Origin: Bradyrhizobium diazoefficiens
GTDB taxonomy: Bacteria; Pseudomonadota; Alphaproteobacteria; Rhizobiales; Xanthobacteraceae
Length of the DNA: 64,000 nucleotides
Reading direction: 5' to 3'
Assembly (NCBI RefSeq): GCF_016616235.1
Contig: NZ_CP067100.1
Span: 1,237,001 to 1,301,000 of the forward strand
The position numbers and the translations under genes were made by a program. Under the pieces are notes generated by a model, which saw only the letters and a program-made list of their open reading frames with translations, was not told where the DNA came from and did not search any database. This document shows, one piece after another, positions 1 to 64,000 of this stretch (position 1 is its first letter; every line of letters starts with the position of its first letter).

Positions 1-20
1 CCGTTCGAGGCGGAGAGACT

Positions 21-90
21 GTCACCCCACCCCGCTACGCATTTCGCTCCGCTTCATGCGTAGCGACCCTCCCCCTCCAGGGGAGGGTAA
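21..90. repeat. REP-like palindromic repeat, GGAGGGG family
   Basis: GC-rich palindromic sequence just downstream of the HxlR gene, ending in CCCTCCCCCTCCAGGGGAG. The same end motif, with the same CACCCCACCCCGCT lead-in, occurs at 23796-23948. The copy probably begins near or before the window edge. It is non-coding and likely forms a stem-loop at the 3' end of the regulator transcript. Confidence 0.7.
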
Positions 91-97
91 GGGGAAT

Positions 98-418
98 TCA
101 CCGCTTCCACCGCTCCGCAAACCGGTGCAGCGGCATGAAGGTCTCGGACAATTCCCGCCCCAGCGGCGTCAGCCCATAGCCGCCGCCGTCGCCCAGCTCC
201 ACGAATCCCGCCTCGCGCAGCTCGGTCAACCGCGCCTGCAGCACCGTCGGTGAAGCTTCGTCGCAGGCGGTGCGCAGCGCGCGGGAGGTGAGGGGGGCGC
301 CGCGCAGCTCCCATAATATCCGCAAGGTCCAGCGCCGGCCGAGCAGGTCGAGCAGCGCCATGATTGGGCGCCCGGTTCGCGAGCCGCGGACGTTCCCTGA
401 TGCTGCCTTTTTCGCCAT
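98..418 (-). CDS. HxlR-family winged-helix transcriptional regulator
   Basis: A 106-residue protein, the usual size for HxlR regulators, which are dimeric winged-helix DNA-binding proteins. After a basic N-terminus comes MALLDLLGRRWTLRILWEL, the typical first helix of the fold. A recognition-helix region (SPTVLQARLTELREAGFVE) and a wing (GYGLTPLGREL) follow. It lacks the extra N-terminal cysteine used for redox or aldehyde sensing by some relatives, so its signal is unknown. It is divergent from a carboxymuconolactone-decarboxylase-like gene. The 72-bp gap holds two matching inverted repeats, so it probably represses itself and that neighbour. Family is clear; target is inferred from position. 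Confidence 0.88.
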   Translation of the reverse strand: MAKKAASGNVRGSRTGRPIMALLDLLGRRWTLRILWELRGAPLTSRALRTACDEASPTVLQARLTELREAGFVELGDGGGYGLTPLGRELSETFMPLHRFAERWKR

Positions 419-437
419 CGCTGCCCTCTTGCGTCGT

Positions 438-479
438 GCTACAGATAATGTAGCGTATTGCTATGATAAACGTAGCAAT
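438..479. promoter_or_regulatory. Twin operator-like inverted repeats (HxlR sites)
   Basis: Two 17-bp sites with the shared form GCTA-N9-TAGC lie at 438-454 and 460-476. The first is perfect as GCTACA-N5-TGTAGC. The second extends to ATTGCTA-N9-TAGCAAT (457-479). Their centres are 22 bp apart, about two helical turns, so dimers would sit on the same DNA face. They lie between the divergent HxlR and decarboxylase-like genes. The right site ends just before the GGAAG ribosome-binding site of the latter. Assignment to the adjacent HxlR protein is inference. Confidence 0.65.
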
Positions 480-490
480 GGAAGCAGCCG

Positions 491-1105
491 ATGTCCCAGG
501 CCACGCCGCGTATCGCCCCGCTCGAGGCGCCTTATCCCCCGGAGATCCAGCAACAATTCGACCGGATCATGCGCGGCGCGCCGCCGCTGATGCTGTTCCG
601 GGTGATGGCGGGTCACGCCCGCGCCTGGGACAAGTTTCGTGCTGGCGGACTTCTTGACCCGGGTCCGCTCTCGCTGCGCCAGCGCGAGATCGTGATCGAT
701 CGCACCTGTGCGCTGAACCGATGCGAATATGAATGGGGTGTGCATGTCGCGATCTTCGCCGGGCCGGCGCGGCTTACTGAGGAGGACGTGAGCGCGACCG
801 TGCAGGGCGATGCGACGTCACCCTGCTGGTCGCCCGCCGAGCAGGCGCTGGTCGCCGCGGTCGATGCGCTGCATCACCGCGCGACGCTCGACGATGCGGA
901 ATTTTCCGCGCTCTCGGCGCACTACGATGAGCCGCAGATTCTGGAGATCATGCTGCTGTGCGGCTTCTATCGCACGGTGTCGTATCTGGCGAACGGGCTG
1001 CGGCTGCCGCTGGAGGACAAGGCGGCGCGGTTTCCGCAGTCGACTCCCTCGCCCCGCTTACGGGGAGAGGGTTGGGGTGAGGGGGAGTCTCCGCGGGGGA
1101 GGTGA
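491..1105 (+). CDS. Carboxymuconolactone decarboxylase (AhpD-like) family protein
   Basis: A 204-residue protein of the CMD/AhpD-like all-helical fold. The family signature is at residues 78-86 (CEYEWGVHV), preceded by SLRQREIVIDRTCALNR, with the cysteine and histidine of the redox/acid-base site retained. Members act as gamma-carboxymuconolactone decarboxylases or as thiol-based peroxide-reducing enzymes; sequence alone does not decide which. The start follows a GGAAG site (480-484). The last 20 or so residues, rich in R, G, E and S, are encoded by a REP-like repeat that has entered or extended the 3' end, so they are probably not part of the fold. It is divergent from, and likely controlled by, the HxlR gene. 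Confidence 0.83.
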   Translation: MSQATPRIAPLEAPYPPEIQQQFDRIMRGAPPLMLFRVMAGHARAWDKFRAGGLLDPGPLSLRQREIVIDRTCALNRCEYEWGVHVAIFAGPARLTEEDVSATVQGDATSPCWSPAEQALVAAVDALHHRATLDDAEFSALSAHYDEPQILEIMLLCGFYRTVSYLANGLRLPLEDKAARFPQSTPSPRLRGEGWGEGESPRGR

Positions 1106-1190
1106 CAGTTGGACTCGCGGAGAGTCCCCTTCACCCGGAATCCGCGCGTGCCGCGCGCATTCCGGCCTCTCCCCGCAAGCGGGGAGAGGC
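1045..1190. repeat. REP-like palindromic repeat, CTCTCCCCGC family
   Basis: A long imperfect palindrome running from CGCCCCGCTTACGGGGAGAG to CTCTCCCCGCAAGCGGGGAG, between two convergent genes. It supplies the final codons and stop of the decarboxylase-like gene. Relatives occur at 16221-16384 and 54256-54420. It may act as a bidirectional transcript end, though no T-run is present. Confidence 0.75.
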
Positions 1191-1196
1191 GACGAG

Positions 1197-2210
1197 CTAC
1201 GCCACGCCCGCCCGCAGCAGATCGTGCAGATGCACGATGCCGACCACCTTGTCCGCCTCGGTCACCACCAGCGTCGTGATCTTGCGGGTGTTCAGCACCT
1301 CGATCATTTCGGTGGCAAGCATCGAGGGCGGCACGGTCTTCGGCTGTTTGGTCATGATGTCGTCGACCGATACGGTCAGCAGATCAGGCCGCATGTTGAT
1401 GTGGCGGCGCAGATCGCCGTCGGTGATGATGCCTGCGATGCCGCCGGCATCGTCGACGATGCAGACGCAGCCCAGGCCCTTGGCCGACATCTCGACCACC
1501 GCGTCCGACATCTTGGTGCCGAGCGGCTTGACCGGGATCTCGGCGCCGGTGCGCATGTAGTCGCGGACGAACTTGAGCATCGCACCAAGCTTGCCGCCGG
1601 GATGAAAATGCGCGAACTCCAGCGCGGTGAAGCCGCGTCCCTCGAGCAGCGCGATGGCGATGGCATCGCCGATCGCGACCTGCATCATCGTCGAGGTGGT
1701 CGGCGCCAGATTGTGCGGGCAGGCCTCGCGCGCCTTCGGCAGCTCGATCACGATGTCGGCGGCCTGCCCGAGCGAGGACGCAGCGTTCGACGTCACCGCG
1801 ATCATCGGGATCGCGAACCGCGCCGAATAGTTCACCAGGGTCTTCATCTCCGGCTGCTCGCCGGACCAGGACAGCGCCATGATGACGTCGTCCGCCGTGA
1901 TCATGCCGAGATCGCCATGGGCGGCTTCCGCGGTGTGGACGAAGAAGGCGGGCGTGCCGGTCGAGGCCAGGGTGGCCGCGATCTTGCGCGCCATGTGCCC
2001 CGACTTGCCGAGCCCGGTGACGATGACGCGGCCCTTGGCGTTGCGGATCAGGTCGACCGCCCTGGCGAAGGTCGCGCCCAGGGGCCCGCGCAGGGCGGCC
2101 GCGAGCGCGTTGATGCCGCCGCTCTCCGTCTCCAGCGTGCGGAGCGCGGATTCGACGCTGTCAGGGATGGGGCCGGATGATGGGGTCATCAGCGGTTTCG
2201 AGCTCGGCAT
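1197..2210 (-). CDS. kdsD: D-arabinose-5-phosphate isomerase (KpsF/GutQ/KdsD family)
   Basis: Interconverts D-ribulose-5-phosphate and D-arabinose-5-phosphate, the first committed step toward KDO in lipopolysaccharide synthesis; cytoplasmic. The 337 residues are close to the 328 of E. coli KdsD. An N-terminal SIS sugar-isomerase domain carries GLGKSGHMARKIAATLASTG and the family segment HTAEAAHGDLGMI. Two CBS domains occupy about residues 215-335 (GCVCIVDDAGGIAGIITDGD and TTLVVTEADKVVGIVHLHDL). The start at 2210 gives a proline/serine-rich leader; a second ATG seven codons in is possible. Confidence in family is high; the choice of kdsD rather than kpsF/gutQ rests on the absence of capsule or gut genes nearby. 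Confidence 0.9.
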   Translation of the reverse strand: MPSSKPLMTPSSGPIPDSVESALRTLETESGGINALAAALRGPLGATFARAVDLIRNAKGRVIVTGLGKSGHMARKIAATLASTGTPAFFVHTAEAAHGDLGMITADDVIMALSWSGEQPEMKTLVNYSARFAIPMIAVTSNAASSLGQAADIVIELPKAREACPHNLAPTTSTMMQVAIGDAIAIALLEGRGFTALEFAHFHPGGKLGAMLKFVRDYMRTGAEIPVKPLGTKMSDAVVEMSAKGLGCVCIVDDAGGIAGIITDGDLRRHINMRPDLLTVSVDDIMTKQPKTVPPSMLATEMIEVLNTRKITTLVVTEADKVVGIVHLHDLLRAGVA

Positions 2211-2309
2211 GATCTGGTCCAGGGAAGGGGTGGGCGTGCGCCCGTTCGCGCCTGCTTAGCACGCCCGGACGCGGCACGCGACGAGGCCGCCGGAGCCCTC
2301 AACGGGTCA

Positions 2310-2337
2310 TTAACCATAATTGTTTTAACTCCATTAA
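2310..2337 (+). promoter_or_regulatory. AT-rich stretch with three TTAA motifs upstream of the outer-membrane gene
   Basis: In the 192-bp gap before the beta-barrel gene a short AT-rich stretch carries TTAACCAT and two more TTAA words at 2310, 2325 and 2334. TTAACC-type words are half-sites of the cell-cycle regulator CtrA. However, the spacings (11 and 5 bp) do not give the standard TTAA-N7-TTAA site, so this is only a likely promoter region. Confidence 0.25.
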
Positions 2338-2402
2338 CGATGGTTCCCGCCGCCCGGTGGACGTCATCGTGAAAGTGTTTGATTTCGTTGGAGTTATTCA
2401 TC

Positions 2403-4160
2403 GTGGGGTCGTCTCCAGGCACGAGCCGGAGCAAACGCGCGCATTTCCTGCGCGCTGCTTTGCTATGCTTCGTGCTGACCGCCCTCGGAAGCGCGCCCGC
2501 GGCCGCCCAGAGCCTCACGCCCGACCTGTTCAATCCCAACCGCGGCGGCTTTGCTGCGCCCGACACGCTGCCGACGCGCCGCACGGCGGGCATGCCGCAG
2601 GCACCCTCGGATGCGCTGCCGGCGCTGCCCGATCCCAGTGCCGATCCGCGCAAGCGCCAGCAAGCGCCTGCGACCTCCCGCGTCAGCCAAAGCCCAACCG
2701 GCCAGGTCCCGACCTACGGCCTGCCCGCCGCCAACGGCGCGAGCGGCTCCGGCTACGACTCGCTCAATCGCAAGCGCCTGCAGCCCAAGCTCTATCCCGG
2801 CCAGCCCAAGCCGAAGCGTCCGCTCGGGCCTGGCTCGCCGCCGCCGCCCGCAACGCCGGCGACGACGCTCGGCCCGCCACGCATCGCGCCGCCGCCGTCG
2901 GAGACCGCGCACAAGACGCCGCTGGCCCCAGCGATGGCCGGCAACGTACCCGGCCAGCCGCTGCGCCGCCGCCTCAAGGCCGATGACGATGCGTTCGGCG
3001 CGGTCGGCGATTATGCCGGCAGCTTCCTGATCAAGGGCGGGCTCGAGCTCTCCGCCGGCTATGACACCAATCCGGCGCGCCTCAACAAGCCGGTCGGCTC
3101 TCCGGCCTATGTCGTCGCGCCCGACCTTCTCGTGATGTCCGACTGGGAGCGCCACGCGCTGGTCGCCGACCTGCGCGGCTCGTTCTCGGGCTACACCAAC
3201 ACCATGCCGGCGACGATCGACGGCTTCGCCTCGCCATCGCCGGTCGAGATCGACCGTCCCGATTTCACCGGCCATGTCGATGGCCGCATCGACGTCGACC
3301 GCGATCTCAAGCTGACCTCGCAGCTGCGCCTGCGGCTCGCCACCGACAATCCGGGCAGCCCGAACGTGCAGGCCGGTCTGCAAAAATATCCCGTCTACGC
3401 CGCCTACGGCACCACCATCGGCTTCGACCAGACCTTCAACCGCTTCCAGGTCGCCGCCGGCGCCACAGTGGATCGCACCGCCTACACGGATTCAAAACTT
3501 ACAGACGGCTCGATCTCCAGCAACGGCGACCGCGACTTCAACCAGTATGGCGGCGTCGGGCGCTTCTCCTACGAGCTGAAGCCCGGCCTCAAACCCTTCG
3601 TCGAGATCCAGGGCGACACCCGAATCCACGACCAGGCCGCCGATCGCAACGGCTACCTCCGCGATTCAAACGGCGGCTACGCCAAGGTCGGCTCGTCCTT
3701 CGAGTTCTCGCGCATCCTCACCGGCGAGGTCTCGGTCGGCTATTCCGCGCGCAACTATACCGACCCGCGCCTCAGCCAGCTCTCCGGCTTCCTCACCGCG
3801 GGCTCGCTGGTCTGGAATGCGAGCGGCCTCACCACGGTGAAGCTCTTCACCGACACGCAGATCGCCGAGACCACGATCGCCGGCTCCTCCGGCGTGCTGG
3901 TGCGCACCTATTCGGCCGAAGTCGACCACGACTTCCGCCGCTGGCTCACGGCCGTGGGCAAGTTCACCTACGGCACGCTCGACTACCAGGGCCAGAACCG
4001 CAACGACAAGACCTACTCGTTCGAGAGCAATCTGATCTACAAGCTCAACCGCAACATCTGGGTCAAGGGCACGCTGCGGCACGACATCCTGGATTCGAAC
4101 CAGGCGGGGTCCAGCTCGCAGGCGACCGTGGTGATGCTGGGCGTGAGGCTGCAAAATTAG
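2403..4160 (+). CDS. Outer-membrane beta-barrel protein (BBP2-type)
   Basis: Predicted secreted outer-membrane protein of about 585 residues. A basic N-terminus and hydrophobic core (LRAALLCFVLTALGSAPAAA) form a signal peptide ending at AAAQ. About 160 residues rich in Pro, Ala and Gln follow. From about residue 195 there are alternating amphipathic strands (for example GGLELSAGYDTNPARLN, TSQLRLRLATDN) continuing to the C-terminus, as in the putative beta-barrel porin 2 family. The GTG at 2403 is preferred because GGAG (2390-2393) sits at proper spacing; an in-frame TTG eight codons upstream lacks such a site. Function (porin, polysaccharide export or structural) is not determined. It stands alone between kdsD and an insertion element. 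Confidence 0.8.
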   Translation: MGSSPGTSRSKRAHFLRAALLCFVLTALGSAPAAAQSLTPDLFNPNRGGFAAPDTLPTRRTAGMPQAPSDALPALPDPSADPRKRQQAPATSRVSQSPTGQVPTYGLPAANGASGSGYDSLNRKRLQPKLYPGQPKPKRPLGPGSPPPPATPATTLGPPRIAPPPSETAHKTPLAPAMAGNVPGQPLRRRLKADDDAFGAVGDYAGSFLIKGGLELSAGYDTNPARLNKPVGSPAYVVAPDLLVMSDWERHALVADLRGSFSGYTNTMPATIDGFASPSPVEIDRPDFTGHVDGRIDVDRDLKLTSQLRLRLATDNPGSPNVQAGLQKYPVYAAYGTTIGFDQTFNRFQVAAGATVDRTAYTDSKLTDGSISSNGDRDFNQYGGVGRFSYELKPGLKPFVEIQGDTRIHDQAADRNGYLRDSNGGYAKVGSSFEFSRILTGEVSVGYSARNYTDPRLSQLSGFLTAGSLVWNASGLTTVKLFTDTQIAETTIAGSSGVLVRTYSAEVDHDFRRWLTAVGKFTYGTLDYQGQNRNDKTYSFESNLIYKLNRNIWVKGTLRHDILDSNQAGSSSQATVVMLGVRLQN

Positions 4161-4252
4161 AGAACGGAGTGCGTCCGGGCCAATGCGGCTTAGTTGGCGG
4201 CACTCTCACCACTTGCTCCGCTGTCATGCCCCGGCTCGACCGGGGCATCCAG

Positions 4253-5710
4253 GGCGGATTCAACTGGTCGTCGCAACACCTCAGCAAAGGATGTTGCGAT
4301 GAACAGATGCAGTCGGCGTTCTGATCAGGGTGTGCAGGCAATCCAGCGATTGTCAGGTCGGCGTCGGCAGGTTCTTCGAGAGAATCGTAAGCCGTTCTGG
4401 ACTGCGATTGCTTCGGGGCGCTCGAGCGAGGATGCTGCGGTTGACGCCGGGGTATCGCCGGCGGTCGGAGTACGCTGGTTCCGGGAGGCGGGCGGCATGC
4501 CGCCAACACATTTGTCGCAGTCGTCAAGACCTCTATCAGGGCGCTACCTCTCGTTCGCCGAGCGTGAGGAGATCGCCATCTTGCACGCGCAGGGGCATGG
4601 GGTGCGAGCGATCGCTCGTCGGCTCGATCGGCCTCCATCCACGATCTCTCGTGAACTTCGGCGGAACGTGGCGCGCCGCCACGGTGCTCCAGAGTACCGA
4701 GCGACCACGGCACAATGGCACGCTGATCGGTCCGCCCGGAGACCCAAGTCGGCGAAGTTGGCAATCAATCCGGCTCTGCGGGACTATGTGCAAGACAGGC
4801 TTGCCGGTATGATCGCCAAGCCGAATGGAGAGCCCCTCGTTGGCCCGAAGGTCGTGTGGAAGGGGCGCCGGGCCGTGCATCGGCAGAACCGGCGCTGGGC
4901 GAGGGCATGGAGCCCGGAACAGATTTCTCGGCGACTTCGGCTCGACTTTCCCGAGGATGAGACGATGCGCATCAGTCACGAGGCGATCTATCAGGCACTT
5001 TACGTGCAGGGTCGAGGAGCTTTGCGCCGCGAACTGACGGCCTGCTTGCGCACCGGGCGGGCGCTGCGGATGCCAAGGGCGCGCGCCCGTAAAGGCAGGA
5101 GCTTCATTCCTTCCGAGATCATGATCAGTGAGCGCCCTGCCGAAGCGGCCGATCGAGCCGTGCCGGGACATTGGGAGGGGGACCTTATCCTCGGGCTTGG
5201 CAGCTCGGCGATCGGCACGCTGGTCGAGCGGACCACGCGCTTCACGATGTTGTTGCACCTTCCCCGGTTGGCGGGACATGGCGAAGCTCCGCGCGCGAAG
5301 AACGGGCCTGCGCTCGCAGGGCACGGGGCCGAAGCCGTGCGCGACGCAATCGCACGCACCATCATCACTTTGCCCGAAGAACTGCGTCGTTCGCTGACCT
5401 GGGATCAGGGGGCCGAAATGGCTCAGCATGATCGTCTCAAGATCGATGCGGGTATCCAAGTCTACTTCTGCGATCCGCATAGCCCTTGGCAGCGCGGCAC
5501 CAACGAAAACACCAATGGGCTATTGCGGCAATACTTCCCGAAAGGCACAGACCTGAGCCTCCATAGTGTCGACGAGATCTCCGCCGTGGCAGCGGCCCTT
5601 AATGCCCGACCGAGAAAAACACTGGGCTGGAAAACGCCAGCAGAGGCGCTTGACGCGTTGCTCCCATGAGTCAAAAACAACGGCTGTTGCGACGACCAGT
5701 TGAATCCGCC
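4253..5710 (+). mobile_element. Complete IS30-family insertion sequence (1458 bp)
   Basis: The ends are perfect 26-bp inverted repeats at 4253-4278 and 5685-5710, beginning GGCGGATTCAACTGGTCGTC. A CAG triplet flanks both sides (4250-4252 and 5711-5713), matching the short target duplications of the IS30 family. A single uninterrupted transposase gene fills the interior. The element carries no cargo. Intact ends, intact gene and intact target duplication suggest a recent and possibly still mobile insertion. Confidence 0.93.
4299..5669 (+). CDS. IS30-family transposase
   Basis: DDE transposase of 456 residues that moves the surrounding element. The reading frame is open upstream to 4194, but that lies outside the element; the ATG at 4299 lies inside it and follows AAAGGA, so it is chosen. 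The N-terminal half carries the IS30 helix-turn-helix (FAEREEIAILHAQGHGVRAI and RRLDRPPSTISRELRRN). The catalytic core shows HWEGDLILG (first Asp), TWDQGAEMAQH (second Asp) and NENTNGLLRQYFPKGTDL (Glu region). Length is somewhat above the common 320-380 residues because of an extra N-terminal segment that also resembles a helix-turn-helix (SSEDAAVDAGVSPAVGVRW). The gene appears intact. Confidence 0.95.
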   Translation: MNRCSRRSDQGVQAIQRLSGRRRQVLRENRKPFWTAIASGRSSEDAAVDAGVSPAVGVRWFREAGGMPPTHLSQSSRPLSGRYLSFAEREEIAILHAQGHGVRAIARRLDRPPSTISRELRRNVARRHGAPEYRATTAQWHADRSARRPKSAKLAINPALRDYVQDRLAGMIAKPNGEPLVGPKVVWKGRRAVHRQNRRWARAWSPEQISRRLRLDFPEDETMRISHEAIYQALYVQGRGALRRELTACLRTGRALRMPRARARKGRSFIPSEIMISERPAEAADRAVPGHWEGDLILGLGSSAIGTLVERTTRFTMLLHLPRLAGHGEAPRAKNGPALAGHGAEAVRDAIARTIITLPEELRRSLTWDQGAEMAQHDRLKIDAGIQVYFCDPHSPWQRGTNENTNGLLRQYFPKGTDLSLHSVDEISAVAAALNARPRKTLGWKTPAEALDALLP

Positions 5711-5814
5711 CAGTACGCCGCGGCTTGTCCGCATACGTTTGGCGTCTCTGGAATACCGGATCGCCCGGTCAAGCCGGGCGATGACACCGTTTGAAAATTT
5801 GGCTGAGCGAAAAG

Positions 5815-7266
<1,452 letters not shown>

Positions 7267-7310
7267 TAAACCCGAAGTCCCTGCCGCTTAAATTCGTTTG
7301 TTCTCTCACC

Positions 7311-7416
7311 CCTCATCCTGAGGAGCAGCGCTCTTTCGCGCCGCGTCTCGAAGGATAGAGGCCCGGATGGTTGTCTCATGGTTCGAGACGGCGCCTCGCG
7401 CCTCCTCACCACGAGG
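7311..7416. repeat. REP-like repeat between gltB and gltD
   Basis: An imperfect palindrome, CCTCATCCTGAGGAG at the left and CTCCTCACCACGAGG at the right with GTCTCGAAGG and GGTTCGAGAC in the middle, fills most of the gltB-gltD gap. It would form a stem-loop within a gltBD message and may change the ratio of the two products. No second copy of this family was seen in the window. Confidence 0.6.
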
Positions 7417-7425
7417 CTTTGTTTC

Positions 7426-12159
<4,734 letters not shown>

Positions 12160-12651
12160 TGTTCCTGTCCTCTCCGTGCGGCAAGCTGCCTCACCGCCAT
12201 CTTCGGCGCACCTTGGGCGTTCCGCGGCACCCGCCTCTGGGTCACCGCTCGTCCGTTAGCGAGCCGCATTTTCTTAAATTCAGGCCAAGGCGTTCTTCGT
12301 CCCCGAGAACGGCTTTGCCTGTTGCCTTATGGTGCTCGAAAGCACCGACTTTCGTTGCAATCCCTACGCCGGAACCGCAAGCAAAATTGAGACAGCTTTC
12401 CTGTCCTAACCGCCACCTTGCCAAATTTTTGTCTATCACACAAGCGCGCGAAAGTCCCGATTCCCGATATGTCAATCAATCGCTTTTCAAAAGTTGCGCA
12501 GCCGCGGTTTTGAAGCAAACGCGCCCTGATCCGGCCCAAGCGGCGCCGGAATCCCCAGTGAAGCTTCGGATCAGCCCTTCGGACGGCGCGCCATGCCGCA
12601 AGAAGCGAAAGAGCGCTGGGTCGTCCGGGGCCTGACAGGAGCGTGTCGATC
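12160..12651. other. Intergenic region between divergent gltB and a secreted-protein gene
   Basis: A 492-bp non-coding gap that must hold the gltB promoter (minus strand) and that of the next gene (plus strand). It is less GC-rich around 12400-12500. On the minus strand a TTGACA word occurs near 12470, but no convincing -10 follows at 17 bp. No RNA structure, repeat or conserved small gene was recognised. Confidence 0.4.
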
Positions 12652-13386
12652 ATGAAGTTTTTCACAGGATGTGTGGCCGCCGCCGCGCTGGCGCTGGCTG
12701 TGACCGCGGGGCAAGCGCAGGTTCTTGCGCAAGTTCCCGCGAGCGGGGCCTATATCGCCGTCTCGGACTTCGACGGTCCATACGCCCCGCCGGAAGCCGC
12801 GCCACCACCGCCGCCGCGTTACGGCTATGGCTATGAGGAGCGTGGCCCGGCCCCGGCCCTGCTGCCGTCCACCGAAGTCTACGCGGTGCTGCGCGAAAAC
12901 GGCTTCTCGCCGCTCGGCATCCCGCACCTGCGCGGCAGCGTCTACACCATCGCGGTGATCGACCGCCGCGGCGACGACGGCCGGCTCGTCATCGACGCCC
13001 GCGACGGCAGGATCATCCGCTTCATGCCGGCCGCAGACGCCTATGGCATGGCCCCCGCCGATGAGGCGCCAGCGGTCGTACCTTACCGCCCGCAAAGCGC
13101 GCTGCCGCAGCCGACCTTGGTCCGCGGCGGCCCGCCGCGTCCGCCCGCCCCGATTCCGCATGTTGCGCGCCGCACGGTCCCGATGCCCAAGGCCGCCCCG
13201 CCGCGTGCCGAGGCGCCGGTCGCCGCCGCCAAGCCGGCTGAGCCTGTGCCGCCAGCGCAGCCGGCGCAGCAGACCGCTGCCGTGCAGCCCAAGCCCGCCG
13301 AGGCCGCGCCAACCGCCGGGCAACCCAAGCCCGCCCCGACCATCCTGCCGACGCAAGAGATGCCGGCCGCGCAGGGGCTGGATTAG
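12652..13386 (+). CDS. Secreted Pro/Ala-rich hypothetical protein
   Basis: About 244 residues, exported by a clear signal peptide (FFTGCVAAAALALAVTAGQAQ). A small folded region near residues 75-125 (EVYAVLRENGFSPLGIPHL, then YTIAVIDRRGDDGRLVIDAR) resembles the PepSY/propeptide-like modules seen in rhizobial periplasmic proteins. The remaining C-terminal half is a low-complexity Pro/Ala/Lys tract, a possible spacer through the periplasm or cell wall. The ATG at 12652 has AGGAG ten bases upstream (12637-12641); the GTG at 12643 is too close to that site. The ligand or partner is unknown. It stands alone, followed by a palindromic repeat. Confidence 0.7.
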   Translation: MKFFTGCVAAAALALAVTAGQAQVLAQVPASGAYIAVSDFDGPYAPPEAAPPPPPRYGYGYEERGPAPALLPSTEVYAVLRENGFSPLGIPHLRGSVYTIAVIDRRGDDGRLVIDARDGRIIRFMPAADAYGMAPADEAPAVVPYRPQSALPQPTLVRGGPPRPPAPIPHVARRTVPMPKAAPPRAEAPVAAAKPAEPVPPAQPAQQTAAVQPKPAEAAPTAGQPKPAPTILPTQEMPAAQGLD

Positions 13387-13423
13387 CCTGTGCGTTTGGC
13401 GCGAGAGCGCCAGCCAAGCTCAC

Positions 13424-13557
13424 GCTGTCGTCCCTGCGAACGCAGGGACCCATACCGCGTGATCTGTCGGTGGGGATGAGGTGCGAGTACCGGACGACTG
13501 GTTTTCGCCAAACTGCTCCCTGGGGTTATGGGTCCCTGCGTTCGCAGGGACGACAGC
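13424..13557. repeat. 31-bp perfect inverted repeat (REP-like)
   Basis: The left arm 13424-13454 and right arm 13527-13557 are exact reverse complements over 31 bp (the left begins GCTGTCGTCCCTGCGAACGC), separated by 72 bp. Each arm also contains a smaller palindrome, CCCTGCGAACGCAGGG. The repeat lies between two convergent genes. Confidence 0.85.
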
Positions 13558-13580
13558 GGGGAGAGAGCAGAGCAAAACAA

Positions 13581-13606
13581 AAAGCGCCCGACATCTCGGG
13601 CGCTTT
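13581..13606 (-). terminator. Rho-independent terminator of the alpha/beta hydrolase gene
   Basis: Read on the minus strand, an 11-bp stem (AAAGCGCCCGA paired with TCGGGCGCTTT) with a 4-nt loop is followed by TTTTTGTTTT. It lies 15 bp past the stop of the hydrolase gene on that strand. Confidence 0.85.
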
Positions 13607-13620
13607 CTCACGATCACTCC

Positions 13621-14391
13621 TCAGCTCCGCGGATAGCCCGCCGCTTCCAGGATCAGATTCGCCACCTGCTTCGGATGCGAGACCAGCGAAAGGTGGCCGG
13701 CGTCGAGTTCGACCGTGGTGGCGTTCATGCGCTTGGCGAGGAATCGTTCGAGATCGGGATTGATGGTGTCGTCGTTCTTCGACACGGCGTACCAGCTCGG
13801 CTTGCTGTGCCACGCCGCCTCCGTGGTGCGGCCGGCAAAGATCGAGGCGGCCGTCGGCCATTGCACGGCATAGAGCTCGTTGGCCTGCTCCGGCTTCACG
13901 CCGTTGGCGAAATATTTCAGGAACGCGTCTTCCGAGAGTTTTGTGTAGCCGTCGCGTTCGACGATGCCGGCGCGGACGGGACCGGTCGGAAACTGCTTCG
14001 ACAGCGCGACGAAATCCTCGTTGGCATCAGGCGCACGTGCGGCGACGTAGACGAGGCCGGTGACCTTCGGATCGGTGCCGACCTGGCTGATCACGGTGCC
14101 GCCCCAGGAATGCGCGACCAGCACTGTCGGTCCGTCCTGCTCGGCCAGCGCGCGCTTGGTCGCCTCGACGGAGTCGGCGAGCGACGACAGCGGATTCTGC
14201 ACGGCGGTGACATGCAGGCCGGCGGCCTGGAGGATCGGGATGACTTCCGACCAGCTCGAGCCGTCGGCCCATGCGCCATGCACCAGCACGACGTTCTTCG
14301 CTTTCACGGTCTGCGATGTTTGCGCATGAGCGAAGCTGAGGGGGGCCGTCAGAAGGCTCGCGGCAACGAAAAGGCTGCGCCAAAGTGACAT
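13621..14391 (-). CDS. Secreted alpha/beta hydrolase
   Basis: An alpha/beta-hydrolase of 256 residues, probably periplasmic. The chosen ATG at 14391 follows GGACGGAGAACG and starts a signal peptide (SLWRSLFVAASLLTAPLSFA, cleaved after AHA). The frame is open 25 codons further upstream, without a ribosome site. The nucleophile elbow is VAHSWGGTVIS. The oxyanion and N-terminal strand segment is VVLVHGAWADGSSW, and the C-terminal histidine lies in LDAGHLSLVSHP. This pattern matches short esterase/hydrolase proteins (AB hydrolase 6/EstC-like) of unknown substrate. It ends in its own terminator and is not in an operon. Confidence 0.85.
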   Translation of the reverse strand: MSLWRSLFVAASLLTAPLSFAHAQTSQTVKAKNVVLVHGAWADGSSWSEVIPILQAAGLHVTAVQNPLSSLADSVEATKRALAEQDGPTVLVAHSWGGTVISQVGTDPKVTGLVYVAARAPDANEDFVALSKQFPTGPVRAGIVERDGYTKLSEDAFLKYFANGVKPEQANELYAVQWPTAASIFAGRTTEAAWHSKPSWYAVSKNDDTINPDLERFLAKRMNATTVELDAGHLSLVSHPKQVANLILEAAGYPRS

Positions 14392-14494
14392 GATCGTTCT
14401 CCGTCCTGTTTTGGGGTGCGATGTCCAGAGGACGGAGCGGGCAGCAGCCTTGTTACGGCTCCTCACTGCTCTGTGATGCAGTGCAAAACGAAAA

Positions 14495-14520
14495 AAACGC
14501 CCCGGGGCACCGGGGCGTTT
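14495..14520 (-). terminator. Rho-independent terminator of the small heat-shock gene
   Basis: Read on the minus strand, an 11-bp stem (AAACGCCCCGG with CCGGGGCGTTT) and 4-nt loop is followed by a run of seven T residues. It lies just past the stop of the heat-shock gene. Confidence 0.88.
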
Positions 14521-14542
14521 CGCAACCTGGAAGTCGCTTGTC

Positions 14543-15010
14543 TCAGGCGGCTTGCGCGGCCGAGCTCTCGATCACCTGCGCCTTCGGCGCGCTGGTGTTG
14601 ATCGCGATCTGGCGCGGCTTCTTGGCCTCGGGAATCTCGCGCACGAGGTCGACGTGAAGCAGGCCGTTCTCGAGCGAAGCGTCCTTCACCTGCACGAAGT
14701 CGGCAAGCTGGAAGGCGCGCTCGAAGGCACGCGCGGCGATGCCGCGGTAGAGCACTTCGGACTTGCTGTTCTCGTTGGCGACTTTCTCGCCCTTGATCGT
14801 CAGCGTGTTTTCCTTCGCGACGATCGAGAGCTCATCCTTCGAGAAGCCGGAGACCGCAACGGTGATGCGATAGGCGTTCTCGCCGGTGCGCTCGATATTG
14901 TACGGGGGATAACCGGGGCTGCCGTCCGAACCGGCCTGGTCGAGCAGGTTGAAGAGACGGTCGAAGCCGACGGTGGAACGATAAAACGGGGTGAGGTCGT
15001 ACGTACGCAT
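14543..15010 (-). CDS. Small heat-shock protein (Hsp20/IbpA type, class A)
   Basis: An ATP-independent holdase chaperone of 155 residues. The start MRTYDLTPFYRSTVGFDRLF is the usual N-terminus of class A rhizobial small heat-shock proteins. The alpha-crystallin domain spans about residues 35-125 (YRITVAVSGFSKDELSI, then VLYRGIAARAFERAFQLADF and LENGLLHVDLVREIPE). The C-terminus has a basic IxI-type motif region (PRQIAINTSAP). The ATG at 15010 is chosen over upstream codons because GGAGG (15019-15023) is correctly placed and the upstream sequence folds as a ROSE leader. Expression is expected to be heat-induced both at the promoter (RpoH) and at translation. Confidence 0.95.
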   Translation of the reverse strand: MRTYDLTPFYRSTVGFDRLFNLLDQAGSDGSPGYPPYNIERTGENAYRITVAVSGFSKDELSIVAKENTLTIKGEKVANENSKSEVLYRGIAARAFERAFQLADFVQVKDASLENGLLHVDLVREIPEAKKPRQIAINTSAPKAQVIESSAAQAA

Positions 15011-15122
15011 GGTCAAGTCCTCCATTGAGCGACTGTTGGTTAACCCGCCCGCCAATCGGGCCGGGCTCATCTCTGTGTGCAGCCTGATGTTCCGGTTCCG
15101 AAACACTGGTAGCGGCCTGCAC
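15011..15122 (-). promoter_or_regulatory. ROSE-like RNA thermometer, 5' leader of the heat-shock gene
   Basis: Three hairpins can be drawn on the minus-strand leader. One is closed by GTGCAG/CTGCAC (15122-15077), one is GCCCG-CC/GG-CGGGC (15066-15047), and the last covers the ribosome-binding site (15034-15016). In the last, AGTC[G]CT pairs with AGGACT, leaving a bulged G within TCGCT. This is the UYGCU element opposite AGGA that defines ROSE thermometers in Bradyrhizobium heat-shock genes. Melting at high temperature would free GGAGG. Structures were drawn by eye. Confidence 0.85.
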
Positions 15123-15127
15123 GAAAA

Positions 15128-15157
15128 TGATATGGGTGAGTCCAGACGGCGTTCAAG
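15128..15157 (-). promoter_or_regulatory. RpoH (sigma-32)-type heat-shock promoter
   Basis: On the minus strand CTTGAA (15157-15152) and CCCATATCA (15136-15128) are separated by 15 bp, matching the sigma-32 pattern CTTGAA-N11-16-CCCCATNT. The predicted start near 15121 coincides with the first hairpin of the ROSE leader. Confidence 0.85.
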
Positions 15158-15245
15158 AGGGCGGCAACCGGCCCCTTTTCGGCGCTCCCGCCCCTTGATT
15201 CACAGCACTTGACCTACAGCACTTGGCGCCCACGCACTCCCGATC

Positions 15246-16193
15246 ATGACGCTGGTCTCGATTCCGTCCAACCCCGTTCCCGAAGACGTCGTTAGCGGCA
15301 CCATCAAGACGCCCGACGGCGTCGAGCTGCGCTTTGCGCGCTGGGCGCCGCCGGCGAACCGCAAGGGCACGGTTTGCGTCTTCACCGGCCGCAGCGAGCA
15401 GATTGAGAAGTATTTCGAGACCGTGCGCGACCTGCGCGACCGCGGCTTTGCGGTGGCGATGATCGACTGGCGCGGGCAGGGCCATTCCGCGCGCCGCCTG
15501 CGCGATCCGCGCAAGGGCTATGTGCGCGACTTCGCCGATTTCGAAATAGACCTGGAGGCTTTCGTGCAGCAGGTGGTGCTGCCGGACTGTCCGCCGCCGT
15601 TCTTCGCGCTCGCCCATTCCATGGGCGGCACGGTGCTGTTGCGGGTGGCGCATGCGGGCAAGCGCTGGTTCGACCGCATGGTGCTGTCGGCGCCGATGAT
15701 CGACCTGCCGGGCCGCACCACCTCGTTTCCGGCGCGGGCGCTGCTGCGGACGATGCGCCTGATGGGAATGGGGGGCCGCTATGTCCCCGGCGGCAGCGAC
15801 CGCATCACCGGGCTCGATCGCTTCATCAACAATCCCCTGACCAGCGATCCCGTGCGCTATGCGCGCAATGCCGCGATCCTGGAGGAGGATACGACACTCG
15901 GTCTGGCGTCGCCGACGGTGGCCTGGGCCGACAGCGCCTTTCGCGCGATGCACACCTTCAAGGGCACGAACTATCCTTCCGAGATCCGCCAGCCGATCCT
16001 GATGCTGGCGGCCTCCAACGACACCGTGGTCTCGACCGCGGCGATCGAAGAGTTCGCCTACCACTTGCGCGCCGGCTCGCATCTCGTCATCGCCGGCTCC
16101 AAGCACGAAATCCTCCAGGAGCAGGACCGCTACCGCTCGCAGTTCTGGGCCGCTTTCGACGCGTTCGTTCCGGGCACGCCACTGTTCAAGTGA
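15246..16193 (+). CDS. Alpha/beta hydrolase, lysophospholipase (PldB)/monoacylglycerol lipase type
   Basis: A 315-residue cytoplasmic serine hydrolase of the S33/hydrolase_4 group. The segment CVFTGRSEQIEKYFETVRDL aligns with the lid and oxyanion region of PldB proteins, followed by AMIDWRGQGHSARRLRDPRK. The nucleophile is in FALAHSMGGTVLLRVA. The Asp and His regions are ILMLAASNDTVVS and HLVIAGSKHEILQEQDRYR. The likely substrate is a lysophospholipid or monoglyceride. No signal peptide. It begins 88 bp from the divergent heat-shock promoter and has no operon partner; a palindromic repeat follows. Confidence 0.87.
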   Translation: MTLVSIPSNPVPEDVVSGTIKTPDGVELRFARWAPPANRKGTVCVFTGRSEQIEKYFETVRDLRDRGFAVAMIDWRGQGHSARRLRDPRKGYVRDFADFEIDLEAFVQQVVLPDCPPPFFALAHSMGGTVLLRVAHAGKRWFDRMVLSAPMIDLPGRTTSFPARALLRTMRLMGMGGRYVPGGSDRITGLDRFINNPLTSDPVRYARNAAILEEDTTLGLASPTVAWADSAFRAMHTFKGTNYPSEIRQPILMLAASNDTVVSTAAIEEFAYHLRAGSHLVIAGSKHEILQEQDRYRSQFWAAFDAFVPGTPLFK

Positions 16194-16220
16194 GGGGCAT
16201 CCGCGGAGACGGTGCGTCCC

Positions 16221-16384
16221 CTCGCCCCGTTCTTACGGGGCCGGGACGAACTTCGTTCGCCCTGAGAGGGTTGGGGTGAGGGGGAGTCTCCGCAAGGGCG
16301 ATGACAGCTGGAGTCGTGGAGAGTCCCCCTCACCCGAATTCGATCTGCGATCGAATTCGACCTCTCCCCGCAAGCGGGGAGAGG
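16221..16384. repeat. REP-like palindromic repeat, CTCTCCCCGC family
   Basis: An imperfect palindrome between convergent genes, ending in CTCTCCCCGCAAGCGGGGAG as at 1045-1190. It includes the internal palindrome CGAATTCGATCTGCGATCG. Confidence 0.75.
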
Positions 16385-16396
16385 TAAGAAAGCCGC

Positions 16397-19204
16397 TCAC
16401 AGCGTCTTCAGATACTCGATCAGATCGTAGCGCTCCTGCTCCTTGAGCACGCGGCCGATGGTGCCGTCCTTGCCGGGGCCGGGCGTGCCGTCGAACGAGT
16501 GGCCGGCATTGCTGTTGCCGAACAGCTCGGTGCCGTCAGACGCGCGCGTCGAGAACCGCGACTGCCCGGTCTTGCAGCTCTCGCCATCAGTGACCGCGAA
16601 ACCGACCTGCTTCGGATCGTAGTCGCGGCCACCACCCATGCAAAACGATTTGGGGCGCTCGGCCGCCGGGCTCAGCATCCAGTAGAGCGAGGGCACCGAT
16701 CCGTTGTGCAGGTAAGGTGCGGTGGCCCAGACGCCGTTGAGCGGGCGCGCGCGATACCAGGGTCCCGGCTCGTTCTTGTCGGCCGGCTGCGGACCGGGAT
16801 TCGGGCAGTTCTTGCGCTTGCCCCACCAGGCCTGCTGAACCTTCGGGTCGATCCTGGCATCGTCCATCGCCTTGCGCCCAACGATATCGACGAGCACCAT
16901 CAGGCCAAGCGCGTACGGCATGTCGGTCGAGGATATATCCGGCAGATTGCAACTCCACCAGGCATTGAGGTTCTGCGTGGGATCGAGCTTGAGAAAGCCC
17001 GGCACCTGAACCGTCCGCGTCGCCAGCACGCCGGCCTGGGCGGGGTCGGTCCCCATGCCTTTGACGCTCTTCTGGACCTCGTTCAGGAATTTGTCGTCGC
17101 CGATGGTTTCCCACCGCGACGACGACCAGATGCTCTGCTGCGGAAATTCGGCATCGAATACGGGATCGTTGACCGGACCGAGATGGCATTCGGCGCAGAT
17201 CTCCGCATAGAGCTTGCGGCCGCGTTTGACGCGCTCGCCATCGATCTTCCAGGCGTCATCGCCGAAGATGTCCGAGGGCCATTTCGGCGACGTCAGTCCG
17301 GAGAGCTGCTTCTTCGGATAGGGCGCCGATCCCTTCAGCAGATCCTCGATCCAGTTCAGATTCTTGATGTCCATCGACGAGCGGAACAGCGCGTCCTTCG
17401 GCGTCGTGTCGGACAGATTGAGCAGCGCCGTCACGCCCAGCGCCTCGCCGGCGTTGCGGATCAGCGGCTGTTCGATCGAGGCGTCATATTGCGCGAATTT
17501 GAGCCAGGGCACGGTCCAGATCGGCGGGAAGCTGACCGGCGCGTCCCGGGCATGCAGATTTTTTTCGAAGCCGCTGAGGCCTGAGAGCGTCATGTCCTGG
17601 GCGAAGACCTGATTGCCGATGCGGTTGAGCGCATCGAGACGGCCGTATCCTTCCTCCGTGTCCTGCTGCGGCTCTTGCCGCTTCGTCTTCTCGTTGAATC
17701 TCGTTTTGCTGTCGATGGTCTTGGCGTAGGTCTTCTCCCAGTCGACCAGGAAGGTGCCGATTGCAGCCAGCCTCTGCTTCAGCGCATCGCGGTCCGCATC
17801 GCTGGCGGCGGGGCCAAGCACGCGGTCGGCGAAGCGCGTGAAGCGGCCCGGCACGTAGAGTGTGTAGGCGATCGACAGGCCGGTCGTGACCTCGAGCTTC
17901 CTGAGGTCCGTCATCGCCGGGCCGCCGTCGAAACGGATGTCGATGCCCTTGTAATGGATCTGGCCGGTGTGGCAGGCGGCGCAGGTCAGGCCGATCCGGT
18001 CCTCGCCGATCTGGCCGGTCGCCGGATCGGGCACGCCGGTCATGCGGGCAAAGCCGACGGGCAGGCCGTCGACGTTCTCGGCCTGGGCGCCCCAGTTCAC
18101 CGGCGGATCCCAAAGCCGCGCCGGCACCGGCTTCGTCTTGTCGTAGACGTTGGCATAGCCGAACCGGCGCAGCGTGGCCTCGTCAGTGTTGATCGTCTGC
18201 GGGCTCGGGATGAAGCCGAAGCGCTGGAGATGATCGCTGTCGTGCAGCATCCCGGGCTTTGCGAAGAAATGAAGCCGCGGCTGCTCGAGCGCCATGAACC
18301 AGCGATAGGGCACCGGGAAGGTCGCGGTGCCCTGGCTGGCGTGATGAAACCAGTGCCGGTCCTCCAGCGCCCAGTTTTGCTCGAGCCAATACGCCGCCCT
18401 GGGTTCGACGTGCTTGGGCAATGGCGGCGCCACCAGGTCGCCGAAGATGCCGGGCAGCATCGGCTGGAATTGATCGGGAAAGCGCAGCGCCACGACGCCA
18501 AAGACCAGGAGCGCGGCGACCAATCCGCCGGCAACGCGCAGGATCAACGAGGGCGGGGTGACCGGCTGGCTGACGACCCGCTGGGTGATCCGGTCCGGGA
18601 ATTTGCGTTCGTTGAACAATGTCCTCACCTCGGCCACGCTGAGATAGCGGTCGTCACCCTGACCCTTGCCCATGATCTTGAGCAGGATCGGCCATTCGAA
18701 CTTCATCAGGATCGGGTAGTACCAGCGCGATTGCTTGCCGGCGCGCTTGAGATTGTCGTCCATGAAGGTCTGGATTTGCGAGGCGTTGAGCCCGGTCTCT
18801 CTGCCGCCGTCGGGATCGTCATAGATGCCGCCGAAACCGGCGAGCCGCGCCATCTCGTCCTCGTTGACGCGCCCGTCCACGCCAAGGATGCGGGAGCCGG
18901 CTCCTAACTTGTCGAGCGGGCCGCCGCGCAAGCCGTCGAGCTGCGCGCCCCAGAAGATGCTTTGCAGGATGTGACAGGCGCCATTGGCAATCAGCGCGAC
19001 GCCGCGGGTCTGGATGCGGGCCGAGGTCTTCTTCAGCCCGGTCTCGCCGCTGGCATTTGCGATGGTCTGTGACAGCGTCCGGAGCGGGACGGTGCCGCCG
19101 TCGACAAGACCTTCGCCGACGAGGCCGCGCAGGAACGGACAGGGATTGTTCGGCGAGACCTGGATCGAGGGGGCGAAGGGCGGCCTCGGAGCGGGATCAT
19201 GCAT
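16397..19204 (-). CDS. Large membrane-anchored di-heme c-type cytochrome (RoxA/CCP-like)
   Basis: A 935-residue protein in three parts. Residues 1-219 form a region without heme or signal peptide that I do not recognise; it holds NPCPFLRGLVGEGLVDGGTV and an EF-hand-like GVDGRVNEDEM. One transmembrane helix follows at about 220-242 (RVAGGLVAALLVFGVVAL). The periplasmic part has two c-heme motifs, CAACH (408-412) and CAECH (670-674). The heme part resembles di-heme cytochrome c peroxidase/rubber-oxygenase (RoxA)-type proteins, so a peroxidase or oxygenase role is possible. The ATG at 19204 is preferred; the frame is open 22 codons more. The gene stands alone, with a palindromic repeat at its 3' end. 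Confidence 0.75.
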   Translation of the reverse strand: MHDPAPRPPFAPSIQVSPNNPCPFLRGLVGEGLVDGGTVPLRTLSQTIANASGETGLKKTSARIQTRGVALIANGACHILQSIFWGAQLDGLRGGPLDKLGAGSRILGVDGRVNEDEMARLAGFGGIYDDPDGGRETGLNASQIQTFMDDNLKRAGKQSRWYYPILMKFEWPILLKIMGKGQGDDRYLSVAEVRTLFNERKFPDRITQRVVSQPVTPPSLILRVAGGLVAALLVFGVVALRFPDQFQPMLPGIFGDLVAPPLPKHVEPRAAYWLEQNWALEDRHWFHHASQGTATFPVPYRWFMALEQPRLHFFAKPGMLHDSDHLQRFGFIPSPQTINTDEATLRRFGYANVYDKTKPVPARLWDPPVNWGAQAENVDGLPVGFARMTGVPDPATGQIGEDRIGLTCAACHTGQIHYKGIDIRFDGGPAMTDLRKLEVTTGLSIAYTLYVPGRFTRFADRVLGPAASDADRDALKQRLAAIGTFLVDWEKTYAKTIDSKTRFNEKTKRQEPQQDTEEGYGRLDALNRIGNQVFAQDMTLSGLSGFEKNLHARDAPVSFPPIWTVPWLKFAQYDASIEQPLIRNAGEALGVTALLNLSDTTPKDALFRSSMDIKNLNWIEDLLKGSAPYPKKQLSGLTSPKWPSDIFGDDAWKIDGERVKRGRKLYAEICAECHLGPVNDPVFDAEFPQQSIWSSSRWETIGDDKFLNEVQKSVKGMGTDPAQAGVLATRTVQVPGFLKLDPTQNLNAWWSCNLPDISSTDMPYALGLMVLVDIVGRKAMDDARIDPKVQQAWWGKRKNCPNPGPQPADKNEPGPWYRARPLNGVWATAPYLHNGSVPSLYWMLSPAAERPKSFCMGGGRDYDPKQVGFAVTDGESCKTGQSRFSTRASDGTELFGNSNAGHSFDGTPGPGKDGTIGRVLKEQERYDLIEYLKTL

Positions 19205-19390
19205 GCCCAAAATCCTGAAAACAGCGAATCGTGAAAAACGGACGCGCCGATCAAGCGCGGAAAGTCCCAATAAAACGACAGCAGCCTATACTACTTCAGC
19301 GTGTAGCGAAGTGTGGCCCAATTCACTGTCGTGTCAATAACAGCAAGGCGTGAGGCCGCCAAGAATCGTGGAAGAACTGTGGTCCGCCGC

Positions 19391-21187
19391 TCAGGATTCG
19401 GCGGCGCGTTTGAGGTCGCTCTGGACCAGGGTCAATTTGCCGAGCGGCACGCCCGCCTTCAGCAGGCCCTCGCGGTAATGCGCAAGGTTCTCGGGCCGCT
19501 TCCAGTGGAAATTGCGCAAGTGCCGGTCGACATTCAGCGTCGGGTAGTTGCCCATCAGCACCTGGGTGGCCTCGCTCGCCTCGTCATGCCGTCCCAGCTG
19601 CGCCAGCGCCGCGGCGCGGATCGCCAGTGCCTGCATATGATTGGGGTTGATGTAGAGCTGCTCGCGGGCCCATGACAGGGTCGCATCGTATTGCCGCAGC
19701 AGGTAATGGCTGAAGGCGTTCAGCGCCGCCCATTGATAGCGCGGGTCGCTGTTGTCGCGCTGCGCGGCCATCGAGAACAGCTCGATCGCTTCGCGGTGCT
19801 CGCCGACGACGAAATGGCAGATGCCGAGCACGCCGCGCGCGCCGTTGTCGTAGGGATTGAGCGCGACCGCGCGCTTGGCGGCATCCATCGCCGCCTCGTA
19901 ATGGCCTTCCATCGCATGCGCCCAGGACAGGATCGAGAACGCGAAGGAAGAGCGCGGGTCGAGCCGGACGCTGGTCTCGGCGAGGTTCATCGCCTCGGCC
20001 CACATCTCGCGCGTGCCCTTGACCCAGCCGAACTGGATGCTCTGGATCTGGATCGTGGCGAGATAGGCATGCGCGATCGACAGTTTTGGATCGAGCCTGA
20101 TGGCCTCCCTGAACAGATCGACGGCGGTGGCGAGGTCCTCCTTGGTGTGCCGGTAGTAATGCGACAGTCCCTTGAGGAAACGGTCCCACGCGCTCACGTC
20201 GGTGGAGAGCCGGGCCGGCGCCGAGGCTTCCGCGCGGACGATCTCGGTGGCGATGGCGGCCGACAGATTGGTGGTGATCTCGTCCTGCATCGCGAAGAGG
20301 TCGCCGATGTCGCGGTCGTAGCGGCCGGTCCAGAGCTGCTCGCCGGTCTCCGGCGCGATCAGCTCCGCGGTGACGCGGATTTTTGCACCGGCGCGCCGAA
20401 CCGAGCCCTGGATCAGATAGGTGGCGTCGATCTCGCGCGCGATCAGGCGGGTCGGGGCGTTCTTGCCCTTGAAGGCGAAGGTCGAGTTGCGGCTCAGCAC
20501 GCGATAGAAGGATTGCAGCGACAGCGCGTGGATCAGATCCTCGGTCAGTCCGTCGGAGAAATATTCGTCCTGGGCGTCGCTGAGATTGGCGAAGGGCAGC
20601 ACGCCGACGATTGCGGTGCGGTACTGCTGCGACAGCGCGGAGGCCTCGCGCAGCTCGGGGGCGAGCGCCGGCGCACCCTCGGGCGTCCAGGTCCAGACCC
20701 CGACCGCGTCCTTGATGTTCTTGAAGCGATGATCGCCGGCGTCGGTCAGCAGCACCGTGAGATGCTTGCTGGCTTCCCGGTAGGCCTTGGCCGAGATGGC
20801 GAAGCCACCTGGGCTCGCCACCGATTCGAGGCGGACGGCGATATTGACGTCGTCGCCGAAGACCTCGTCCTCGTCGGCGATGATATCACCCATGTGGATG
20901 CCGAGCCGGAACTGCATGGTGCGGTCGGAGGGCAGATGGTGGTTGCGCTCCGCCATCAGCGTCTGCATCGCGATCGCGGCCTCGGTGGCGCCGACGATCG
21001 AGGGGAACTCGAGCAGGAAGCCGTCGCCGGTGTTTTTGACGACTCGGCCGCCGTGATTGAGGATGATGGGGTGAATCGCGCTGCGATGGGCCTTGAAGGC
21101 GGCATGGGTGCCGGCCTCGTCGCTGCCCATCATGCGCGAATAGCCGGCGACATCGGCGCAGACGATGGCGGCCAGACGTCTTTCCAT
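19391..21187 (-). CDS. Class III adenylate cyclase with TolB-like and TPR domains
   Basis: A soluble signalling protein of 598 residues. Residues 1-165 form the class III nucleotide cyclase domain: AAIVCADVAGYSRMMGSDEA carries the metal-binding Asp and HGGRVVKNTGDGFLLEFPS the second Asp. The middle, about 200-330, is a TolB-like region (GVLPFANLSDAQDEYFSDGL, YLIQGSVRRAGAKIRVTAEL). The rest is tetratricopeptide repeats (for example DPRSSFAFSILSWAHAMEGH). No transmembrane helix is seen. Such proteins are highly expanded in Bradyrhizobium. The start is set at 21187 by GAGGAT directly upstream and by the conserved MERRLAAIVCADV. The product is presumably cAMP; the signal is unknown. Confidence 0.92.
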   Translation of the reverse strand: MERRLAAIVCADVAGYSRMMGSDEAGTHAAFKAHRSAIHPIILNHGGRVVKNTGDGFLLEFPSIVGATEAAIAMQTLMAERNHHLPSDRTMQFRLGIHMGDIIADEDEVFGDDVNIAVRLESVASPGGFAISAKAYREASKHLTVLLTDAGDHRFKNIKDAVGVWTWTPEGAPALAPELREASALSQQYRTAIVGVLPFANLSDAQDEYFSDGLTEDLIHALSLQSFYRVLSRNSTFAFKGKNAPTRLIAREIDATYLIQGSVRRAGAKIRVTAELIAPETGEQLWTGRYDRDIGDLFAMQDEITTNLSAAIATEIVRAEASAPARLSTDVSAWDRFLKGLSHYYRHTKEDLATAVDLFREAIRLDPKLSIAHAYLATIQIQSIQFGWVKGTREMWAEAMNLAETSVRLDPRSSFAFSILSWAHAMEGHYEAAMDAAKRAVALNPYDNGARGVLGICHFVVGEHREAIELFSMAAQRDNSDPRYQWAALNAFSHYLLRQYDATLSWAREQLYINPNHMQALAIRAAALAQLGRHDEASEATQVLMGNYPTLNVDRHLRNFHWKRPENLAHYREGLLKAGVPLGKLTLVQSDLKRAAES

Positions 21188-21412
21188 ATCCTCGGAGCTC
21201 CAGGGGAATGAGGACCGGCCACGGCGTGGCAGTCGCCTCGAATCCCGCATTTCAAGAACCGTGCCTTTATAGAGCAGATGCGGCCGAGCGGAAGTATGAT
21301 CCGCATCGCAAATTCGAGGTAAATTTGACGCAATCCCGGCGGTGGACGCCGGCGGGCGAACCGACTAAGCCCAATCCTTTGCGGCAGGCAGTCGGGCGGC
21401 AGGGCACCTCAT

Positions 21413-22045
21413 ATGCTGGGCATTCACGAGATCTGGCTCTTCGTCCTGGCGGGCGTGCTGCTCAACATCACGCCGGGGCCTGATACGGTCTATGTGATCG
21501 GCCGCAGCATGCAGATGGGCTGGCGCGGCGGCGCCGCCGCTGCACTGGGCATCAGCTGCGGCTGCCTTTTCCATGTCGCAGGCGCGGCGATCGGCCTGTC
21601 GGCCCTGCTGATGGCCTCGTCGACCGCGTTCTCGATTCTGAAGCTGGTCGGCGCGGCCTATCTCATCGTCACCGGACTTCAGATGCTGTGGTCTCGCCCG
21701 GTGCTGGCCGCGGCCATCGACGCGCCGGTGCAGAGCTCGCTGCGGGGAGTTTTCCTCCAGGGCGTCTTCACCAATGCGCTCAATCCCAAGGTCGCGCTGT
21801 TCTTCCTGGCCTTCCTGCCGCAATTCGTCGCGGCCGGCGCGCCGCACAAGCCGCTCGCCTTCCTGACGCTCGGCCTGATCTTCATCTTCACGGGGACGTT
21901 ATGGTGCCTGGTGCTGGCGGCGTTCGCGGCCAGGGCCGCGCACCGCCTGCGGAGCTCCGAAGGCGCGATCGCCTGGGTCAACCGCGCGCTCGGCGGCCTC
22001 TTCATCTATCTCGGCATCCGCGTCGCCATGCTGGAGACGCGGTAG
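21413..22045 (+). CDS. LysE/RhtB-family amino-acid exporter
   Basis: A 210-residue inner-membrane protein of about six helices. The signature near the start (FVLAGVLLNITPGPDTVYVI) is characteristic of the LysE/RhtB family, as is the segment ALNPKVALFFLAFLPQFV after residue 120. Family members export amino acids such as lysine, threonine or homoserine lactone in exchange for protons; the substrate cannot be named from sequence. The start is the ATG of MLGIHEIWLF, after GGGCACCTCAT. It is convergent with the next gene, with only six bases between stops. Confidence 0.92.
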   Translation: MLGIHEIWLFVLAGVLLNITPGPDTVYVIGRSMQMGWRGGAAAALGISCGCLFHVAGAAIGLSALLMASSTAFSILKLVGAAYLIVTGLQMLWSRPVLAAAIDAPVQSSLRGVFLQGVFTNALNPKVALFFLAFLPQFVAAGAPHKPLAFLTLGLIFIFTGTLWCLVLAAFAARAAHRLRSSEGAIAWVNRALGGLFIYLGIRVAMLETR

Positions 22046-22051
22046 CTTTCG

Positions 22052-22804
22052 TTACACAAATTCCTTCGCCAGCGCGCTGCCAGCCAGATAAAGGCCGAGC
22101 AAAATCATCGCGATCAAAAACCAGCGGCGAAACGCCTCCGCCGGCATCCGCGCCCGCACCGACTGTCCCACGTACATGCCGGCAAAGGCCATGGCCATCG
22201 CGACGGCGCCCGGCACGGCATTGGCCGGCGTCAGCAATCCGCCGGCGGTCAGGTTGAAGGCGAGCGCCAGCGTCGCCGTCGTGAAGAACACGCCGAGCGC
22301 CTGCACCAGCTCGTCCTTCTCCATGCCGATCGCCTGCATGAACGGCATCGACGGGATCACCTGCACGCCCGTTGAGGCCGAGATCACGCCGGTGATGAGG
22401 CCGACCACGCCGCCGACCCATTTCTCGTTCTGCGGTGCGACGTGGAATTTGAACTTGCTGAGACCGATGATGGCGTAGATCACCAGGAGGGTGCCGAGCA
22501 CCACGGTGCCGTAGCGCGCATGGGGGCCGGTCAGCGCGCCGGCGTTGAGCCAGCATCCGACTACGGTGCCGATCATCAGCGGCCATAGCCGCCTGAGAAT
22601 GTCGCGCAAATGGGGGCCGACGAAGGTCTGCCAGATATTGGTGACGATGGCCGGCACGATCACGATGGCGATCGCCCGGCTGGGCGCCATGCTCACCGCG
22701 AGCAGGCCCATCGAGACGGTCGGCAGGCCGAGCCCGACCACGCCTTTGACGAATCCGGCGATCAGGAAGACGGCGGCGATGACAACGAGAAGCGGGTCGA
22801 CCAT
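22052..22804 (-). CDS. Sulfite exporter TauE/SafE-family membrane protein
   Basis: About 250 residues with seven or eight transmembrane helices. The first is LLVVIAAVFLIAGFVKGVVG, with the family's GFVKGVVGLGLPT motif; a second repeat unit contains GVVGLITGVISASTGVQVIP. These features place it in the TauE/SafE anion-exporter family, linked to sulfite, sulfoacetate or related organic anions. The ATG at 22804 gives a conventional start; the frame also opens 12 codons upstream at a TTG. It is divergent from a LysR-type gene 92 bp away, which probably regulates it. Confidence 0.88.
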   Translation of the reverse strand: MVDPLLVVIAAVFLIAGFVKGVVGLGLPTVSMGLLAVSMAPSRAIAIVIVPAIVTNIWQTFVGPHLRDILRRLWPLMIGTVVGCWLNAGALTGPHARYGTVVLGTLLVIYAIIGLSKFKFHVAPQNEKWVGGVVGLITGVISASTGVQVIPSMPFMQAIGMEKDELVQALGVFFTTATLALAFNLTAGGLLTPANAVPGAVAMAMAFAGMYVGQSVRARMPAEAFRRWFLIAMILLGLYLAGSALAKEFV

Positions 22805-22896
22805 ACCGCGCACATTGACTGAAGCTGCGTCCCGGCACAATCTCGAGGTTACGGAGACAGCCTTCGTTGGAAGCGAAGGCTGAGGAGAAACTTGCC

Positions 22897-23787
22897 ATGC
22901 GCTTCGACCTCGTCGATCTCCAGCTCTTCATTGCTGTCGCCGACCAGCGCAGCATCACCCGCGGTGCCGAGCGTTCGCATCTGGCCTTGGCCTCCGCCAG
23001 TGCGCGCATAAAAGGGCTCGAGGATGCGCTCGGCGTCGCGCTGCTCAAGCGCGGGCGCCGCGGCGTCGAGTTGACTGCCGCCGGCGAGAGCCTGCTCGAC
23101 CATGCGCGGGTCGTGATCCATCAGATCGATGCCATGCGCGGCGATCTCGCCGGCTTTGCCAGCGGCGTGCGCGCCAGCGTGCACTTCCTCGCCAACACGT
23201 CGGGGCTGTCGGAGCATCTGCCGAAGGCGCTGGCCGGTTTCCTGCGCGAGCACCGCGACGTCGCCATCGACATCGAGGAGCGCGAGAGCACCGACATCGC
23301 CGCTGCCATCACCGCGGGGGCCGCCGATCTCGGCTTCGCCGCCGAGCACGCGCTGCCCGATCATATCGAGCGCTTCCCGTTCAGCGAGGACCGTTTGACG
23401 CTGGTGACGTCGCGGCGCGGCCCGTTCGCCGGCCGCCGCCAGATCGATTTCCAGGAGGCGAATGCTTGCGAGTTCGTCGGCCTGACCAGCGCCACCGCGC
23501 TCCAGATGCACATCGCAAAGCACGCCGCGCGGCTCGGCATGCGCCCGCATTTCCGCGCGCGCCTGCGCGACTTCGATGCGATCTGCCAGCTGGTCTCGGC
23601 CGATGTCGGCGTCGCCCTGGTGCCGGAATCCGCCGCCCGCCGCTGCGCCAAGCTGATGCCGCTCGCCATGGTCCGCCTGCGCGACGCGTTCGCCAACCGC
23701 AAGCTCGTGATCTGCGCGCGCAGCTTCAAGACACTGCCAAGGCCGGCCAAGATGCTGGTGGAGCATTTGCGCGCGGCGGCGATGTGA
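22897..23787 (+). CDS. LysR-family transcriptional regulator
   Basis: A 296-residue regulator. The N-terminal winged helix-turn-helix is visible (MRFDLVDLQLFIAVADQRSI, LALASASARIKGLEDALGVA, LLKRGRRGVELTAAGESLL). The C-terminal co-inducer domain covers about residues 90-290. The ATG at 22897 follows GAGGAGAAA; ten further codons upstream are open but begin inside that site. Divergent orientation to the TauE/SafE gene, sharing a gap under 100 bp, suggests that gene as its target. The ligand is unknown. Confidence 0.93.
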   Translation: MRFDLVDLQLFIAVADQRSITRGAERSHLALASASARIKGLEDALGVALLKRGRRGVELTAAGESLLDHARVVIHQIDAMRGDLAGFASGVRASVHFLANTSGLSEHLPKALAGFLREHRDVAIDIEERESTDIAAAITAGAADLGFAAEHALPDHIERFPFSEDRLTLVTSRRGPFAGRRQIDFQEANACEFVGLTSATALQMHIAKHAARLGMRPHFRARLRDFDAICQLVSADVGVALVPESAARRCAKLMPLAMVRLRDAFANRKLVICARSFKTLPRPAKMLVEHLRAAAM

Positions 23788-23795
23788 GGGGATTC

Positions 23796-23948
23796 TTACC
23801 CTCCCCTGGAGGGGGAGGGTCGGCACGCGATCGAGCAAAGCGAGATTGGGGTGACGGTCTCTCCGCGTCCAACGCTGCCCGAGTGGAGAGATCACCCCAC
23901 CCCGCTCGCGCTGCGCGCGATCGACCCTCCCCCTCCAGGGGAGGGTAA
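23796..23948. repeat. REP-like palindromic repeat, GGAGGGG family (full copy)
   Basis: The ends are complementary: TTACCCTCCCCTGGAGGGGG at the left and the reverse complement at the right. Each arm is itself a hairpin. It lies between the convergent LysR and Bug-protein genes. Its right half matches the partial copy at 21-90. Confidence 0.8.
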
Positions 23949-23957
23949 GAAAGAGAG

Positions 23958-24935
23958 CTACTTCGCCGTCTCCACGCCGGCGTCCTTGATCACCTTGGCC
24001 CACTTCCTGGTCTCATCCGCGATGAACTGGCGGAAATGTTCCGGCTCGTCGCCGATCAGCGTTGCGCCTTGCTGGCCAAGCTTTTCCTTCACCGCCGGAT
24101 CCTCCATCGCTTTGGTCGCGAGGCCATGCAGCGCGGCGACAATCTCCTTGGGCGTGCCCTTTGGCGCGACCATGCCGTACCAGTTCTCGATCCGCAGATC
24201 GGGAAAGCCCGCCTCCTTCGTGGTCGGCACGTCAGGCGCGGTCGGTGCGCGCTCGGCCGAGCCGATCGCGATGGGACGCAGCGCGCCGGCCTTGACCTGC
24301 GGCAGCAGCACCGGGAGATCGAGGAACGTCATCTGCACCTGCTGGCCGAGGAGATCGTTCACCGCAGGCGCGGCGCCGCGATAGGGCACGTGGACGATGT
24401 CAATCCTGGCAGTCAGCTTGAACAATTCTCCGGCAAGATGCGGCAGGCTGCCGGGGCCGGAGGAAGCGAAGTTGAGTTTTCCCGGCTGCGCCTTGGCGAG
24501 CGCGATCAGCTCGGCGATGTCCTTGGCTTGCACGTTGGTGGCGACGACCAGCATTTCCGGTACGGTCGCGATCAGCGTCACCGGTGTGAGGTCACTCAAT
24601 GTGTCGTAGGCGACCTTTTCCATGCTCGGGCTGATCGCGAGCGCGCCGGCTGAGGAGATCGCGATGGTGTAGCCGTCGGGCACGGCCTTCGCGACCGCAT
24701 CGGTGCCGAGCACGCCGCCCTGACCGCCGCGATTGTCGATCAGCACCGGCTGTCCTGATAGCTCCGACATGCGCTGGCCGATCACGCGGGCGATGATGTC
24801 GTTGGGGCCGCCGGCCGGAAACGGCACGATCAGCTTGATCGGTTTTGCGGGAAAATTCTGCGCCGACGCCACTGATGGCAGCAGCAGGAACAAACTCATG
24901 AGAAATTCAACGAGCAGCCTGCGTGAGATGGTCAT
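23958..24935 (-). CDS. Bug-family tripartite tricarboxylate transporter binding protein
   Basis: A 325-residue periplasmic solute-binding protein. The signal peptide is RRLLVEFLMSLFLLLPSVAS, cleaved before AQNFPAKPIKL. The family hallmarks PIKLIVPFPAGGPNDIIARV, IDNRGGQGGVLGTDAVAKA and VPYRGAAPAVNDLLGQQV are present. Bug proteins bind carboxylates and similar compounds for TctAB transporters, but no tctA or tctB lies nearby, as is common for orphan Bug genes. It lies 18 bp downstream of the histidinol-phosphatase gene on the same strand and may be co-transcribed with it. Confidence 0.93.
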   Translation of the reverse strand: MTISRRLLVEFLMSLFLLLPSVASAQNFPAKPIKLIVPFPAGGPNDIIARVIGQRMSELSGQPVLIDNRGGQGGVLGTDAVAKAVPDGYTIAISSAGALAISPSMEKVAYDTLSDLTPVTLIATVPEMLVVATNVQAKDIAELIALAKAQPGKLNFASSGPGSLPHLAGELFKLTARIDIVHVPYRGAAPAVNDLLGQQVQMTFLDLPVLLPQVKAGALRPIAIGSAERAPTAPDVPTTKEAGFPDLRIENWYGMVAPKGTPKEIVAALHGLATKAMEDPAVKEKLGQQGATLIGDEPEHFRQFIADETRKWAKVIKDAGVETAK

Positions 24936-24953
24936 GCAAGCCTCCTGCTCGCG

Positions 24954-25736
24954 TTATTGGTTCAGAAGCCTCAAGGCTTCTTCGTGAACCCGCGCATCGC
25001 CGGCGGCAATGATGCGGCCGCCGCCCTGCGCCGGCTTGCCTTCCCAGGTGGTGACGACGCCGCCGGCACCGGTCACGATCGGGATCAGGGCCGCAATATC
25101 GTAGGGCTTCAGCTCGGTCTCGACCACGAGGTCGACATGGCCGGCCGCCAGCATGCAATAGGAGTAGCAGTCGCCGCCATAGCGCGACAGCCGCGCTCCC
25201 TGCTCGATCTTGCCGAAGATGGCGCGGTCGCGCTCGTTCATCAGCAGCGGAGAGGTGGTGTAGGTCGTCGCCTGCGATAGCGAGGCGCAGCGGCGGACCT
25301 GGAGCCGGCGCGCGCCGGAGGGACCCTTGTACTTGGCCGAGCCGTTGTCGCCGGAGAAGCGTTCGCCGATGAAGGGCTGGTGCATCATGCCGTAGACCGG
25401 CGTGCCCTTGTGCAAGAGCGCGATCAGCGTGCCCCAGATCGGAAAGCCGCCAATGAAGGATTTCGTGCCGTCGATAGGATCGAGCACCCAGACATACTCG
25501 GCGTCCTCGCGCTCGTTGCCGAATTCTTCGCCGACGATACCGTGCTGGGGGAAGCTGGCCTTGATCAGCCGTCGCATCACCGCTTCCGCGGCGCGGTCGG
25601 CCTCCGTCACGGGGTCGAAATCCCTGGCCTTGCCCTTGTCGTCGATCGACAGCGAGGTGCGGAAGAGCGGCAGGATGGTTTCGCCGGATGCGGTGGCGAG
25701 CCGTTCGATGAAGGCGGAGAAGTCGATCACCGTCAC
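24954..25736 (-). CDS. hisN: Histidinol-phosphatase / inositol-monophosphatase family
   Basis: A 260-residue Mg-dependent phosphatase. Metal-binding motifs are GEE at 69-71, DPIDGTKSF at 86-94 and a C-terminal GVVTTWEGKPAQGGGRI where suhB-type proteins have WD. These motifs and the length fit HisN histidinol-phosphatases, which remove phosphate from histidinol phosphate in histidine synthesis; inositol-1-phosphatase is the alternative. It starts at GTG 25736. It precedes the Bug gene. About 340 bp upstream on the opposite strand lies an sRNA of the family named after suhB, an inositol-phosphatase gene. Confidence 0.82.
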   Translation of the reverse strand: MTVIDFSAFIERLATASGETILPLFRTSLSIDDKGKARDFDPVTEADRAAEAVMRRLIKASFPQHGIVGEEFGNEREDAEYVWVLDPIDGTKSFIGGFPIWGTLIALLHKGTPVYGMMHQPFIGERFSGDNGSAKYKGPSGARRLQVRRCASLSQATTYTTSPLLMNERDRAIFGKIEQGARLSRYGGDCYSYCMLAAGHVDLVVETELKPYDIAALIPIVTGAGGVVTTWEGKPAQGGGRIIAAGDARVHEEALRLLNQ

Positions 25737-26038
25737 GGCGTATCCTCAAAGCGAAAGTCAGGTGAAGCTCGCTTCTAGCTAGCTCAAATCGACGCGCGGG
25801 TGCAGCGCTGTCTTGATTTGCGCCCTGGTATTTTGGATCCGGACGCCGGCTTGCCACATCCGGGCCATAGGGCGGCCAAAAATCGATCACCGAGTTGAAA
25901 ACTTAGTTCCGAAGATGCCTTGTTCGTATGCAAATGACTATCAACCCATTGAATTTCCTTATCAAAGAAACTGAATCTAGGTTTCTCTTAAAGCAATTGA
26001 GCCATGTGCATATTGCATGGGAAACAGCTCAAAAGCCC
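25737..26038. other. AT-richer intergenic region upstream of hisN and the sRNA
   Basis: A 302-bp gap with noticeably lower GC than its surroundings from about 25890 to 26030. It must hold the hisN promoter on the minus strand and leads into the sRNA promoter on the plus strand. A short open frame at 25928 runs into the sRNA and does not look like a protein. Confidence 0.4.
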
Positions 26039-26067
26039 TTGCACTTTGTGCGGCGCGGCCGCATATT
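26039..26067 (+). promoter_or_regulatory. Sigma-70-type promoter of the alpha-r8-like sRNA
   Basis: TTGCAC (26039-26044) and CATATT (26062-26067) are separated by 17 bp. Transcription would begin about 26074-26076, the base of the first sRNA hairpin. Confidence 0.65.
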
Positions 26068-26074
26068 GTTGCGG

Positions 26075-26162
26075 TGCGGTAGCGCTTGGCGTTACCGCTG
26101 CCCTCCTTGGGCGTTTCCTCCCTAGACTTGGGCCGCTTCTTCATCAGAAGCGGCCCTTTTTT
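26075..26162 (+). ncRNA. mmgR: Trans-acting sRNA of the mmgR/suhB (alpha-r8) family
   Basis: About 88 nt with three stems. The first hairpin is 10 bp (26076-26098, GCGGTAGCGC paired with GCGTTACCGC). A short hairpin follows (26100-26112, GCCC/GGGC). Then comes the unpaired TTTCCTCCCT (26114-26123), and last a terminator hairpin with a T-run. The single-stranded UUUCCUCCCU motif is, as I recall, the hallmark of the rhizobial alpha-r8 family (mmgR in Sinorhizobium, where it limits polyhydroxybutyrate accumulation; Rfam name suhB). CU-rich loops suggest pairing with ribosome-binding sites. It sits between hisN and the N-formylglutamate amidohydrolase gene. Family assignment comes from motif and architecture, not from a covariance-model search. 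Confidence 0.8.
26130..26162 (+). terminator. Rho-independent terminator of the sRNA
   Basis: An 11-bp stem, GGGCCGCTTCT with AGAAGCGGCCC, a 5-nt loop, then six T residues (26157-26162). Confidence 0.92.
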
Positions 26163-26263
26163 CTTTCAGCCTCAGCTTTCATTTCGGCGCGCGCAAACAG
26201 CGAAGCGAAAACGCGTGCGCGCCAATCGCTGGTCGCGCGATCGTCTTAAGAAAAAGCTCTCGC

Positions 26264-27154
26264 CTATTCCGCGGCGGCCTGGAACGGGCCGAGATCGCCG
26301 AACGGGACCGTGGTGGCCAGCACATCGGCAAGCACGCCAAAGTCGTTTGCCACCTGCGCAAAGCGCGGGCCGCGCTCGCGCCGCCGTTCGTCCATGTAGA
26401 TTGCGCGGTTGAGCTCGAGCTGCACGGCGTGCAGTCCGCTTGCCGGGTTGCCGTAGTGTTCGGTGATGAAGCCGCCGGCATAGGGCTTGTTGCGGCCGAT
26501 CGAATAGCCGAGCCCGGCGAGGGTCTCCTCGACCCGGTCAGGCAGCAGCGGCGTGCAACTGGTGCCATAGCGGTCGCCGATCACGACGTCAGGCCGGCGC
26601 GGCTCGTCCCTGCTGACGCCGACCGACGGCATCGAGTGGCAGTCGACCAGCACCACGGTGCCGAACATCTGGTGCACCTTGTTGATCAGCCGGCGCAGCG
26701 CGCGATGATACGGCTTGTACAGCGTCTCGATCCGCGCCAGCGCATCGTCGACCAGGATGCGGTCGCGGTAGATCTCCTGGCCGTCGCCGACCACGCGCGG
26801 AATGGTGCCGAGGCCGCCGGCGACCCGCATCGAACGGGTGTTGGCAAAGCTCGGCAGGCGCCCGGTGAACATGCGCGGATCGAGCTCATAGGGCTCGCGG
26901 TTGACGTCGACATAGGAGCGGGGAAAGTTGACCCGCACGGTCGGAAAGCCGCGCTCGCTGAGATGGCCGATCAGCTCGTCCATGAAGGAATCTTCGGAGC
27001 GCCGCAGCGTCGGCAGGTCGATCCGCGAGGCGCTCAAAAATTCGTCCGGATAGGTCGAGCCGGAATGGGGCGAGTTGAAGATGATTGGCGCGCGCCACTC
27101 GGCGGGCTCCACGATCTCGAAGGCTGGCGACACCTCGCCGTCAAACCGGGTCAT
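26264..27154 (-). CDS. N-formylglutamate amidohydrolase family protein
   Basis: A 296-residue enzyme of the zinc-dependent N-formylglutamate amidohydrolase family, which hydrolyses N-formylglutamate in some histidine-degradation pathways. Metal and substrate motifs are visible: FNSPHSGSTYPDEF (about 27-40), RSEDSFMDELIGHL and VLVDCHSMPS. No hut genes are nearby, so the physiological substrate is uncertain. It is divergent from cpdR, 351 bp away. Confidence 0.87.
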   Translation of the reverse strand: MTRFDGEVSPAFEIVEPAEWRAPIIFNSPHSGSTYPDEFLSASRIDLPTLRRSEDSFMDELIGHLSERGFPTVRVNFPRSYVDVNREPYELDPRMFTGRLPSFANTRSMRVAGGLGTIPRVVGDGQEIYRDRILVDDALARIETLYKPYHRALRRLINKVHQMFGTVVLVDCHSMPSVGVSRDEPRRPDVVIGDRYGTSCTPLLPDRVEETLAGLGYSIGRNKPYAGGFITEHYGNPASGLHAVQLELNRAIYMDERRRERGPRFAQVANDFGVLADVLATTVPFGDLGPFQAAAE

Positions 27155-27505
27155 CTTCTCAGGCTTCGTCCCTTAGGCTCAGGCTTCGCCCCCTTGGCGC
27201 CGCGGCATCCGGATGGGTCCGGATCGAATGATTCGGCCGGTCGAGCGGCTCTTATGTGTCGTCATTGTCCGGAATCGCAACCATTCTGCCAAGTGAAAAG
27301 ATGCGATCCGTGCTGGAACATGCCTTAACCGTGCGGACATCGAGGTGGGATCGATGCGACTGGCTCGATTGATTCACAACGCGTTCGGGTTCACAAGGAG
27401 CCGGGCAGCGCGCGCCGCGAGGGTAAAGATTTTCACCCCAAATTTACCCTCTGTCGGGCTTAGTGACCTCTGCTGATATCCTCTGGGGATTCGACGTTTC
27501 CTGCC
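27155..27505. other. Regulatory region between the amidohydrolase gene and cpdR
   Basis: A 351-bp non-coding gap between divergent genes. Apart from the perfect 9-bp inverted repeat at 27419-27451, described separately, no RNA, repeat or gene was recognised. A TTAACC word occurs at 27325, but there is no complete TTAA-N7-TTAA CtrA site. Confidence 0.4.
27419..27451. promoter_or_regulatory. Perfect 9-bp inverted repeat upstream of cpdR
   Basis: GAGGGTAAA (27419-27427) and TTTACCCTC (27443-27451) are exact reverse complements with a 15-bp spacer. The repeat centre is about 71 bp before the cpdR start, and the spacer is too AT-rich for a stable stem. This looks more like a dimeric operator than a terminator. 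The binding factor is unknown. Confidence 0.5.
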
Positions 27506-27865
27506 ATGCCAAAGATCCTGCTCGCCGAAGACGACAACGACATGCGCCGTTTCCTGGTCAAGGCCCTGGAAAACGCCGGTTTTCAGGTCTCGTCCCATGA
27601 CAACGGCATGGCCGCCTATCAGCGGCTCCGCGAAGAGCCATTCGAGATGCTGCTGACCGACATCGTGATGCCGGAAATGGACGGCATCGAGCTCGCCCGA
27701 AGGGCCTCGGAACTCGACCCCGACATCAAGATCATGTTCATCACCGGCTTTGCGGCGGTCGCCCTGAACTCGGATTCGGACGCGCCCAAAAACGCCAAGG
27801 TGCTGTCCAAGCCCGTGCATCTGCGCGAATTGGTCAGCGAAGTGAACAAGATGCTGGCGGCCTAA
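27506..27865 (+). CDS. cpdR: CpdR-type single-domain response regulator
   Basis: A 119-residue receiver domain without an output domain. Acidic residues are in LLAEDDNDM, the phosphoacceptor is Asp52 in LLTDIVMPEMDGIELARRA, and the conserved lysine is in VLSKPVHLREL. In Caulobacter and Sinorhizobium, unphosphorylated CpdR brings ClpXP to the cell pole and promotes breakdown of cell-cycle proteins such as CtrA; phosphorylation through CckA-ChpT blocks this. The segment MFITGFAAVALN, which replaces the usual T-x-Y pattern, is typical of CpdR. Adjacent to tRNA-Val. Identification by recalled sequence pattern is strong. Confidence 0.92.
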   Translation: MPKILLAEDDNDMRRFLVKALENAGFQVSSHDNGMAAYQRLREEPFEMLLTDIVMPEMDGIELARRASELDPDIKIMFITGFAAVALNSDSDAPKNAKVLSKPVHLRELVSEVNKMLAA

Positions 27866-27939
27866 ATCGGCCCGCTCGGTCCTTGCGCACGCTCCCTTGA
27901 GCCGTTATAGGGACCCGACCCGACGTAAATGGACTTTTA

Positions 27940-28014
27940 GGGCACGTAGCTCAGCGGGAGAGCACTACCTTGACATGGTAGGGGTCACAGGTTCGATCCC
28001 TGTCGTGCCCACCA
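27940..28014 (+). tRNA. tRNA-Val (anticodon GAC)
   Basis: The acceptor arms GGGCACG and CGTGCCC pair exactly. The anticodon stem CTACC/GGTAG encloses TTGACAT, giving anticodon GAC (valine). The T arm is ACAGG-TTCGATC-CCTGT, and CCA is encoded (28012-28014). The gene is intact and shows no integrase or duplicated 3' end nearby. Confidence 0.98.
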
Positions 28015-28015
28015 T

Positions 28016-28040
28016 CCTTCGCTCGCGAAGCGAGTGAAGG
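28016..28040. other. Stem-loop directly after tRNA-Val
   Basis: CCTTCGCTCGC (28016-28026) pairs with GCGAGTGAAGG (28030-28040), 11 bp with one G-T pair and a GAA loop. It has no T-run, so it is either a processing signal for the tRNA 3' end or the start of a dispersed repeat continuing to about 28190 (GTAGCTCGCAGAGCGAAGAC). Confidence 0.55.
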
Positions 28041-28208
28041 ATGCCACGACGGAGCCCAAAGGGCGCAGGCGGGCTGCCGTCGCGAGCTTCGGCTAGGCAA
28101 GCCACGTTCCAACCAATCCTAACGCGAAGCGTGTCCGGCGTAGCTCGCAGAGCGAAGACGGACTGGAGCAACTTGGAACACGCCTCCACACTCCGGCATT
28201 GTTCCGCC

Positions 28209-28424
28209 ATGCCCAAACCCTTCCACCGCGGCGATCACGTCAGCTGGAATTCCGAGGTCGGTCGCGTGCGCGGCCACATCCTCCGCGTCCACACCAAAGA
28301 CGTCGATTACAAGGGCCATACCCACCACGCCTCTCCGGACGATCCGCAATACGAGATCAAGAGCGACAAGACCGATCACGTCGCCCTCCATAAGGGCAAG
28401 GCGCTGCGGCGGCTCAAGAGCTGA
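28209..28424 (+). CDS. DUF2945 (HVA1-type TUDOR) small protein
   Basis: A 71-residue protein beginning at the ATG of MPKPFHRGDHVSWNSEVGRV. The G-D-x-V-x-W-N-S-E-x-G motif and YKGHTHHASPDDPQYEIKSD mark the DUF2945/HVA1 family, small basic beta-barrel proteins of unknown function common in soil bacteria. The frame is open further upstream, through the repeat after tRNA-Val, but that part reads like repeat sequence. It is followed 30 bp later by the DUF488 gene on the same strand, so the two may be co-transcribed. Confidence 0.85.
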   Translation: MPKPFHRGDHVSWNSEVGRVRGHILRVHTKDVDYKGHTHHASPDDPQYEIKSDKTDHVALHKGKALRRLKS

Positions 28425-28454
28425 TCGGCGCAAGATGAGCTGACGAGGCGTCCC

Positions 28455-28997
28455 ATGGCTCATCCCTTCTTTACGATCGGCCATGCCACACGCTCGATCG
28501 AGGAATTCGTCGCGCTGTTGCGAACCAGCTCCGTCACCTTCGTCGCCGATGTCCGCACGGTACCCCGCTCGCGCACCAATCCGCAGTACAATCGCGAGAC
28601 ACTGCCACAATCGCTTGCGGCCGTTTCGATCGGCTATGAGCACATCGCCTCGCTCGGAGGCCTGCGCAGCCGCAAGCGCGAGGTGCCGCGCGAGACCAAC
28701 GCCTTCTGGCAGAACGACAGCTTTCACAACTACGCCGACCACGCCATGGGCGCAGCCTTTCACGAGGGTCTCGCGCATTTGCGCGAACTCGGGCGGGCCA
28801 GGCGATGCGCCATCATGTGTGCGGAGACGTTGTGGTGGCGCTGCCACCGCCGGATCATCACCGATTATCTGCTCGCCGCCGGCGAGACGGTGTTTCACAT
28901 TCTTGGCCCCGGGCAGGTCGACGAGGCCAAAATGAATCCGGCCGCGCATATCCTACGTGACGGCCGGCTCGATTACCCCGCGCCCTTCAGCCCTTGA
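28455..28997 (+). CDS. DUF488 family protein
   Basis: A 180-residue protein with the family signatures FTIGHATRSIEEFVALL near the start, VADVRTVPRSRTNPQYN, ASLGGLRSR and CAIMCAETLWWRCHRRIITD at the end. DUF488 proteins are widespread and of unknown biochemical role; the conserved Cys, Trp and Arg residues suggest an enzyme or nucleic-acid-binding function. It probably shares a transcript with the DUF2945 gene. Its 3' end overlaps the convergent ABC permease gene by 11 bp. Confidence 0.88.
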   Translation: MAHPFFTIGHATRSIEEFVALLRTSSVTFVADVRTVPRSRTNPQYNRETLPQSLAAVSIGYEHIASLGGLRSRKREVPRETNAFWQNDSFHNYADHAMGAAFHEGLAHLRELGRARRCAIMCAETLWWRCHRRIITDYLLAAGETVFHILGPGQVDEAKMNPAAHILRDGRLDYPAPFSP

Positions 28998-29814
28998 CCG
29001 CGCCGGCGGTGAGCCCCGAGACGAGATAGCGCCGCACCGCGAGCGAGAAGATCAAGACCGGTGCCATCACCAGCGAGCCGCCGGCGGCGATCTTGCCCCA
29101 TTCCCAGCCCTCGTAGTTCATGAAGTTGACGACGGCGACCGGTGCGGTGCGCGCGTTGGTGCGGGTCAGGATCAGCGCGAAGAAGAAGTCGTTCCAGGCG
29201 TAGAGGAAGCACAGGATCGCGGTCGCGGCGATGCCGGGCGTCACCATCGGCAGCACGATTCGTGTGAACACCGTGCGCGTCCGCGCGCCGTCGACGAGCG
29301 CCGCCTCCTCCAGCGAGACGGGAATCGTGTCGAAGAACGGCTGCATCATCCAGATCACCAGCGGCAGGTTGAAACTGGTGTAGACCAGCACGAGGCCCGT
29401 GATGGTGTCGAGCAGGCCGATCCAGCGATAGAACAGGAAGAAGGGAATCGTGAACGCGATCGGCGGCGCCATGCGCGTCACCAGGATGGCGAAGGAGAGG
29501 CCGTGCTTGCCGCGGCCGGCCCAGCGCGACAGCGCGTAGGCGGCGGGGACTCCGAGCAGCAGCGCCAGCGCGGTCGAAAGCGAGGCGCTCAAGAGGCTGT
29601 TGACGAAGGAGGCCGAGAACGCGCTGTGCCAGAGCGAGATGTAATTCTCCAGCGTCGGCGTGAAGATCAAAGGCGGCGGGAATTGCAGGATCTGGTCGTT
29701 GGTCTTGAAGCTCATCTGCAGCAGCCACAGGAACGGCGACAGCAGGATCAGCAGCGTCACCGTGATCGCGATCAGCCGGCCGGGCGTCGCCTTGCGCAGG
29801 GACGATTCGCTCAT
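28987..29814 (-). CDS. Sugar ABC transporter permease (MalG type)
   Basis: A 275-residue inner-membrane permease of the carbohydrate uptake family 1 (MalG-like). Six transmembrane segments are apparent. The cytoplasmic EAA loop is LEEAALVDGARTRTVFTRIV, which contacts the ATPase. The ATG at 29814 overlaps the stop of the upstream permease gene by four bases (ATGA), so translation is coupled. It belongs to a three-gene importer with the next two genes. No ATPase gene lies in the operon or nearby. Confidence 0.93.
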   Translation of the reverse strand: MSESSLRKATPGRLIAITVTLLILLSPFLWLLQMSFKTNDQILQFPPPLIFTPTLENYISLWHSAFSASFVNSLLSASLSTALALLLGVPAAYALSRWAGRGKHGLSFAILVTRMAPPIAFTIPFFLFYRWIGLLDTITGLVLVYTSFNLPLVIWMMQPFFDTIPVSLEEAALVDGARTRTVFTRIVLPMVTPGIAATAILCFLYAWNDFFFALILTRTNARTAPVAVVNFMNYEGWEWGKIAAGGSLVMAPVLIFSLAVRRYLVSGLTAGAVKG

Positions 29815-30707
29815 GCCAGCGCCTCTCGGCGCCGGCCCATCCAGACCAGGCCCAGGCTGATGCCGCAGACCAGCAGCAGCATCACCACGGTGACCGCGCT
29901 GGAATAGCCAATCTCGTTGGTGTCGAAGGCGAGCAGATAGGCATAATAGTTGGTGACCTCGGTAACCGTGCCCGGGCCGCCGCCGGTCAGGAGGAAGATC
30001 AGCGGGAACGCCTTCACACTGTCGATCAGGCGGAACATGCCTGATATTACCAGGATCGGCGTGATGAAGGGCAGGGTGACGTACCAGAAGATCTGCAGCT
30101 TGCTCGCGCCGTCGACGAGGGCAGCTTCCGAATATTCGTCGGGAATCGTCTGCAGCGCCGCCAGCACCATCAGGAAGGTGAACGGCAGCCATTCCCAGGT
30201 GTCGGCGATGATGATCGAGGTCAGCGCGAAATCGACGTTGGAGGTCAGCGCCGGCAGCGTGACATGCAGCGCTTGCGCGGCGTAATAGAGCGGGCTGATG
30301 TCGGGTGCGTAGATCAGCTTCCAGATCACCGCGACCACGATCGGCGGCAGCACCATCGGGATCAGGAAGAAGGTGCGGGCAAACTCGACGAAGCGCGACG
30401 GCACGTTCAGGAGCAGCGCGAGCAGCATGCCCAGCAGCACCTGGAACAGCACGCTCCAGACCGAGAGCTTGGCTTGCACGGCAAGCGAGTTGACGAAGCG
30501 GGGGTCGCCGGGCAGCAGGCCATAGTTGCGGAACGGCTCGCTGAAATCGGTGGCCGAGCCCGGAATCGTCAGCTGGAACGGCGTCAGGCTGGTCACGACG
30601 AGATAGATCGCCGGCAGCACGGCGACCGCGAACAGCACGATCAGGCTCGGGGTGAGCGCAAAGGCGATGAACCTCTTGCGCTCACCGTCAATTCCGCTCT
30701 CGCTCAA
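29811..30707 (-). CDS. Sugar ABC transporter permease (MalF type)
   Basis: A 298-residue inner-membrane permease. The first helix is PSLIVLFAVAVLPAIYLVVT. The EAA loop is YSEAALVDGASKLQIFWYVT, with LPFITP after it, as in MalF/UgpA-type subunits. It pairs with the MalG-type permease. Its start overlaps the stop of the substrate-binding protein gene (ATGA at 30704-30707), showing a tightly coupled operon. Confidence 0.93.
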   Translation of the reverse strand: MSESGIDGERKRFIAFALTPSLIVLFAVAVLPAIYLVVTSLTPFQLTIPGSATDFSEPFRNYGLLPGDPRFVNSLAVQAKLSVWSVLFQVLLGMLLALLLNVPSRFVEFARTFFLIPMVLPPIVVAVIWKLIYAPDISPLYYAAQALHVTLPALTSNVDFALTSIIIADTWEWLPFTFLMVLAALQTIPDEYSEAALVDGASKLQIFWYVTLPFITPILVISGMFRLIDSVKAFPLIFLLTGGGPGTVTEVTNYYAYLLAFDTNEIGYSSAVTVVMLLLVCGISLGLVWMGRRREALA

Positions 30708-32056
30708 AGTTTTGTCCCGGCGCGGCGGAGTGCGGCGATGGCCTGATCTTGCGCTGCGTTCATCGCATCCTTGGCCGGCAGCTGGCCCGTGGCGACCTGC
30801 TCGAACGCCTTGTTGAGGACGTCGCCGACGATGGGGAATTCCTTCGACGTGCGGTAAGCCATGTAGTTCTCGCCCTTGCCCGGCAGCTCCAGCACCTCGA
30901 GATAGAGCGCGCCGAGGTCCTGGCCGTTCACGGTGTTGAGCTTGCGATAGGCCTCACTGGTGATGATCGAGCGCCGGCACACCGAGGAGTGGCCATGCTC
31001 CTTCACGAGCCGCATCGAGATCTCGGGCGACAGCGCCCATTTGATGAATTCCCACGCCGCCTTCTGGTTCTTGGCGTTCTTGGGAATGCCGAGTCCCTGG
31101 CTGTTCGAGGCCGGATAGTCATGCACGGGACCGGCTGGCGAGCGCACCACGCGCGAGGTGTCCTTCACCTTGCTTTCGTCGGAGAGCAGGATCGGCGTCA
31201 CCCAGGCGCTGGAATGGATGAAGATGTTGGCGCGGCCGGTCAGCATCGCCTGCCGCGCCTGGTCTTCGGTGTAGGTCAAGACGCCCTTCGGCGCGCTCTT
31301 GAGGAGGTTCGCATAGAACTCGATGCCCTGGATCGCCTCGGGCGTATTCAGCGCCGGCATGACATCGCCGGGCGGATTCCTGAAGATGTTGCCGCCAAAG
31401 CCCTGAATGTAGGGCGGCAGATTCCAGTTGTGGAGGAACCACGACACGATGCCGCTGACGCCATCGGTGCCGTTGATCTCGGCGCAGACCTGCTGGAGCT
31501 CGGCGAAGGTCTTTGGGATCTTCAGCCCCTTCTTCTCCATCAGGTCCATGCGCGACAGCCCCATCAGCATGGCGCCGCCTTCCCAGGAATAGCCGTAGGT
31601 CGCGCCCTTGGCGTCGCGATAGGGCATCTGCGCGCCGTCGACGAAGTCGTTTGGATTCCAGTCGGCCGGCGTCAAATTGGCATCGCCAGTGAACTCGTCG
31701 AGATTGGCGAGCAGGCCTGCCGCGATCCAGCGGGTCGCAAGCGTGAAGGTGACATTGACGAAATCATAGGCCGAGCCGCCCGAGGACAGTTCGAGATTGG
31801 CCTGCTGGTTGTAGACGGGCAGGGCCGAGAGCTGGAGGTCGACCTTCATGCCGGTCTTGTCCTCGAACTCGGGGATGTATTTCTGCAGCAGCGTGAAGAA
31901 GCGGTGCTGGAACGAGGCACCGTGCAGCGTGACGCCGGCAAACGGCTTGGTTTGTGCGATCAGCGGCGCCGGGAATGCGGCGAGCGCGGCGGTGGCGGCG
32001 CTGGCCTTGAGCAGCTTGCGCCTCGTGATCGAGCTCACGCGCGGTGCAGTCTTCAT
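30704..32056 (-). CDS. Sugar ABC transporter substrate-binding protein
   Basis: A 450-residue periplasmic binding protein of the extracellular solute-binding family 1. The N-terminus has twin arginines followed by a hydrophobic stretch (TRRKLLKASAATAALAAFPA), suggesting Tat export. A typical domain start follows (GVTLHGASFQHRFFTLLQKY), with FIKWALSPEISMRLVKEHGH late in the sequence. The ATG at 32056 has GGGAGG upstream. It is the first gene of the importer operon and lies 31 bp from the GntR gene on the same strand. The proximity of a sulfatase suggests a sulfated or phosphonated sugar or ester as substrate; this is inference. Confidence 0.9.
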   Translation of the reverse strand: MKTAPRVSSITRRKLLKASAATAALAAFPAPLIAQTKPFAGVTLHGASFQHRFFTLLQKYIPEFEDKTGMKVDLQLSALPVYNQQANLELSSGGSAYDFVNVTFTLATRWIAAGLLANLDEFTGDANLTPADWNPNDFVDGAQMPYRDAKGATYGYSWEGGAMLMGLSRMDLMEKKGLKIPKTFAELQQVCAEINGTDGVSGIVSWFLHNWNLPPYIQGFGGNIFRNPPGDVMPALNTPEAIQGIEFYANLLKSAPKGVLTYTEDQARQAMLTGRANIFIHSSAWVTPILLSDESKVKDTSRVVRSPAGPVHDYPASNSQGLGIPKNAKNQKAAWEFIKWALSPEISMRLVKEHGHSSVCRRSIITSEAYRKLNTVNGQDLGALYLEVLELPGKGENYMAYRTSKEFPIVGDVLNKAFEQVATGQLPAKDAMNAAQDQAIAALRRAGTKL

Positions 32057-32087
32057 TGTTACCTCCCTCACTTTTTGTCTGCCGGTT

Positions 32088-32843
32088 TCAACGCGCCCGT
32101 CTGGTGCGGGCGTTCTCGTCCTCGACGTCCTTCTTCTTCTGGCGCGACATGGCGGTGACGATATTCTGTTCGGTCAGATCCATCAGCTTGTGCATGGCCT
32201 GGCGCGCTCCGTCGGGATTACGCGCCCAGATCTCGTCGAGCACCGAGCGGTGATAGGGCAGGCTCTTGCGCGGCGCGCCCGGATTGGTGCTCGACAGGTT
32301 GAACGACATGCGCAGCGCCGCAGCCACGGTCGCACCGAAGGCGATCAGGAAATCGTTCCCCGTGGCGATCAGGATTCCGCGGTGAAACTGCAAGTCCGGC
32401 TCGGCATAGGCGACGCGGTCCATGCCGGCCGCGTCCATGCCGCGATAGGCGCGCTCGATCCGGGCAAAATCCTCGTCGGTGCCGCGCTCTGCGCAGATCG
32501 CGCAGGCCTCGGGCTCGACGATCCGGCGGACCTCCATGATCTGCTTGGCGAACTCCTGCGTCGGCAGTGCCGATAGCGTCCAGTTCAGCAGTTCCTCGTC
32601 GAGCATGTTCCAGTCGAACCGCGCCCGCACATGCGTGCCGGCCTTCTGCTTCGAGGCGATCAGTCCCTTGGCCTTGAGCAGTGACAACGCCTCGCGAAGG
32701 GAGGCGCGGCTGACATCGAAGCGGGACGCCAGCTCGATCTCGCGGGGCAGCGTCGTGCCCTCGCGCCAGACGCCGGTCAGGATCAGCCGCGCCACTTCGC
32801 GGGCGATCGACTGAGGGCTGTCCTTGCTGCGAGATTTTGCCAC
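32088..32843 (-). CDS. GntR-family regulator, FadR subfamily (FCD domain)
   Basis: A repressor-type regulator of about 251 residues. The N-terminal winged helix contains TTLPREIELASRFDVSRASL and REALSLLKAKGLIASKQKAG. The C-terminal FCD ligand-binding helices cover about 90-240 (RIVEPEACAICAERG, YHRSVLDEIWARNPDGARQA). The GTG at 32843 (start VAKSRSKD) is chosen because GGAATC lies just upstream; longer frames reach 32936 but cross likely operator DNA. It heads the minus-strand importer operon and is divergent from the sulfatase gene, with two related operator-like sites between them. Confidence 0.88.
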   Translation of the reverse strand: MAKSRSKDSPQSIAREVARLILTGVWREGTTLPREIELASRFDVSRASLREALSLLKAKGLIASKQKAGTHVRARFDWNMLDEELLNWTLSALPTQEFAKQIMEVRRIVEPEACAICAERGTDEDFARIERAYRGMDAAGMDRVAYAEPDLQFHRGILIATGNDFLIAFGATVAAALRMSFNLSSTNPGAPRKSLPYHRSVLDEIWARNPDGARQAMHKLMDLTEQNIVTAMSRQKKKDVEDENARTRRAR

Positions 32844-32862
32844 GTTGATTCCGGTCTTGTGG

Positions 32863-32882
32863 AATAAAATGTCTGATTTATT
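32863..32882. promoter_or_regulatory. Operator-like site near the GntR start
   Basis: AATAAA and TTTATT flank the core ATGTCTGA (32869-32876). The same ATGTCTGA core occurs in inverse orientation at 32964-32976. It lies 20 bp before the regulator's start, as expected for autorepression. Confidence 0.5.
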
Positions 32883-32957
32883 GTAAGTGTCGACGAAGAG
32901 ATCTGCGACGTACGGCCTCAAGCCGCAGATAATCAAATCAAGGCCGGTTTGACAAGA

Positions 32958-32979
32958 AATATTATGTCAGACATATTTT
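32958..32979. promoter_or_regulatory. Operator-like palindrome upstream of the sulfatase gene
   Basis: TATGTC-A-GACATA (32964-32976) is a perfect 13-bp palindrome within AAATAT/ATATTT arms. It lies about 35 bp before the sulfatase start. Its core matches the site at 32863-32882. This is typical of FadR-type GntR operators. Confidence 0.6.
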
Positions 32980-33012
32980 CTGCCGAGCAATCCCCCGCAG
33001 GACAAATCAATC

Positions 33013-34440
33013 GTGACAAAGCCCCACATCATCCTGGTCATGACCGACCAGCAACGCTTCGACACGCTCGCGGCGACGGGCCATCCCTACATGAAGACGC
33101 CGAATCTCGACCGGCTGGTGCGTGAGGGCGTCTATTTCGACAATTGCTTCATCAACGCGCCGAGCTGCGTGCCCTCGCGCGCCGCACTGTTCTCCGGGCT
33201 CTATCCGCACGCCTCGGGCGTGCTGAAGAACGGGCAGCACTGGCAGAAGACCTGGGTCGGCAATCTGGCGGAAGCCGGCTATCACTGCGTCAATGTCGGC
33301 AAGATGCACACCATCCCCTATGACGCCAAGGCCGGCTTCCACGAGCGCTTCGTGGTCGAGAACAAGGATCGCTTCTTCGAAGGGCGCTGGTTCGCCGACG
33401 AGCTCGACAAGGCCTTCGCCTTGCACAAGCTGACAAAGCCATCGCGCGCCGGCTATCGCAGCCTACCCGACTATGGCGACCGCATGGGCGCCTTCACCTG
33501 GGAGATGCCGAAATCGCTGCACCCCGACATCTTCGTTGCGGAAACCGCGATGTGGTGGCTGGAAACGCGCCCCAAGCCGGATGCGCTGTTCATGCAGATC
33601 GGCCTGCCCGGCCCGCATCCGCCCTATGATCCCCTGCCGGAATATCTGGAGCACTATCTCGCCCGCAACGACCTTCCGGTGCCGCAGCCGACCGAGGCCG
33701 AGATCGAGGGCCTGCCGGCGTATCTCAAGGAGAAGCGCCGCCACGACACCGAGGTCGACCACGATGCGGTGTCGTGGAAGCTGGCGCCGACGCACGAGGA
33801 GATGCGCCGCCTGCGCGCGCATTATTATGCCAACGTCACCATGATCGACGAGCAGATCGGCCGTCTGCTGCAAACGCTGGAGGACAAGGGTTATCTCGAC
33901 AATTGCGTCGTCATCTTCATGTCGGACCACGGCGACAATCTCGGCGAGCACGGCCTCAGCCAGAAGTGGTCGATGTACGAGCCGGTCACCCGCATCCCGC
34001 TGCTGTTCTGGTCGCCGAACCTGTTTTCGCCCGGCTGCCGCATCCGCGAGAAGTGCCAGCTGTTCGATCTTGCGCCCACCATTCTCGATCTTGCCGGCGC
34101 GCAGCATCCAAAGCCGTTCCAGGCGCGCAGCCTGCTGCCAGCCTTGAAGGGCGAGGCGTGGTCCGGCCGCGATATCGTATTCTCCGAGCAGGCCGGCGAC
34201 GTCGCCATGACCGGCGCGCGGCTGATCACCATGGTGCGCGACGACAGGTGGAAGGTCGTGTTCATTCACGGCGCCGAGGACGGCCAGCTCTTTGATCTGG
34301 AGACCGATCCGTTCGAGCAGCACAATCTCTGGGGTGTGCCCGAGCGTGCCAGTGAGATCAGCCGCCTCAAGGACGCTTTCATCGACTGGCGCCAGAACAG
34401 CCTGCTTGAGACGATGGATCTGAACGCGGCGGTGCGATAG
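33013..34440 (+). CDS. Sulfatase (type I, formylglycine-dependent)
   Basis: A 475-residue hydrolase of the alkaline-phosphatase-like superfamily, removing sulfate from an ester (or acting on a phosphonate monoester). The N-terminal TDQQRFDTLAATGHPYMKTP supplies metal ligands. The CVPSR motif (52-56) is the site where Cys is converted to formylglycine. A second metal site is in FMSDHGDNLGEHGLSQKWSM. No signal peptide is seen, so the enzyme should act in the cytoplasm after import. The maturase is not encoded here. It is divergent from the GntR gene and importer operon, which likely deliver its substrate. Confidence 0.92.
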   Translation: MTKPHIILVMTDQQRFDTLAATGHPYMKTPNLDRLVREGVYFDNCFINAPSCVPSRAALFSGLYPHASGVLKNGQHWQKTWVGNLAEAGYHCVNVGKMHTIPYDAKAGFHERFVVENKDRFFEGRWFADELDKAFALHKLTKPSRAGYRSLPDYGDRMGAFTWEMPKSLHPDIFVAETAMWWLETRPKPDALFMQIGLPGPHPPYDPLPEYLEHYLARNDLPVPQPTEAEIEGLPAYLKEKRRHDTEVDHDAVSWKLAPTHEEMRRLRAHYYANVTMIDEQIGRLLQTLEDKGYLDNCVVIFMSDHGDNLGEHGLSQKWSMYEPVTRIPLLFWSPNLFSPGCRIREKCQLFDLAPTILDLAGAQHPKPFQARSLLPALKGEAWSGRDIVFSEQAGDVAMTGARLITMVRDDRWKVVFIHGAEDGQLFDLETDPFEQHNLWGVPERASEISRLKDAFIDWRQNSLLETMDLNAAVR

Positions 34441-34628
34441 GGCGGTCTCCCTCGCGCCGCTTGCCCGGACGGTGCGCGGTCGATGATGTGCAAAGCTTCG
34501 CAGCCTTGATCCGTGACTCGCCGCCTGCCATTGTCCGGCCGTCCACCACGGCAACGAGTGGTGAGATCCAATTTTGTGGCGTTCGCCGAAATCTGTCGCT
34601 TCGCCGGACGTGAAAGGAAGCCAGCGAG

Positions 34629-35051
34629 ATGAGCAGCGTGAACAAGCCCGGCGGCAACTATCTGCCGGTGATCATCCATGGTGGAATCGCGTATGTCAGC
34701 GGTCAGTTGCCGCGCCGCGGCGAAGACCTGCTGTACGCGGGCAAAGTCGGTGCGGATGTGGACATCGCGGCCGCGCAAGAGGCTGCTGCCCTCTGCGCTG
34801 ATCTCTGCATCTCGGCCATCGACCACGCAATGGGCGGAGAGGACAGGATCGTCCAGGTCCTTCAACTCGTGGGATACATCGCCTCGGCGCCTGGATTTAC
34901 TCAGCAGTCACAAGTCATGAACGGTGCCTCTGACCGGCTGATTGATCGCCTCGGCGATCGCGGTCGTCACACGCGTACGTCCGTCGGCGTCGCCGAGTTG
35001 CCGCGAGGGGCTCCGGTCGAGCTGAGTATGATTGCTGCTGTTCGGTCATAG
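34629..35051 (+). CDS. RidA/YjgF-family protein
   Basis: A 140-residue protein of the RidA/YjgF/Er057 superfamily, whose members deaminate reactive enamines or imines or have related roles. Key segments are GGIAYVSGQLPRRGEDLLYA and the alternative-strand region DRIVQVLQLVGYIASAPGFT. The C-terminus RTSVGVAELPRGAPVELSMI matches the conserved end, where the catalytic Arg of RidA is usually RxxV-x-V-x-x-LP; here RTSVGVAELP fits. The ATG of MSSVNKPGG at 34629 follows GGAAGCCAGCGAG. Convergent with the enolase-superfamily gene. Confidence 0.88.
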   Translation: MSSVNKPGGNYLPVIIHGGIAYVSGQLPRRGEDLLYAGKVGADVDIAAAQEAAALCADLCISAIDHAMGGEDRIVQVLQLVGYIASAPGFTQQSQVMNGASDRLIDRLGDRGRHTRTSVGVAELPRGAPVELSMIAAVRS

Positions 35052-35087
35052 GCCTCCGATCGGTGATCGACGTCGCGACAGGCGGCC

Positions 35088-36179
35088 TCATGCGACGAGA
35101 TATTTTTTGACCGCCGCCTCGTCCCATGCGATTCCATTCCCCGGCTCTTCGCCCGGCAAGGCAAAGCCGTCCTTGATCTCCAACCGGCTCGCCAGCACGG
35201 CATCGGCCCAGTCGACATATTCCAGCCAATGCGCTGATGGCGTCACGCACAGCAGATGCGCGCTGACCTCCGAGAACAGGTGCGTCGACATCTCGATGCC
35301 GGCGGCATGCGCGAGCGCGGCCGCGCGCAACCAGCCAGTGACGCCGCCGATGCGCTGGACATCAGGCATCACGTAGTCGCAGGCCTCGGCGGCGAGGGCC
35401 GCCTGCATCGAAAAGGCGCTGTCAAAATTCTCGCCGATCTGGACCGGCGTGCGCAGTGCGTCTGCAATGCGGGCGCAGCCCGCATAGTCGTCGTGCCGGA
35501 TCGGCTCCTCGATCCAGGTCAGGCCCTCGTCGTCGAGCATCTCGCCGCGGCGGATCGCTTCGGTCACGGTCAGTGCCTGGTTGTAGTCGCACATCAGGGT
35601 GACGTCGTCGCCGACGGCGTCCCGCACCGCCCGCACCACGGCGAGATCGTCCCGCGCGTCGGGCCGCCCGACGCGGATCTTTGCGGCGTGAAAACCTTCG
35701 GCCAGCAGCTTGTGCGCCTCGTCCACGGCGGCGCCCGCCGGCATGATGCCGAGCCCCTTCGAATTGTACGCGCGCACCGGCTTCGGTGCGCCGCCGAGCA
35801 GGCGCGCCAGCGGCAGGCCGCGTGTGCGGGCCAGCGCATCCCACACCGCCATGTCGATGCCGGATTGCGCCAGCCGTTGCAGGCCGGCGAGCCCGAGCAG
35901 GGTGAAGCGCTGGGTCAGCTTGCGCTCGATTTCGAACGGCAGCAGCTCGTCGCCGGTGAGCAGCTCCGACATTGCCGTGACCATCGCTGTCAGCGGCTTC
36001 AATGCTGAGGGGGTGATCGAGAACAGATAGGCGTGCCCCCGCACGCCCTGGTCGGTCTCACAGTCGATCAGCACCAGTGGTGCCTTGTCGATCGCACCGG
36101 TGCTGGTCTGCAGTGCCAGGTTCATCGGCACGATCACGGGCCGCACGACAATGCGCGTGATGCGAAGGGTCTCGGTCAT
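35088..36179 (-). CDS. Enolase-superfamily enzyme (mandelate racemase/muconate lactonizing type)
   Basis: A 363-residue TIM-barrel enzyme that abstracts a proton alpha to a carboxylate. The capping domain is at the N-terminus. The catalytic Lys region is HAAKIRVGR; metal ligands follow in LMCDYNQALTV (Asp), WIEEPIRHDDY (Glu) and VQIGENFDS (Glu). IEMSTHLFSEVSAHLL supplies the C-terminal His. Substrate (sugar acid, muconate, dipeptide) cannot be told. The ATG at 36179 follows GGAGCGAGCC; upstream codons lie in a short tandem repeat. Neighbouring RidA and sulfatase genes hint at a catabolic role. Confidence 0.9.
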   Translation of the reverse strand: MTETLRITRIVVRPVIVPMNLALQTSTGAIDKAPLVLIDCETDQGVRGHAYLFSITPSALKPLTAMVTAMSELLTGDELLPFEIERKLTQRFTLLGLAGLQRLAQSGIDMAVWDALARTRGLPLARLLGGAPKPVRAYNSKGLGIMPAGAAVDEAHKLLAEGFHAAKIRVGRPDARDDLAVVRAVRDAVGDDVTLMCDYNQALTVTEAIRRGEMLDDEGLTWIEEPIRHDDYAGCARIADALRTPVQIGENFDSAFSMQAALAAEACDYVMPDVQRIGGVTGWLRAAALAHAAGIEMSTHLFSEVSAHLLCVTPSAHWLEYVDWADAVLASRLEIKDGFALPGEEPGNGIAWDEAAVKKYLVA

Positions 36180-36197
36180 GGCTCGCTCCGTCTTGGG

Positions 36198-36250
36198 TGC
36201 AAGAGCTTGGCTGCAAGAGCTTGGCTGCAAGAGCTTGGGCGCAAGAGTTT
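36198..36250. repeat. Short tandem repeat, 14-bp unit
   Basis: About 3.8 copies of TGCAAGAGCTTGGC stand directly upstream of the enolase-superfamily gene. The copies are 36198-36211, 36212-36225, 36226-36239 (one change) and a degenerate partial copy to 36250. The region lies in the 5' untranslated part. Confidence 0.9.
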
Positions 36251-36577
36251 AGACCGGCAGCGCCACCGATGCCCATCTGCTCGTCGATCAAAAACCGTTC
36301 GCGGTCTGCCCGTCCACAGACGCATCATTCCTGTAGATATGACTATTGTGTGTGTTGACACGCGCGAGAAAATTTTTGGCGAGAGTCGCAAATCGAACGG
36401 ACACGTCGCAATTTCGTCGCGCATACTCGTGTCCGGGCTGGATGCTCAACAGACAACTGATCGAACACCGAGGCGGGACAAATCCTCGCCTCCACGCGCT
36501 CTCGTGACGCAATGCAGCGTCGCGAGAAATAGTTTCGTTTGAACGGGAATGGTTTCGTTTAAGAGGGAGTTGGTGCC
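36251..36577. other. Intergenic region upstream of the phasin gene
   Basis: A 327-bp non-coding gap between divergent genes. GTTTCGTTT occurs twice at its right end (36532 and 36552), followed each time by an A/G-rich stretch. The second ends in the GAGGGAG ribosome-binding site. A TTGACA word is at 36355, but no good -10 follows. Nothing else recognised. Confidence 0.4.
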
Positions 36578-37045
36578 GTGAGTGAAAGTGAAGTGAAGGT
36601 CGCGCCAAATGGAGCGAATGGTTTTGCGACGCCGTTGTTCGGGTTCCCGAAGATCGAGGTGCCTGCTGTGATCGGCGAACTCGCAGAGCAGAGCGTCGTC
36701 CGCGCAAAGCAAGGCTGCGAGCGGATCAAGATCGCAACGGAAGAGATGGCGGACACGTTCCGTGAGACATACTCAAACAATGCGAGGAGCGCGACAGACT
36801 ACGGGCTCAAGCTGTTGGAGATCTCGAACGCAAATACGGCCGCAACGATGGATTTCTTCGCCGATCTTCTGGGCAGCAAATCGGCGACTGATGTTGTCAC
36901 CTTGACGGCGGCGCAATCGCGCAAGGTCTTCGACGCTGCATCCGCCCAGAACAGGGAATTGTGGAAGCTTGCTGAGAAGCTGACGATGGAGACGAGCGAG
37001 CCGATCAAGAAGCACTTTGCCAAGGCCCTTCAGAAGGCAGGCTAA
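36578..37045 (+). CDS. Phasin family protein (PHB granule-associated)
   Basis: A 155-residue all-helical protein of the phasin_2 family, which coats polyhydroxybutyrate granules and limits their size. Helical amphipathic segments include VIGELAEQSVVRAKQGCERI, KIATEEMADTFRETYSNNAR and YGLKLLEISNANTAATMDFF. The C-terminal helix is ELWKLAEKLTMETSEPIKKH. It starts at GTG 36578 behind GAGGGAG. The mmgR-like sRNA at 26 kb belongs to a family that controls polyhydroxybutyrate build-up in Sinorhizobium, so a link is conceivable but not shown. Confidence 0.9.
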   Translation: MSESEVKVAPNGANGFATPLFGFPKIEVPAVIGELAEQSVVRAKQGCERIKIATEEMADTFRETYSNNARSATDYGLKLLEISNANTAATMDFFADLLGSKSATDVVTLTAAQSRKVFDAASAQNRELWKLAEKLTMETSEPIKKHFAKALQKAG

Positions 37046-37237
37046 AAAGCGGCACTCCAGGTTCGTCCAAGAGGGAACTGTCGGTTGGAATAAGCCCCGC
37101 CACGAGCATGCGTCCCATGCTCGGTCAACAAACGGGCAGGTGCACGATGCCCCCAAGTAATCGCACCTCAAGAGGCGCATTCCAACCGGCGGCGTTTGCT
37201 TCGAAAACCAGCAAAAGCCAAATTATGGGAGGCTCAT

Positions 37238-37471
37238 ATGGGTATGGTTATGGTCAGATGCCCGCAGACCGGCCGGGCGATCCCCACCGGTATCAGGACA
37301 GATCGCGAGAGCTTTCGGCGCAGCGTTGTGTTCTTCGCGCGCACCCGCTGCCCGATCTGCCAATCCGATCACGCCTGGTTCGCGCCGGAGGCCTGGGTCC
37401 ATGAGCCGAGCGGTCGTGGCATCACAGCGCGGCCTCGTGGAATGGTTGATGTCCAAGCAGATCATCACTGA
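37238..37471 (+). CDS. Small conserved-type hypothetical protein with CPxC motifs
   Basis: A 77-residue protein starting at the ATG preceded by GGGAGG (37229-37234). Two cysteine motifs, RCPQTGRAIPTGI near the N-terminus and TRCPICQSDHAWF in the middle, could form one zinc site. The basic R-E-S-F-R-R-S region lies between. No further domain is recognised. It sits 18 bp before another small gene on the same strand, and they may be co-transcribed. Confidence 0.6.
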   Translation: MGMVMVRCPQTGRAIPTGIRTDRESFRRSVVFFARTRCPICQSDHAWFAPEAWVHEPSGRGITARPRGMVDVQADHH

Positions 37472-37489
37472 TTGCGATGGAGGGACACC

Positions 37490-37687
37490 ATGGCGCACAC
37501 GCAAAACTATATTGAGGCGTCCAGCTGGCTGATGCAGGCCAGGGATTTTCTTGACGAAGCACGACGGCTCAAGCCGGGCCCTGCGCGCAACGAATTAAGA
37601 GAGGTGGCGAAGGTGCTGCGCGAGCTTGCGAGGCTCGAGGCGCAATCCCAATGCGGACAGAGCCTGGATCGGACGAAGCGAACCTGA
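37490..37687 (+). CDS. Small helical hypothetical protein
   Basis: A 65-residue protein whose ATG follows GGAGGGACACC. The sequence (YIEASSWLMQARDFLDEARR, then NELREVAKVLRELARLEAQS) suggests two amphipathic helices, possibly a helical hairpin. I do not recognise the family. It follows the CPxC protein by 18 bp. Confidence 0.6.
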   Translation: MAHTQNYIEASSWLMQARDFLDEARRLKPGPARNELREVAKVLRELARLEAQSQCGQSLDRTKRT

Positions 37688-37694
37688 TTGGGTC

Positions 37695-37797
37695 TAAAGC
37701 ATGATCCGGAAAACTGCGAAGCGGTTTTCCGGAAGGAATCATGCGCAAGCAACAACCTGAAGCGCGACGACGATTCAACCAAATCTCATCGCGCTTT
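37695..37797. repeat. Two-hairpin dispersed repeat (AAAGCATGATCCGGAAAA), copy 1
   Basis: It begins TAAAGCATGATCCGGAAAAC and ends with ATCGCGCTTT. The first half folds through GCATGATCCGGAAAA paired with TTTTCCGG...ATCATGC. The second half folds through AAGCGCGA paired with TCGCGCTT. A second copy lies at 46682-46784. This repeat type is common in Bradyrhizobium-like genomes. Confidence 0.85.
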
Positions 37798-37878
37798 GGA
37801 AGCGGCGTTGATTGCAGCACCGGCGTCGCGCCGGCGAATCTTTTTGGGGCTGGCGCGGCAAGGCTGGCGCGGCAAGGC

Positions 37879-38655
37879 TCACGCGGTATCGCCCGATTCA
37901 TCTCCTGACATCCGCCGATCGTCTTGCGCAGCCATGGTGTGAGATCGGGGCGGTTTCGTCGAGAAGATATCCTCGACTTCGAGACAGATATTCTCGTGGC
38001 ATTCGCACGCTGCCGCGGCGAGCCGGGTTGGATCGATCTCGATATGGCCTCGTCGATCGGACTTGATCGCTCCAGACGCGCGCAGTTTGCGCATCAAGAG
38101 CGTCACTGTCGTTCGTCGCACACCAAGTATTTGCGACAGCGCCTGTTGAGTGAGCGGCAGGACGTTATCGTCGATGCGGTCGCGAACCTGGAGCAGCCAG
38201 CGGGCCATACGGACTTCGACCGGATGCAGCGCATTGCAGGCCGACCCGAGCTGAAGCTGCACCAGTATCGCCCTGATGTGAATCTGGATCGCGTGCCGGA
38301 TTGCGGGACTGCGGCTGAAAGCGGCGTAAAATCGCGATGCAGGGACTCGCGCGGCGATGCCGGCAGCACGGACGATGGTGGTCATGGCCGAAGGAGACGG
38401 CCCCAGCACCGAAAGACTACCCACCGCGCCTTCGCGCCCGACCATGGCGGTGGCAACCGTCCGTCCGTCCGCCATGTCAGCCATCAGTGAGATGGCGCCG
38501 CTATGAGGGAAGAAGACATACTCGATCCGGTCACCCGCTTGCGAGAGGACTGCGTCCTGGCCGAGCACGACCGTCTCCAACTCAGGCGCCAGTAGATGGA
38601 AATCCGCGGGTGGCAGCGCAGCCAGAAGTCGGTTACCCGTTCCGCTGGAACTCAT
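37879..38655 (-). CDS. Crp/Fnr-family transcriptional regulator
   Basis: A 258-residue regulator. The cyclic-nucleotide-binding-like beta roll covers about 10-130 (VLGQDAVLSQAGDRIEYVFF, GAISLMADMADGRTVATAMV). The C-terminal HTH_Crp region is at about 150-215 (LTQQALSQILGVRRTTVTLL, MRKLRASGAIKSDRRGHIEI). It lacks the N-terminal cysteines of an Fe-S type FNR. About 30 extra residues follow the DNA-binding domain (AAACECHENICLEVEDIFST and on) with three cysteines, absent from typical members. Target and ligand are unknown. Confidence 0.9.
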   Translation of the reverse strand: MSSSGTGNRLLAALPPADFHLLAPELETVVLGQDAVLSQAGDRIEYVFFPHSGAISLMADMADGRTVATAMVGREGAVGSLSVLGPSPSAMTTIVRAAGIAARVPASRFYAAFSRSPAIRHAIQIHIRAILVQLQLGSACNALHPVEVRMARWLLQVRDRIDDNVLPLTQQALSQILGVRRTTVTLLMRKLRASGAIKSDRRGHIEIDPTRLAAAACECHENICLEVEDIFSTKPPRSHTMAAQDDRRMSGDESGDTA

Positions 38656-38921
38656 TACTGTAGCCCACCCGCGGCGGCGCGTGCGCCACCTTGTTCGCTC
38701 CGCGCGCAGCGAAAAGGCGAACTTAACATTTGATGGAATCTGCTTCGTTATTTCGCATCATGTTCCATATCGCTTCTGCTCCGCCGCGAGCCGTTTCCCT
38801 CGCACCATCTAGGACTAGATGCAAACGCGCGGCGAGAGACAACTGCAAAATCGGTATGGGTAACATCGTAGGCGCCACGCGCGCGGAGTTCCGAGCTTGA
38901 GGCGCCTTCCGTGAACGCGGT

Positions 38922-39160
38922 CTCGATCACCGCGCCGAACGGTTGCCAGGAGCGGCCGTCGAACTGGACCAGCCGCATCTGCCTGATCGGCAGATAGCTG
39001 TCCGGCGAGCTATTCATCCTGATATTGGGCAGCGCAACGGTGTGGCGATAATTCCTCAGCGCAGCCGCCTGGCGCATGATGTTGTCGCGAGGACGTGACG
39101 ATTCAGATCGCCAAGGCCTTCCTGGATGCCCTTGTACAGCGTGCGCCCGAAAGCGTGTGG
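38922..39160 (-). pseudogene. Remnant of a LivK-type ABC substrate-binding protein gene
   Basis: The stretch translated as DNIMRQAAALRNYRHTVALP, NIRMNSSPDSYLPIRQMRL and FDGRSWQPFGAVIE closely resembles the C-terminal end of branched-chain amino-acid/amide type binding proteins. Upstream residues (TLYKGIQEGLGDLN) lie in another frame, and no N-terminal domain or start remains. This is a 3' fragment with a frameshift. The rest of 38656-39330 is otherwise without recognisable genes. Confidence 0.6.
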
Positions 39161-39330
39161 CTGCGCTACCGCTTCTTGTCGGCAGGATCGAAAACGGCAA
39201 GCGTATTGACGTGCCTTCTGCATCACCATCATCCAGGATGACGGTGATGGACTGATCGTCCAGATTGGGTTTGTAGCCTGTAGGGGTGCAGCAATGGGGA
39301 CGCTGAGACAGCTGTGCCCGCAATGCTCCA

Positions 39331-40260
39331 CTACGGCAGCCCTCGCGCCTCCAGCTGATGCACCAGCAGCAGGGTCGGCTCGGCGAGGCTGTCGCCCGAG
39401 CCATCGAGCCCGAAGGCGCTCGCGATGCCGTCACGGCTGCGCAGCAGCGTGGCGCGCGGGCAATGGCCGGCGCCGCACAGCGTCTTCTTCAGCGTCTCGC
39501 CCTGCGCCACCACGCCGGCAGCATCGTCCGTGGCCCAGGCCAGCACGATTGGCACGTCGACATTGAGGATGCCGGGATAGATCGACCGCTTGTCATACTG
39601 GGCGGCGTCGGTGCCGAGATAGGCCTTGACGCTGTCGCTGGCGTCCTTGCCGGCGCGGTAAATCCCGGAGACCAGCACCACGGCGGCGACCTCGGCGCGA
39701 TCGGTCTGGAGCTCGGGATGGGCCAGGAGGGTCGCGACATGGAACGCGCCGGCGCCGTAACCGACCGCGACGATCTCGCGGGGATCGCCGTTGAACAGAT
39801 CGATATTGCCGTGGACCCAGGACAGCGCCGCCGCCACATCGGCCGCGCCGGCCGGCCAGATCGCCGAGGGCGCCAAGCGGTAGCTGACGCGCACCCCGAT
39901 CATGTCGTTGCGCGCGGCAAAGCACATGGCCTGGTCCTGCATCTCGCGCGACAGGTCCGGAGCTCCGCGGTCGCCGGTGAAAGTGTCGCCGGCCACGAAC
40001 ACCAGCACCGGTCGCGGCGTCGTCGCCTTGGTCGCGCTGGCGGCGACATCGAGCACGTTGGCTTCGCTCTCGCCATAGCGCAGGCCGCGCGAGAAGGTGA
40101 CCTGCTCGCACAGCCGCGCGGTGCCGCCGGCGGCCGTGTCGGAATCGGTGAGGCCTGCCAGGACGAGATCGGAGGGGGCGGTCAGCCGCGCCGGCAGCGG
40201 GCCATGCGCGGAGGCGGTCGTGACGGTCAGGAGAAGGAAAAATGCGAGATAATTCTTCAT
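39331..40260 (-). CDS. Secreted alpha/beta-hydrolase-fold protein lacking the catalytic serine
   Basis: A 309-residue protein with a signal peptide (YLAFFLLLTVTTASAHG). It is built like acetyl-esterase/BD-FAE-type hydrolases: VLVFVAGDTFTGDRG occupies the place of the HGGG oxyanion loop, followed by GVRVSYRLAPSAIWPAGAAD and ALSWVHGNI. The nucleophile elbow reads AVGYGAGAFHVATLLA, so residue 169 is glycine (codon GGC) where active enzymes have serine, and HGGG is replaced by AGDT. The frame is intact. It is either a pseudoenzyme/binding protein or an enzyme using another chemistry. The ATG at 40260 is chosen to begin the signal peptide. Confidence 0.8.
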   Translation of the reverse strand: MKNYLAFFLLLTVTTASAHGPLPARLTAPSDLVLAGLTDSDTAAGGTARLCEQVTFSRGLRYGESEANVLDVAASATKATTPRPVLVFVAGDTFTGDRGAPDLSREMQDQAMCFAARNDMIGVRVSYRLAPSAIWPAGAADVAAALSWVHGNIDLFNGDPREIVAVGYGAGAFHVATLLAHPELQTDRAEVAAVVLVSGIYRAGKDASDSVKAYLGTDAAQYDKRSIYPGILNVDVPIVLAWATDDAAGVVAQGETLKKTLCGAGHCPRATLLRSRDGIASAFGLDGSGDSLAEPTLLLVHQLEARGLP

Positions 40261-40549
40261 GATGGGTACGGGCCTTGCGCGCCCTATCATGGGTCGCTGA
40301 TCGGGCCTGTCTTTTCAATTCGCCTTATTAGTTAGCTCGTCTTGAGGCGATTTCGCGGCGCCTGCAGCGGGGCTCAATTCCTGACAGGCGATTCGGAAGG
40401 CAAGATGTCAGCCGCGCGATGGTTTGCGCGGCCCGGCTGTTTTTGCACCGATGTGTCAGATGTTTGCGCGGCCTGACCCCGCGTCATGCCGGATCAGGCT
40501 TGCTACTGTGCATGGGGTTGTTTTCGCAGATTTTGCCTGGAGCTGCCTG

Positions 40550-41128
40550 TCACGGCCGCTTCATCGTCCGGAAGGTGATGGAATAGCGGCGTGCCTCGAC
40601 CGGCGGGATGCTGTGCTCCCATTCCGACCGCGCCTCGCCGTCCATCATGTAGAGCGACCGCGGCAGGGCCTCGAGCGTGTGGCGCTGCCATTTGTCGCCG
40701 CTGCGGCGGCGGAAGCGGAATTTGCAAGCCGAACCCAGCGACAGGCCGAGGACCTTGTCGAAATGCGGCTTGTCGCGATGCCAGCCGATCCCGACGCCGG
40801 CGTCATACTCCGTGCACAGCACCTGCCGCACGCTGCCCTCGGGCAGGCCCGCCCAAGCCTCCGCGCGGCGGGCGACAGGCAGCACCCAGTCCGGGATCGG
40901 CTCGGCCTCAGCGAGCTGCTGCAGCGTGTAGTCGTAGCGGTAGCCGAATGAGGCCACCCGGCGGTTGCCCTCGAAGGCGCCGAACTGGAAGCGCTGCAGC
41001 GGCAATGCTGCGATGCGGCCGATCAGCTCCTGCTCGGCGGCGGCTTCGATAAAATTGTCGGTGTGGCGAAGACCCGCCGGGCCTTCCTGCGGATCGGCGA
41101 ACAAACCAAGCTGCGTCATTCCTCGCAT
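40550..41128 (-). CDS. alkB: Alpha-ketoglutarate-dependent dioxygenase AlkB
   Basis: A Fe(II)/2-oxoglutarate dioxygenase of about 192 residues, repairing alkylated bases in DNA or RNA. The iron and 2-oxoglutarate motifs are clear: IGWHRDKPHFDKVLGLSL (His-x-Asp) and SEWEHSIPPVEARRYSITFR (distal His and the two arginines). The N-terminal nucleotide-recognition lid includes YRYDYTLQQLAEAEPIPDW. Three in-frame starts exist (41158 TTG, 41128 ATG, 41119 ATG) without a decisive ribosome site; 41128 is a compromise. Stands alone. Confidence 0.88.
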   Translation of the reverse strand: MRGMTQLGLFADPQEGPAGLRHTDNFIEAAAEQELIGRIAALPLQRFQFGAFEGNRRVASFGYRYDYTLQQLAEAEPIPDWVLPVARRAEAWAGLPEGSVRQVLCTEYDAGVGIGWHRDKPHFDKVLGLSLGSACKFRFRRRSGDKWQRHTLEALPRSLYMMDGEARSEWEHSIPPVEARRYSITFRTMKRP

Positions 41129-41184
41129 GTCCGTGACGGAACCTTTTGGCGCCCCCAACGACTTATCTATGACGCGGAGAAGTC

Positions 41185-41340
41185 ATGTGCGAGGCTGTCA
41201 TGGCAGAGAAGCATACCGCCGATCCGGCAGAGATCATGCGGGCGACCGGTCATCCTGAGCTGGAATATGCCGCCGGCTGGACCATCGCCGGTCTCGTCAC
41301 CATCGGCACCATCGTCGCCGCCTGGGTGTTTGCGATCTAG
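41185..41340 (+). CDS. 51-residue single-pass membrane protein
   Basis: A short gene encoding MCEAVMAEKHTADPAEIM, an acidic soluble part, and GWTIAGLVTIGTIVAAWVFA, one transmembrane helix, ending with Ile. GGAGAAG stands four bases before the ATG. Its TAG stop (41338-41340) overlaps the stop of the convergent histidine kinase gene (41337-41339) through a shared CTAG. Short TM proteins of this shape are common in rhizobia, but I recognise no family. Coding status rests on the ribosome site and the clean helix. Confidence 0.55.
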   Translation: MCEAVMAEKHTADPAEIMRATGHPELEYAAGWTIAGLVTIGTIVAAWVFAI

Positions 41341-42923
41341 GCTACCGGAAACTGGAGCTCGAAGGCCACGCCCTCGTCGGTCGGCTTGAGCCTGATCGAG
41401 CCGCCATGGCTCGCCATCACCGCGCGCGCGATCGCCAGCCCCATTCCGGTCCCGCCCTGGTCGCGGCGGGTGGTGAAGAATGCATCAAAGATCCTGTCGC
41501 GGTTCGGCGCCGAAATCGGCTCACCGTCATTGCTCACGGTCAAAAGCAGGGTCGTGCGCTCGTCGACCGCCTCCAGCCTGATCGTCCCAGCCTTGTGCCG
41601 CATCGCGTTATCAGTGAGATGCGATAGCACGATCAGCGCCTTCTCCGAGGACATGCCGATAGCACGGTCGAGGCTGCCGCTGGTCTCGATAGAGCTTGCC
41701 GGAAACCGGCTTTTGAGGTCGGCGATCACGGCTGCCAGCTCGGTGCGCTCGTTCCGCGGCAGGCTCTCGGCGCGGGCGAGCTCGCGCAGCCGCTGCGCCA
41801 TTGCTTCCAGCCGCTTTGTGTCGGACAGGATGTTGGCGATGAAGGTGTTCTGCTCGGCCGGCGTCAGGCTGCCGGCCTTGCCCTGAACCGAATCCTGCAG
41901 CAGCTCGGCCGCGCCCTTGATCGAGGTCAGCGGCGATTTCAGCTCGTGGGTGAGATGGGCCGAGAACGTGGCGATATAGTCCGAGCGCCGCGCCAGCTGC
42001 TCGGCCATACCGAGGAAGCTGTGCGAGAGCTGGGCGAACTCGCGGGTGCCGTAATGCCGGAGCGGCTGGAACGCCTCACGATCGCCGCGGCCGATCCGGG
42101 CGGCGCGATCGATCAGCTCGCGCATCGGCAGCGTGATGGTGCGCGAGAACACCAGGCCGATCGCGATGGTGCCGAGGATCACGGCGAGCCCGGCCAGCAC
42201 GAACTTGGCCCGCTCCTGATAGAGATGGTCAAAGATGTTGCTCGGCGTCCGCGTGGTGTAGATCACCCCCGCCACGCGGTTGTTGACGATGACGGGCATC
42301 GCCGAGAACACGTGCACGCCGAGGCCGCGGCTGAAGGAATAGATCGGCGGTGGCGGCCGGTCCGGGACGCGGTTGCGCAAGGTGGCGCGGTATTGGCCGT
42401 GCAGCGCATCCGCGACCTCCTCGATATGAGCGAGGGATTGCCCGACCTCGTAGCGGCCGGCGATCACCACGCCCTGCGGATCGAGGATGCGAAAGCCGGC
42501 CAGCGTCACCTTCTGGGTCTCGCGGATGATCGGCGTCAGCTTTGCGCCGATCTCGACATAGGCTGCTTGCGCCGGCTGTGACGCGGGGAGCGCATCCGGC
42601 CGTCGCCGCAACAGATCATCGGCGGTGAGGTCGAGCGCAGGGCGGATCGGGGTGACCTGGTCGCCGGGATCTGGCAGCACGTTCGGCGGCACCTCCGCGC
42701 CGAGCGTCAGGCCACTGTCGAGCCGTACCGTGACCTCCTGCGCATAGATCGTCGCCAGCACGCGGCTCTGCGCGATCAGCTCGGCCTGGGTCTGGCGGAT
42801 CAGCTGGTTGTCGTAGAGGCGGAAGAAGAACAGGCCAACCAACGGCAGCACGCCGACGGTCGCCAGCACCGTGAAGATCACGAGGGTGAGCGACGGTCGC
42901 CATTTGTCGGGCGCCGCGGTCAT
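41337..42923 (-). CDS. Sensor histidine kinase (CreC/ChvG-like)
   Basis: A 528-residue membrane kinase. The first transmembrane helix is LVIFTVLATVGVLPLVGLFF, then a periplasmic sensor of about 220 residues (VLPDPGDQVTPIRPALDLTA), a second helix (FVLAGLAVILGTIAIGLVF) and HAMP. The H-box FSAHLTHELKSPLTSIKGAA has the phospho-His; the N-box is VLSHLTDNAMRHK and G-boxes include GGTGMGLAIARAVMASHGG. It starts at 42923, overlapping the response-regulator stop by four bases (ATGA). With the DUF4173 gene and regulator it forms one operon. The periplasmic sensor and the companion membrane protein resemble a CreBC-CreD arrangement. The signal is unknown. Confidence 0.9.
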   Translation of the reverse strand: MTAAPDKWRPSLTLVIFTVLATVGVLPLVGLFFFRLYDNQLIRQTQAELIAQSRVLATIYAQEVTVRLDSGLTLGAEVPPNVLPDPGDQVTPIRPALDLTADDLLRRRPDALPASQPAQAAYVEIGAKLTPIIRETQKVTLAGFRILDPQGVVIAGRYEVGQSLAHIEEVADALHGQYRATLRNRVPDRPPPPIYSFSRGLGVHVFSAMPVIVNNRVAGVIYTTRTPSNIFDHLYQERAKFVLAGLAVILGTIAIGLVFSRTITLPMRELIDRAARIGRGDREAFQPLRHYGTREFAQLSHSFLGMAEQLARRSDYIATFSAHLTHELKSPLTSIKGAAELLQDSVQGKAGSLTPAEQNTFIANILSDTKRLEAMAQRLRELARAESLPRNERTELAAVIADLKSRFPASSIETSGSLDRAIGMSSEKALIVLSHLTDNAMRHKAGTIRLEAVDERTTLLLTVSNDGEPISAPNRDRIFDAFFTTRRDQGGTGMGLAIARAVMASHGGSIRLKPTDEGVAFELQFPVA

Positions 42924-43624
42924 GCCTCTTTCTCGCAGCGGCCGAGCTTGAAGCCGACGCCGTGGATCGTCTCGATCGCGTTCTCGCAATCTTGCGCCGC
43001 GAGCTTGGCGCGGATGTTGCGGATGTGGCTGTCGATGGTGCGGTCGGAGACCTGGATGTTGAGCTGATACGCCGCACGCATCAGCTGCTCGCGGTTGAAC
43101 ACCGAGGTCGGCCGGGTCAGGAACGCGCGCAGGATGCCGAACTCGATCGCGGTCAGCTTCAGCGGCGTGCCGGCAAAGGACGCCACATGCTGCTCCGGAT
43201 CGATCAGCAGGCCGCCCTGCACCAGCGCGGCCGGACCGGCCTTGGCCTCGCCGTTGCGCGGGCTGAGCCGGCGCAGGATGACGTTGACCCGCGCCACCAG
43301 CTCGCGCGGGCTGAACGGCTTCGTCACGTAGTCGTCGCCGCCGATCTCGAGGCCGAGGATGCGGTCGATTTCCTCGTCGCGCGCCGACAGGAACAGGATC
43401 GGCACGTCCGAGCTCTTGCGCACCTCGCGGCAGACGTCGAGGCCGTCGAACTCGGGCATGCCGATATCGAGCACGATCAGGTCGGGCCTGTCGCCGGCAA
43501 AGCGGGTGAGCGCCTCCTTGCCGTCGCGGGCCTCGATCACGTCCATGCCGGCCTTCTTCAGGGCGACGCGGATCACCTCGCGGATGTGGCCCTCGTCGTC
43601 GACGATGAGAATGCGATGCGCCAA
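42920..43624 (-). CDS. OmpR/PhoB-type response regulator
   Basis: A 234-residue regulator. The receiver domain has phosphoacceptor Asp53 (LIVLDIGMPEFDG), acidic residues in IVDDEGHI and Lys in YVTKPFSPREL. The C-terminal winged helix (FGILRAFLTRPTSVFNREQL, SDRTIDSHIRNIRAKLAAQD, VHGVGFKLGR) matches the Trans_reg_C family. Its stop overlaps the kinase start, and the DUF4173 gene ends 12 bp before its start, so the three are co-transcribed. Target genes are unknown. Confidence 0.94.
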   Translation of the reverse strand: MAHRILIVDDEGHIREVIRVALKKAGMDVIEARDGKEALTRFAGDRPDLIVLDIGMPEFDGLDVCREVRKSSDVPILFLSARDEEIDRILGLEIGGDDYVTKPFSPRELVARVNVILRRLSPRNGEAKAGPAALVQGGLLIDPEQHVASFAGTPLKLTAIEFGILRAFLTRPTSVFNREQLMRAAYQLNIQVSDRTIDSHIRNIRAKLAAQDCENAIETIHGVGFKLGRCEKEA

Positions 43625-43636
43625 GGATTTCTCCGC

Positions 43637-45151
43637 TCACCCTACCGGCTGATCCCTGAACTGACCTTTGGCTGCGGCATCTAGCCTATGTTGCAGCCGC
43701 CAGCTCCGTAGGCCCCAGGCCCGCCAGGCCATGTCCACGCTCTGAGTCCCCAAAAGCCGTTCACGCAATCCGACAAGTCTAGCATCGGAACGAAACGGCA
43801 TCATCTTCTCGATTGCCGGCAATGCCTGGGGTCCGAGTTGCGCGAGGTAGTAGATATCGATCGGCATGCCTCTGCCCGAAATTTCCCGGCTATGGGCGAC
43901 ATTATAGTCGGCAATGAACGCGTCGAAGTTCACGAGCGAGCAGGTATATAGCACGATCGTTAACGCGATCAGATTGGCACTGACCAGCCATCGGTTGGAC
44001 CGGTTGAGCGCGATGCGAGCCACGATCAGGACCAGCCCGAGCGCCACCAGCCCCATCCAGATGAAGGCGGCGATGCGCCAATAGGTCAGCATGTAGATGT
44101 CCACATAGAGGTCGAGGCGGAGGATCGAGGACGCGACCAGCAGGACGTTCTGCCCGACCCAGAGATAGACCAGCGGCCGGATCACCGTCGATTTCTCGGC
44201 TGGTCCGCCCGGACGCATCGCGGCCAGCACGAAGGCGGCGGCGAGCAGGGCGGTCGCGATCAGCGGATAGGCGCCGCGATGGGCGTAGGCCGCATAGGTC
44301 ATGTTGGCCGGCAGCGCCAGATGGCCCCAGAGATAGAGGCCGTCGAGGACCGATTGCGCCGCGAACAGCAGGTTGAACAGGATCAGCGACCGCAGAATGG
44401 TGGACGCTCCAAGGAACTCGGCAGGAATGAACTCGGCGGGAATGAAGGGCGGGAGGGGCGCCAGCTCGGGGGCATCAGGGGCGATGGTGGTGGCAACCTT
44501 CCCACGACGCCAGCGCACATGGATGAACGGCCAGACCAGCGCCAGCATCATGGTCCAGAACAACACGCGCGGGATGCTGATGTATTGGAGGATGAGCTTT
44601 GGATTGAGCAGCGACACCCACTGCTCGATCACCGGATTGGCCGCGGCAAACAACGCCACGAAAACGGTGCTCAGCACCGCCGGCAGCAGCCAGAGTGCGA
44701 TGCCGCGGGTGAACGCCGACATGTTGAAGACCTGGAGCGCCTCGGGGAAGAACCTGAGGGGACCAAACAGGAAGAAGTTGCGCAGCGCGCGGGCGCGCTC
44801 GGCCAGTTCGGTCGTTTCCGGATTGGTCGCGACCAGTAGCGCAATCGTCAGCGATGCGAGGAGGATCAGGAAGGACAGCGTGTTGAGCTCATCGACGGCC
44901 GGCACAAGGCCGGCGACGAGAATGGCCGCACCGATCGTGGCGCGCCGCAGATCAAGAGCCGCATGGTTGAAGAAAACCGACACGCCAGCGATCGCGATCG
45001 CAAACAGCGTCAGCGACAGCCCGATCCGCTCGCCATAGAACAGCCAGTCGGCGAGTGCGGCCAGCACCAGCGCGAGGCCGATCTTGGCGGGGATCGAGGA
45101 ATGACTGATCGGCTTGATTTCCGCGACGATCGTCGAAGCCAGGCTCGTCAT
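43637..45151 (-). CDS. DUF4173 polytopic membrane protein
   Basis: A 504-residue inner-membrane protein with about 12 transmembrane helices (for example FLILLASLTIALLVATNP, LWLLPAVLSTVFVALFAAAN, LIATALLAAAFVLAAM). Segments PLIATALLAAAFVLAAM, LRLDLYVDIYMLTYWRIAAF and ANLIALTIVLYTCSLVNFD are typical of DUF4173. The C-terminus ends in a soluble segment (IEKMMPFRSDARLVGLRERL). The ATG at 45151 has AAAGG nearby; the frame opens far upstream. It leads the operon with a two-component system, comparable in place to CreD near CreBC, but I know of no demonstrated function for DUF4173. It may be a sensor partner or the regulated output. Confidence 0.82.
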   Translation of the reverse strand: MTSLASTIVAEIKPISHSSIPAKIGLALVLAALADWLFYGERIGLSLTLFAIAIAGVSVFFNHAALDLRRATIGAAILVAGLVPAVDELNTLSFLILLASLTIALLVATNPETTELAERARALRNFFLFGPLRFFPEALQVFNMSAFTRGIALWLLPAVLSTVFVALFAAANPVIEQWVSLLNPKLILQYISIPRVLFWTMMLALVWPFIHVRWRRGKVATTIAPDAPELAPLPPFIPAEFIPAEFLGASTILRSLILFNLLFAAQSVLDGLYLWGHLALPANMTYAAYAHRGAYPLIATALLAAAFVLAAMRPGGPAEKSTVIRPLVYLWVGQNVLLVASSILRLDLYVDIYMLTYWRIAAFIWMGLVALGLVLIVARIALNRSNRWLVSANLIALTIVLYTCSLVNFDAFIADYNVAHSREISGRGMPIDIYYLAQLGPQALPAIEKMMPFRSDARLVGLRERLLGTQSVDMAWRAWGLRSWRLQHRLDAAAKGQFRDQPVG

Positions 45152-45328
45152 GTGTAGAAGACCTTTCGTGATGGATGGCATCACGAAGTCTGAACGGCGC
45201 TTGTGCAGAAGGCGGGAGCATCGTTTGCACGGTTTCAGGAGTCTTTTGCAGTTTTCGTGCAGGGGCGCTTTTGCCTCTCGCGCGGCGCAAATCGCTTTGT
45301 TAGGTGCGAGACATTCATCCCTCATCGC

Positions 45329-46684
45329 ATGTGGCGCATCATGCAATTCCTCCGCCGTATCGGTCTGATCCTGGTCTGGCTGGCCGCATCTCTCGCTGCA
45401 GTCGCGGCTGCAAACAAGAACGATCCCTATCTGCTCGCGCTGCGTGGCGCCGGAAATATCGCGCTTGTCATCGCAAGCCTCACGATCGTCGTCGTCCTGC
45501 TCCGTCGCAGGCGCTGGCGCAGCGTCGCGGGCAAGCTGCTTGTCGTGCTCTGGTGCCTACCGCCACTGCTGATGTCAGCGGCGCATCTCAGGTTCGAGCT
45601 GCGCAAGCACGACGTTCTCAGCGCGAGCGCCGCCGAGGCGCGGCAGCTCGGGCCGCACTTCATGGTCGGCTATTCCTCCCTTGCCGAGGTTGCGGGCCTT
45701 GCCGAGCAGGGCTTGATCGGCGGCGTCTACGTCACCCGGCACAACATCCGCGGCCGCACGACCAAGGTGTTGCGTGCCGAGATCGCGGCGCTCCAGGACA
45801 AGCGGCGCGCGGCCGGCCTGCCGCCGCTGGTCGTTGCCGCCGATCAGGAAGGCGGTATCGTCGGGCATCTGGCGCCGCCGCTGACCAAGGTGCCGGCGCT
45901 GGCGACGCTCACCGGGCTTGCGCCCGACGACCAGCAGGCCAAGGCCGAAGAGTTCGGCCGCATCCACGGCCGCGAGCTGTCCGAGCTCGGCGTCAACCTC
46001 AACCTCGCGCCGGTGCTCGATCTCAAGCCGCCGGCGCGGCGCAACCGCCTCGATTTCCACACGCTGATCGGCCAGCGTGCGATCGCGACCGATCCCGTTG
46101 TCGTCAGCACGATTGCGAGCGCCTATGTTCGCGGTCTGGAAGAATCCGGCGTCGGCGCCACGCTGAAGCATTTTCCCGGCATCGGCCGCGTGCGCACCGA
46201 CACACATCATTTCAGCGCCAATCTCGACACACCGGTGAAGGAGCTCGAAGCCACCGACTGGCTGCCGTTCCGCGAGGTGTTGTCGCACTCGCGCAGCGCG
46301 CTCATGGTCGGTCATGTCACGCTGACCGCGGTCGACCCCGATCGCGCCGCCTCGCATTCGAAGCGCGTCGTCGATGGCATCATCCGCGGCAAATGGGGTT
46401 ATCAGAGTGTGGTGATGACCGACGACCTCGTGATGGGCGCGATCTACCAGAATGACGTCTGCAAGGCCGTGGTCGAGGCGATCAACGCCGGCGTCGATCT
46501 GCTGCTGGTCGCCTATGACGGCGCGCAGTTCTACCGCGTCTTTGCCTGCGCGCTGGAGGGATCGCGGCAGGGGAAATTAGATACGGCGATGCTTCGCGCC
46601 AGCGAGGCGCGGCTGGAGCGGGCCTTTGCGACCGAGCAGGCGCGAGCTGCCTCACGCGCTGTCAGCCTCGCTCGTCAGAACTAA
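45329..46684 (+). CDS. Membrane-anchored glycoside hydrolase family 3 (NagZ-like)
   Basis: About 451 residues. The N-terminal 100 contain up to three hydrophobic segments (IGLILVWLAASLAAVAAA, NIALVIASLTIVVVLL and LLVVLWCLPPLLMSAAHL). The GH3 barrel follows, with NLNLAPVLDL, KHFPGIGRVRTDTHH (NagZ-type catalytic His/Asp loop), ALMVGHVTLTAVDPD and MTDDLVMGAI (nucleophile Asp). NagZ removes beta-N-acetylglucosamine from muropeptides or other chains; cytoplasmic NagZ lacks this membrane anchor. The start is 45329 or 45341 (ATG). The stop codon TAA falls in a dispersed repeat. It is divergent from the DUF4173 operon. Confidence 0.85.
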   Translation: MWRIMQFLRRIGLILVWLAASLAAVAAANKNDPYLLALRGAGNIALVIASLTIVVVLLRRRRWRSVAGKLLVVLWCLPPLLMSAAHLRFELRKHDVLSASAAEARQLGPHFMVGYSSLAEVAGLAEQGLIGGVYVTRHNIRGRTTKVLRAEIAALQDKRRAAGLPPLVVAADQEGGIVGHLAPPLTKVPALATLTGLAPDDQQAKAEEFGRIHGRELSELGVNLNLAPVLDLKPPARRNRLDFHTLIGQRAIATDPVVVSTIASAYVRGLEESGVGATLKHFPGIGRVRTDTHHFSANLDTPVKELEATDWLPFREVLSHSRSALMVGHVTLTAVDPDRAASHSKRVVDGIIRGKWGYQSVVMTDDLVMGAIYQNDVCKAVVEAINAGVDLLLVAYDGAQFYRVFACALEGSRQGKLDTAMLRASEARLERAFATEQARAASRAVSLARQN

Positions 46685-46784
46685 AGCATGATCCGGAAAA
46701 GTGCGCAGCGGTTTTCCGAAAAGATCATGCACAAACAAAGAGCTAAAGCACGATGGCGATTCATCCTAATCGTATCGCGCTTTA
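46682..46784. repeat. Two-hairpin dispersed repeat (AAAGCATGATCCGGAAAA), copy 2
   Basis: It begins TAAAGCATGATCCGGAAAAG, and its first TAA is the stop codon of the GH3 gene. It ends ATCGCGCTTTA. Two palindromic halves are seen, as in copy 1 at 37695-37797. Confidence 0.87.
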
Positions 46785-46829
46785 GGTCGCAAGCGGTTTG
46801 CAGTTGCGTCTGCGGGCGGCAGCCGCTTG

Positions 46830-48101
46830 CTATTCAGCCTGTTCCAGGGCGGCAGGCATCTTCGCCACCGACATCAGCGAGCGCGCCACCTGGTTGAGCA
46901 GGAGGTCGGCATTCTCCTCCTCGGCGAGCGATTTGGACAGCAGGGCGACGATCGCACTATGCCGGAGTTGCTGCGCCAGATTGCGTGCAGTGGTGTAGCC
47001 GGCCATCTCGTAATGCTCGACGCGTTGAGCTGCCCCGATCAACGCGAGGTCGGCGGCCGCATCCTCCTTCTCTGCGCCCTCCTTCATGACCTCCTGGCCT
47101 TCCTCCACCAGGCCCATCATGCCCTTACAGGGTTTTGCTCGTGCGTTCTCGCCGAGCAGTTCGAAGCACTCGTTGATGCGCTCGATCTGATTTTCGGTTT
47201 CGCCCAGATGCTGCTCGAACAGTTCGCGCAACTGGTCGAACCGCGCGGCCTGCGCCATTTTGGGAAGTGCCTTGGTTAACTGCTTCTCGGCATGGAGAAT
47301 GTCGCGCAGCTCGTGCAGCAGGAGATCGGTCAGGCCGGCTTCGTCTACGGGCGGCGAGCTCTCCGCGACGATCGGCGTGGCAGCGCCGGGGTCGGCGGAC
47401 TGAAGCGCGGGCGATTCCGTGAACACCCAGTCTTCTCCTTCGTTCCAGGGACCGCGGGTGTCGATTTCGCCGTGGTCGCCGCTGCCGGTGGAGTCGTTGA
47501 AGTATTGATTCACAAGGCCCGGCGTCGGCGCGATCCTGCCGACGCTGAAGGCCGGTTTCGACAGGCTTTCGAGCGCGCGCGAGAACGCTTTCATGTGCGT
47601 GATCTCTCGCGTCATCAGGAATTGCAGCGCGTCCTTGCTGCCAGCGTCGTCGCAGAAATTGATCAGGCGCTCGTAGACGATCTTCGCGCGAGCCTCGGCC
47701 GCGATGTTGCTGCGAAGGTCGACATCGAGTTCGCCGGTGATCTTGAGATAGTCGGCGGTCCAGGGATTACCCTGCGAATTGAACAGATTGACGCCTCCGC
47801 CGCCGGCAATCGCAATGAGCGGATCGGCTTCCGCTGCCTGACGGTCGTTCCGCGACGGCGCCAGATGCATCCGCGCCAGGCAACCGACGACCTCGAGATG
47901 GCTGAGCTCCTCCGTGCCGATATCCATCAGCAGGTCCTTGCGGTCGGGATCCTCGCAGTTCAGGCCTTGAATCGAGTATTGCATGGCGGCTGCGAGTTCC
48001 CCATTGGCGCCGCCGAATTGCTCGAGCAGCATATTGCCGAAGCGGGGATCGGGTTCGTCGACGCGCACGGTGAACATCAGCTTCTTGACATGGTGATACA
48101 T
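46830..48101 (-). CDS. Manganese catalase fused to a DUF892 (YciF-type) ferritin-like domain
   Basis: A 423-residue two-domain protein. Residues 1-245 are a Mn-catalase: YHHVKKLMFTVRVDEPDPRF, NGELAAAMQYSIQG, GTEELSHLEVVGCLARMHL and MTREITHMKAFSRAL contain the Glu/His ligands of the dinuclear manganese site. Mn-catalases convert H2O2 to water and oxygen. Residues about 275-423 are a DUF892/YciF-type four-helix domain (LLLHELRDILHAEKQLTKAL, QHLGETENQIERINECFELL), found separately as a stress-response protein. The combined length exceeds a lone Mn-catalase (about 280-300). The ATG at 48101 starts the catalase exactly. It is convergent with the GH3 gene. Confidence 0.88.
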   Translation of the reverse strand: MYHHVKKLMFTVRVDEPDPRFGNMLLEQFGGANGELAAAMQYSIQGLNCEDPDRKDLLMDIGTEELSHLEVVGCLARMHLAPSRNDRQAAEADPLIAIAGGGGVNLFNSQGNPWTADYLKITGELDVDLRSNIAAEARAKIVYERLINFCDDAGSKDALQFLMTREITHMKAFSRALESLSKPAFSVGRIAPTPGLVNQYFNDSTGSGDHGEIDTRGPWNEGEDWVFTESPALQSADPGAATPIVAESSPPVDEAGLTDLLLHELRDILHAEKQLTKALPKMAQAARFDQLRELFEQHLGETENQIERINECFELLGENARAKPCKGMMGLVEEGQEVMKEGAEKEDAAADLALIGAAQRVEHYEMAGYTTARNLAQQLRHSAIVALLSKSLAEEENADLLLNQVARSLMSVAKMPAALEQAE

Positions 48102-48306
48102 GGGATGGCTCGCGCTCTGAGGGAAACTACGCGCGACAACGAGCCCCCCGAGCGTTCGTTCCTGGGGCGCTTTCGACGATCTGCGCATTCGCGTGTTGGC
48201 CGGCGCTGCTCGGGCGCGCGGCGGCCTTCGTTGCGTCTGACGCCGACGGGCGCAGATTGCACGCTTCTGCGCCATCGCCGTCTCGGGCGTGCCGGCCATC
48301 GGCCTC

Positions 48307-48637
48307 ATGACAGACACCTTGCCGTCCTACATCGAGGCGATCTTGCGGCTTACGAGCCGCTCCTGCTGCGCAATCGTCTCGCAGACGATCGCGTGCTGCG
48401 GCGCGCGGACGCACTGTGGGGGCATCCGCCGGATGATCCGGCTGTGGAGCGGCTGGTCTCGCTATGGTCGCGGCCAACGCGCCGCACCTCGTCGTACTCT
48501 CGTCCGATCCGGTCGATATCCTCGCGCCCGCGGTTCCCATGGCCTCGGCCGATCCCGCCACCGAGACCGCGATCGCGCTGGTGCAGCGCATCCTCATCAT
48601 GGCGGATGATGCCGCGCCTCGCGCGATGACGGCCTGA
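48307..48637 (+). pseudogene. Frame-disrupted small gene of unknown family
   Basis: Three protein-like segments follow in successive frames on the plus strand: MTDTLPSYIEAI (48307), AAYEPLLLRNRLADDRVLRR and so on (48345-48468), then AANAPHLVVLSSDPVDIL to AAPRAMTA ending at TGA 48635-48637. Each shift equals one missing base, so two deletions (or sequencing errors) would join about 110 residues. I do not recognise the family. The rest of the 48102-48788 gap holds no other gene. Confidence 0.4.
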
Positions 48638-48788
48638 TCTGATACCGCGCCTGCGAAATGCAACCGAGCCATGACGGATCGCGCGGGGATGCGCCCTTGC
48701 GCGCTGAAGCGGGCAGGGGCACTCTGCACACGCGGCGCACAAGAAGGCCGCCAATAAGACGTTTACAAAATCTTGGCGAGGAAGCCCC

Positions 48789-49850
48789 ATGGCGGTGACG
48801 CGGATCGACTGCGACATCCACCCGGCGGTTGGTGGCACGCGCACGACGCTGTTGCCCTATCTCAGCGATCACTGGAAGGAGCAGGTGGTGAGCCGCGCCA
48901 TCGACGGGCTCGATCTCACCTCCTATCCGCCGAGCATGCCGCTGACCGGCCGCGCCGACTGGCGGCCGGCCAACGGCGCCAAGCCGGGCTCCGACCTTGC
49001 GATGGTGCAGAAGGGCGCGTTCGAGCAACTCGGCGCCAGCCACGGCATCCTCAATGTTCTCTACGGCGCACAGGCCGTGTTCGATGCCTACATGGCGGCC
49101 GATTTCTGCAAGGCCATCAATGACTGGATCGCGGCCGAATGGCTATCGCGCGAGCCGCGCCTCCACGCCTCCATTGTGGTTCCGATGCAGGACCCCGATC
49201 TCGCCATCGAAGAGATCGAGCGCCGCGCCGGGGACAACCGCTTCGTTTCCATCCTGTTGCTGGCGCAGGGCGAGACGCTGCTGGGCCGCCGGCATTTCTG
49301 GCCGGTGTACCGGCTCGCGGAAAAACATCAGCTGCCGCTCGCGATCCACGCCGGCACGCAATATCGCCAGGCGCCGAGCTCGGCCGGCTGGCCCTCACAT
49401 CGCTACGAATATTACTTCGTCGAGGCGCAGGCGTTTCAGGCGCAGATTTTGAGCCTGATCTACGAAGGCGTGTTCGGCAAGTTTCCGAACCTGAAGGTCG
49501 TGCTGATGGAGAGCGGCGTGAGCTGGCTGCCGGCCTTCATGTGGCGCGCCAACAAGACCTGGCGCGGCGTCCGCGTCGAAGTGCCCTGGGTCGAGCGCGA
49601 GCCGGCCGCGATCATCCGCAACAATTTTCGCGTCACGATGCAGCCGTTCGATGCACCTGGCGACACGAAAAGCGTCGAGGAGATCATCGATCAGATCGGC
49701 TCCGAGAAGATGTTCCTGTTCGCGTCCGACTATCCGCACTGGCAGTTCGACGGCGATGACCCGATCCCGCCGAACCTGCCCAAGAGCATCATCGCGAAGA
49801 TGTGCGTCGACAATCCGCTGGAGACGTTTCCGCGGTTGTCGATCAGTTGA
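48789..49850 (+). CDS. Amidohydrolase-2 family metal-dependent hydrolase/decarboxylase, paralogue 1
   Basis: A 353-residue TIM-barrel enzyme of the amidohydrolase-2 (ACMSD/gamma-resorcylate decarboxylase-type) family. The N-terminal metal motif is IDCDIHP (6-12); further sites are LAIHAGTQY, VVLMESGVSWLPAFMW and FLFASDYPHWQFDG with the catalytic Asp. Family members decarboxylate or hydrolyse aromatic or heterocyclic acids. It is followed 14 bp later by a paralogue, and then by a Rieske gene. The substrate is unknown. The ATG follows GAGGAAGCCCC. Confidence 0.9.
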   Translation: MAVTRIDCDIHPAVGGTRTTLLPYLSDHWKEQVVSRAIDGLDLTSYPPSMPLTGRADWRPANGAKPGSDLAMVQKGAFEQLGASHGILNVLYGAQAVFDAYMAADFCKAINDWIAAEWLSREPRLHASIVVPMQDPDLAIEEIERRAGDNRFVSILLLAQGETLLGRRHFWPVYRLAEKHQLPLAIHAGTQYRQAPSSAGWPSHRYEYYFVEAQAFQAQILSLIYEGVFGKFPNLKVVLMESGVSWLPAFMWRANKTWRGVRVEVPWVEREPAAIIRNNFRVTMQPFDAPGDTKSVEEIIDQIGSEKMFLFASDYPHWQFDGDDPIPPNLPKSIIAKMCVDNPLETFPRLSIS

Positions 49851-49864
49851 ACTTGGAGGTTCGC

Positions 49865-50977
49865 ATGAGCGAGGTCATCGATCGTCCACTTCTTGAAGAA
49901 GAAAAGACTGCAACGACGCGGCTGCGCATCGTCGATTGCGACGTGCATCCGAGCCTGAGATCGACGGACGATCTCAACGAGTTCCTGCCGAAACGCTGGC
50001 AGCAGCACTTGAGGGAGTATGGCAGCCATCTGCGCACGCCGTATCTGTTCACGACACCCTATCCACGCTCATCTCCGCTGATCGCGCGGCGTGACGCCTG
50101 GCCGCCGACGGGTGGGGTGCCGGGGTCCGATCTCGCCTTCATGCAGAAGCAGCATCTCGATCCGCTGGACGTCGAGTTCGGCATCCTGCAGGTACTCGAT
50201 CTCTTCATCTTCTCGCAGCAGAATCTGGAATTCGGCGCCGCGATCCAGCGCGCCATCAACGATTGGCAGCTGGCGTTCTGGTCGCACCGCGATCCGCGGC
50301 TGAAGGCCTCGATCCTGGTCGGGCAGGACGGGGTGGACCTTGCCATTGCCGAGATCGAGCGCTGCGCGAAAATCGGGGAATACATCCAGATCAACGTCTC
50401 GCCGCGCGCGAATGAGCCGCTTGGCCGCCGCCGCTATTGGCCTATCTACGAGCGGGCGCAGGAGCTGGACCTGCCGCTCGGCATCCACGTCGGCGGCTAT
50501 GGCGGGCATCCGCCGACCGGCGGCGGCTGGCCGTCCTATTACGTCGAGGAGCATCAGTCGAACGCGCACACGATTGCGGCGCAGCTTGCCAGCCTCGTCA
50601 TCGAGGGCGTGCCGGAGCGGTTTCCAAGGCTGAAGATCGTCTTCATCGAAGGCGGGTTCGGCTGGATACCGTCGGCAGTGTGGCGGATGGACCAGCATTT
50701 CGAGCGCTTCCGCAGCGAGGTGCCGCATCTCAAGCGCAAGCCGTCGGAATATGTCCGCGAAAACTTCTGGTTCACGACGCAGCCGATCGACGAGCCGGAC
50801 GAGGCGCGGCATCTGCGCGCGCTGATCGAATGGGTCGGTATCGACCGCCTGTTGTTCTCGTCGGACTATCCGCACTGGGATTTCGACGATCCGCGCTTCG
50901 CCTTCAAGACGCCGCTCACCGAAGCTGAGCGGAGGAAGATCTTCAGCACCAATGCCCGCGCGGTCTACAAGTTCTGA
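49865..50977 (+). CDS. Amidohydrolase-2 family metal-dependent hydrolase/decarboxylase, paralogue 2
   Basis: 370 residues, start ATG 49865 behind GGAGGTTCGC; the longer open frame overlaps the previous gene. It matches paralogue 1: VDCDVHPSLRSTDDLNEFLP, PLGIHVGGYG, KIVFIEGGFGWIPSAVWRMD and LLFSSDYPHWDFDDPRFAF. The 20-residue acidic N-terminal extension is absent from paralogue 1. Two paralogues with 14-bp spacing suggest either a heteromeric enzyme or two sequential steps. It is followed 15 bp later by the Rieske gene, so the three probably form one operon. Confidence 0.9.
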   Translation: MSEVIDRPLLEEEKTATTRLRIVDCDVHPSLRSTDDLNEFLPKRWQQHLREYGSHLRTPYLFTTPYPRSSPLIARRDAWPPTGGVPGSDLAFMQKQHLDPLDVEFGILQVLDLFIFSQQNLEFGAAIQRAINDWQLAFWSHRDPRLKASILVGQDGVDLAIAEIERCAKIGEYIQINVSPRANEPLGRRRYWPIYERAQELDLPLGIHVGGYGGHPPTGGGWPSYYVEEHQSNAHTIAAQLASLVIEGVPERFPRLKIVFIEGGFGWIPSAVWRMDQHFERFRSEVPHLKRKPSEYVRENFWFTTQPIDEPDEARHLRALIEWVGIDRLLFSSDYPHWDFDDPRFAFKTPLTEAERRKIFSTNARAVYKF

Positions 50978-50992
50978 GGGTTTTGAACGGAT

Positions 50993-51406
50993 ATGGCCCG
51001 TCACATTGTCGCGTCCACCTCGGAGATCCCGCCTGGCGGCAACAAGGTCGTTGATGTCGCCGGTCGCGACATCGTCGTGTTCCACGTCAACGGTGAGTTC
51101 TTTGCGCTCTTGAACCGGTGCCCGCACGAGGGCGCGCCGCTGGAGAAGGCGGCCTGCGTCGCACGCCTGACATCGCCCGAGCCCGGTGTCTATGAGCGCT
51201 CGCGGGTCGGCGAGATGCTGCGCTGTCCCTGGCATGGCTGGGAGTTCGACATGCGCAACGGCCAATCGTGGTTCGATCCGAAACGCGTCAAGATCCGGTC
51301 ATATCCGGTCGCGGTGGAGCGTGGCGACGAATTGGAGAAGGGCCCGTATGTGGCCGAGACGTTCCCGGTGCACGTCGAAGACAGTTACGTGATTGTCGAG
51401 GTTTGA
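50993..51406 (+). CDS. Rieske [2Fe-2S] protein
   Basis: A 137-residue protein with the cluster ligands C43-P-H45 and C78-P-W-H81. The 32-residue spacing between the two ligand pairs (versus about 15-17 in typical ferredoxin-type Rieske proteins) reflects an insert (CVARLTSPEPGVYERSRVGE). It could be an electron-transfer ferredoxin for an oxygenase or a redox cofactor partner of the amidohydrolases. No oxygenase large subunit is adjacent. It is translated just after paralogue 2. Confidence 0.88.
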   Translation: MARHIVASTSEIPPGGNKVVDVAGRDIVVFHVNGEFFALLNRCPHEGAPLEKAACVARLTSPEPGVYERSRVGEMLRCPWHGWEFDMRNGQSWFDPKRVKIRSYPVAVERGDELEKGPYVAETFPVHVEDSYVIVEV

Positions 51407-51479
51407 ATCGGCATTGCCGATTGAGATTCCAATCTAGGTGCGATATGGCTCTCGCGCTTTCCAGAGGTGGAGATGAGCT

Positions 51480-51686
51480 TTGTCGAAACAATCCCTGCGT
51501 GAGGAGGCCGAGCGCCTGATCCGCGAATCGATGGAAAAGAAGGCCATCGTCGTCAAGCAGGGCACGACCCGCATCGAGGCCGCCTGCGGCAAGTGCGGCG
51601 CGCCAAACCGGGTCCAGGCGGAAAAAGGCCAGAGCCGCGTCAAGTTCGCCTGCAAGAATTGCGGACACAAGCAGGAGACGCTGTAG
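51480..51686 (+). CDS. Small zinc-ribbon-type protein
   Basis: A 68-residue protein with two CxxC pairs, C36-GK-C39 and C58-KN-C61, 18 residues apart, in GKCGAPNRVQAEKGQSRV and ACKNCGHKQETL. This suggests a zinc ribbon or rubredoxin-like knuckle. A basic helix (KQSLREEAERLIRESMEKKA) precedes it. The start is TTG 51480, supported by GGTGGAG seven bases earlier. It lies 73 bp after the Rieske gene in the same direction, so it may share its transcript. Function unknown. Confidence 0.65.
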   Translation: MSKQSLREEAERLIRESMEKKAIVVKQGTTRIEAACGKCGAPNRVQAEKGQSRVKFACKNCGHKQETL

Positions 51687-51721
51687 GCACTTCACCCTCT
51701 CCCTTGCGGGAGAGATTCCGC

Positions 51722-52567
51722 CTACTCCCCCTTCACGAAGCTCGCGAACGCATCCGCATAATCCGGATGCCAGCGCGACAATGGCGGGCGGTTCTCGACG
51801 ATGTCTCCCGCTGCCCACAGCATGCGCTTCTCGTCGAGCGCGCGCGGCACGTCATTGTCCGGGCACAGGATGTAGAAGTCACCGGCCTCCAGCCGCGTCA
51901 GCATGAAATCCACGGTCTGCTCGGGCGTCCAGGCGCCGGCCGGCTTTTCGGTGCGGCCCTTTGCGGTCAGCCCCGTGAAGACGAAGCCGGGGATCAGGAG
52001 ATGCGCGCTGATCTTGCAGTCTTTCGTATTGCGCAGCTCGTGCTGGAGCGCTTCCGTAAAGGCCTTCACGCCGGCTTTCGAGACATTGTAGGCGGGATCG
52101 CCGGGCGGCGTGGTGATGCCTTGTTTGGAGCCGGTGTTGATGATGAGCCCGGCTTTGCCGCGCGCGATCATGTTGGGCGCGAAGATGCGCGAGCCGTTGA
52201 TGATGCCCCACATGTTGACGCCGATGACGCGCTGCCAATTGTCGGGTTCATCAAACAACGTGCTGCCGGGCTGGATGCCGGCATTGTTCATGAGGATGTC
52301 GGTGCCGCCAAAGCGCTCGCGCACGGCACGCTCCAGTTCCATCACGCTCTCGGCCTTGCTGACGTCGACGGCGAAGGTCATCACATGTGTGGCGGATGCG
52401 ACGGATGACAGTTTTGTTGCGGATTCCGCCAGCCGAGCCTGATCCACGTCAGCGATGCACACCTTCATGCCGCCGCGCGCAAAGGCTTCTGCGGCAGCCA
52501 GTCCGATGCCGGATGCACCGCCCGTGATCACGGCAACGTTGTCCTTCACGATGACTGAATAGGGCAT
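51722..52567 (-). CDS. Short-chain dehydrogenase/reductase
   Basis: A 281-residue NAD(P)-dependent SDR. The cofactor motif TGGASGIGLAAAEAF is near the N-terminus, NNAG occurs in DILMNNAGIQPGSTLF, and the active site is NTGSKQGITTPPGDPAYNVS with Tyr and Lys in YNVSKAGVKAF. The ATG at 52567 follows GCGGAGACCAACC; 20 more codons are open upstream. Divergent from the aldehyde dehydrogenase gene 183 bp away. Substrate unknown. Confidence 0.92.
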   Translation of the reverse strand: MPYSVIVKDNVAVITGGASGIGLAAAEAFARGGMKVCIADVDQARLAESATKLSSVASATHVMTFAVDVSKAESVMELERAVRERFGGTDILMNNAGIQPGSTLFDEPDNWQRVIGVNMWGIINGSRIFAPNMIARGKAGLIINTGSKQGITTPPGDPAYNVSKAGVKAFTEALQHELRNTKDCKISAHLLIPGFVFTGLTAKGRTEKPAGAWTPEQTVDFMLTRLEAGDFYILCPDNDVPRALDEKRMLWAAGDIVENRPPLSRWHPDYADAFASFVKGE

Positions 52568-52750
52568 GGTTGGTCTCCGCAGCAGGGGCTGGACCGAGCT
52601 ATAGCATAATGCAATTCGACCCTGCACAAGTCGGCATGGCAGGGCTTCGGCCCACGCCGCCTTTACGCCTCTCCGGCGCCGCTGTATCTTCTCTGACTAA
52701 CGATCCCGCCCAGATCGAACCCAATCAATCACAGGACAGGGAGTGCAGCC

Positions 52751-54247
52751 ATGGCTGTGTCGCAGGCTATTCCGATCACGCGCCATCCGTTCGCTAACGG
52801 GTCCTACAAGCAGATGCTGATCGATGGGAAGTGGGTCGATGCCGCATCGGGCAAGCGCTTCGAGACCCACAACCCCGCCACCGGCGAACTGCTCGCAACC
52901 GTCGCCGAGGGCGACAAGGAAGACATCGATCGTGCGGTCGCCGCCGCCCGGCGCGCCTTCGAGGGGCCCTGGAGCAAGGTCAAGCCGTTCGAGCGGCAGA
53001 ATCTCCTGCTCAGGCTTGCCGACCTCGTCGAGAAGAATTTCGACGAATTGTCGCAGCTCGATACGCTCGACATGGGGGCGCCGCTCAGCCGCACCCGCGC
53101 CTATCGTCTGCGTGCCGTCGGCATGCTGCGCTATTACGCCGGCCAGACCACCGCGATTCATGGCGAGACCATCGAGAACTCGCTGCCCGGCGAGATCTTC
53201 TCCTATACGTTGAAGGAGCCGATCGGCGTCGTCGGCGCGATCATTCCCTGGAACGGCCCGTTGACCGCGACGATCTGGAAGATCGGTCCGGCGATCGCGA
53301 CCGGCTGCACCGTCGTCCTCAAGCCTGCCGAAGAGGCGCCGCTGACCTCGCTCCGCATCGCCGAGCTGGCGATGGAGGCGGGCATTCCGCCAGGCGTCGT
53401 CAACGTCGTGCCCGGCTATGGCGACACCGCAGGTGCTGCGCTCGCCTCGCATCATGACGTCGACAAGGTCGCCTTCACCGGCTCGCACGTCACGGGACAG
53501 TCGATCATCCGCGCCTCCGCCGGCAACCTCAAACGCGTCTCGCTCGAGCTCGGCGGCAAGTCGCCGGACATCGTGTTCGCGGATGCCGATCTCGATGCCG
53601 CCGTGCCGGGCGCGGCGATGGCGGTGTTCGCCAATTCGGGCCAGATCTGCAGCGCCGGCACGCGCCTGTTCGTCGAGCAATCGATCTACGAAGAGTTCGT
53701 CGGCCGCGTCGCCGAGTTCGGCAAGAATCTCCAGGTCGGCAACGGCCTCGATCCGAACACCCAGATCGGCCCGCTGGTCTCCGAGCAGCAGCTCGAGCGC
53801 GTCACCGGTTATCTCGATATCGGCCAAAAGGAAGGCGCGCGGGCGCTCGCCGGCGGCGGCCGCGTCACCGAAGGCGCGCTGTCGAAAGGCTTCTTCGTGT
53901 CGCCGACGGTGTTCGCGGGCGTCCAGGACAACATGCGCATCGCGCAGGAGGAGATTTTTGGTCCGGTCATCTCCGCGATCGCGTTCAAGGATATGGACGA
54001 GCTGGTCAAGCGCGCCAACAACACCACGTTCGGTCTCGGCTCCGGCCTGTGGACGCGCGACGTCAGCAAGGCGCATGCGGTTGCGAAGCGCCTGCGCGCC
54101 GGCTCGGTGTGGGTGAACTGCTACCAGGCGATGGACCCGGCCGTACCGTTCGGCGGCTACAAGATGAGCGGCTACGGCCGCGAGTCCGGCAAGCAGCACG
54201 TCGAGGAGTATCTCAACGTTAAGGCTGTCTGGATCAAGACGGGCTAG
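52751..54247 (+). CDS. Aldehyde dehydrogenase (NAD(P)-dependent)
   Basis: A 498-residue cytoplasmic ALDH oxidising an aldehyde to the acid. The catalytic Glu lies in LKRVSLELGGKSPDIVFADA and Cys in NSGQICSAGTRLFVEQSIY. Cofactor region PIGVVGAIIPWNGPL precedes these. The length is usual. The start follows GGGAGTGCAGCC. It is divergent from the SDR gene, a common arrangement for alcohol/aldehyde metabolism. Confidence 0.94.
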   Translation: MAVSQAIPITRHPFANGSYKQMLIDGKWVDAASGKRFETHNPATGELLATVAEGDKEDIDRAVAAARRAFEGPWSKVKPFERQNLLLRLADLVEKNFDELSQLDTLDMGAPLSRTRAYRLRAVGMLRYYAGQTTAIHGETIENSLPGEIFSYTLKEPIGVVGAIIPWNGPLTATIWKIGPAIATGCTVVLKPAEEAPLTSLRIAELAMEAGIPPGVVNVVPGYGDTAGAALASHHDVDKVAFTGSHVTGQSIIRASAGNLKRVSLELGGKSPDIVFADADLDAAVPGAAMAVFANSGQICSAGTRLFVEQSIYEEFVGRVAEFGKNLQVGNGLDPNTQIGPLVSEQQLERVTGYLDIGQKEGARALAGGGRVTEGALSKGFFVSPTVFAGVQDNMRIAQEEIFGPVISAIAFKDMDELVKRANNTTFGLGSGLWTRDVSKAHAVAKRLRAGSVWVNCYQAMDPAVPFGGYKMSGYGRESGKQHVEEYLNVKAVWIKTG

Positions 54248-54255
54248 GTCGTTCG

Positions 54256-54420
54256 CCTCTCCCCGCACGCGGGGAGAGGCCGACGCGCGCCGAGCGATGC
54301 GAAGCATCGTCCGGAGCGCGGCGGATGAGGGGGAGGGGGCTCTCCGCGAGTCCGTCTCTCACCGTGATTGCCGAGGCGGCCCCTCCTCCAACCCTCTCCC
54401 CGTAAGGATGGGGAGAGGGA
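54256..54420. repeat. REP-like palindromic repeat, CTCTCCCCGC family
   Basis: It carries CCTCTCCCCGCACGCGGGGA at the left and CTCTCCCCGTAAGGATGGGG at the right. The same family as 1045-1190 and 16221-16384, here between two same-strand genes. Confidence 0.75.
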
Positions 54421-54493
54421 GATTAGGCAGCACCTTTCATCTCGTCATTCTCCCTTATATGATCCGCATCCTTCATAGCCATTCGGGGCCCAC

Positions 54494-55621
54494 ATGAAAT
54501 TCGAGGCGTTGTTTAGACCGTTGCAGGTCGGTCCGTACAAGCTTGCGCATCGCGTCGCGATGGCGCCGCTGACGCGCATGCGCGCCGAGCGCGAAAGCTT
54601 TTCGCCGCGGCCGCTCAACGCCGAATATTACGGCCAGCGCGCCACGCCAGGCGGCCTGATCATCGCCGAGGCTTCTCCCGTGCTCTCGCACGGCCGCGGC
54701 AACCCGGCGACGCCCGGCATCTATTCAGAGGCGCAAGTGGCTGGCTGGCGCAAGGTGACCGATGCCGTGCATGCCAAGGGCGGCATCATCTTCCTCCAGC
54801 TCTGGCATGTCGGCCGCGTCTCGCATTCGTCCTATCATGGCGGCCAGCTGCCGGTGTCGGCCTCGGCGATCGCGATCAAGGCCGAAGGCATGAAGGCGAT
54901 GACGGCCGACGGCAAGATCGCCGATTACGAGACGCCGCGCGCGCTGGAGACCGAGGAGGTCAAGGGCATCGTCGAGGCGTTCCGGCAGGGCGCGAAGAAC
55001 GCGCTCGCCGCCGGTTTCGATGGCGTCGAGATTCACGGCGCCAACGGTTATCTGCTCGAGCAGTTTTTGCAGTCGCGCAGCAACCAGCGCACTGATCAAT
55101 ATGGCGGCTCGATCGAGAATCGCGCAAGGCTTCTGCTCGAAGTGACGCAAGCCGCGATCGACGTCTGGGGTGGGAACCGCGTCGGCGTGCGGCTGTCGCC
55201 GCACGGTATCGCCAACGATTCCGGCGAGCCAGATCCGATGCCGCTCTACACCCACGTCGTGAAGGCGCTCGACAAGCTCGGCCTGGCCTATCTCCATTTC
55301 ATCGAGCCGCGCTCCAGCGGCGCCGGCCGCGCCGACGTCCACTGGGAGAACGTGCCCTCCGCGATGGTGCTGTTCCGCCCGCACTACGGCGGCGTGCTGA
55401 TGTCGGCCGGCGGCTTCACCGGCGAGACCGCGAATGCGGCGATCGCCGAGGGACATGCCGACATCATCGCCTTCGGCCGCATCTTCATCTCCAACCCCGA
55501 TCTGCCGCGGCGCCTGGAGCGCGGTTACCCGATCACCCCCTACAATCGCGCGACGTTCTATGGTGGCGAGGAGAAGGGGTATACCGACTACCCGACTTAT
55601 GACGAGCTGACGCCGGCGTAA
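54494..55621 (+). CDS. Old yellow enzyme family alkene reductase (NemA type)
   Basis: A 375-residue FMN-dependent reductase of activated C=C bonds. It starts FEALFRPLQVGPYKLAHRVA and MAPLTRMRAE. The active-site His-x-x-Asn is in VEIHGANGYLLEQFLQSRSN, followed by QRTDQYGGSIENRARLLLEV. The flavin phosphate region appears near RPHYGGVLMSAGGFTGETA. NAD(P)H is the likely donor. It may act with the upstream ALDH/SDR on enal or enone compounds. Confidence 0.93.
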   Translation: MKFEALFRPLQVGPYKLAHRVAMAPLTRMRAERESFSPRPLNAEYYGQRATPGGLIIAEASPVLSHGRGNPATPGIYSEAQVAGWRKVTDAVHAKGGIIFLQLWHVGRVSHSSYHGGQLPVSASAIAIKAEGMKAMTADGKIADYETPRALETEEVKGIVEAFRQGAKNALAAGFDGVEIHGANGYLLEQFLQSRSNQRTDQYGGSIENRARLLLEVTQAAIDVWGGNRVGVRLSPHGIANDSGEPDPMPLYTHVVKALDKLGLAYLHFIEPRSSGAGRADVHWENVPSAMVLFRPHYGGVLMSAGGFTGETANAAIAEGHADIIAFGRIFISNPDLPRRLERGYPITPYNRATFYGGEEKGYTDYPTYDELTPA

Positions 55622-55631
55622 GCTCCTCCTC

Positions 55632-55737
55632 CGTCATTCCAGGGCGATGCGAAGCATCGATCCCGGAATCCATTCCGCCTCCTGGTATGCGGCTAGATGG
55701 ACTCCGGGCTCGCGACTTAGTCGCGCCCCGGAATGAC
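55632..55737. repeat. REP-like repeat (GTCATTCC...GGAATGAC type)
   Basis: CGTCATTCCAGGGCGATGCG at the left and GCCCCGGAATGACCGG at the right, with CCATTCCGCC in the centre. It is non-coding, after the alkene reductase gene. Confidence 0.65.
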
Positions 55738-55773
55738 CGGCTTGATTTGTTGCGCGACTGCCAACACAATTTC

Positions 55774-55853
55774 CGTCATTGCGAGCGCAGCGAAGCTATC
55801 CAGAGTCTTTCCGCAGAAGCAGTCTGGATTGCTTCGCTGCGCTCGCAATGACG
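55774..55853. repeat. REP-like repeat with perfect 23-bp arms
   Basis: The arms 55774-55796 (CGTCATTGCGAGCGCAGCGA and AGC) and 55831-55853 are exact reverse complements with a 34-bp loop. It ends 13 bp before the GFA gene. Confidence 0.9.
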
Positions 55854-55866
55854 ATGAGGAAGCACC

Positions 55867-56370
55867 ATGACCAAAGCCGCAGCCGCCGCAGGGATCGCCA
55901 CCGGCCAATGCCTGTGCGGCAAGGTCACCTTCGAGATCGACGTGCCAGCACGGTGGGCTTGGCACGATCACTCCGTCAGCAGCCGCCGCGCGCATGGCGC
56001 CGCCTACGCGACCTATGTCGGCAGCTGGAAGAAGCGTTTTCGCATCACTTCCGGCAAGACCGCGCTCACCCGCTACGAGCACAAGGCGACGAAAACCGCG
56101 CGCAGCTTCTGCTCGCATTGCGGCACGCCGATCGCCTATGAGCGCCCGCGCGGGCCGCACATGGTCAACATCCCCCGCGCGCTGTTCAAAGAGCGCACCG
56201 GCCGCCAGCCGCTCTATCACATCGCCATCGAGGAGCTGCAGGAATGGGCCTATACAGGCGAGCCGCTGGTGCCGCTGAAGGGTTTTCCAGGCGTCGTCTG
56301 GCAGCGCTCGAAAAAGAAGAAGCGCGCGGGCGGTGAAGATCCGTTCGAATTGGGTCGGGAGGAGATGTAG
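55867..56370 (+). CDS. GFA-family protein with altered central zinc site
   Basis: A 167-residue member of the glutathione-dependent formaldehyde-activating (GFA/DUF636) family. The N-terminal CxC (ATGQCLCGKVTFEI) and C-terminal CxxC (ARSFCSHCGTPIAYERP) are present. The central block, where family members have a C-x-C-x-x-C pattern, reads WHDHSVSSRRAHGAAYATYV, with no cysteines. Only part of the usual zinc-ligand set is retained. The ATG follows AGGAAGCACC. Function unknown; the usual GFA activity is doubtful here. Confidence 0.82.
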   Translation: MTKAAAAAGIATGQCLCGKVTFEIDVPARWAWHDHSVSSRRAHGAAYATYVGSWKKRFRITSGKTALTRYEHKATKTARSFCSHCGTPIAYERPRGPHMVNIPRALFKERTGRQPLYHIAIEELQEWAYTGEPLVPLKGFPGVVWQRSKKKKRAGGEDPFELGREEM

Positions 56371-56478
56371 CGCTGCGCTCCCGCGCAACGCAGCCATGAC
56401 CGCGCTTCCTTGCGCGCATCCCGTGACTTCGGCCATCATGTCCCTGTCCTTGCGGCAATGTCCGCTCCTGGAGGAAAC

Positions 56479-58140
56479 ATGAAGAACAAGATCACCGGCC
56501 GTTCCGCCTTTCTCGCGCTGCTCAAGGACGAGGGCATCACGCATTTGTTCGGCAATCCCGGCACCACCGAGCTGCCGATCATGCATGCGCTGAAGGACCA
56601 TCCTGACCTCACTTATGTGATGGCGATGCAGGAGAGCCTGGTGGTGGCGATCGCCGACGGCTACAGCCGCGCCTCGGGAAAACTGGTCGCCTGCAATGTC
56701 CATGTCGCGCCCGGCCTCGGCAACGCCATGGGCTCGCTCTACAACGCCCAGTTCACGGGCACGCCGATGATCCTGACCGCCGGCCAGCAGGAGCAGGGCC
56801 ACGGCCTGATGGAGCCGGTGCTCTATGGCCCGCTGGTGCGCATGGCCGAGCCGCTGGTGAAATGGGCGGTCGAGGTGACGCGGCTAGAGGATCTGCCGCG
56901 CATCGTGCGCCGCGCCGCCAAGGTGGCGATGACGCCGCCGACCGGGCCGGTGTTCATCTCACTGCCCGGCGACATTCTCAACAGCGAAGCGGGCATCGAT
57001 CTAGGCCGCTCCACGCGTATCGATGCGCGCACAAGACCGTCGGATGAAGCACTCAGGGCTTTTGCCGCGCGCCTACTGAAGGCCGAACGTCCTGTCGTCG
57101 TCACCATGGATGAGGTGGTCAAGAGCGATGCGCTGAAGGAAGCCGCCGAACTCGCCGAGCTGCTCGGCGCCGCGGCCTACCAGTCCTCGACGCCCTATGG
57201 CGCGCATTTCCTCTCGGAGAGCCCAAGCTTCATGGGCACGCTGGCGCGGGTGCAGAAGGCCGCGCGCGATACATTGGCGTCCTACGATCTGCTGATCGCG
57301 CTCGGCGGCGATCCCTTGCGGATGTCCGTCTACAGCGAGGTCGATGCGCTGCCGGACGGCCTTGCGATCGTACAGATCGGCCTGGCCGACTGGGAAATGG
57401 CCAAGAATTACGGCGCCGAGATCGCGCTGAAGGCGGACGTGAAGGAGACGCTGCGCGCGGTGATCCCGGTGCTGAAGGAGATGGGCGGCGCGGCGCTCGC
57501 AAGCCGCTCCAAGCAGCGCCTTGCCGAGCTTGCGCCGAAGAACTGGAGCGCCCGCCGCGCCGCTTTGGTCGAGCAGATCGGTAAGAGCGCCGGCCGTATG
57601 CCGATCGATCCAGATTTCCTGGTGTTGCAAATGGTCGAGGCGATGCCCGACCACGCGATCCTCGTCGACGAAGGCCTCACCTCCAGCCGCCAGATCACGG
57701 CGCTGCGTCCGCACCGCCACCGCTATGGCTATCACGGCCTTGCCTCGGGCGGTATCGGCTGGGGGCTGCCGGCGTCGGTCGGCGCCAGCATCGCCAATCC
57801 GGATAGCCCGGTCGTGTGCTTCTCCGGCGACGGCAGCGCGATGTATTCGATCCAGTCGCTGTGGACGGCGGCTCACCACAAGCTCCCGCTCAACGTCGTC
57901 ATCGCCAACAATGGCGGCTACCGCATCATCAAGCAGCGCCTGCTCGCGTTTCACGGCGATGACAATTATGTCGGCATGGATTTTGTCGATCCACCGGTGG
58001 ATTTTGCGGGCGTGGCAAAAGCGCTCGGCTGCGAGGCGATCGAGCTCAGCGATCCCCGCGAGCTGAAAGCGGCGCTGTCGTCGGCGTTCGGCCGGCCGGG
58101 GACGAAGCTGATCGAGGTGATGGTGGACGGGAGAGTCTGA
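56479..58140 (+). CDS. Thiamine-diphosphate enzyme (benzoylformate decarboxylase/acetolactate synthase-like)
   Basis: A 553-residue enzyme of the ThDP-dependent 2-keto-acid decarboxylase/synthase family. Residues 1-170 contain FGNPGTTELPIMHALKDHPD and the ThDP-activating Glu52 (MAMQESLVVAIADG). The ThDP-binding motif GDGSAMYSIQSLWTAAHHKL with VVIANNGGYRI is in the C-terminal domain. The pattern is closest to benzoylformate decarboxylases (MdlC type), but acetolactate-type chemistry cannot be excluded. The ATG follows GAGGAAAC; the open frame upstream is not used. Convergent with the LLM monooxygenase gene. Confidence 0.9.
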   Translation: MKNKITGRSAFLALLKDEGITHLFGNPGTTELPIMHALKDHPDLTYVMAMQESLVVAIADGYSRASGKLVACNVHVAPGLGNAMGSLYNAQFTGTPMILTAGQQEQGHGLMEPVLYGPLVRMAEPLVKWAVEVTRLEDLPRIVRRAAKVAMTPPTGPVFISLPGDILNSEAGIDLGRSTRIDARTRPSDEALRAFAARLLKAERPVVVTMDEVVKSDALKEAAELAELLGAAAYQSSTPYGAHFLSESPSFMGTLARVQKAARDTLASYDLLIALGGDPLRMSVYSEVDALPDGLAIVQIGLADWEMAKNYGAEIALKADVKETLRAVIPVLKEMGGAALASRSKQRLAELAPKNWSARRAALVEQIGKSAGRMPIDPDFLVLQMVEAMPDHAILVDEGLTSSRQITALRPHRHRYGYHGLASGGIGWGLPASVGASIANPDSPVVCFSGDGSAMYSIQSLWTAAHHKLPLNVVIANNGGYRIIKQRLLAFHGDDNYVGMDFVDPPVDFAGVAKALGCEAIELSDPRELKAALSSAFGRPGTKLIEVMVDGRV

Positions 58141-58167
58141 GACGCGATCGAGTCTCCGCACGCGCGG

Positions 58168-58269
58168 TGTCATCCCCCGGCTTCGACCGGGCGATCCAGT
58201 ATCCAGAGACGGCTGCTATCTACGGGAAAGCCGCGGCGTACTGGATTCCCCGCTTCGCGGGGAATGACA
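58168..58269. repeat. REP-like repeat (GTCATCCC...GGGAATGACA), uninterrupted copy
   Basis: It begins TGTCATCCCCCGGCTTCGAC and ends GCGGGGAATGACAG. It contains CCAGTATCC and CGGCGTACTGG near the middle. It lies between convergent genes and is the intact relative of the repeat split by the IS30 element. Confidence 0.8.
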
Positions 58270-58286
58270 GCGAGCGCTAAGGAGCG

Positions 58287-59666
58287 CTACCCCTTCTTCC
58301 CCACCCGATATCCCGCCGCCGGATGTGGCGCGTCGAGCCGAGCGCGACCCGTGCCAAACAGCTTCTCCCGCAGCGAGCCCTGTGCGTATTCCGCCTTGTA
58401 CCGCCCGCGCTTGGTCAGCTGCGGCACCAGCATATCGGCGATGTCCTCGAAATCGCCGGGCGAGATCGCAAACGCAATGTTGAGGCCGTCGACATCCGTC
58501 TTCTCGAACCAATCCTCGATCTTGTCTGCGACGCTTTCCGGCGTGCCGACCACGACCGGGCCGGCGCCGCCGATGCCGACATGCTCGATGACGTCGCGCA
58601 CGGTCCAGACGCGATCGGGGTCGCCGCGCGTGACGTTGTCGAGCGCGCTGCGGCCGGCATCGTTCTGGACGTGGCGGACCTGCTGGTCGAGTTCATAGCC
58701 GGAGAAGTCGATGCCGGTCCATCCCGACATCAGGGCCAGCGCGCCTTCCGGGTTGATGTGCGACCGATAGTCGGCGTATTTCTCTTTCGCTTCAGTCTCG
58801 GTATTGCCGAGGATGATTGTCATCATCGAGAACATCAGGATCTCGGCAGGGTTGCGGCCGAGCGCAGCGGCCTCTTGCCGGATCGCGGCAACGCGCGGCG
58901 CGATGATCTTGGCCGATGGCCCCGACATGAACACGCATTCGGCGTGCTTGGCCGCGAATTGCCGGCCGCGCGGCGAGGTGCCGGCCTGGTAGAGCACGGG
59001 CGTGCGCTGCGGCGACGGCTCGCTGAGATGAATGGTATTGTTGATGCGGTAGTTCGCGCTTTCGTGGTTGATGCGATGCACTTTTGAGGGATCGGTGAAG
59101 ATGCCGCGCTTGCGGTCCCGCAGCACGGCGTCGTCCTCCCAGCTTCCCTCCCAGAGTTTGTAGACGACCTCCATATATTCATCCGCAATGTCGTAGCGGT
59201 CGTCGTGCCCGGTCTGCCTGTCCTTGCCGGCGCCGCGCGCGGCGCTGTCGAGATAGCCGGTGACGACGTTCCAACCGATCCGGCCCTCGGTGAGATGATC
59301 GAGCGTCGACATCCGCCGCGCGAACGGGTAGGGCGGCTCGAACGACAGATTGCTGGTGACGCCGAAACCGAGATTTTGCGTCACCGCCGCCATCGCCGAG
59401 AGCAGCAGCAGCGGCTCGTTCGACGGCGTTTGTGCTGCATTGCGCAAGGCTGCGTCAGGACTGTTGCCATAGACGTCATAGACGCCGAGCACGTCGGCGA
59501 GGAACAGCCCGTCGAAACGGCCGCGCTCGAGCGTTTTGGCGAGGTCGATCCAGTAGGGCAGGCGGTTATAGTCAGCGGTGCGGTCGCGCGGATGGGTCCA
59601 CAGGCCCGGTGATTGGTGTGCGACGCAGTTCATCGCAAAGGCGTTGAGCCTGATCTGTTTGGCCAT
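58287..59666 (-). CDS. LLM-class flavin-dependent monooxygenase (NtaA/SnaA/DszA family)
   Basis: A 459-residue bacterial luciferase-like FMNH2-dependent monooxygenase. The N-terminus is QIRLNAFAMNCVAHQSPGLW followed by RFDGLFLADVLGVYDVYGNS. Also visible are HLTEGRIGWNVVTGYLDSAA, ARGAGKDRQTGHDDRYDIAD and PVLYQAGTSPRGRQFAAKHA, all NtaA/SnaA/DszA family motifs. Members oxidise nitrilotriacetate, sulfur or other compounds and need a separate flavin reductase, which is not nearby. The ATG at 59666 follows GGGGACG. Divergent from the M20 peptidase gene. Confidence 0.93.
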   Translation of the reverse strand: MAKQIRLNAFAMNCVAHQSPGLWTHPRDRTADYNRLPYWIDLAKTLERGRFDGLFLADVLGVYDVYGNSPDAALRNAAQTPSNEPLLLLSAMAAVTQNLGFGVTSNLSFEPPYPFARRMSTLDHLTEGRIGWNVVTGYLDSAARGAGKDRQTGHDDRYDIADEYMEVVYKLWEGSWEDDAVLRDRKRGIFTDPSKVHRINHESANYRINNTIHLSEPSPQRTPVLYQAGTSPRGRQFAAKHAECVFMSGPSAKIIAPRVAAIRQEAAALGRNPAEILMFSMMTIILGNTETEAKEKYADYRSHINPEGALALMSGWTGIDFSGYELDQQVRHVQNDAGRSALDNVTRGDPDRVWTVRDVIEHVGIGGAGPVVVGTPESVADKIEDWFEKTDVDGLNIAFAISPGDFEDIADMLVPQLTKRGRYKAEYAQGSLREKLFGTGRARLDAPHPAAGYRVGKKG

Positions 59667-59907
59667 GATCGTCCCCGGCGCTCTGTACTGAGCGCTCTTC
59701 GAATGATAGATGTGCGCCCCAACCTGGCGAAGTTCTTGCATATGCTTCGATGTTGGCAAGGCCAAAATCAGCGGCGCAGCCTCGCTTGGCAAGGCAATCT
59801 CAAGAGAGCAAGAACGAAATCCACCAAGAGCTAACCAAATCCCCGCCTCTTCGACGGCCAGTGTAGCCCGCCAGGTTCGCCTCGTCGAAACCTTGAAAAC
59901 GAAAGCA

Positions 59908-61293
59908 ATGACCAGAGCCGACGCCATCGCCCGCGCCCGGGACGACTTCAAATCCGGCGCCTTCCTCGCCGAGCTCGACCGCCGCGTCGGCTTCAAGACC
60001 GAGAGCCAGAATGCCTCGCGTGGCCCCGAACTGCGCGCCTATCTGGAACAGGAGATGATGCCTTCTTTCGCCGCGCTCGACTTTACGAGCCGCCTGGTCG
60101 AATCTCCGAGCGGCAAAGCGCCGTTCCTGTTCGCCGAGCATCACGAGAGCGCAACGGCGCCGACCGTGCTGATCTACGGCCACGGCGACGTCGTCGACGG
60201 CATGGAAGGCGAGTGGCGCGAGGGGCGCGATCCCTGGCGCACGACGGTTGCGGGTGCGCGGCTCTACGGCCGCGGCACCGCCGACAACAAGGGCCAACAC
60301 AGCATCAACATGGCGGCGCTGCGCGCAGTGCGCGAGGCTCGCGGCGGCAAGCTCGGCTTCAACGCCAAATTCATCGTCGAGATGGGCGAGGAGATCGGCT
60401 CGCCTGATTTAGGCAAAGTCTGCGACCTCAACCGCGAGACGCTCAAGGCCGACCTGTTCATGGCCTCCGACGGGCCGCGCCTGTCGGCCGACCGCCCCAC
60501 GCTGTTCCTGGGATGCCGCGGCGGCATCCGCATTCATCTCGACGTGAATTTGCGCGACGGCGGGCATCATTCCGGCAATTGGGGCGGTGTGCTCGCCAAC
60601 CCCGCGACCATCCTGGTCAACGCGATCTCCTCGCTGGTCGACGGCCACGGCCGTCTCCAGCTCGACGCCCTGAAGCCGCCACGGCTCACCAACCAGATCC
60701 GCTCCTATCTCGCCGACGTGCAGGTGATCCCGACAGAGGACGAGCCGGCGCTGGCGGAAAACTGGGGTGAGGAGGGTCTGTCGGCGGCCGAGCGGCTCTA
60801 CGCTTGGAACACGCTCGAAGTGCTGGCGATGTCGTCGGGCAATATCGAGAAGCCTGCCAACGCCATTCCCGGCCATGCCAGTGCCGTACTGCAGCTGCGT
60901 TTCGTGGTGGGCACGAAGATTGATGGCCTGATCGAGGCCGTCCGCGCTCATCTGGTTCAGAAGGGCTTTCCGATGGTCGAGGTGCGGGCGGCGCAGAGCT
61001 TTGCCGCCTCGCGCACCGATTTTGACAGCCCCTGGATCAAATGGGCGGCGGATTCGGTGCAAGAGACCACCGGCAAGGCGCCGGCGGTGCTGCCGAATTT
61101 CGGCGGCTCGCTGCCCAATGACGTGTTTTCCGAGATTCTCGGCCTGCCGACGATCTGGGTCCCGCACTCCTATCCCGGCTGCTCCCAGCATGCGCCCAAT
61201 GAGCACATCCTGCTGCCGTTGACCGAAGAGGCCTTGACGGTGATGGCCGGGCTGTTCTGGGATCTCGGGGAATTGCCAGGACCGCTGAGCTGA
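59908..61293 (+). CDS. M20-family metallopeptidase
   Basis: A 461-residue co-catalytic zinc peptidase/deacylase. Metal ligands: His92 and Asp94 (YGHGDVVDG), Asp126 (GRGTADNKGQ), Glu161-Glu162 (EMGEEIGSPDL) and the C-terminal PHSYPGCSQHAPNEHI. The insert (dimerisation) domain lies between about residues 200 and 330. Members act on dipeptides, N-acyl amino acids or related amides. The ATG at 59908 (MTRADAIAR) has no strong ribosome site; the open frame upstream looks non-coding. It lies 99 bp before the amino-acid ABC importer genes on the same strand, so it could supply amino acids from peptides. Confidence 0.9.
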   Translation: MTRADAIARARDDFKSGAFLAELDRRVGFKTESQNASRGPELRAYLEQEMMPSFAALDFTSRLVESPSGKAPFLFAEHHESATAPTVLIYGHGDVVDGMEGEWREGRDPWRTTVAGARLYGRGTADNKGQHSINMAALRAVREARGGKLGFNAKFIVEMGEEIGSPDLGKVCDLNRETLKADLFMASDGPRLSADRPTLFLGCRGGIRIHLDVNLRDGGHHSGNWGGVLANPATILVNAISSLVDGHGRLQLDALKPPRLTNQIRSYLADVQVIPTEDEPALAENWGEEGLSAAERLYAWNTLEVLAMSSGNIEKPANAIPGHASAVLQLRFVVGTKIDGLIEAVRAHLVQKGFPMVEVRAAQSFAASRTDFDSPWIKWAADSVQETTGKAPAVLPNFGGSLPNDVFSEILGLPTIWVPHSYPGCSQHAPNEHILLPLTEEALTVMAGLFWDLGELPGPLS

Positions 61294-61392
61294 GCGGTTA
61301 ACCTGAGCCTCCGGTCCAGCCAAAAGTCACATTCAAATCCGGCGCGATTTGTGCTTGCATCCCGCCCGCATCATCCTGAAAGGGGATAAAAA

Positions 61393-62304
61393 GTGAGACA
61401 TTTCCGTAGCATTGGGCTCGCGCTCGCCGCGACCTTCGCCGTCAGCCAGGCCGGGGCCCAGGAGCTGACCGGCACGCTGAAGAACATCAAGGACACCGGC
61501 GCCATCACGCTCGGCTTCCGCGACTCCTCGATTCCGTTCTCCTATCTCGACGACAACCAGAAGCCCATCGGGTTCGCGATGGACATCTGCTACAAGATCG
61601 TCGACGCGGTGAAGAAGGAGCTCAAGCTCGACAAGCTCGAGGTCAAGCTCAACCCGGTGACGTCGGCGACCCGCATCCCGCTGATGGCCAACGGCACCAT
61701 CGACCTCGAATGCGGCTCGACCACCAACAACGCCGAGCGCCAGAAGCAGGTCGCCTTCACCAACACTCACTACCTGACGGCCAGCCGCTACGTCTTCAAG
61801 AAATCGAGCGGACTGAAGTCGATCGATGACCTCAAGGGTAAGACGGTGGTCTCCACCGCCGGCACCACCAACATCAAGCAGCTTACCGAAGCCAATGTCG
61901 CCAAAGGCCTTGGCGCCAACATCATTCCGGCCAAGGACCACGCCGAAGCCTTCCTGATGGTCGAGACCGACCGCGCAGTGGCCTTCGTCATGGACGACGT
62001 TCTGCTCGCGAGCCTCGTCGCCGGTTCGAAGTCGCCGGATGACTACGTCATCTCCAAGGATGCGTTCTCCAAGCCCGAGCCCTACGGCATCATGCTGCGC
62101 AAGGACGACGCGCCGTTCAAGAAGGTGGTCGATGCGGCGACCGCCGCACTCTACACCTCCGGCGAGGGCGAGAAGATCTACAACAAGTGGTTCACACAGA
62201 AGATCCCACCGAAGGGCCTCAACCTCAACACGCCGATCTCGCCCGAATTGAAGCACGAGTTCGCAAAACCTTCGGACTCGCCGAACCCGGACGACTATAA
62301 GTAG
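61393..62304 (+). CDS. gltI: Glutamate/aspartate-type ABC transporter substrate-binding protein
   Basis: A 303-residue periplasmic binding protein with a signal peptide (GLALAATFAVSQAGAQ). The domain begins LTGTLKNIKDTGAITLGFRD with SSIPFSYLDDNQKPIGFAMD. The pattern and length fit the GltI/AatJ subgroup for glutamate or aspartate, with DLECGSTTNNAERQKQVAF matching the ligand-binding region. The start is GTG 61393 after AAAGGGGATAAAAA. A hairpin separates it from the permease genes. The gltI name is by similarity in family, not by proven substrate. Confidence 0.9.
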   Translation: MRHFRSIGLALAATFAVSQAGAQELTGTLKNIKDTGAITLGFRDSSIPFSYLDDNQKPIGFAMDICYKIVDAVKKELKLDKLEVKLNPVTSATRIPLMANGTIDLECGSTTNNAERQKQVAFTNTHYLTASRYVFKKSSGLKSIDDLKGKTVVSTAGTTNIKQLTEANVAKGLGANIIPAKDHAEAFLMVETDRAVAFVMDDVLLASLVAGSKSPDDYVISKDAFSKPEPYGIMLRKDDAPFKKVVDAATAALYTSGEGEKIYNKWFTQKIPPKGLNLNTPISPELKHEFAKPSDSPNPDDYK

Positions 62305-62333
62305 GCTATAACCTCGATCTTTCGATCGGGATC

Positions 62334-62370
62334 ATGTCCGGCCACTCTTGACACCAGGGTGGCCGGACAT
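62334..62370 (+). terminator. Stem-loop between the binding protein and permease genes
   Basis: ATGTCCGGCCAC (62334-62345) pairs perfectly over 12 bp with GTGGCCGGACAT (62359-62370), with a 13-nt loop. Only TTT/TTG follows, so it is a weak terminator or an mRNA-stabilising stem. Such stems often give more binding protein than permease. Confidence 0.7.
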
Positions 62371-62420
62371 TTGCATAGGCGCCGGGACATCCATAGCTGG
62401 CGCGTTCGCGCGGGGGACAC

Positions 62421-63152
62421 GTGAACTACAACTGGAACTGGGGAATCTTTTTCCAGCCGAACCCGATGGGGACCGGCACCTATCTCGACATGTTGCTGTC
62501 GGGACTGGTGCTGACCCTCAAGACCGGGGCGCTGGCTTGGATCATCGCGCTGATCACGGGTTCGATCGTCGGCGTGATGCGGACGCTGCCGTCGAAGGGC
62601 GCAAACTGGTTCGGCTTTGCCTATGTCGAATTTTTCCGCAACATGCCGCTGCTCGTGCAGCTCTTTCTGTGGTTCTTCGTATTGCCGGAACTGCTGCCGA
62701 AAGCCGCCGGCACCTGGCTGAAGCAGCTGCCAAACGCGCCGTTCTGGACGGCGGCGATCGGCATCGGGTTCTTCATGTCGGCCCGTGTCGCCGTGCAGTT
62801 GCAGGCTGGCATCGGATCGCTGCCGCGTGGGCAAAAGATGGCCGCAACCGCGCTGGGGCTGACGACCGTGCAGGGTTATCGCTACGTGCTGCTGCCGATG
62901 GCGTTCCGCATCATCCTGCCGCCGTTGACGTCCGAGTTTCTCAACACCATCAAGAACACGGCGGTCGCCATCACCATCGGCCTGCTCGAGCTGACCGGCC
63001 AGGCCCGCTCGATGCAGGAATTCTCGTTCCAGGTGTTCGAAGCCTTCACGGCCGCGACCGTCCTCTATCTCCTCGTCAACGCCGTCGTCGTGACCGCAAT
63101 GCGCTTCCTCGAGCGCTGGGTCGCGATCCCCGGCTACATCACGGGGAAATAG
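62421..63152 (+). CDS. gltJ: Amino-acid ABC transporter permease 1 (GltJ type)
   Basis: A 243-residue inner-membrane permease. Helices include LDMLLSGLVLTLKTGALAW and YVEFFRNMPLLVQLFLWFF (the conserved FFRN-MPLL motif of HisMQ-type permeases). The EAA-like loop is AATALGLTTVQGYRYVLLPM. It starts at GTG 62421 shortly after GGGGGACAC. The next permease gene starts four bases after its stop, so the two are coupled. Confidence 0.92.
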   Translation: MNYNWNWGIFFQPNPMGTGTYLDMLLSGLVLTLKTGALAWIIALITGSIVGVMRTLPSKGANWFGFAYVEFFRNMPLLVQLFLWFFVLPELLPKAAGTWLKQLPNAPFWTAAIGIGFFMSARVAVQLQAGIGSLPRGQKMAATALGLTTVQGYRYVLLPMAFRIILPPLTSEFLNTIKNTAVAITIGLLELTGQARSMQEFSFQVFEAFTAATVLYLLVNAVVVTAMRFLERWVAIPGYITGK

Positions 63153-63156
63153 CGCC

Positions 63157-63849
63157 ATGTTCGGCAATCTCGATTTCGACGTTATCCGCCGCGCGCTGCC
63201 CTATCTGTTCTACGAGGGCATGACGTTCACGCTGATGCTGACGGCGCTCGCCGCGCTCGGCGGTCTGATCTTCGGCACGGCGATTGCTCTGATGCGGCTG
63301 TCCGGCTTCAAGATCCTTGGCCGCATCGCCGGCATCTATGTCGACTTCATGCGCTCGCTGCCGCTGGTGCTGGTGATCTTCTGGTTCTACTTTCTGGTGC
63401 CCTATATCGGGCAGTGGCTGACCGGTGCCTCGCGCCCGATCAGCGTTGGCGCATTTGCATCCTCGCTCATCACCTTCATCATGTTCGAGGCGGCCTACTT
63501 CTCCGAGATCATGCGCGCCGGCATTCAGTCGATCTCGCGTGGCCAGCCCGCCGCCGCCAATGCGCTGGGCCTGACTTACGCCCAGACCATGCGTTACGTC
63601 GTGTTGCCGCAGGCCTTCCGCAACATGCTGCCGGTGCTGATCACGCAGACCATCGTGCTGTTCCAGGACACCTCGCTGGTCTACGTTCTGTCAATCACCG
63701 ACTTCTTGGGCGCGGCGAGCAAGGTCGCGCAGCGCGACGGCCGTCTGGTCGAGATGTATCTGTTCGCCGCGGTCGTCTATTTCACCATTTCCTGTGTCGC
63801 GTCCTTCGGCGTGCGTCGCCTCCAGGCGCGCATCGCCATCATTCGCTAG
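63157..63849 (+). CDS. gltK: Amino-acid ABC transporter permease 2 (GltK type)
   Basis: A 230-residue inner-membrane permease. It has FTLMLTALAALGGLIFGTAI, YVDFMRSLPLVLVIFWFYFL, and the EAA loop AANALGLTYAQTMRYVVLPQ. It partners GltJ in the channel for glutamate/aspartate. The ATPase gene follows 12 bp later. Confidence 0.92.
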   Translation: MFGNLDFDVIRRALPYLFYEGMTFTLMLTALAALGGLIFGTAIALMRLSGFKILGRIAGIYVDFMRSLPLVLVIFWFYFLVPYIGQWLTGASRPISVGAFASSLITFIMFEAAYFSEIMRAGIQSISRGQPAAANALGLTYAQTMRYVVLPQAFRNMLPVLITQTIVLFQDTSLVYVLSITDFLGAASKVAQRDGRLVEMYLFAAVVYFTISCVASFGVRRLQARIAIIR

Positions 63850-63861
63850 GTCTTGCCGCCC

Positions 63862-64000
63862 ATGATCGAAATCAGCCACGTCAACAAATGGTACACTCCG
63901 AGCTTCCAGGTGCTGACGGATTGCACCACCAGCGTCACCAAGGGTGAGGTCGTGGTGGTCTGCGGCCCCTCGGGCTCAGGCAAGTCGACGCTGATCAAAT
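63862..64000 (+). CDS. gltL: Amino-acid ABC transporter ATP-binding protein (GltL type), partial
   Basis: Only the first 46 residues are in the window (MIEISHVNKWYTPSFQVLTD and on). The Walker A motif GPSGSGKST is complete. It is the ATPase of the importer, cut off by the right edge of the window. Confidence 0.9.
   Translation, partial: MIEISHVNKWYTPSFQVLTDCTTSVTKGEVVVVCGPSGSGKSTLIK

Follow-up and report, generated by a model that had tools for sequence, protein, structure and literature searches.

A canonical alpha-r8 (MmgR/suhB) small RNA gene of Bradyrhizobium diazoefficiens and the PhaR-operator-like palindromes on its promoter

The alpha-r8 locus and its RNA

The window analysed here, a 64,000-nucleotide stretch of the Bradyrhizobium diazoefficiens genome (a single contig of 7.67 Mb), contains a predicted small RNA gene (26074..26165, + strand) between a divergent inositol-monophosphatase-family gene, suhB-like (24954..25736, - strand; PF00459), and a convergent N-formylglutamate amidohydrolase gene (26264..27154, - strand; PF05013), both flanks being assigned by domain and synteny. 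Farther along are a stand-alone response-regulator receiver gene (27506-27865) and, following it, a tRNA gene (27940-28011, + strand; 68.9 bits in Rfam). Among 30 genus loci, the window's own counted, 29 have both flanking genes, as do 18 of 28 elsewhere in the order, which marks the locus as the canonical alpha-r8 place; each search contributed its 30 highest-scoring loci rather than a random sample, and the genus set takes in the window's own locus and one (L004) that lacks the canonical neighbours.

The original prediction assigned the RNA to the alpha-r8/MmgR/suhB family and named an Rfam covariance search as its check. That search matched RF00519 (suhB/MmgR, 'Makes More Granules Regulator RNA' in Rfam) at 26093-26170 on the + strand over the full model (1-77), with 76 bits against a cut-off of 41 and an E value of 6e-14, and the match together with the occurrence of the family across relatives bears the assignment out. 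All 60 sampled genomes of the genus (own included) have a match to RF00519 above the cut-off, with 1 to 12 matches per genome at E values up to 0.001; in the order, the family is carried by 89 of the 101 genomes sampled. The window's own genome has two further matches, of 52 and 38.8 bits, the second below the cut-off and both without the canonical flanking genes. The second alpha-r8 copy of this genome (L002, G000:C1:5804546-5804618) keeps the family 10-mer and the terminator half, while its 5' half deviates and by eye resembles several paralogues in the genus (for example L250, L252 and L263). Two of the 12 matches in genome G010 are on its second contig, and close clusters of alpha-r8 RNAs were noted in other genera (G135:C6:353924-355239, G103:C10, G143:C1).

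The RNA, whose start is placed about 7 nt past the -10 hexamer and whose end is placed in a U-tract, has a minimum free energy of -47.6 kcal/mol, compared with -29.1 +/- 3.1 kcal/mol for 200 shuffled sequences (z -6.0), and the computed fold returned everything that had been read from the letters: three stems, an 11-bp terminator stem and the unpaired motif. The 5' stem-loop (stem 1; 26076..26098, + strand) has 10 bp between arms 26076-26085 and 26089-26098. The second, conserved stem-loop, UGCCCUCCUUGGGCG (26099..26113, + strand; arms 26099-26103 and 26109-26113), contains a CCUCCUU anti-Shine-Dalgarno-like stretch. It is followed by the unpaired family 10-mer UUUCCUCCCU (26114..26123, + strand), the presumed pairing site according to the fold and the family match, and by the intrinsic terminator (26130..26165, + strand), an 11-bp stem (arms 26130-26140 and 26146-26156) that runs into the U-tract TTTTTTCTTT. 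A short helix ahead of the 10-mer and an intrinsic terminator, both typical of the family, are thus found here. The 10-mer is invariant in 39 aligned loci of the order, loci that had themselves been located by that motif; in the same alignment 5 of 11 predicted pairs changed on both sides, all of them in the terminator stem. The consensus fold of the 39 loci recovered the second stem and the terminator, and stem 1 was absent because the sequence aligner did not register it; it was instead checked by position in the 30 genus loci, where each of its pairs is kept in 29 or 30 and one pair is swapped between C-G and G-C. Most of the RNA is invariant or nearly so across these 30 loci.

The proposed promoter with 17-bp spacing is present to the letter as TTGCAC-N17-CATATT, with the -35-like hexamer at 26039..26044 and the -10-like hexamer at 26062..26067 (+ strand), which gives the RNA a predicted promoter of its own, as in other members of the alpha-r8 family. 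CTTGC in the -35 region is invariant in the 30 genus loci, the -10 region and most of the stretch between it and the start are nearly so, and a 60-base stretch of promoter and 5' stem was found exactly in three Bradyrhizobium genomes. The promoter is missing from a generic sigma-70 scan (by E. coli standards TTGCAC is a weak -35), and a generic scan for terminator-like sites found 1 where 1.2 were expected by chance; the weight is therefore carried by the family match and by conservation. On its sequence, this is a genuine and ordinary member of a known RNA family, and it was named correctly in the original prediction.

PhaR-operator-like palindromes on the promoter

Two palindromes resembling the operator of PhaR (AniA), which the original prediction had missed, are located in the promoter. 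Operator 1 has the core TGCGGCGCG between -35 and -10 (26049..26057, + strand), and operator 2 has the core TGCGGTGCG, centred on the predicted start (26070..26078, + strand) and 21 bp from the first; the core pattern searched was YGCRNYGCR. The palindrome given for PhaR (AniA) of Sinorhizobium meliloti is WNWD2NYGCRNYGCRNH2WNW (PMC12542648), and the B. diazoefficiens PhaR consensus, derived by footprinting and by aligning the promoters that PhaR binds, is TGCRNYGCASMA (PMC6201568). Read on the other strand, operator 1 is CGCGCCGCACAA, which agrees with the latter consensus at 11 of 12 positions and is identical to the 12-mer that the PhaR table of B. diazoefficiens gives for bll4785 (PMC6201568); operator 2 agrees at 10 of 12. 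Random 80-nt stretches of the same genome reach a score of 11 in 50 of 2000 cases and a score of 10 or more in 429 of 2000, so that scores by themselves say little and conservation counts. Near-consensus PhaR-like palindromes were also noted elsewhere in the window, at 14477-14485 (TGCAGTGCA) and 59072-59080 (TGCGATGCA).

A pair of cores 19-22 bp apart is present at all 30 genus loci and, elsewhere in the order, at 16 of 28, with at least one core at 26 of the 28. Two control patterns of like make-up were each found at 0 of these 58 loci (genus and order together), and random 80-nt stretches contain a core in 173 and a pair in 1 of 2000 cases, a rough yardstick since these were drawn from the window's own genome and the genomes of the order differ in composition. 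Operator 1 takes five forms among the 30 genus loci, all inside the degenerate pattern; these loci belong to close relatives and so do not amount to 30 independent events. Because the predicted RNA begins inside operator 2, part of the conservation of that operator could serve the RNA. The first scan had ended before operator 2 in the genus and was widened by 8 nt after the sequences had been viewed, which changed the figure for the order from 25 of 29 (including L081, a locus of the same genus) to 26 of 28 (L081 left out). The two order loci with no core are L079 and L092; their lack of it is not explained by loss of PhaR, since the PhaR-type domain PF07879, found once in the window's own genome, is present in all 28 order genomes.

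The further copies of the RNA present a different picture. Among 39 of the 40 further loci fetched from the genus (L242 was left out), 6 have a core, compared with 6 and 1 for the two control patterns, and the pair is found at two, L231 and L236; neither of the two extra matches in the window's own genome has a core. L231 has the canonical promoter sequence and comes from the same genome as L004, the best-scoring locus there, which is the one without canonical neighbours, and L236 resembles L004, which also bears the operator pair. Thus, PhaR control would belong mainly, though not only, to the canonical copy. The four sibling RNAs of Caulobacter likewise have promoters unlike one another (PMC12559287).

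The PhaR/AniA operator associated with MmgR-type control of polyhydroxybutyrate (PHB) is represented here at the level of sequence, and its conservation as a pair at the canonical copy and rarity among further copies argue that PhaR probably represses this copy, until it is titrated by PHB granules, which is the behaviour reported in Sinorhizobium. In S. meliloti the mmgR promoter has a listed PhaR site that is bound in vitro, with PhaR described as a repressor (PMC12542648), and DNA binding by B. diazoefficiens PhaR is nearly abolished by PHB in vitro (PMC6201568). It is rather improbable that the palindromes are instead conserved as promoter spacer, or bound by another regulator: such an explanation would fit the conservation, within the genus, of everything between -35 and the start and the frequency of the core in a genome so rich in G+C (90 in 64 kb), but beyond the genus the letters of the promoter differ while the core stays (26 of 28 loci, against 173 of 2000 random stretches), the 19-22 bp spacing is kept in 16 of the 28, and the S. 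meliloti counterpart is the site bound by PhaR in vitro (PMC12542648).

Phasin and solute-binding-protein messages as candidate targets

The original prediction had made the link to PHB through a neighbouring gene and not through the promoter, by proposing that the RNA limits PHB storage through direct pairing with the ribosome site of a phasin gene 10 kb away (36578..37045, + strand; Phasin_2, PF09361). The gene is present, with GAGGGAG upstream (36563-36569), but its complementarity to the linker of the RNA amounts to 6 contiguous bp (CUCCCU/AGGGAG) and does not extend over the whole of UCCUCCCU. Of 369 genes sampled for the duplex ranking, 120 pair equally well or better. A slight change in the rule for picking starts gave 364 genes, the set used for the class and shuffled-seed tests, and 116 of these do so. 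AGGGAG is present in only 1 of 22 phasin orthologues, the window's own, when 23 of 30 loci are used of which one (L122) has no usable start and three (L120, L127, L135) have doubtful ones, the other seven loci being at most 35% identical. Conserved pairing with this ribosome site was thus not found among the 22 orthologues, and closeness of the gene says little where an RNA acts in trans. By the gene ranking and the lack of conservation, direct pairing with the neighbouring phasin message is not supported and is very improbable. An S. meliloti mmgR mutant does make more PhaP1 and PhaP2 at unchanged mRNA levels (PMC8401924); MmgR lowers phasin protein there, and this counts in favour of phasins being targets, if only indirect ones. 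In the window's own genome the seven Phasin_2 matches rank 15, 110, 120, 120, 193, 253 and 312 of 369, and the first of these, the phasin gene G000:C1:2784087, whose ribosome site AAAAAAGGGAGGAGUGCG offers an 8-bp match, pairs far better than the neighbouring one. Action on this other phasin would keep the link between MmgR and phasins and agree with the S. meliloti phenotype (PMC8401924), and we regard it as an outside possibility that deserves mention: the gene is the best of seven, picked afterwards, and AGGGAGG makes a good Shine-Dalgarno site in any case. Of the proposed connection with PHB, then, what stands is the route through the PhaR-like operators, and what lacks support is the route through the neighbouring phasin.

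Some other features of the phasin genes were noted. A PhaR-like core, CGCAATGCA, is located at 36508, upstream of the window's phasin gene, and two such cores each were seen by eye at the phasin loci L060 and L066. Another phasin match (L063, G000:C1:1490595-1490867) has an in-frame TAG and lies beside an intact phasin gene (1491448); it is possibly a decayed tandem copy.

The best-pairing start in the window (rank 7 of 369 in the duplex test) belongs to a predicted target of another class, an ABC-transporter solute-binding protein gene (30704..32056, - strand; PF01547) with the ribosome site GAGGGAGGUAAC. GGGAG is found at this start in 9 of 10 orthologues, the window's own included (10 of 30 loci were taken as orthologues, the remainder being at most 33% identical). 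The gene is part of an ABC transporter operon (28973-32936, - strand; solute-binding protein, permease-like frames and a GntR/FCD regulator) about 5 kb from the RNA; operon and alpha-r8 copy lie some 6-12 kb apart in the relatives G002, G013, G027 and G036 but megabases apart in G031, and local closeness of target and RNA was not counted as evidence.

Solute-binding proteins were also considered as classes. Of the PF01547 genes, 11 of 22 have GGGAG no more than 20 nt from the start, as have 11 of 29 PF13458 genes, compared with 45 of 364 background genes, the two sets being 22 of 23 PF01547 loci (own included) and 29 of 30 loci taken out of 62 PF13458 matches. The strong Shine-Dalgarno sites of these genes alone give p values of 3e-5 and 1e-7, and after regression on Shine-Dalgarno strength the excess in pairing retains residual p values of 0.035 and 0.0018, respectively; the test compares duplex energies computed at self-picked starts, and strong Shine-Dalgarno sites account for most of the excess. 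Among 100 shuffled seeds, 1 did as well as the 10-mer. The messages of ABC solute-binding proteins are, on this sequence evidence, the more likely targets and fit better than phasin, in line with the Caulobacter RNA SisA.

Further loci (L043, L048, L049, L053 and L055) have complements of the 10-mer plus CG, with one mismatch, directly before possible start codons; they are listed as candidate targets, the pattern being no commoner than its control. A sponge RNA like CrfA was also sought and rejected: AGGGAGGAAACG near-complements (at most 1 mismatch) number 24 in the genome, and the reversed control pattern gives 23. Two of the 24 lie antisense to alpha-r8 copies, and no sponge candidate was recognised among the remaining 22.

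Proposed mechanism and comparison with known systems

The elements identified at the level of sequence are a promoter, a structured RNA of about 90 nt, a single-stranded anti-Shine-Dalgarno 10-mer, a terminator and two conserved PhaR-like operators. With good though not full confidence, we interpret them as a trans-acting alpha-r8 RNA that is repressed by PhaR, derepressed by PHB and aimed mainly at uptake messages rather than at the neighbouring phasin. In the absence of PHB, PhaR would repress the promoter; as PHB granules form they would bind PhaR, and the RNA would be made. Together with Hfq, the RNA would then pair through UUUCCUCCCU with GGGAG(G) ribosome sites and block translation, its main targets more likely being nutrient-uptake messages (ABC solute-binding proteins) than that of the neighbouring phasin; uptake would thereby fall in cells full of stored carbon. 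Most other copies, which have other promoters, would answer to other signals.

A bolder proposal, which we put forward tentatively, is that the canonical RNA of the order is a carbon-store gauge, in which a double PhaR operator with a spacing of two helical turns would permit the RNA only when PHB titrates PhaR, the RNA would shut off many ABC solute-binding-protein messages with GGGAGG sites, and most of its siblings, having no PhaR sites, would feed other signals into the same target set. If this is true, PHB granule formation is coupled to uptake through one RNA, and effects on phasins are secondary. The operator pair and the excess in pairing with solute-binding-protein messages make the questions of MmgR targets and of copy number testable in B. 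diazoefficiens; the analysis usefully adds a double PhaR-like operator that is conserved and a change in the proposed target class that can be tested.

The family itself has long been known in the genus. In 2005 Corbino and colleagues reported five copies of the suhB RNA in B. japonicum and regarded it as a probable small RNA encoded opposite suhB (PMC1273637), and nothing sets the present copy apart from that description: family, genus, transcription opposite a suhB-like gene, promoter and terminator are the same, and the available text on the motif makes no mention of operators. The terms suhB and mmgR are absent from two papers on B. japonicum transcripts (PMC5082802, PMC4842269), as are mmgR, sRNA and small RNA from PMC10888616 and the term sRNA from PMC6201568. 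A review describes MmgR control as relying on a conserved dyad between -35 and -10 (PMC8401924), so that operator 1 is already in print for S. meliloti; no prior report of operator 2, or of the contrast between canonical and other copies, was found in the available literature text, which did not include the original MmgR papers of 2016-2018.

The AbcR RNAs (alpha-r15) share with this RNA unpaired CU-rich anti-Shine-Dalgarno motifs, transporter targets and partial suhB homology (PMC7143759), but are a separate family, and the Rfam search gives only suhB above the cut-off at 26093-26170. SisA-D of Caulobacter crescentus are alpha-R8 RNAs in several copies with unlike promoters and a conserved 10-mer for pairing; SisA pairs by its 10-mer, and TonB receptors and transporters abound among its targets (PMC12559287). 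C. crescentus differs in that the available account reports no conserved promoter motif there (PMC12559287), and in its sponge RNA CrfA, for which no candidate was recognised here (24 near-complements versus 23 in the control).

Another close counterpart is MmgR of S. meliloti, which limits PHB and has no direct target known as of 2020 and 2025, according to the available text of two papers (PMC7143759, PMC12559287). It has the same Rfam family (RF00519), the same anti-Shine-Dalgarno 10-mer, three stem-loops and a PhaR/AniA site on its promoter (PMC12542648, PMC8401924). As for the NtrC-dependent activation associated with MmgR, no convincing NtrC-like site was found upstream here, the best agreeing at 9 of 12 positions with an NtrC consensus and overlapping operator 1. 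S. meliloti is described as having a single alpha-r8 RNA (PMC12559287), whereas the present genome has three matches, and the Bradyrhizobium promoter differs from that of MmgR by a second operator-like core on the predicted start.
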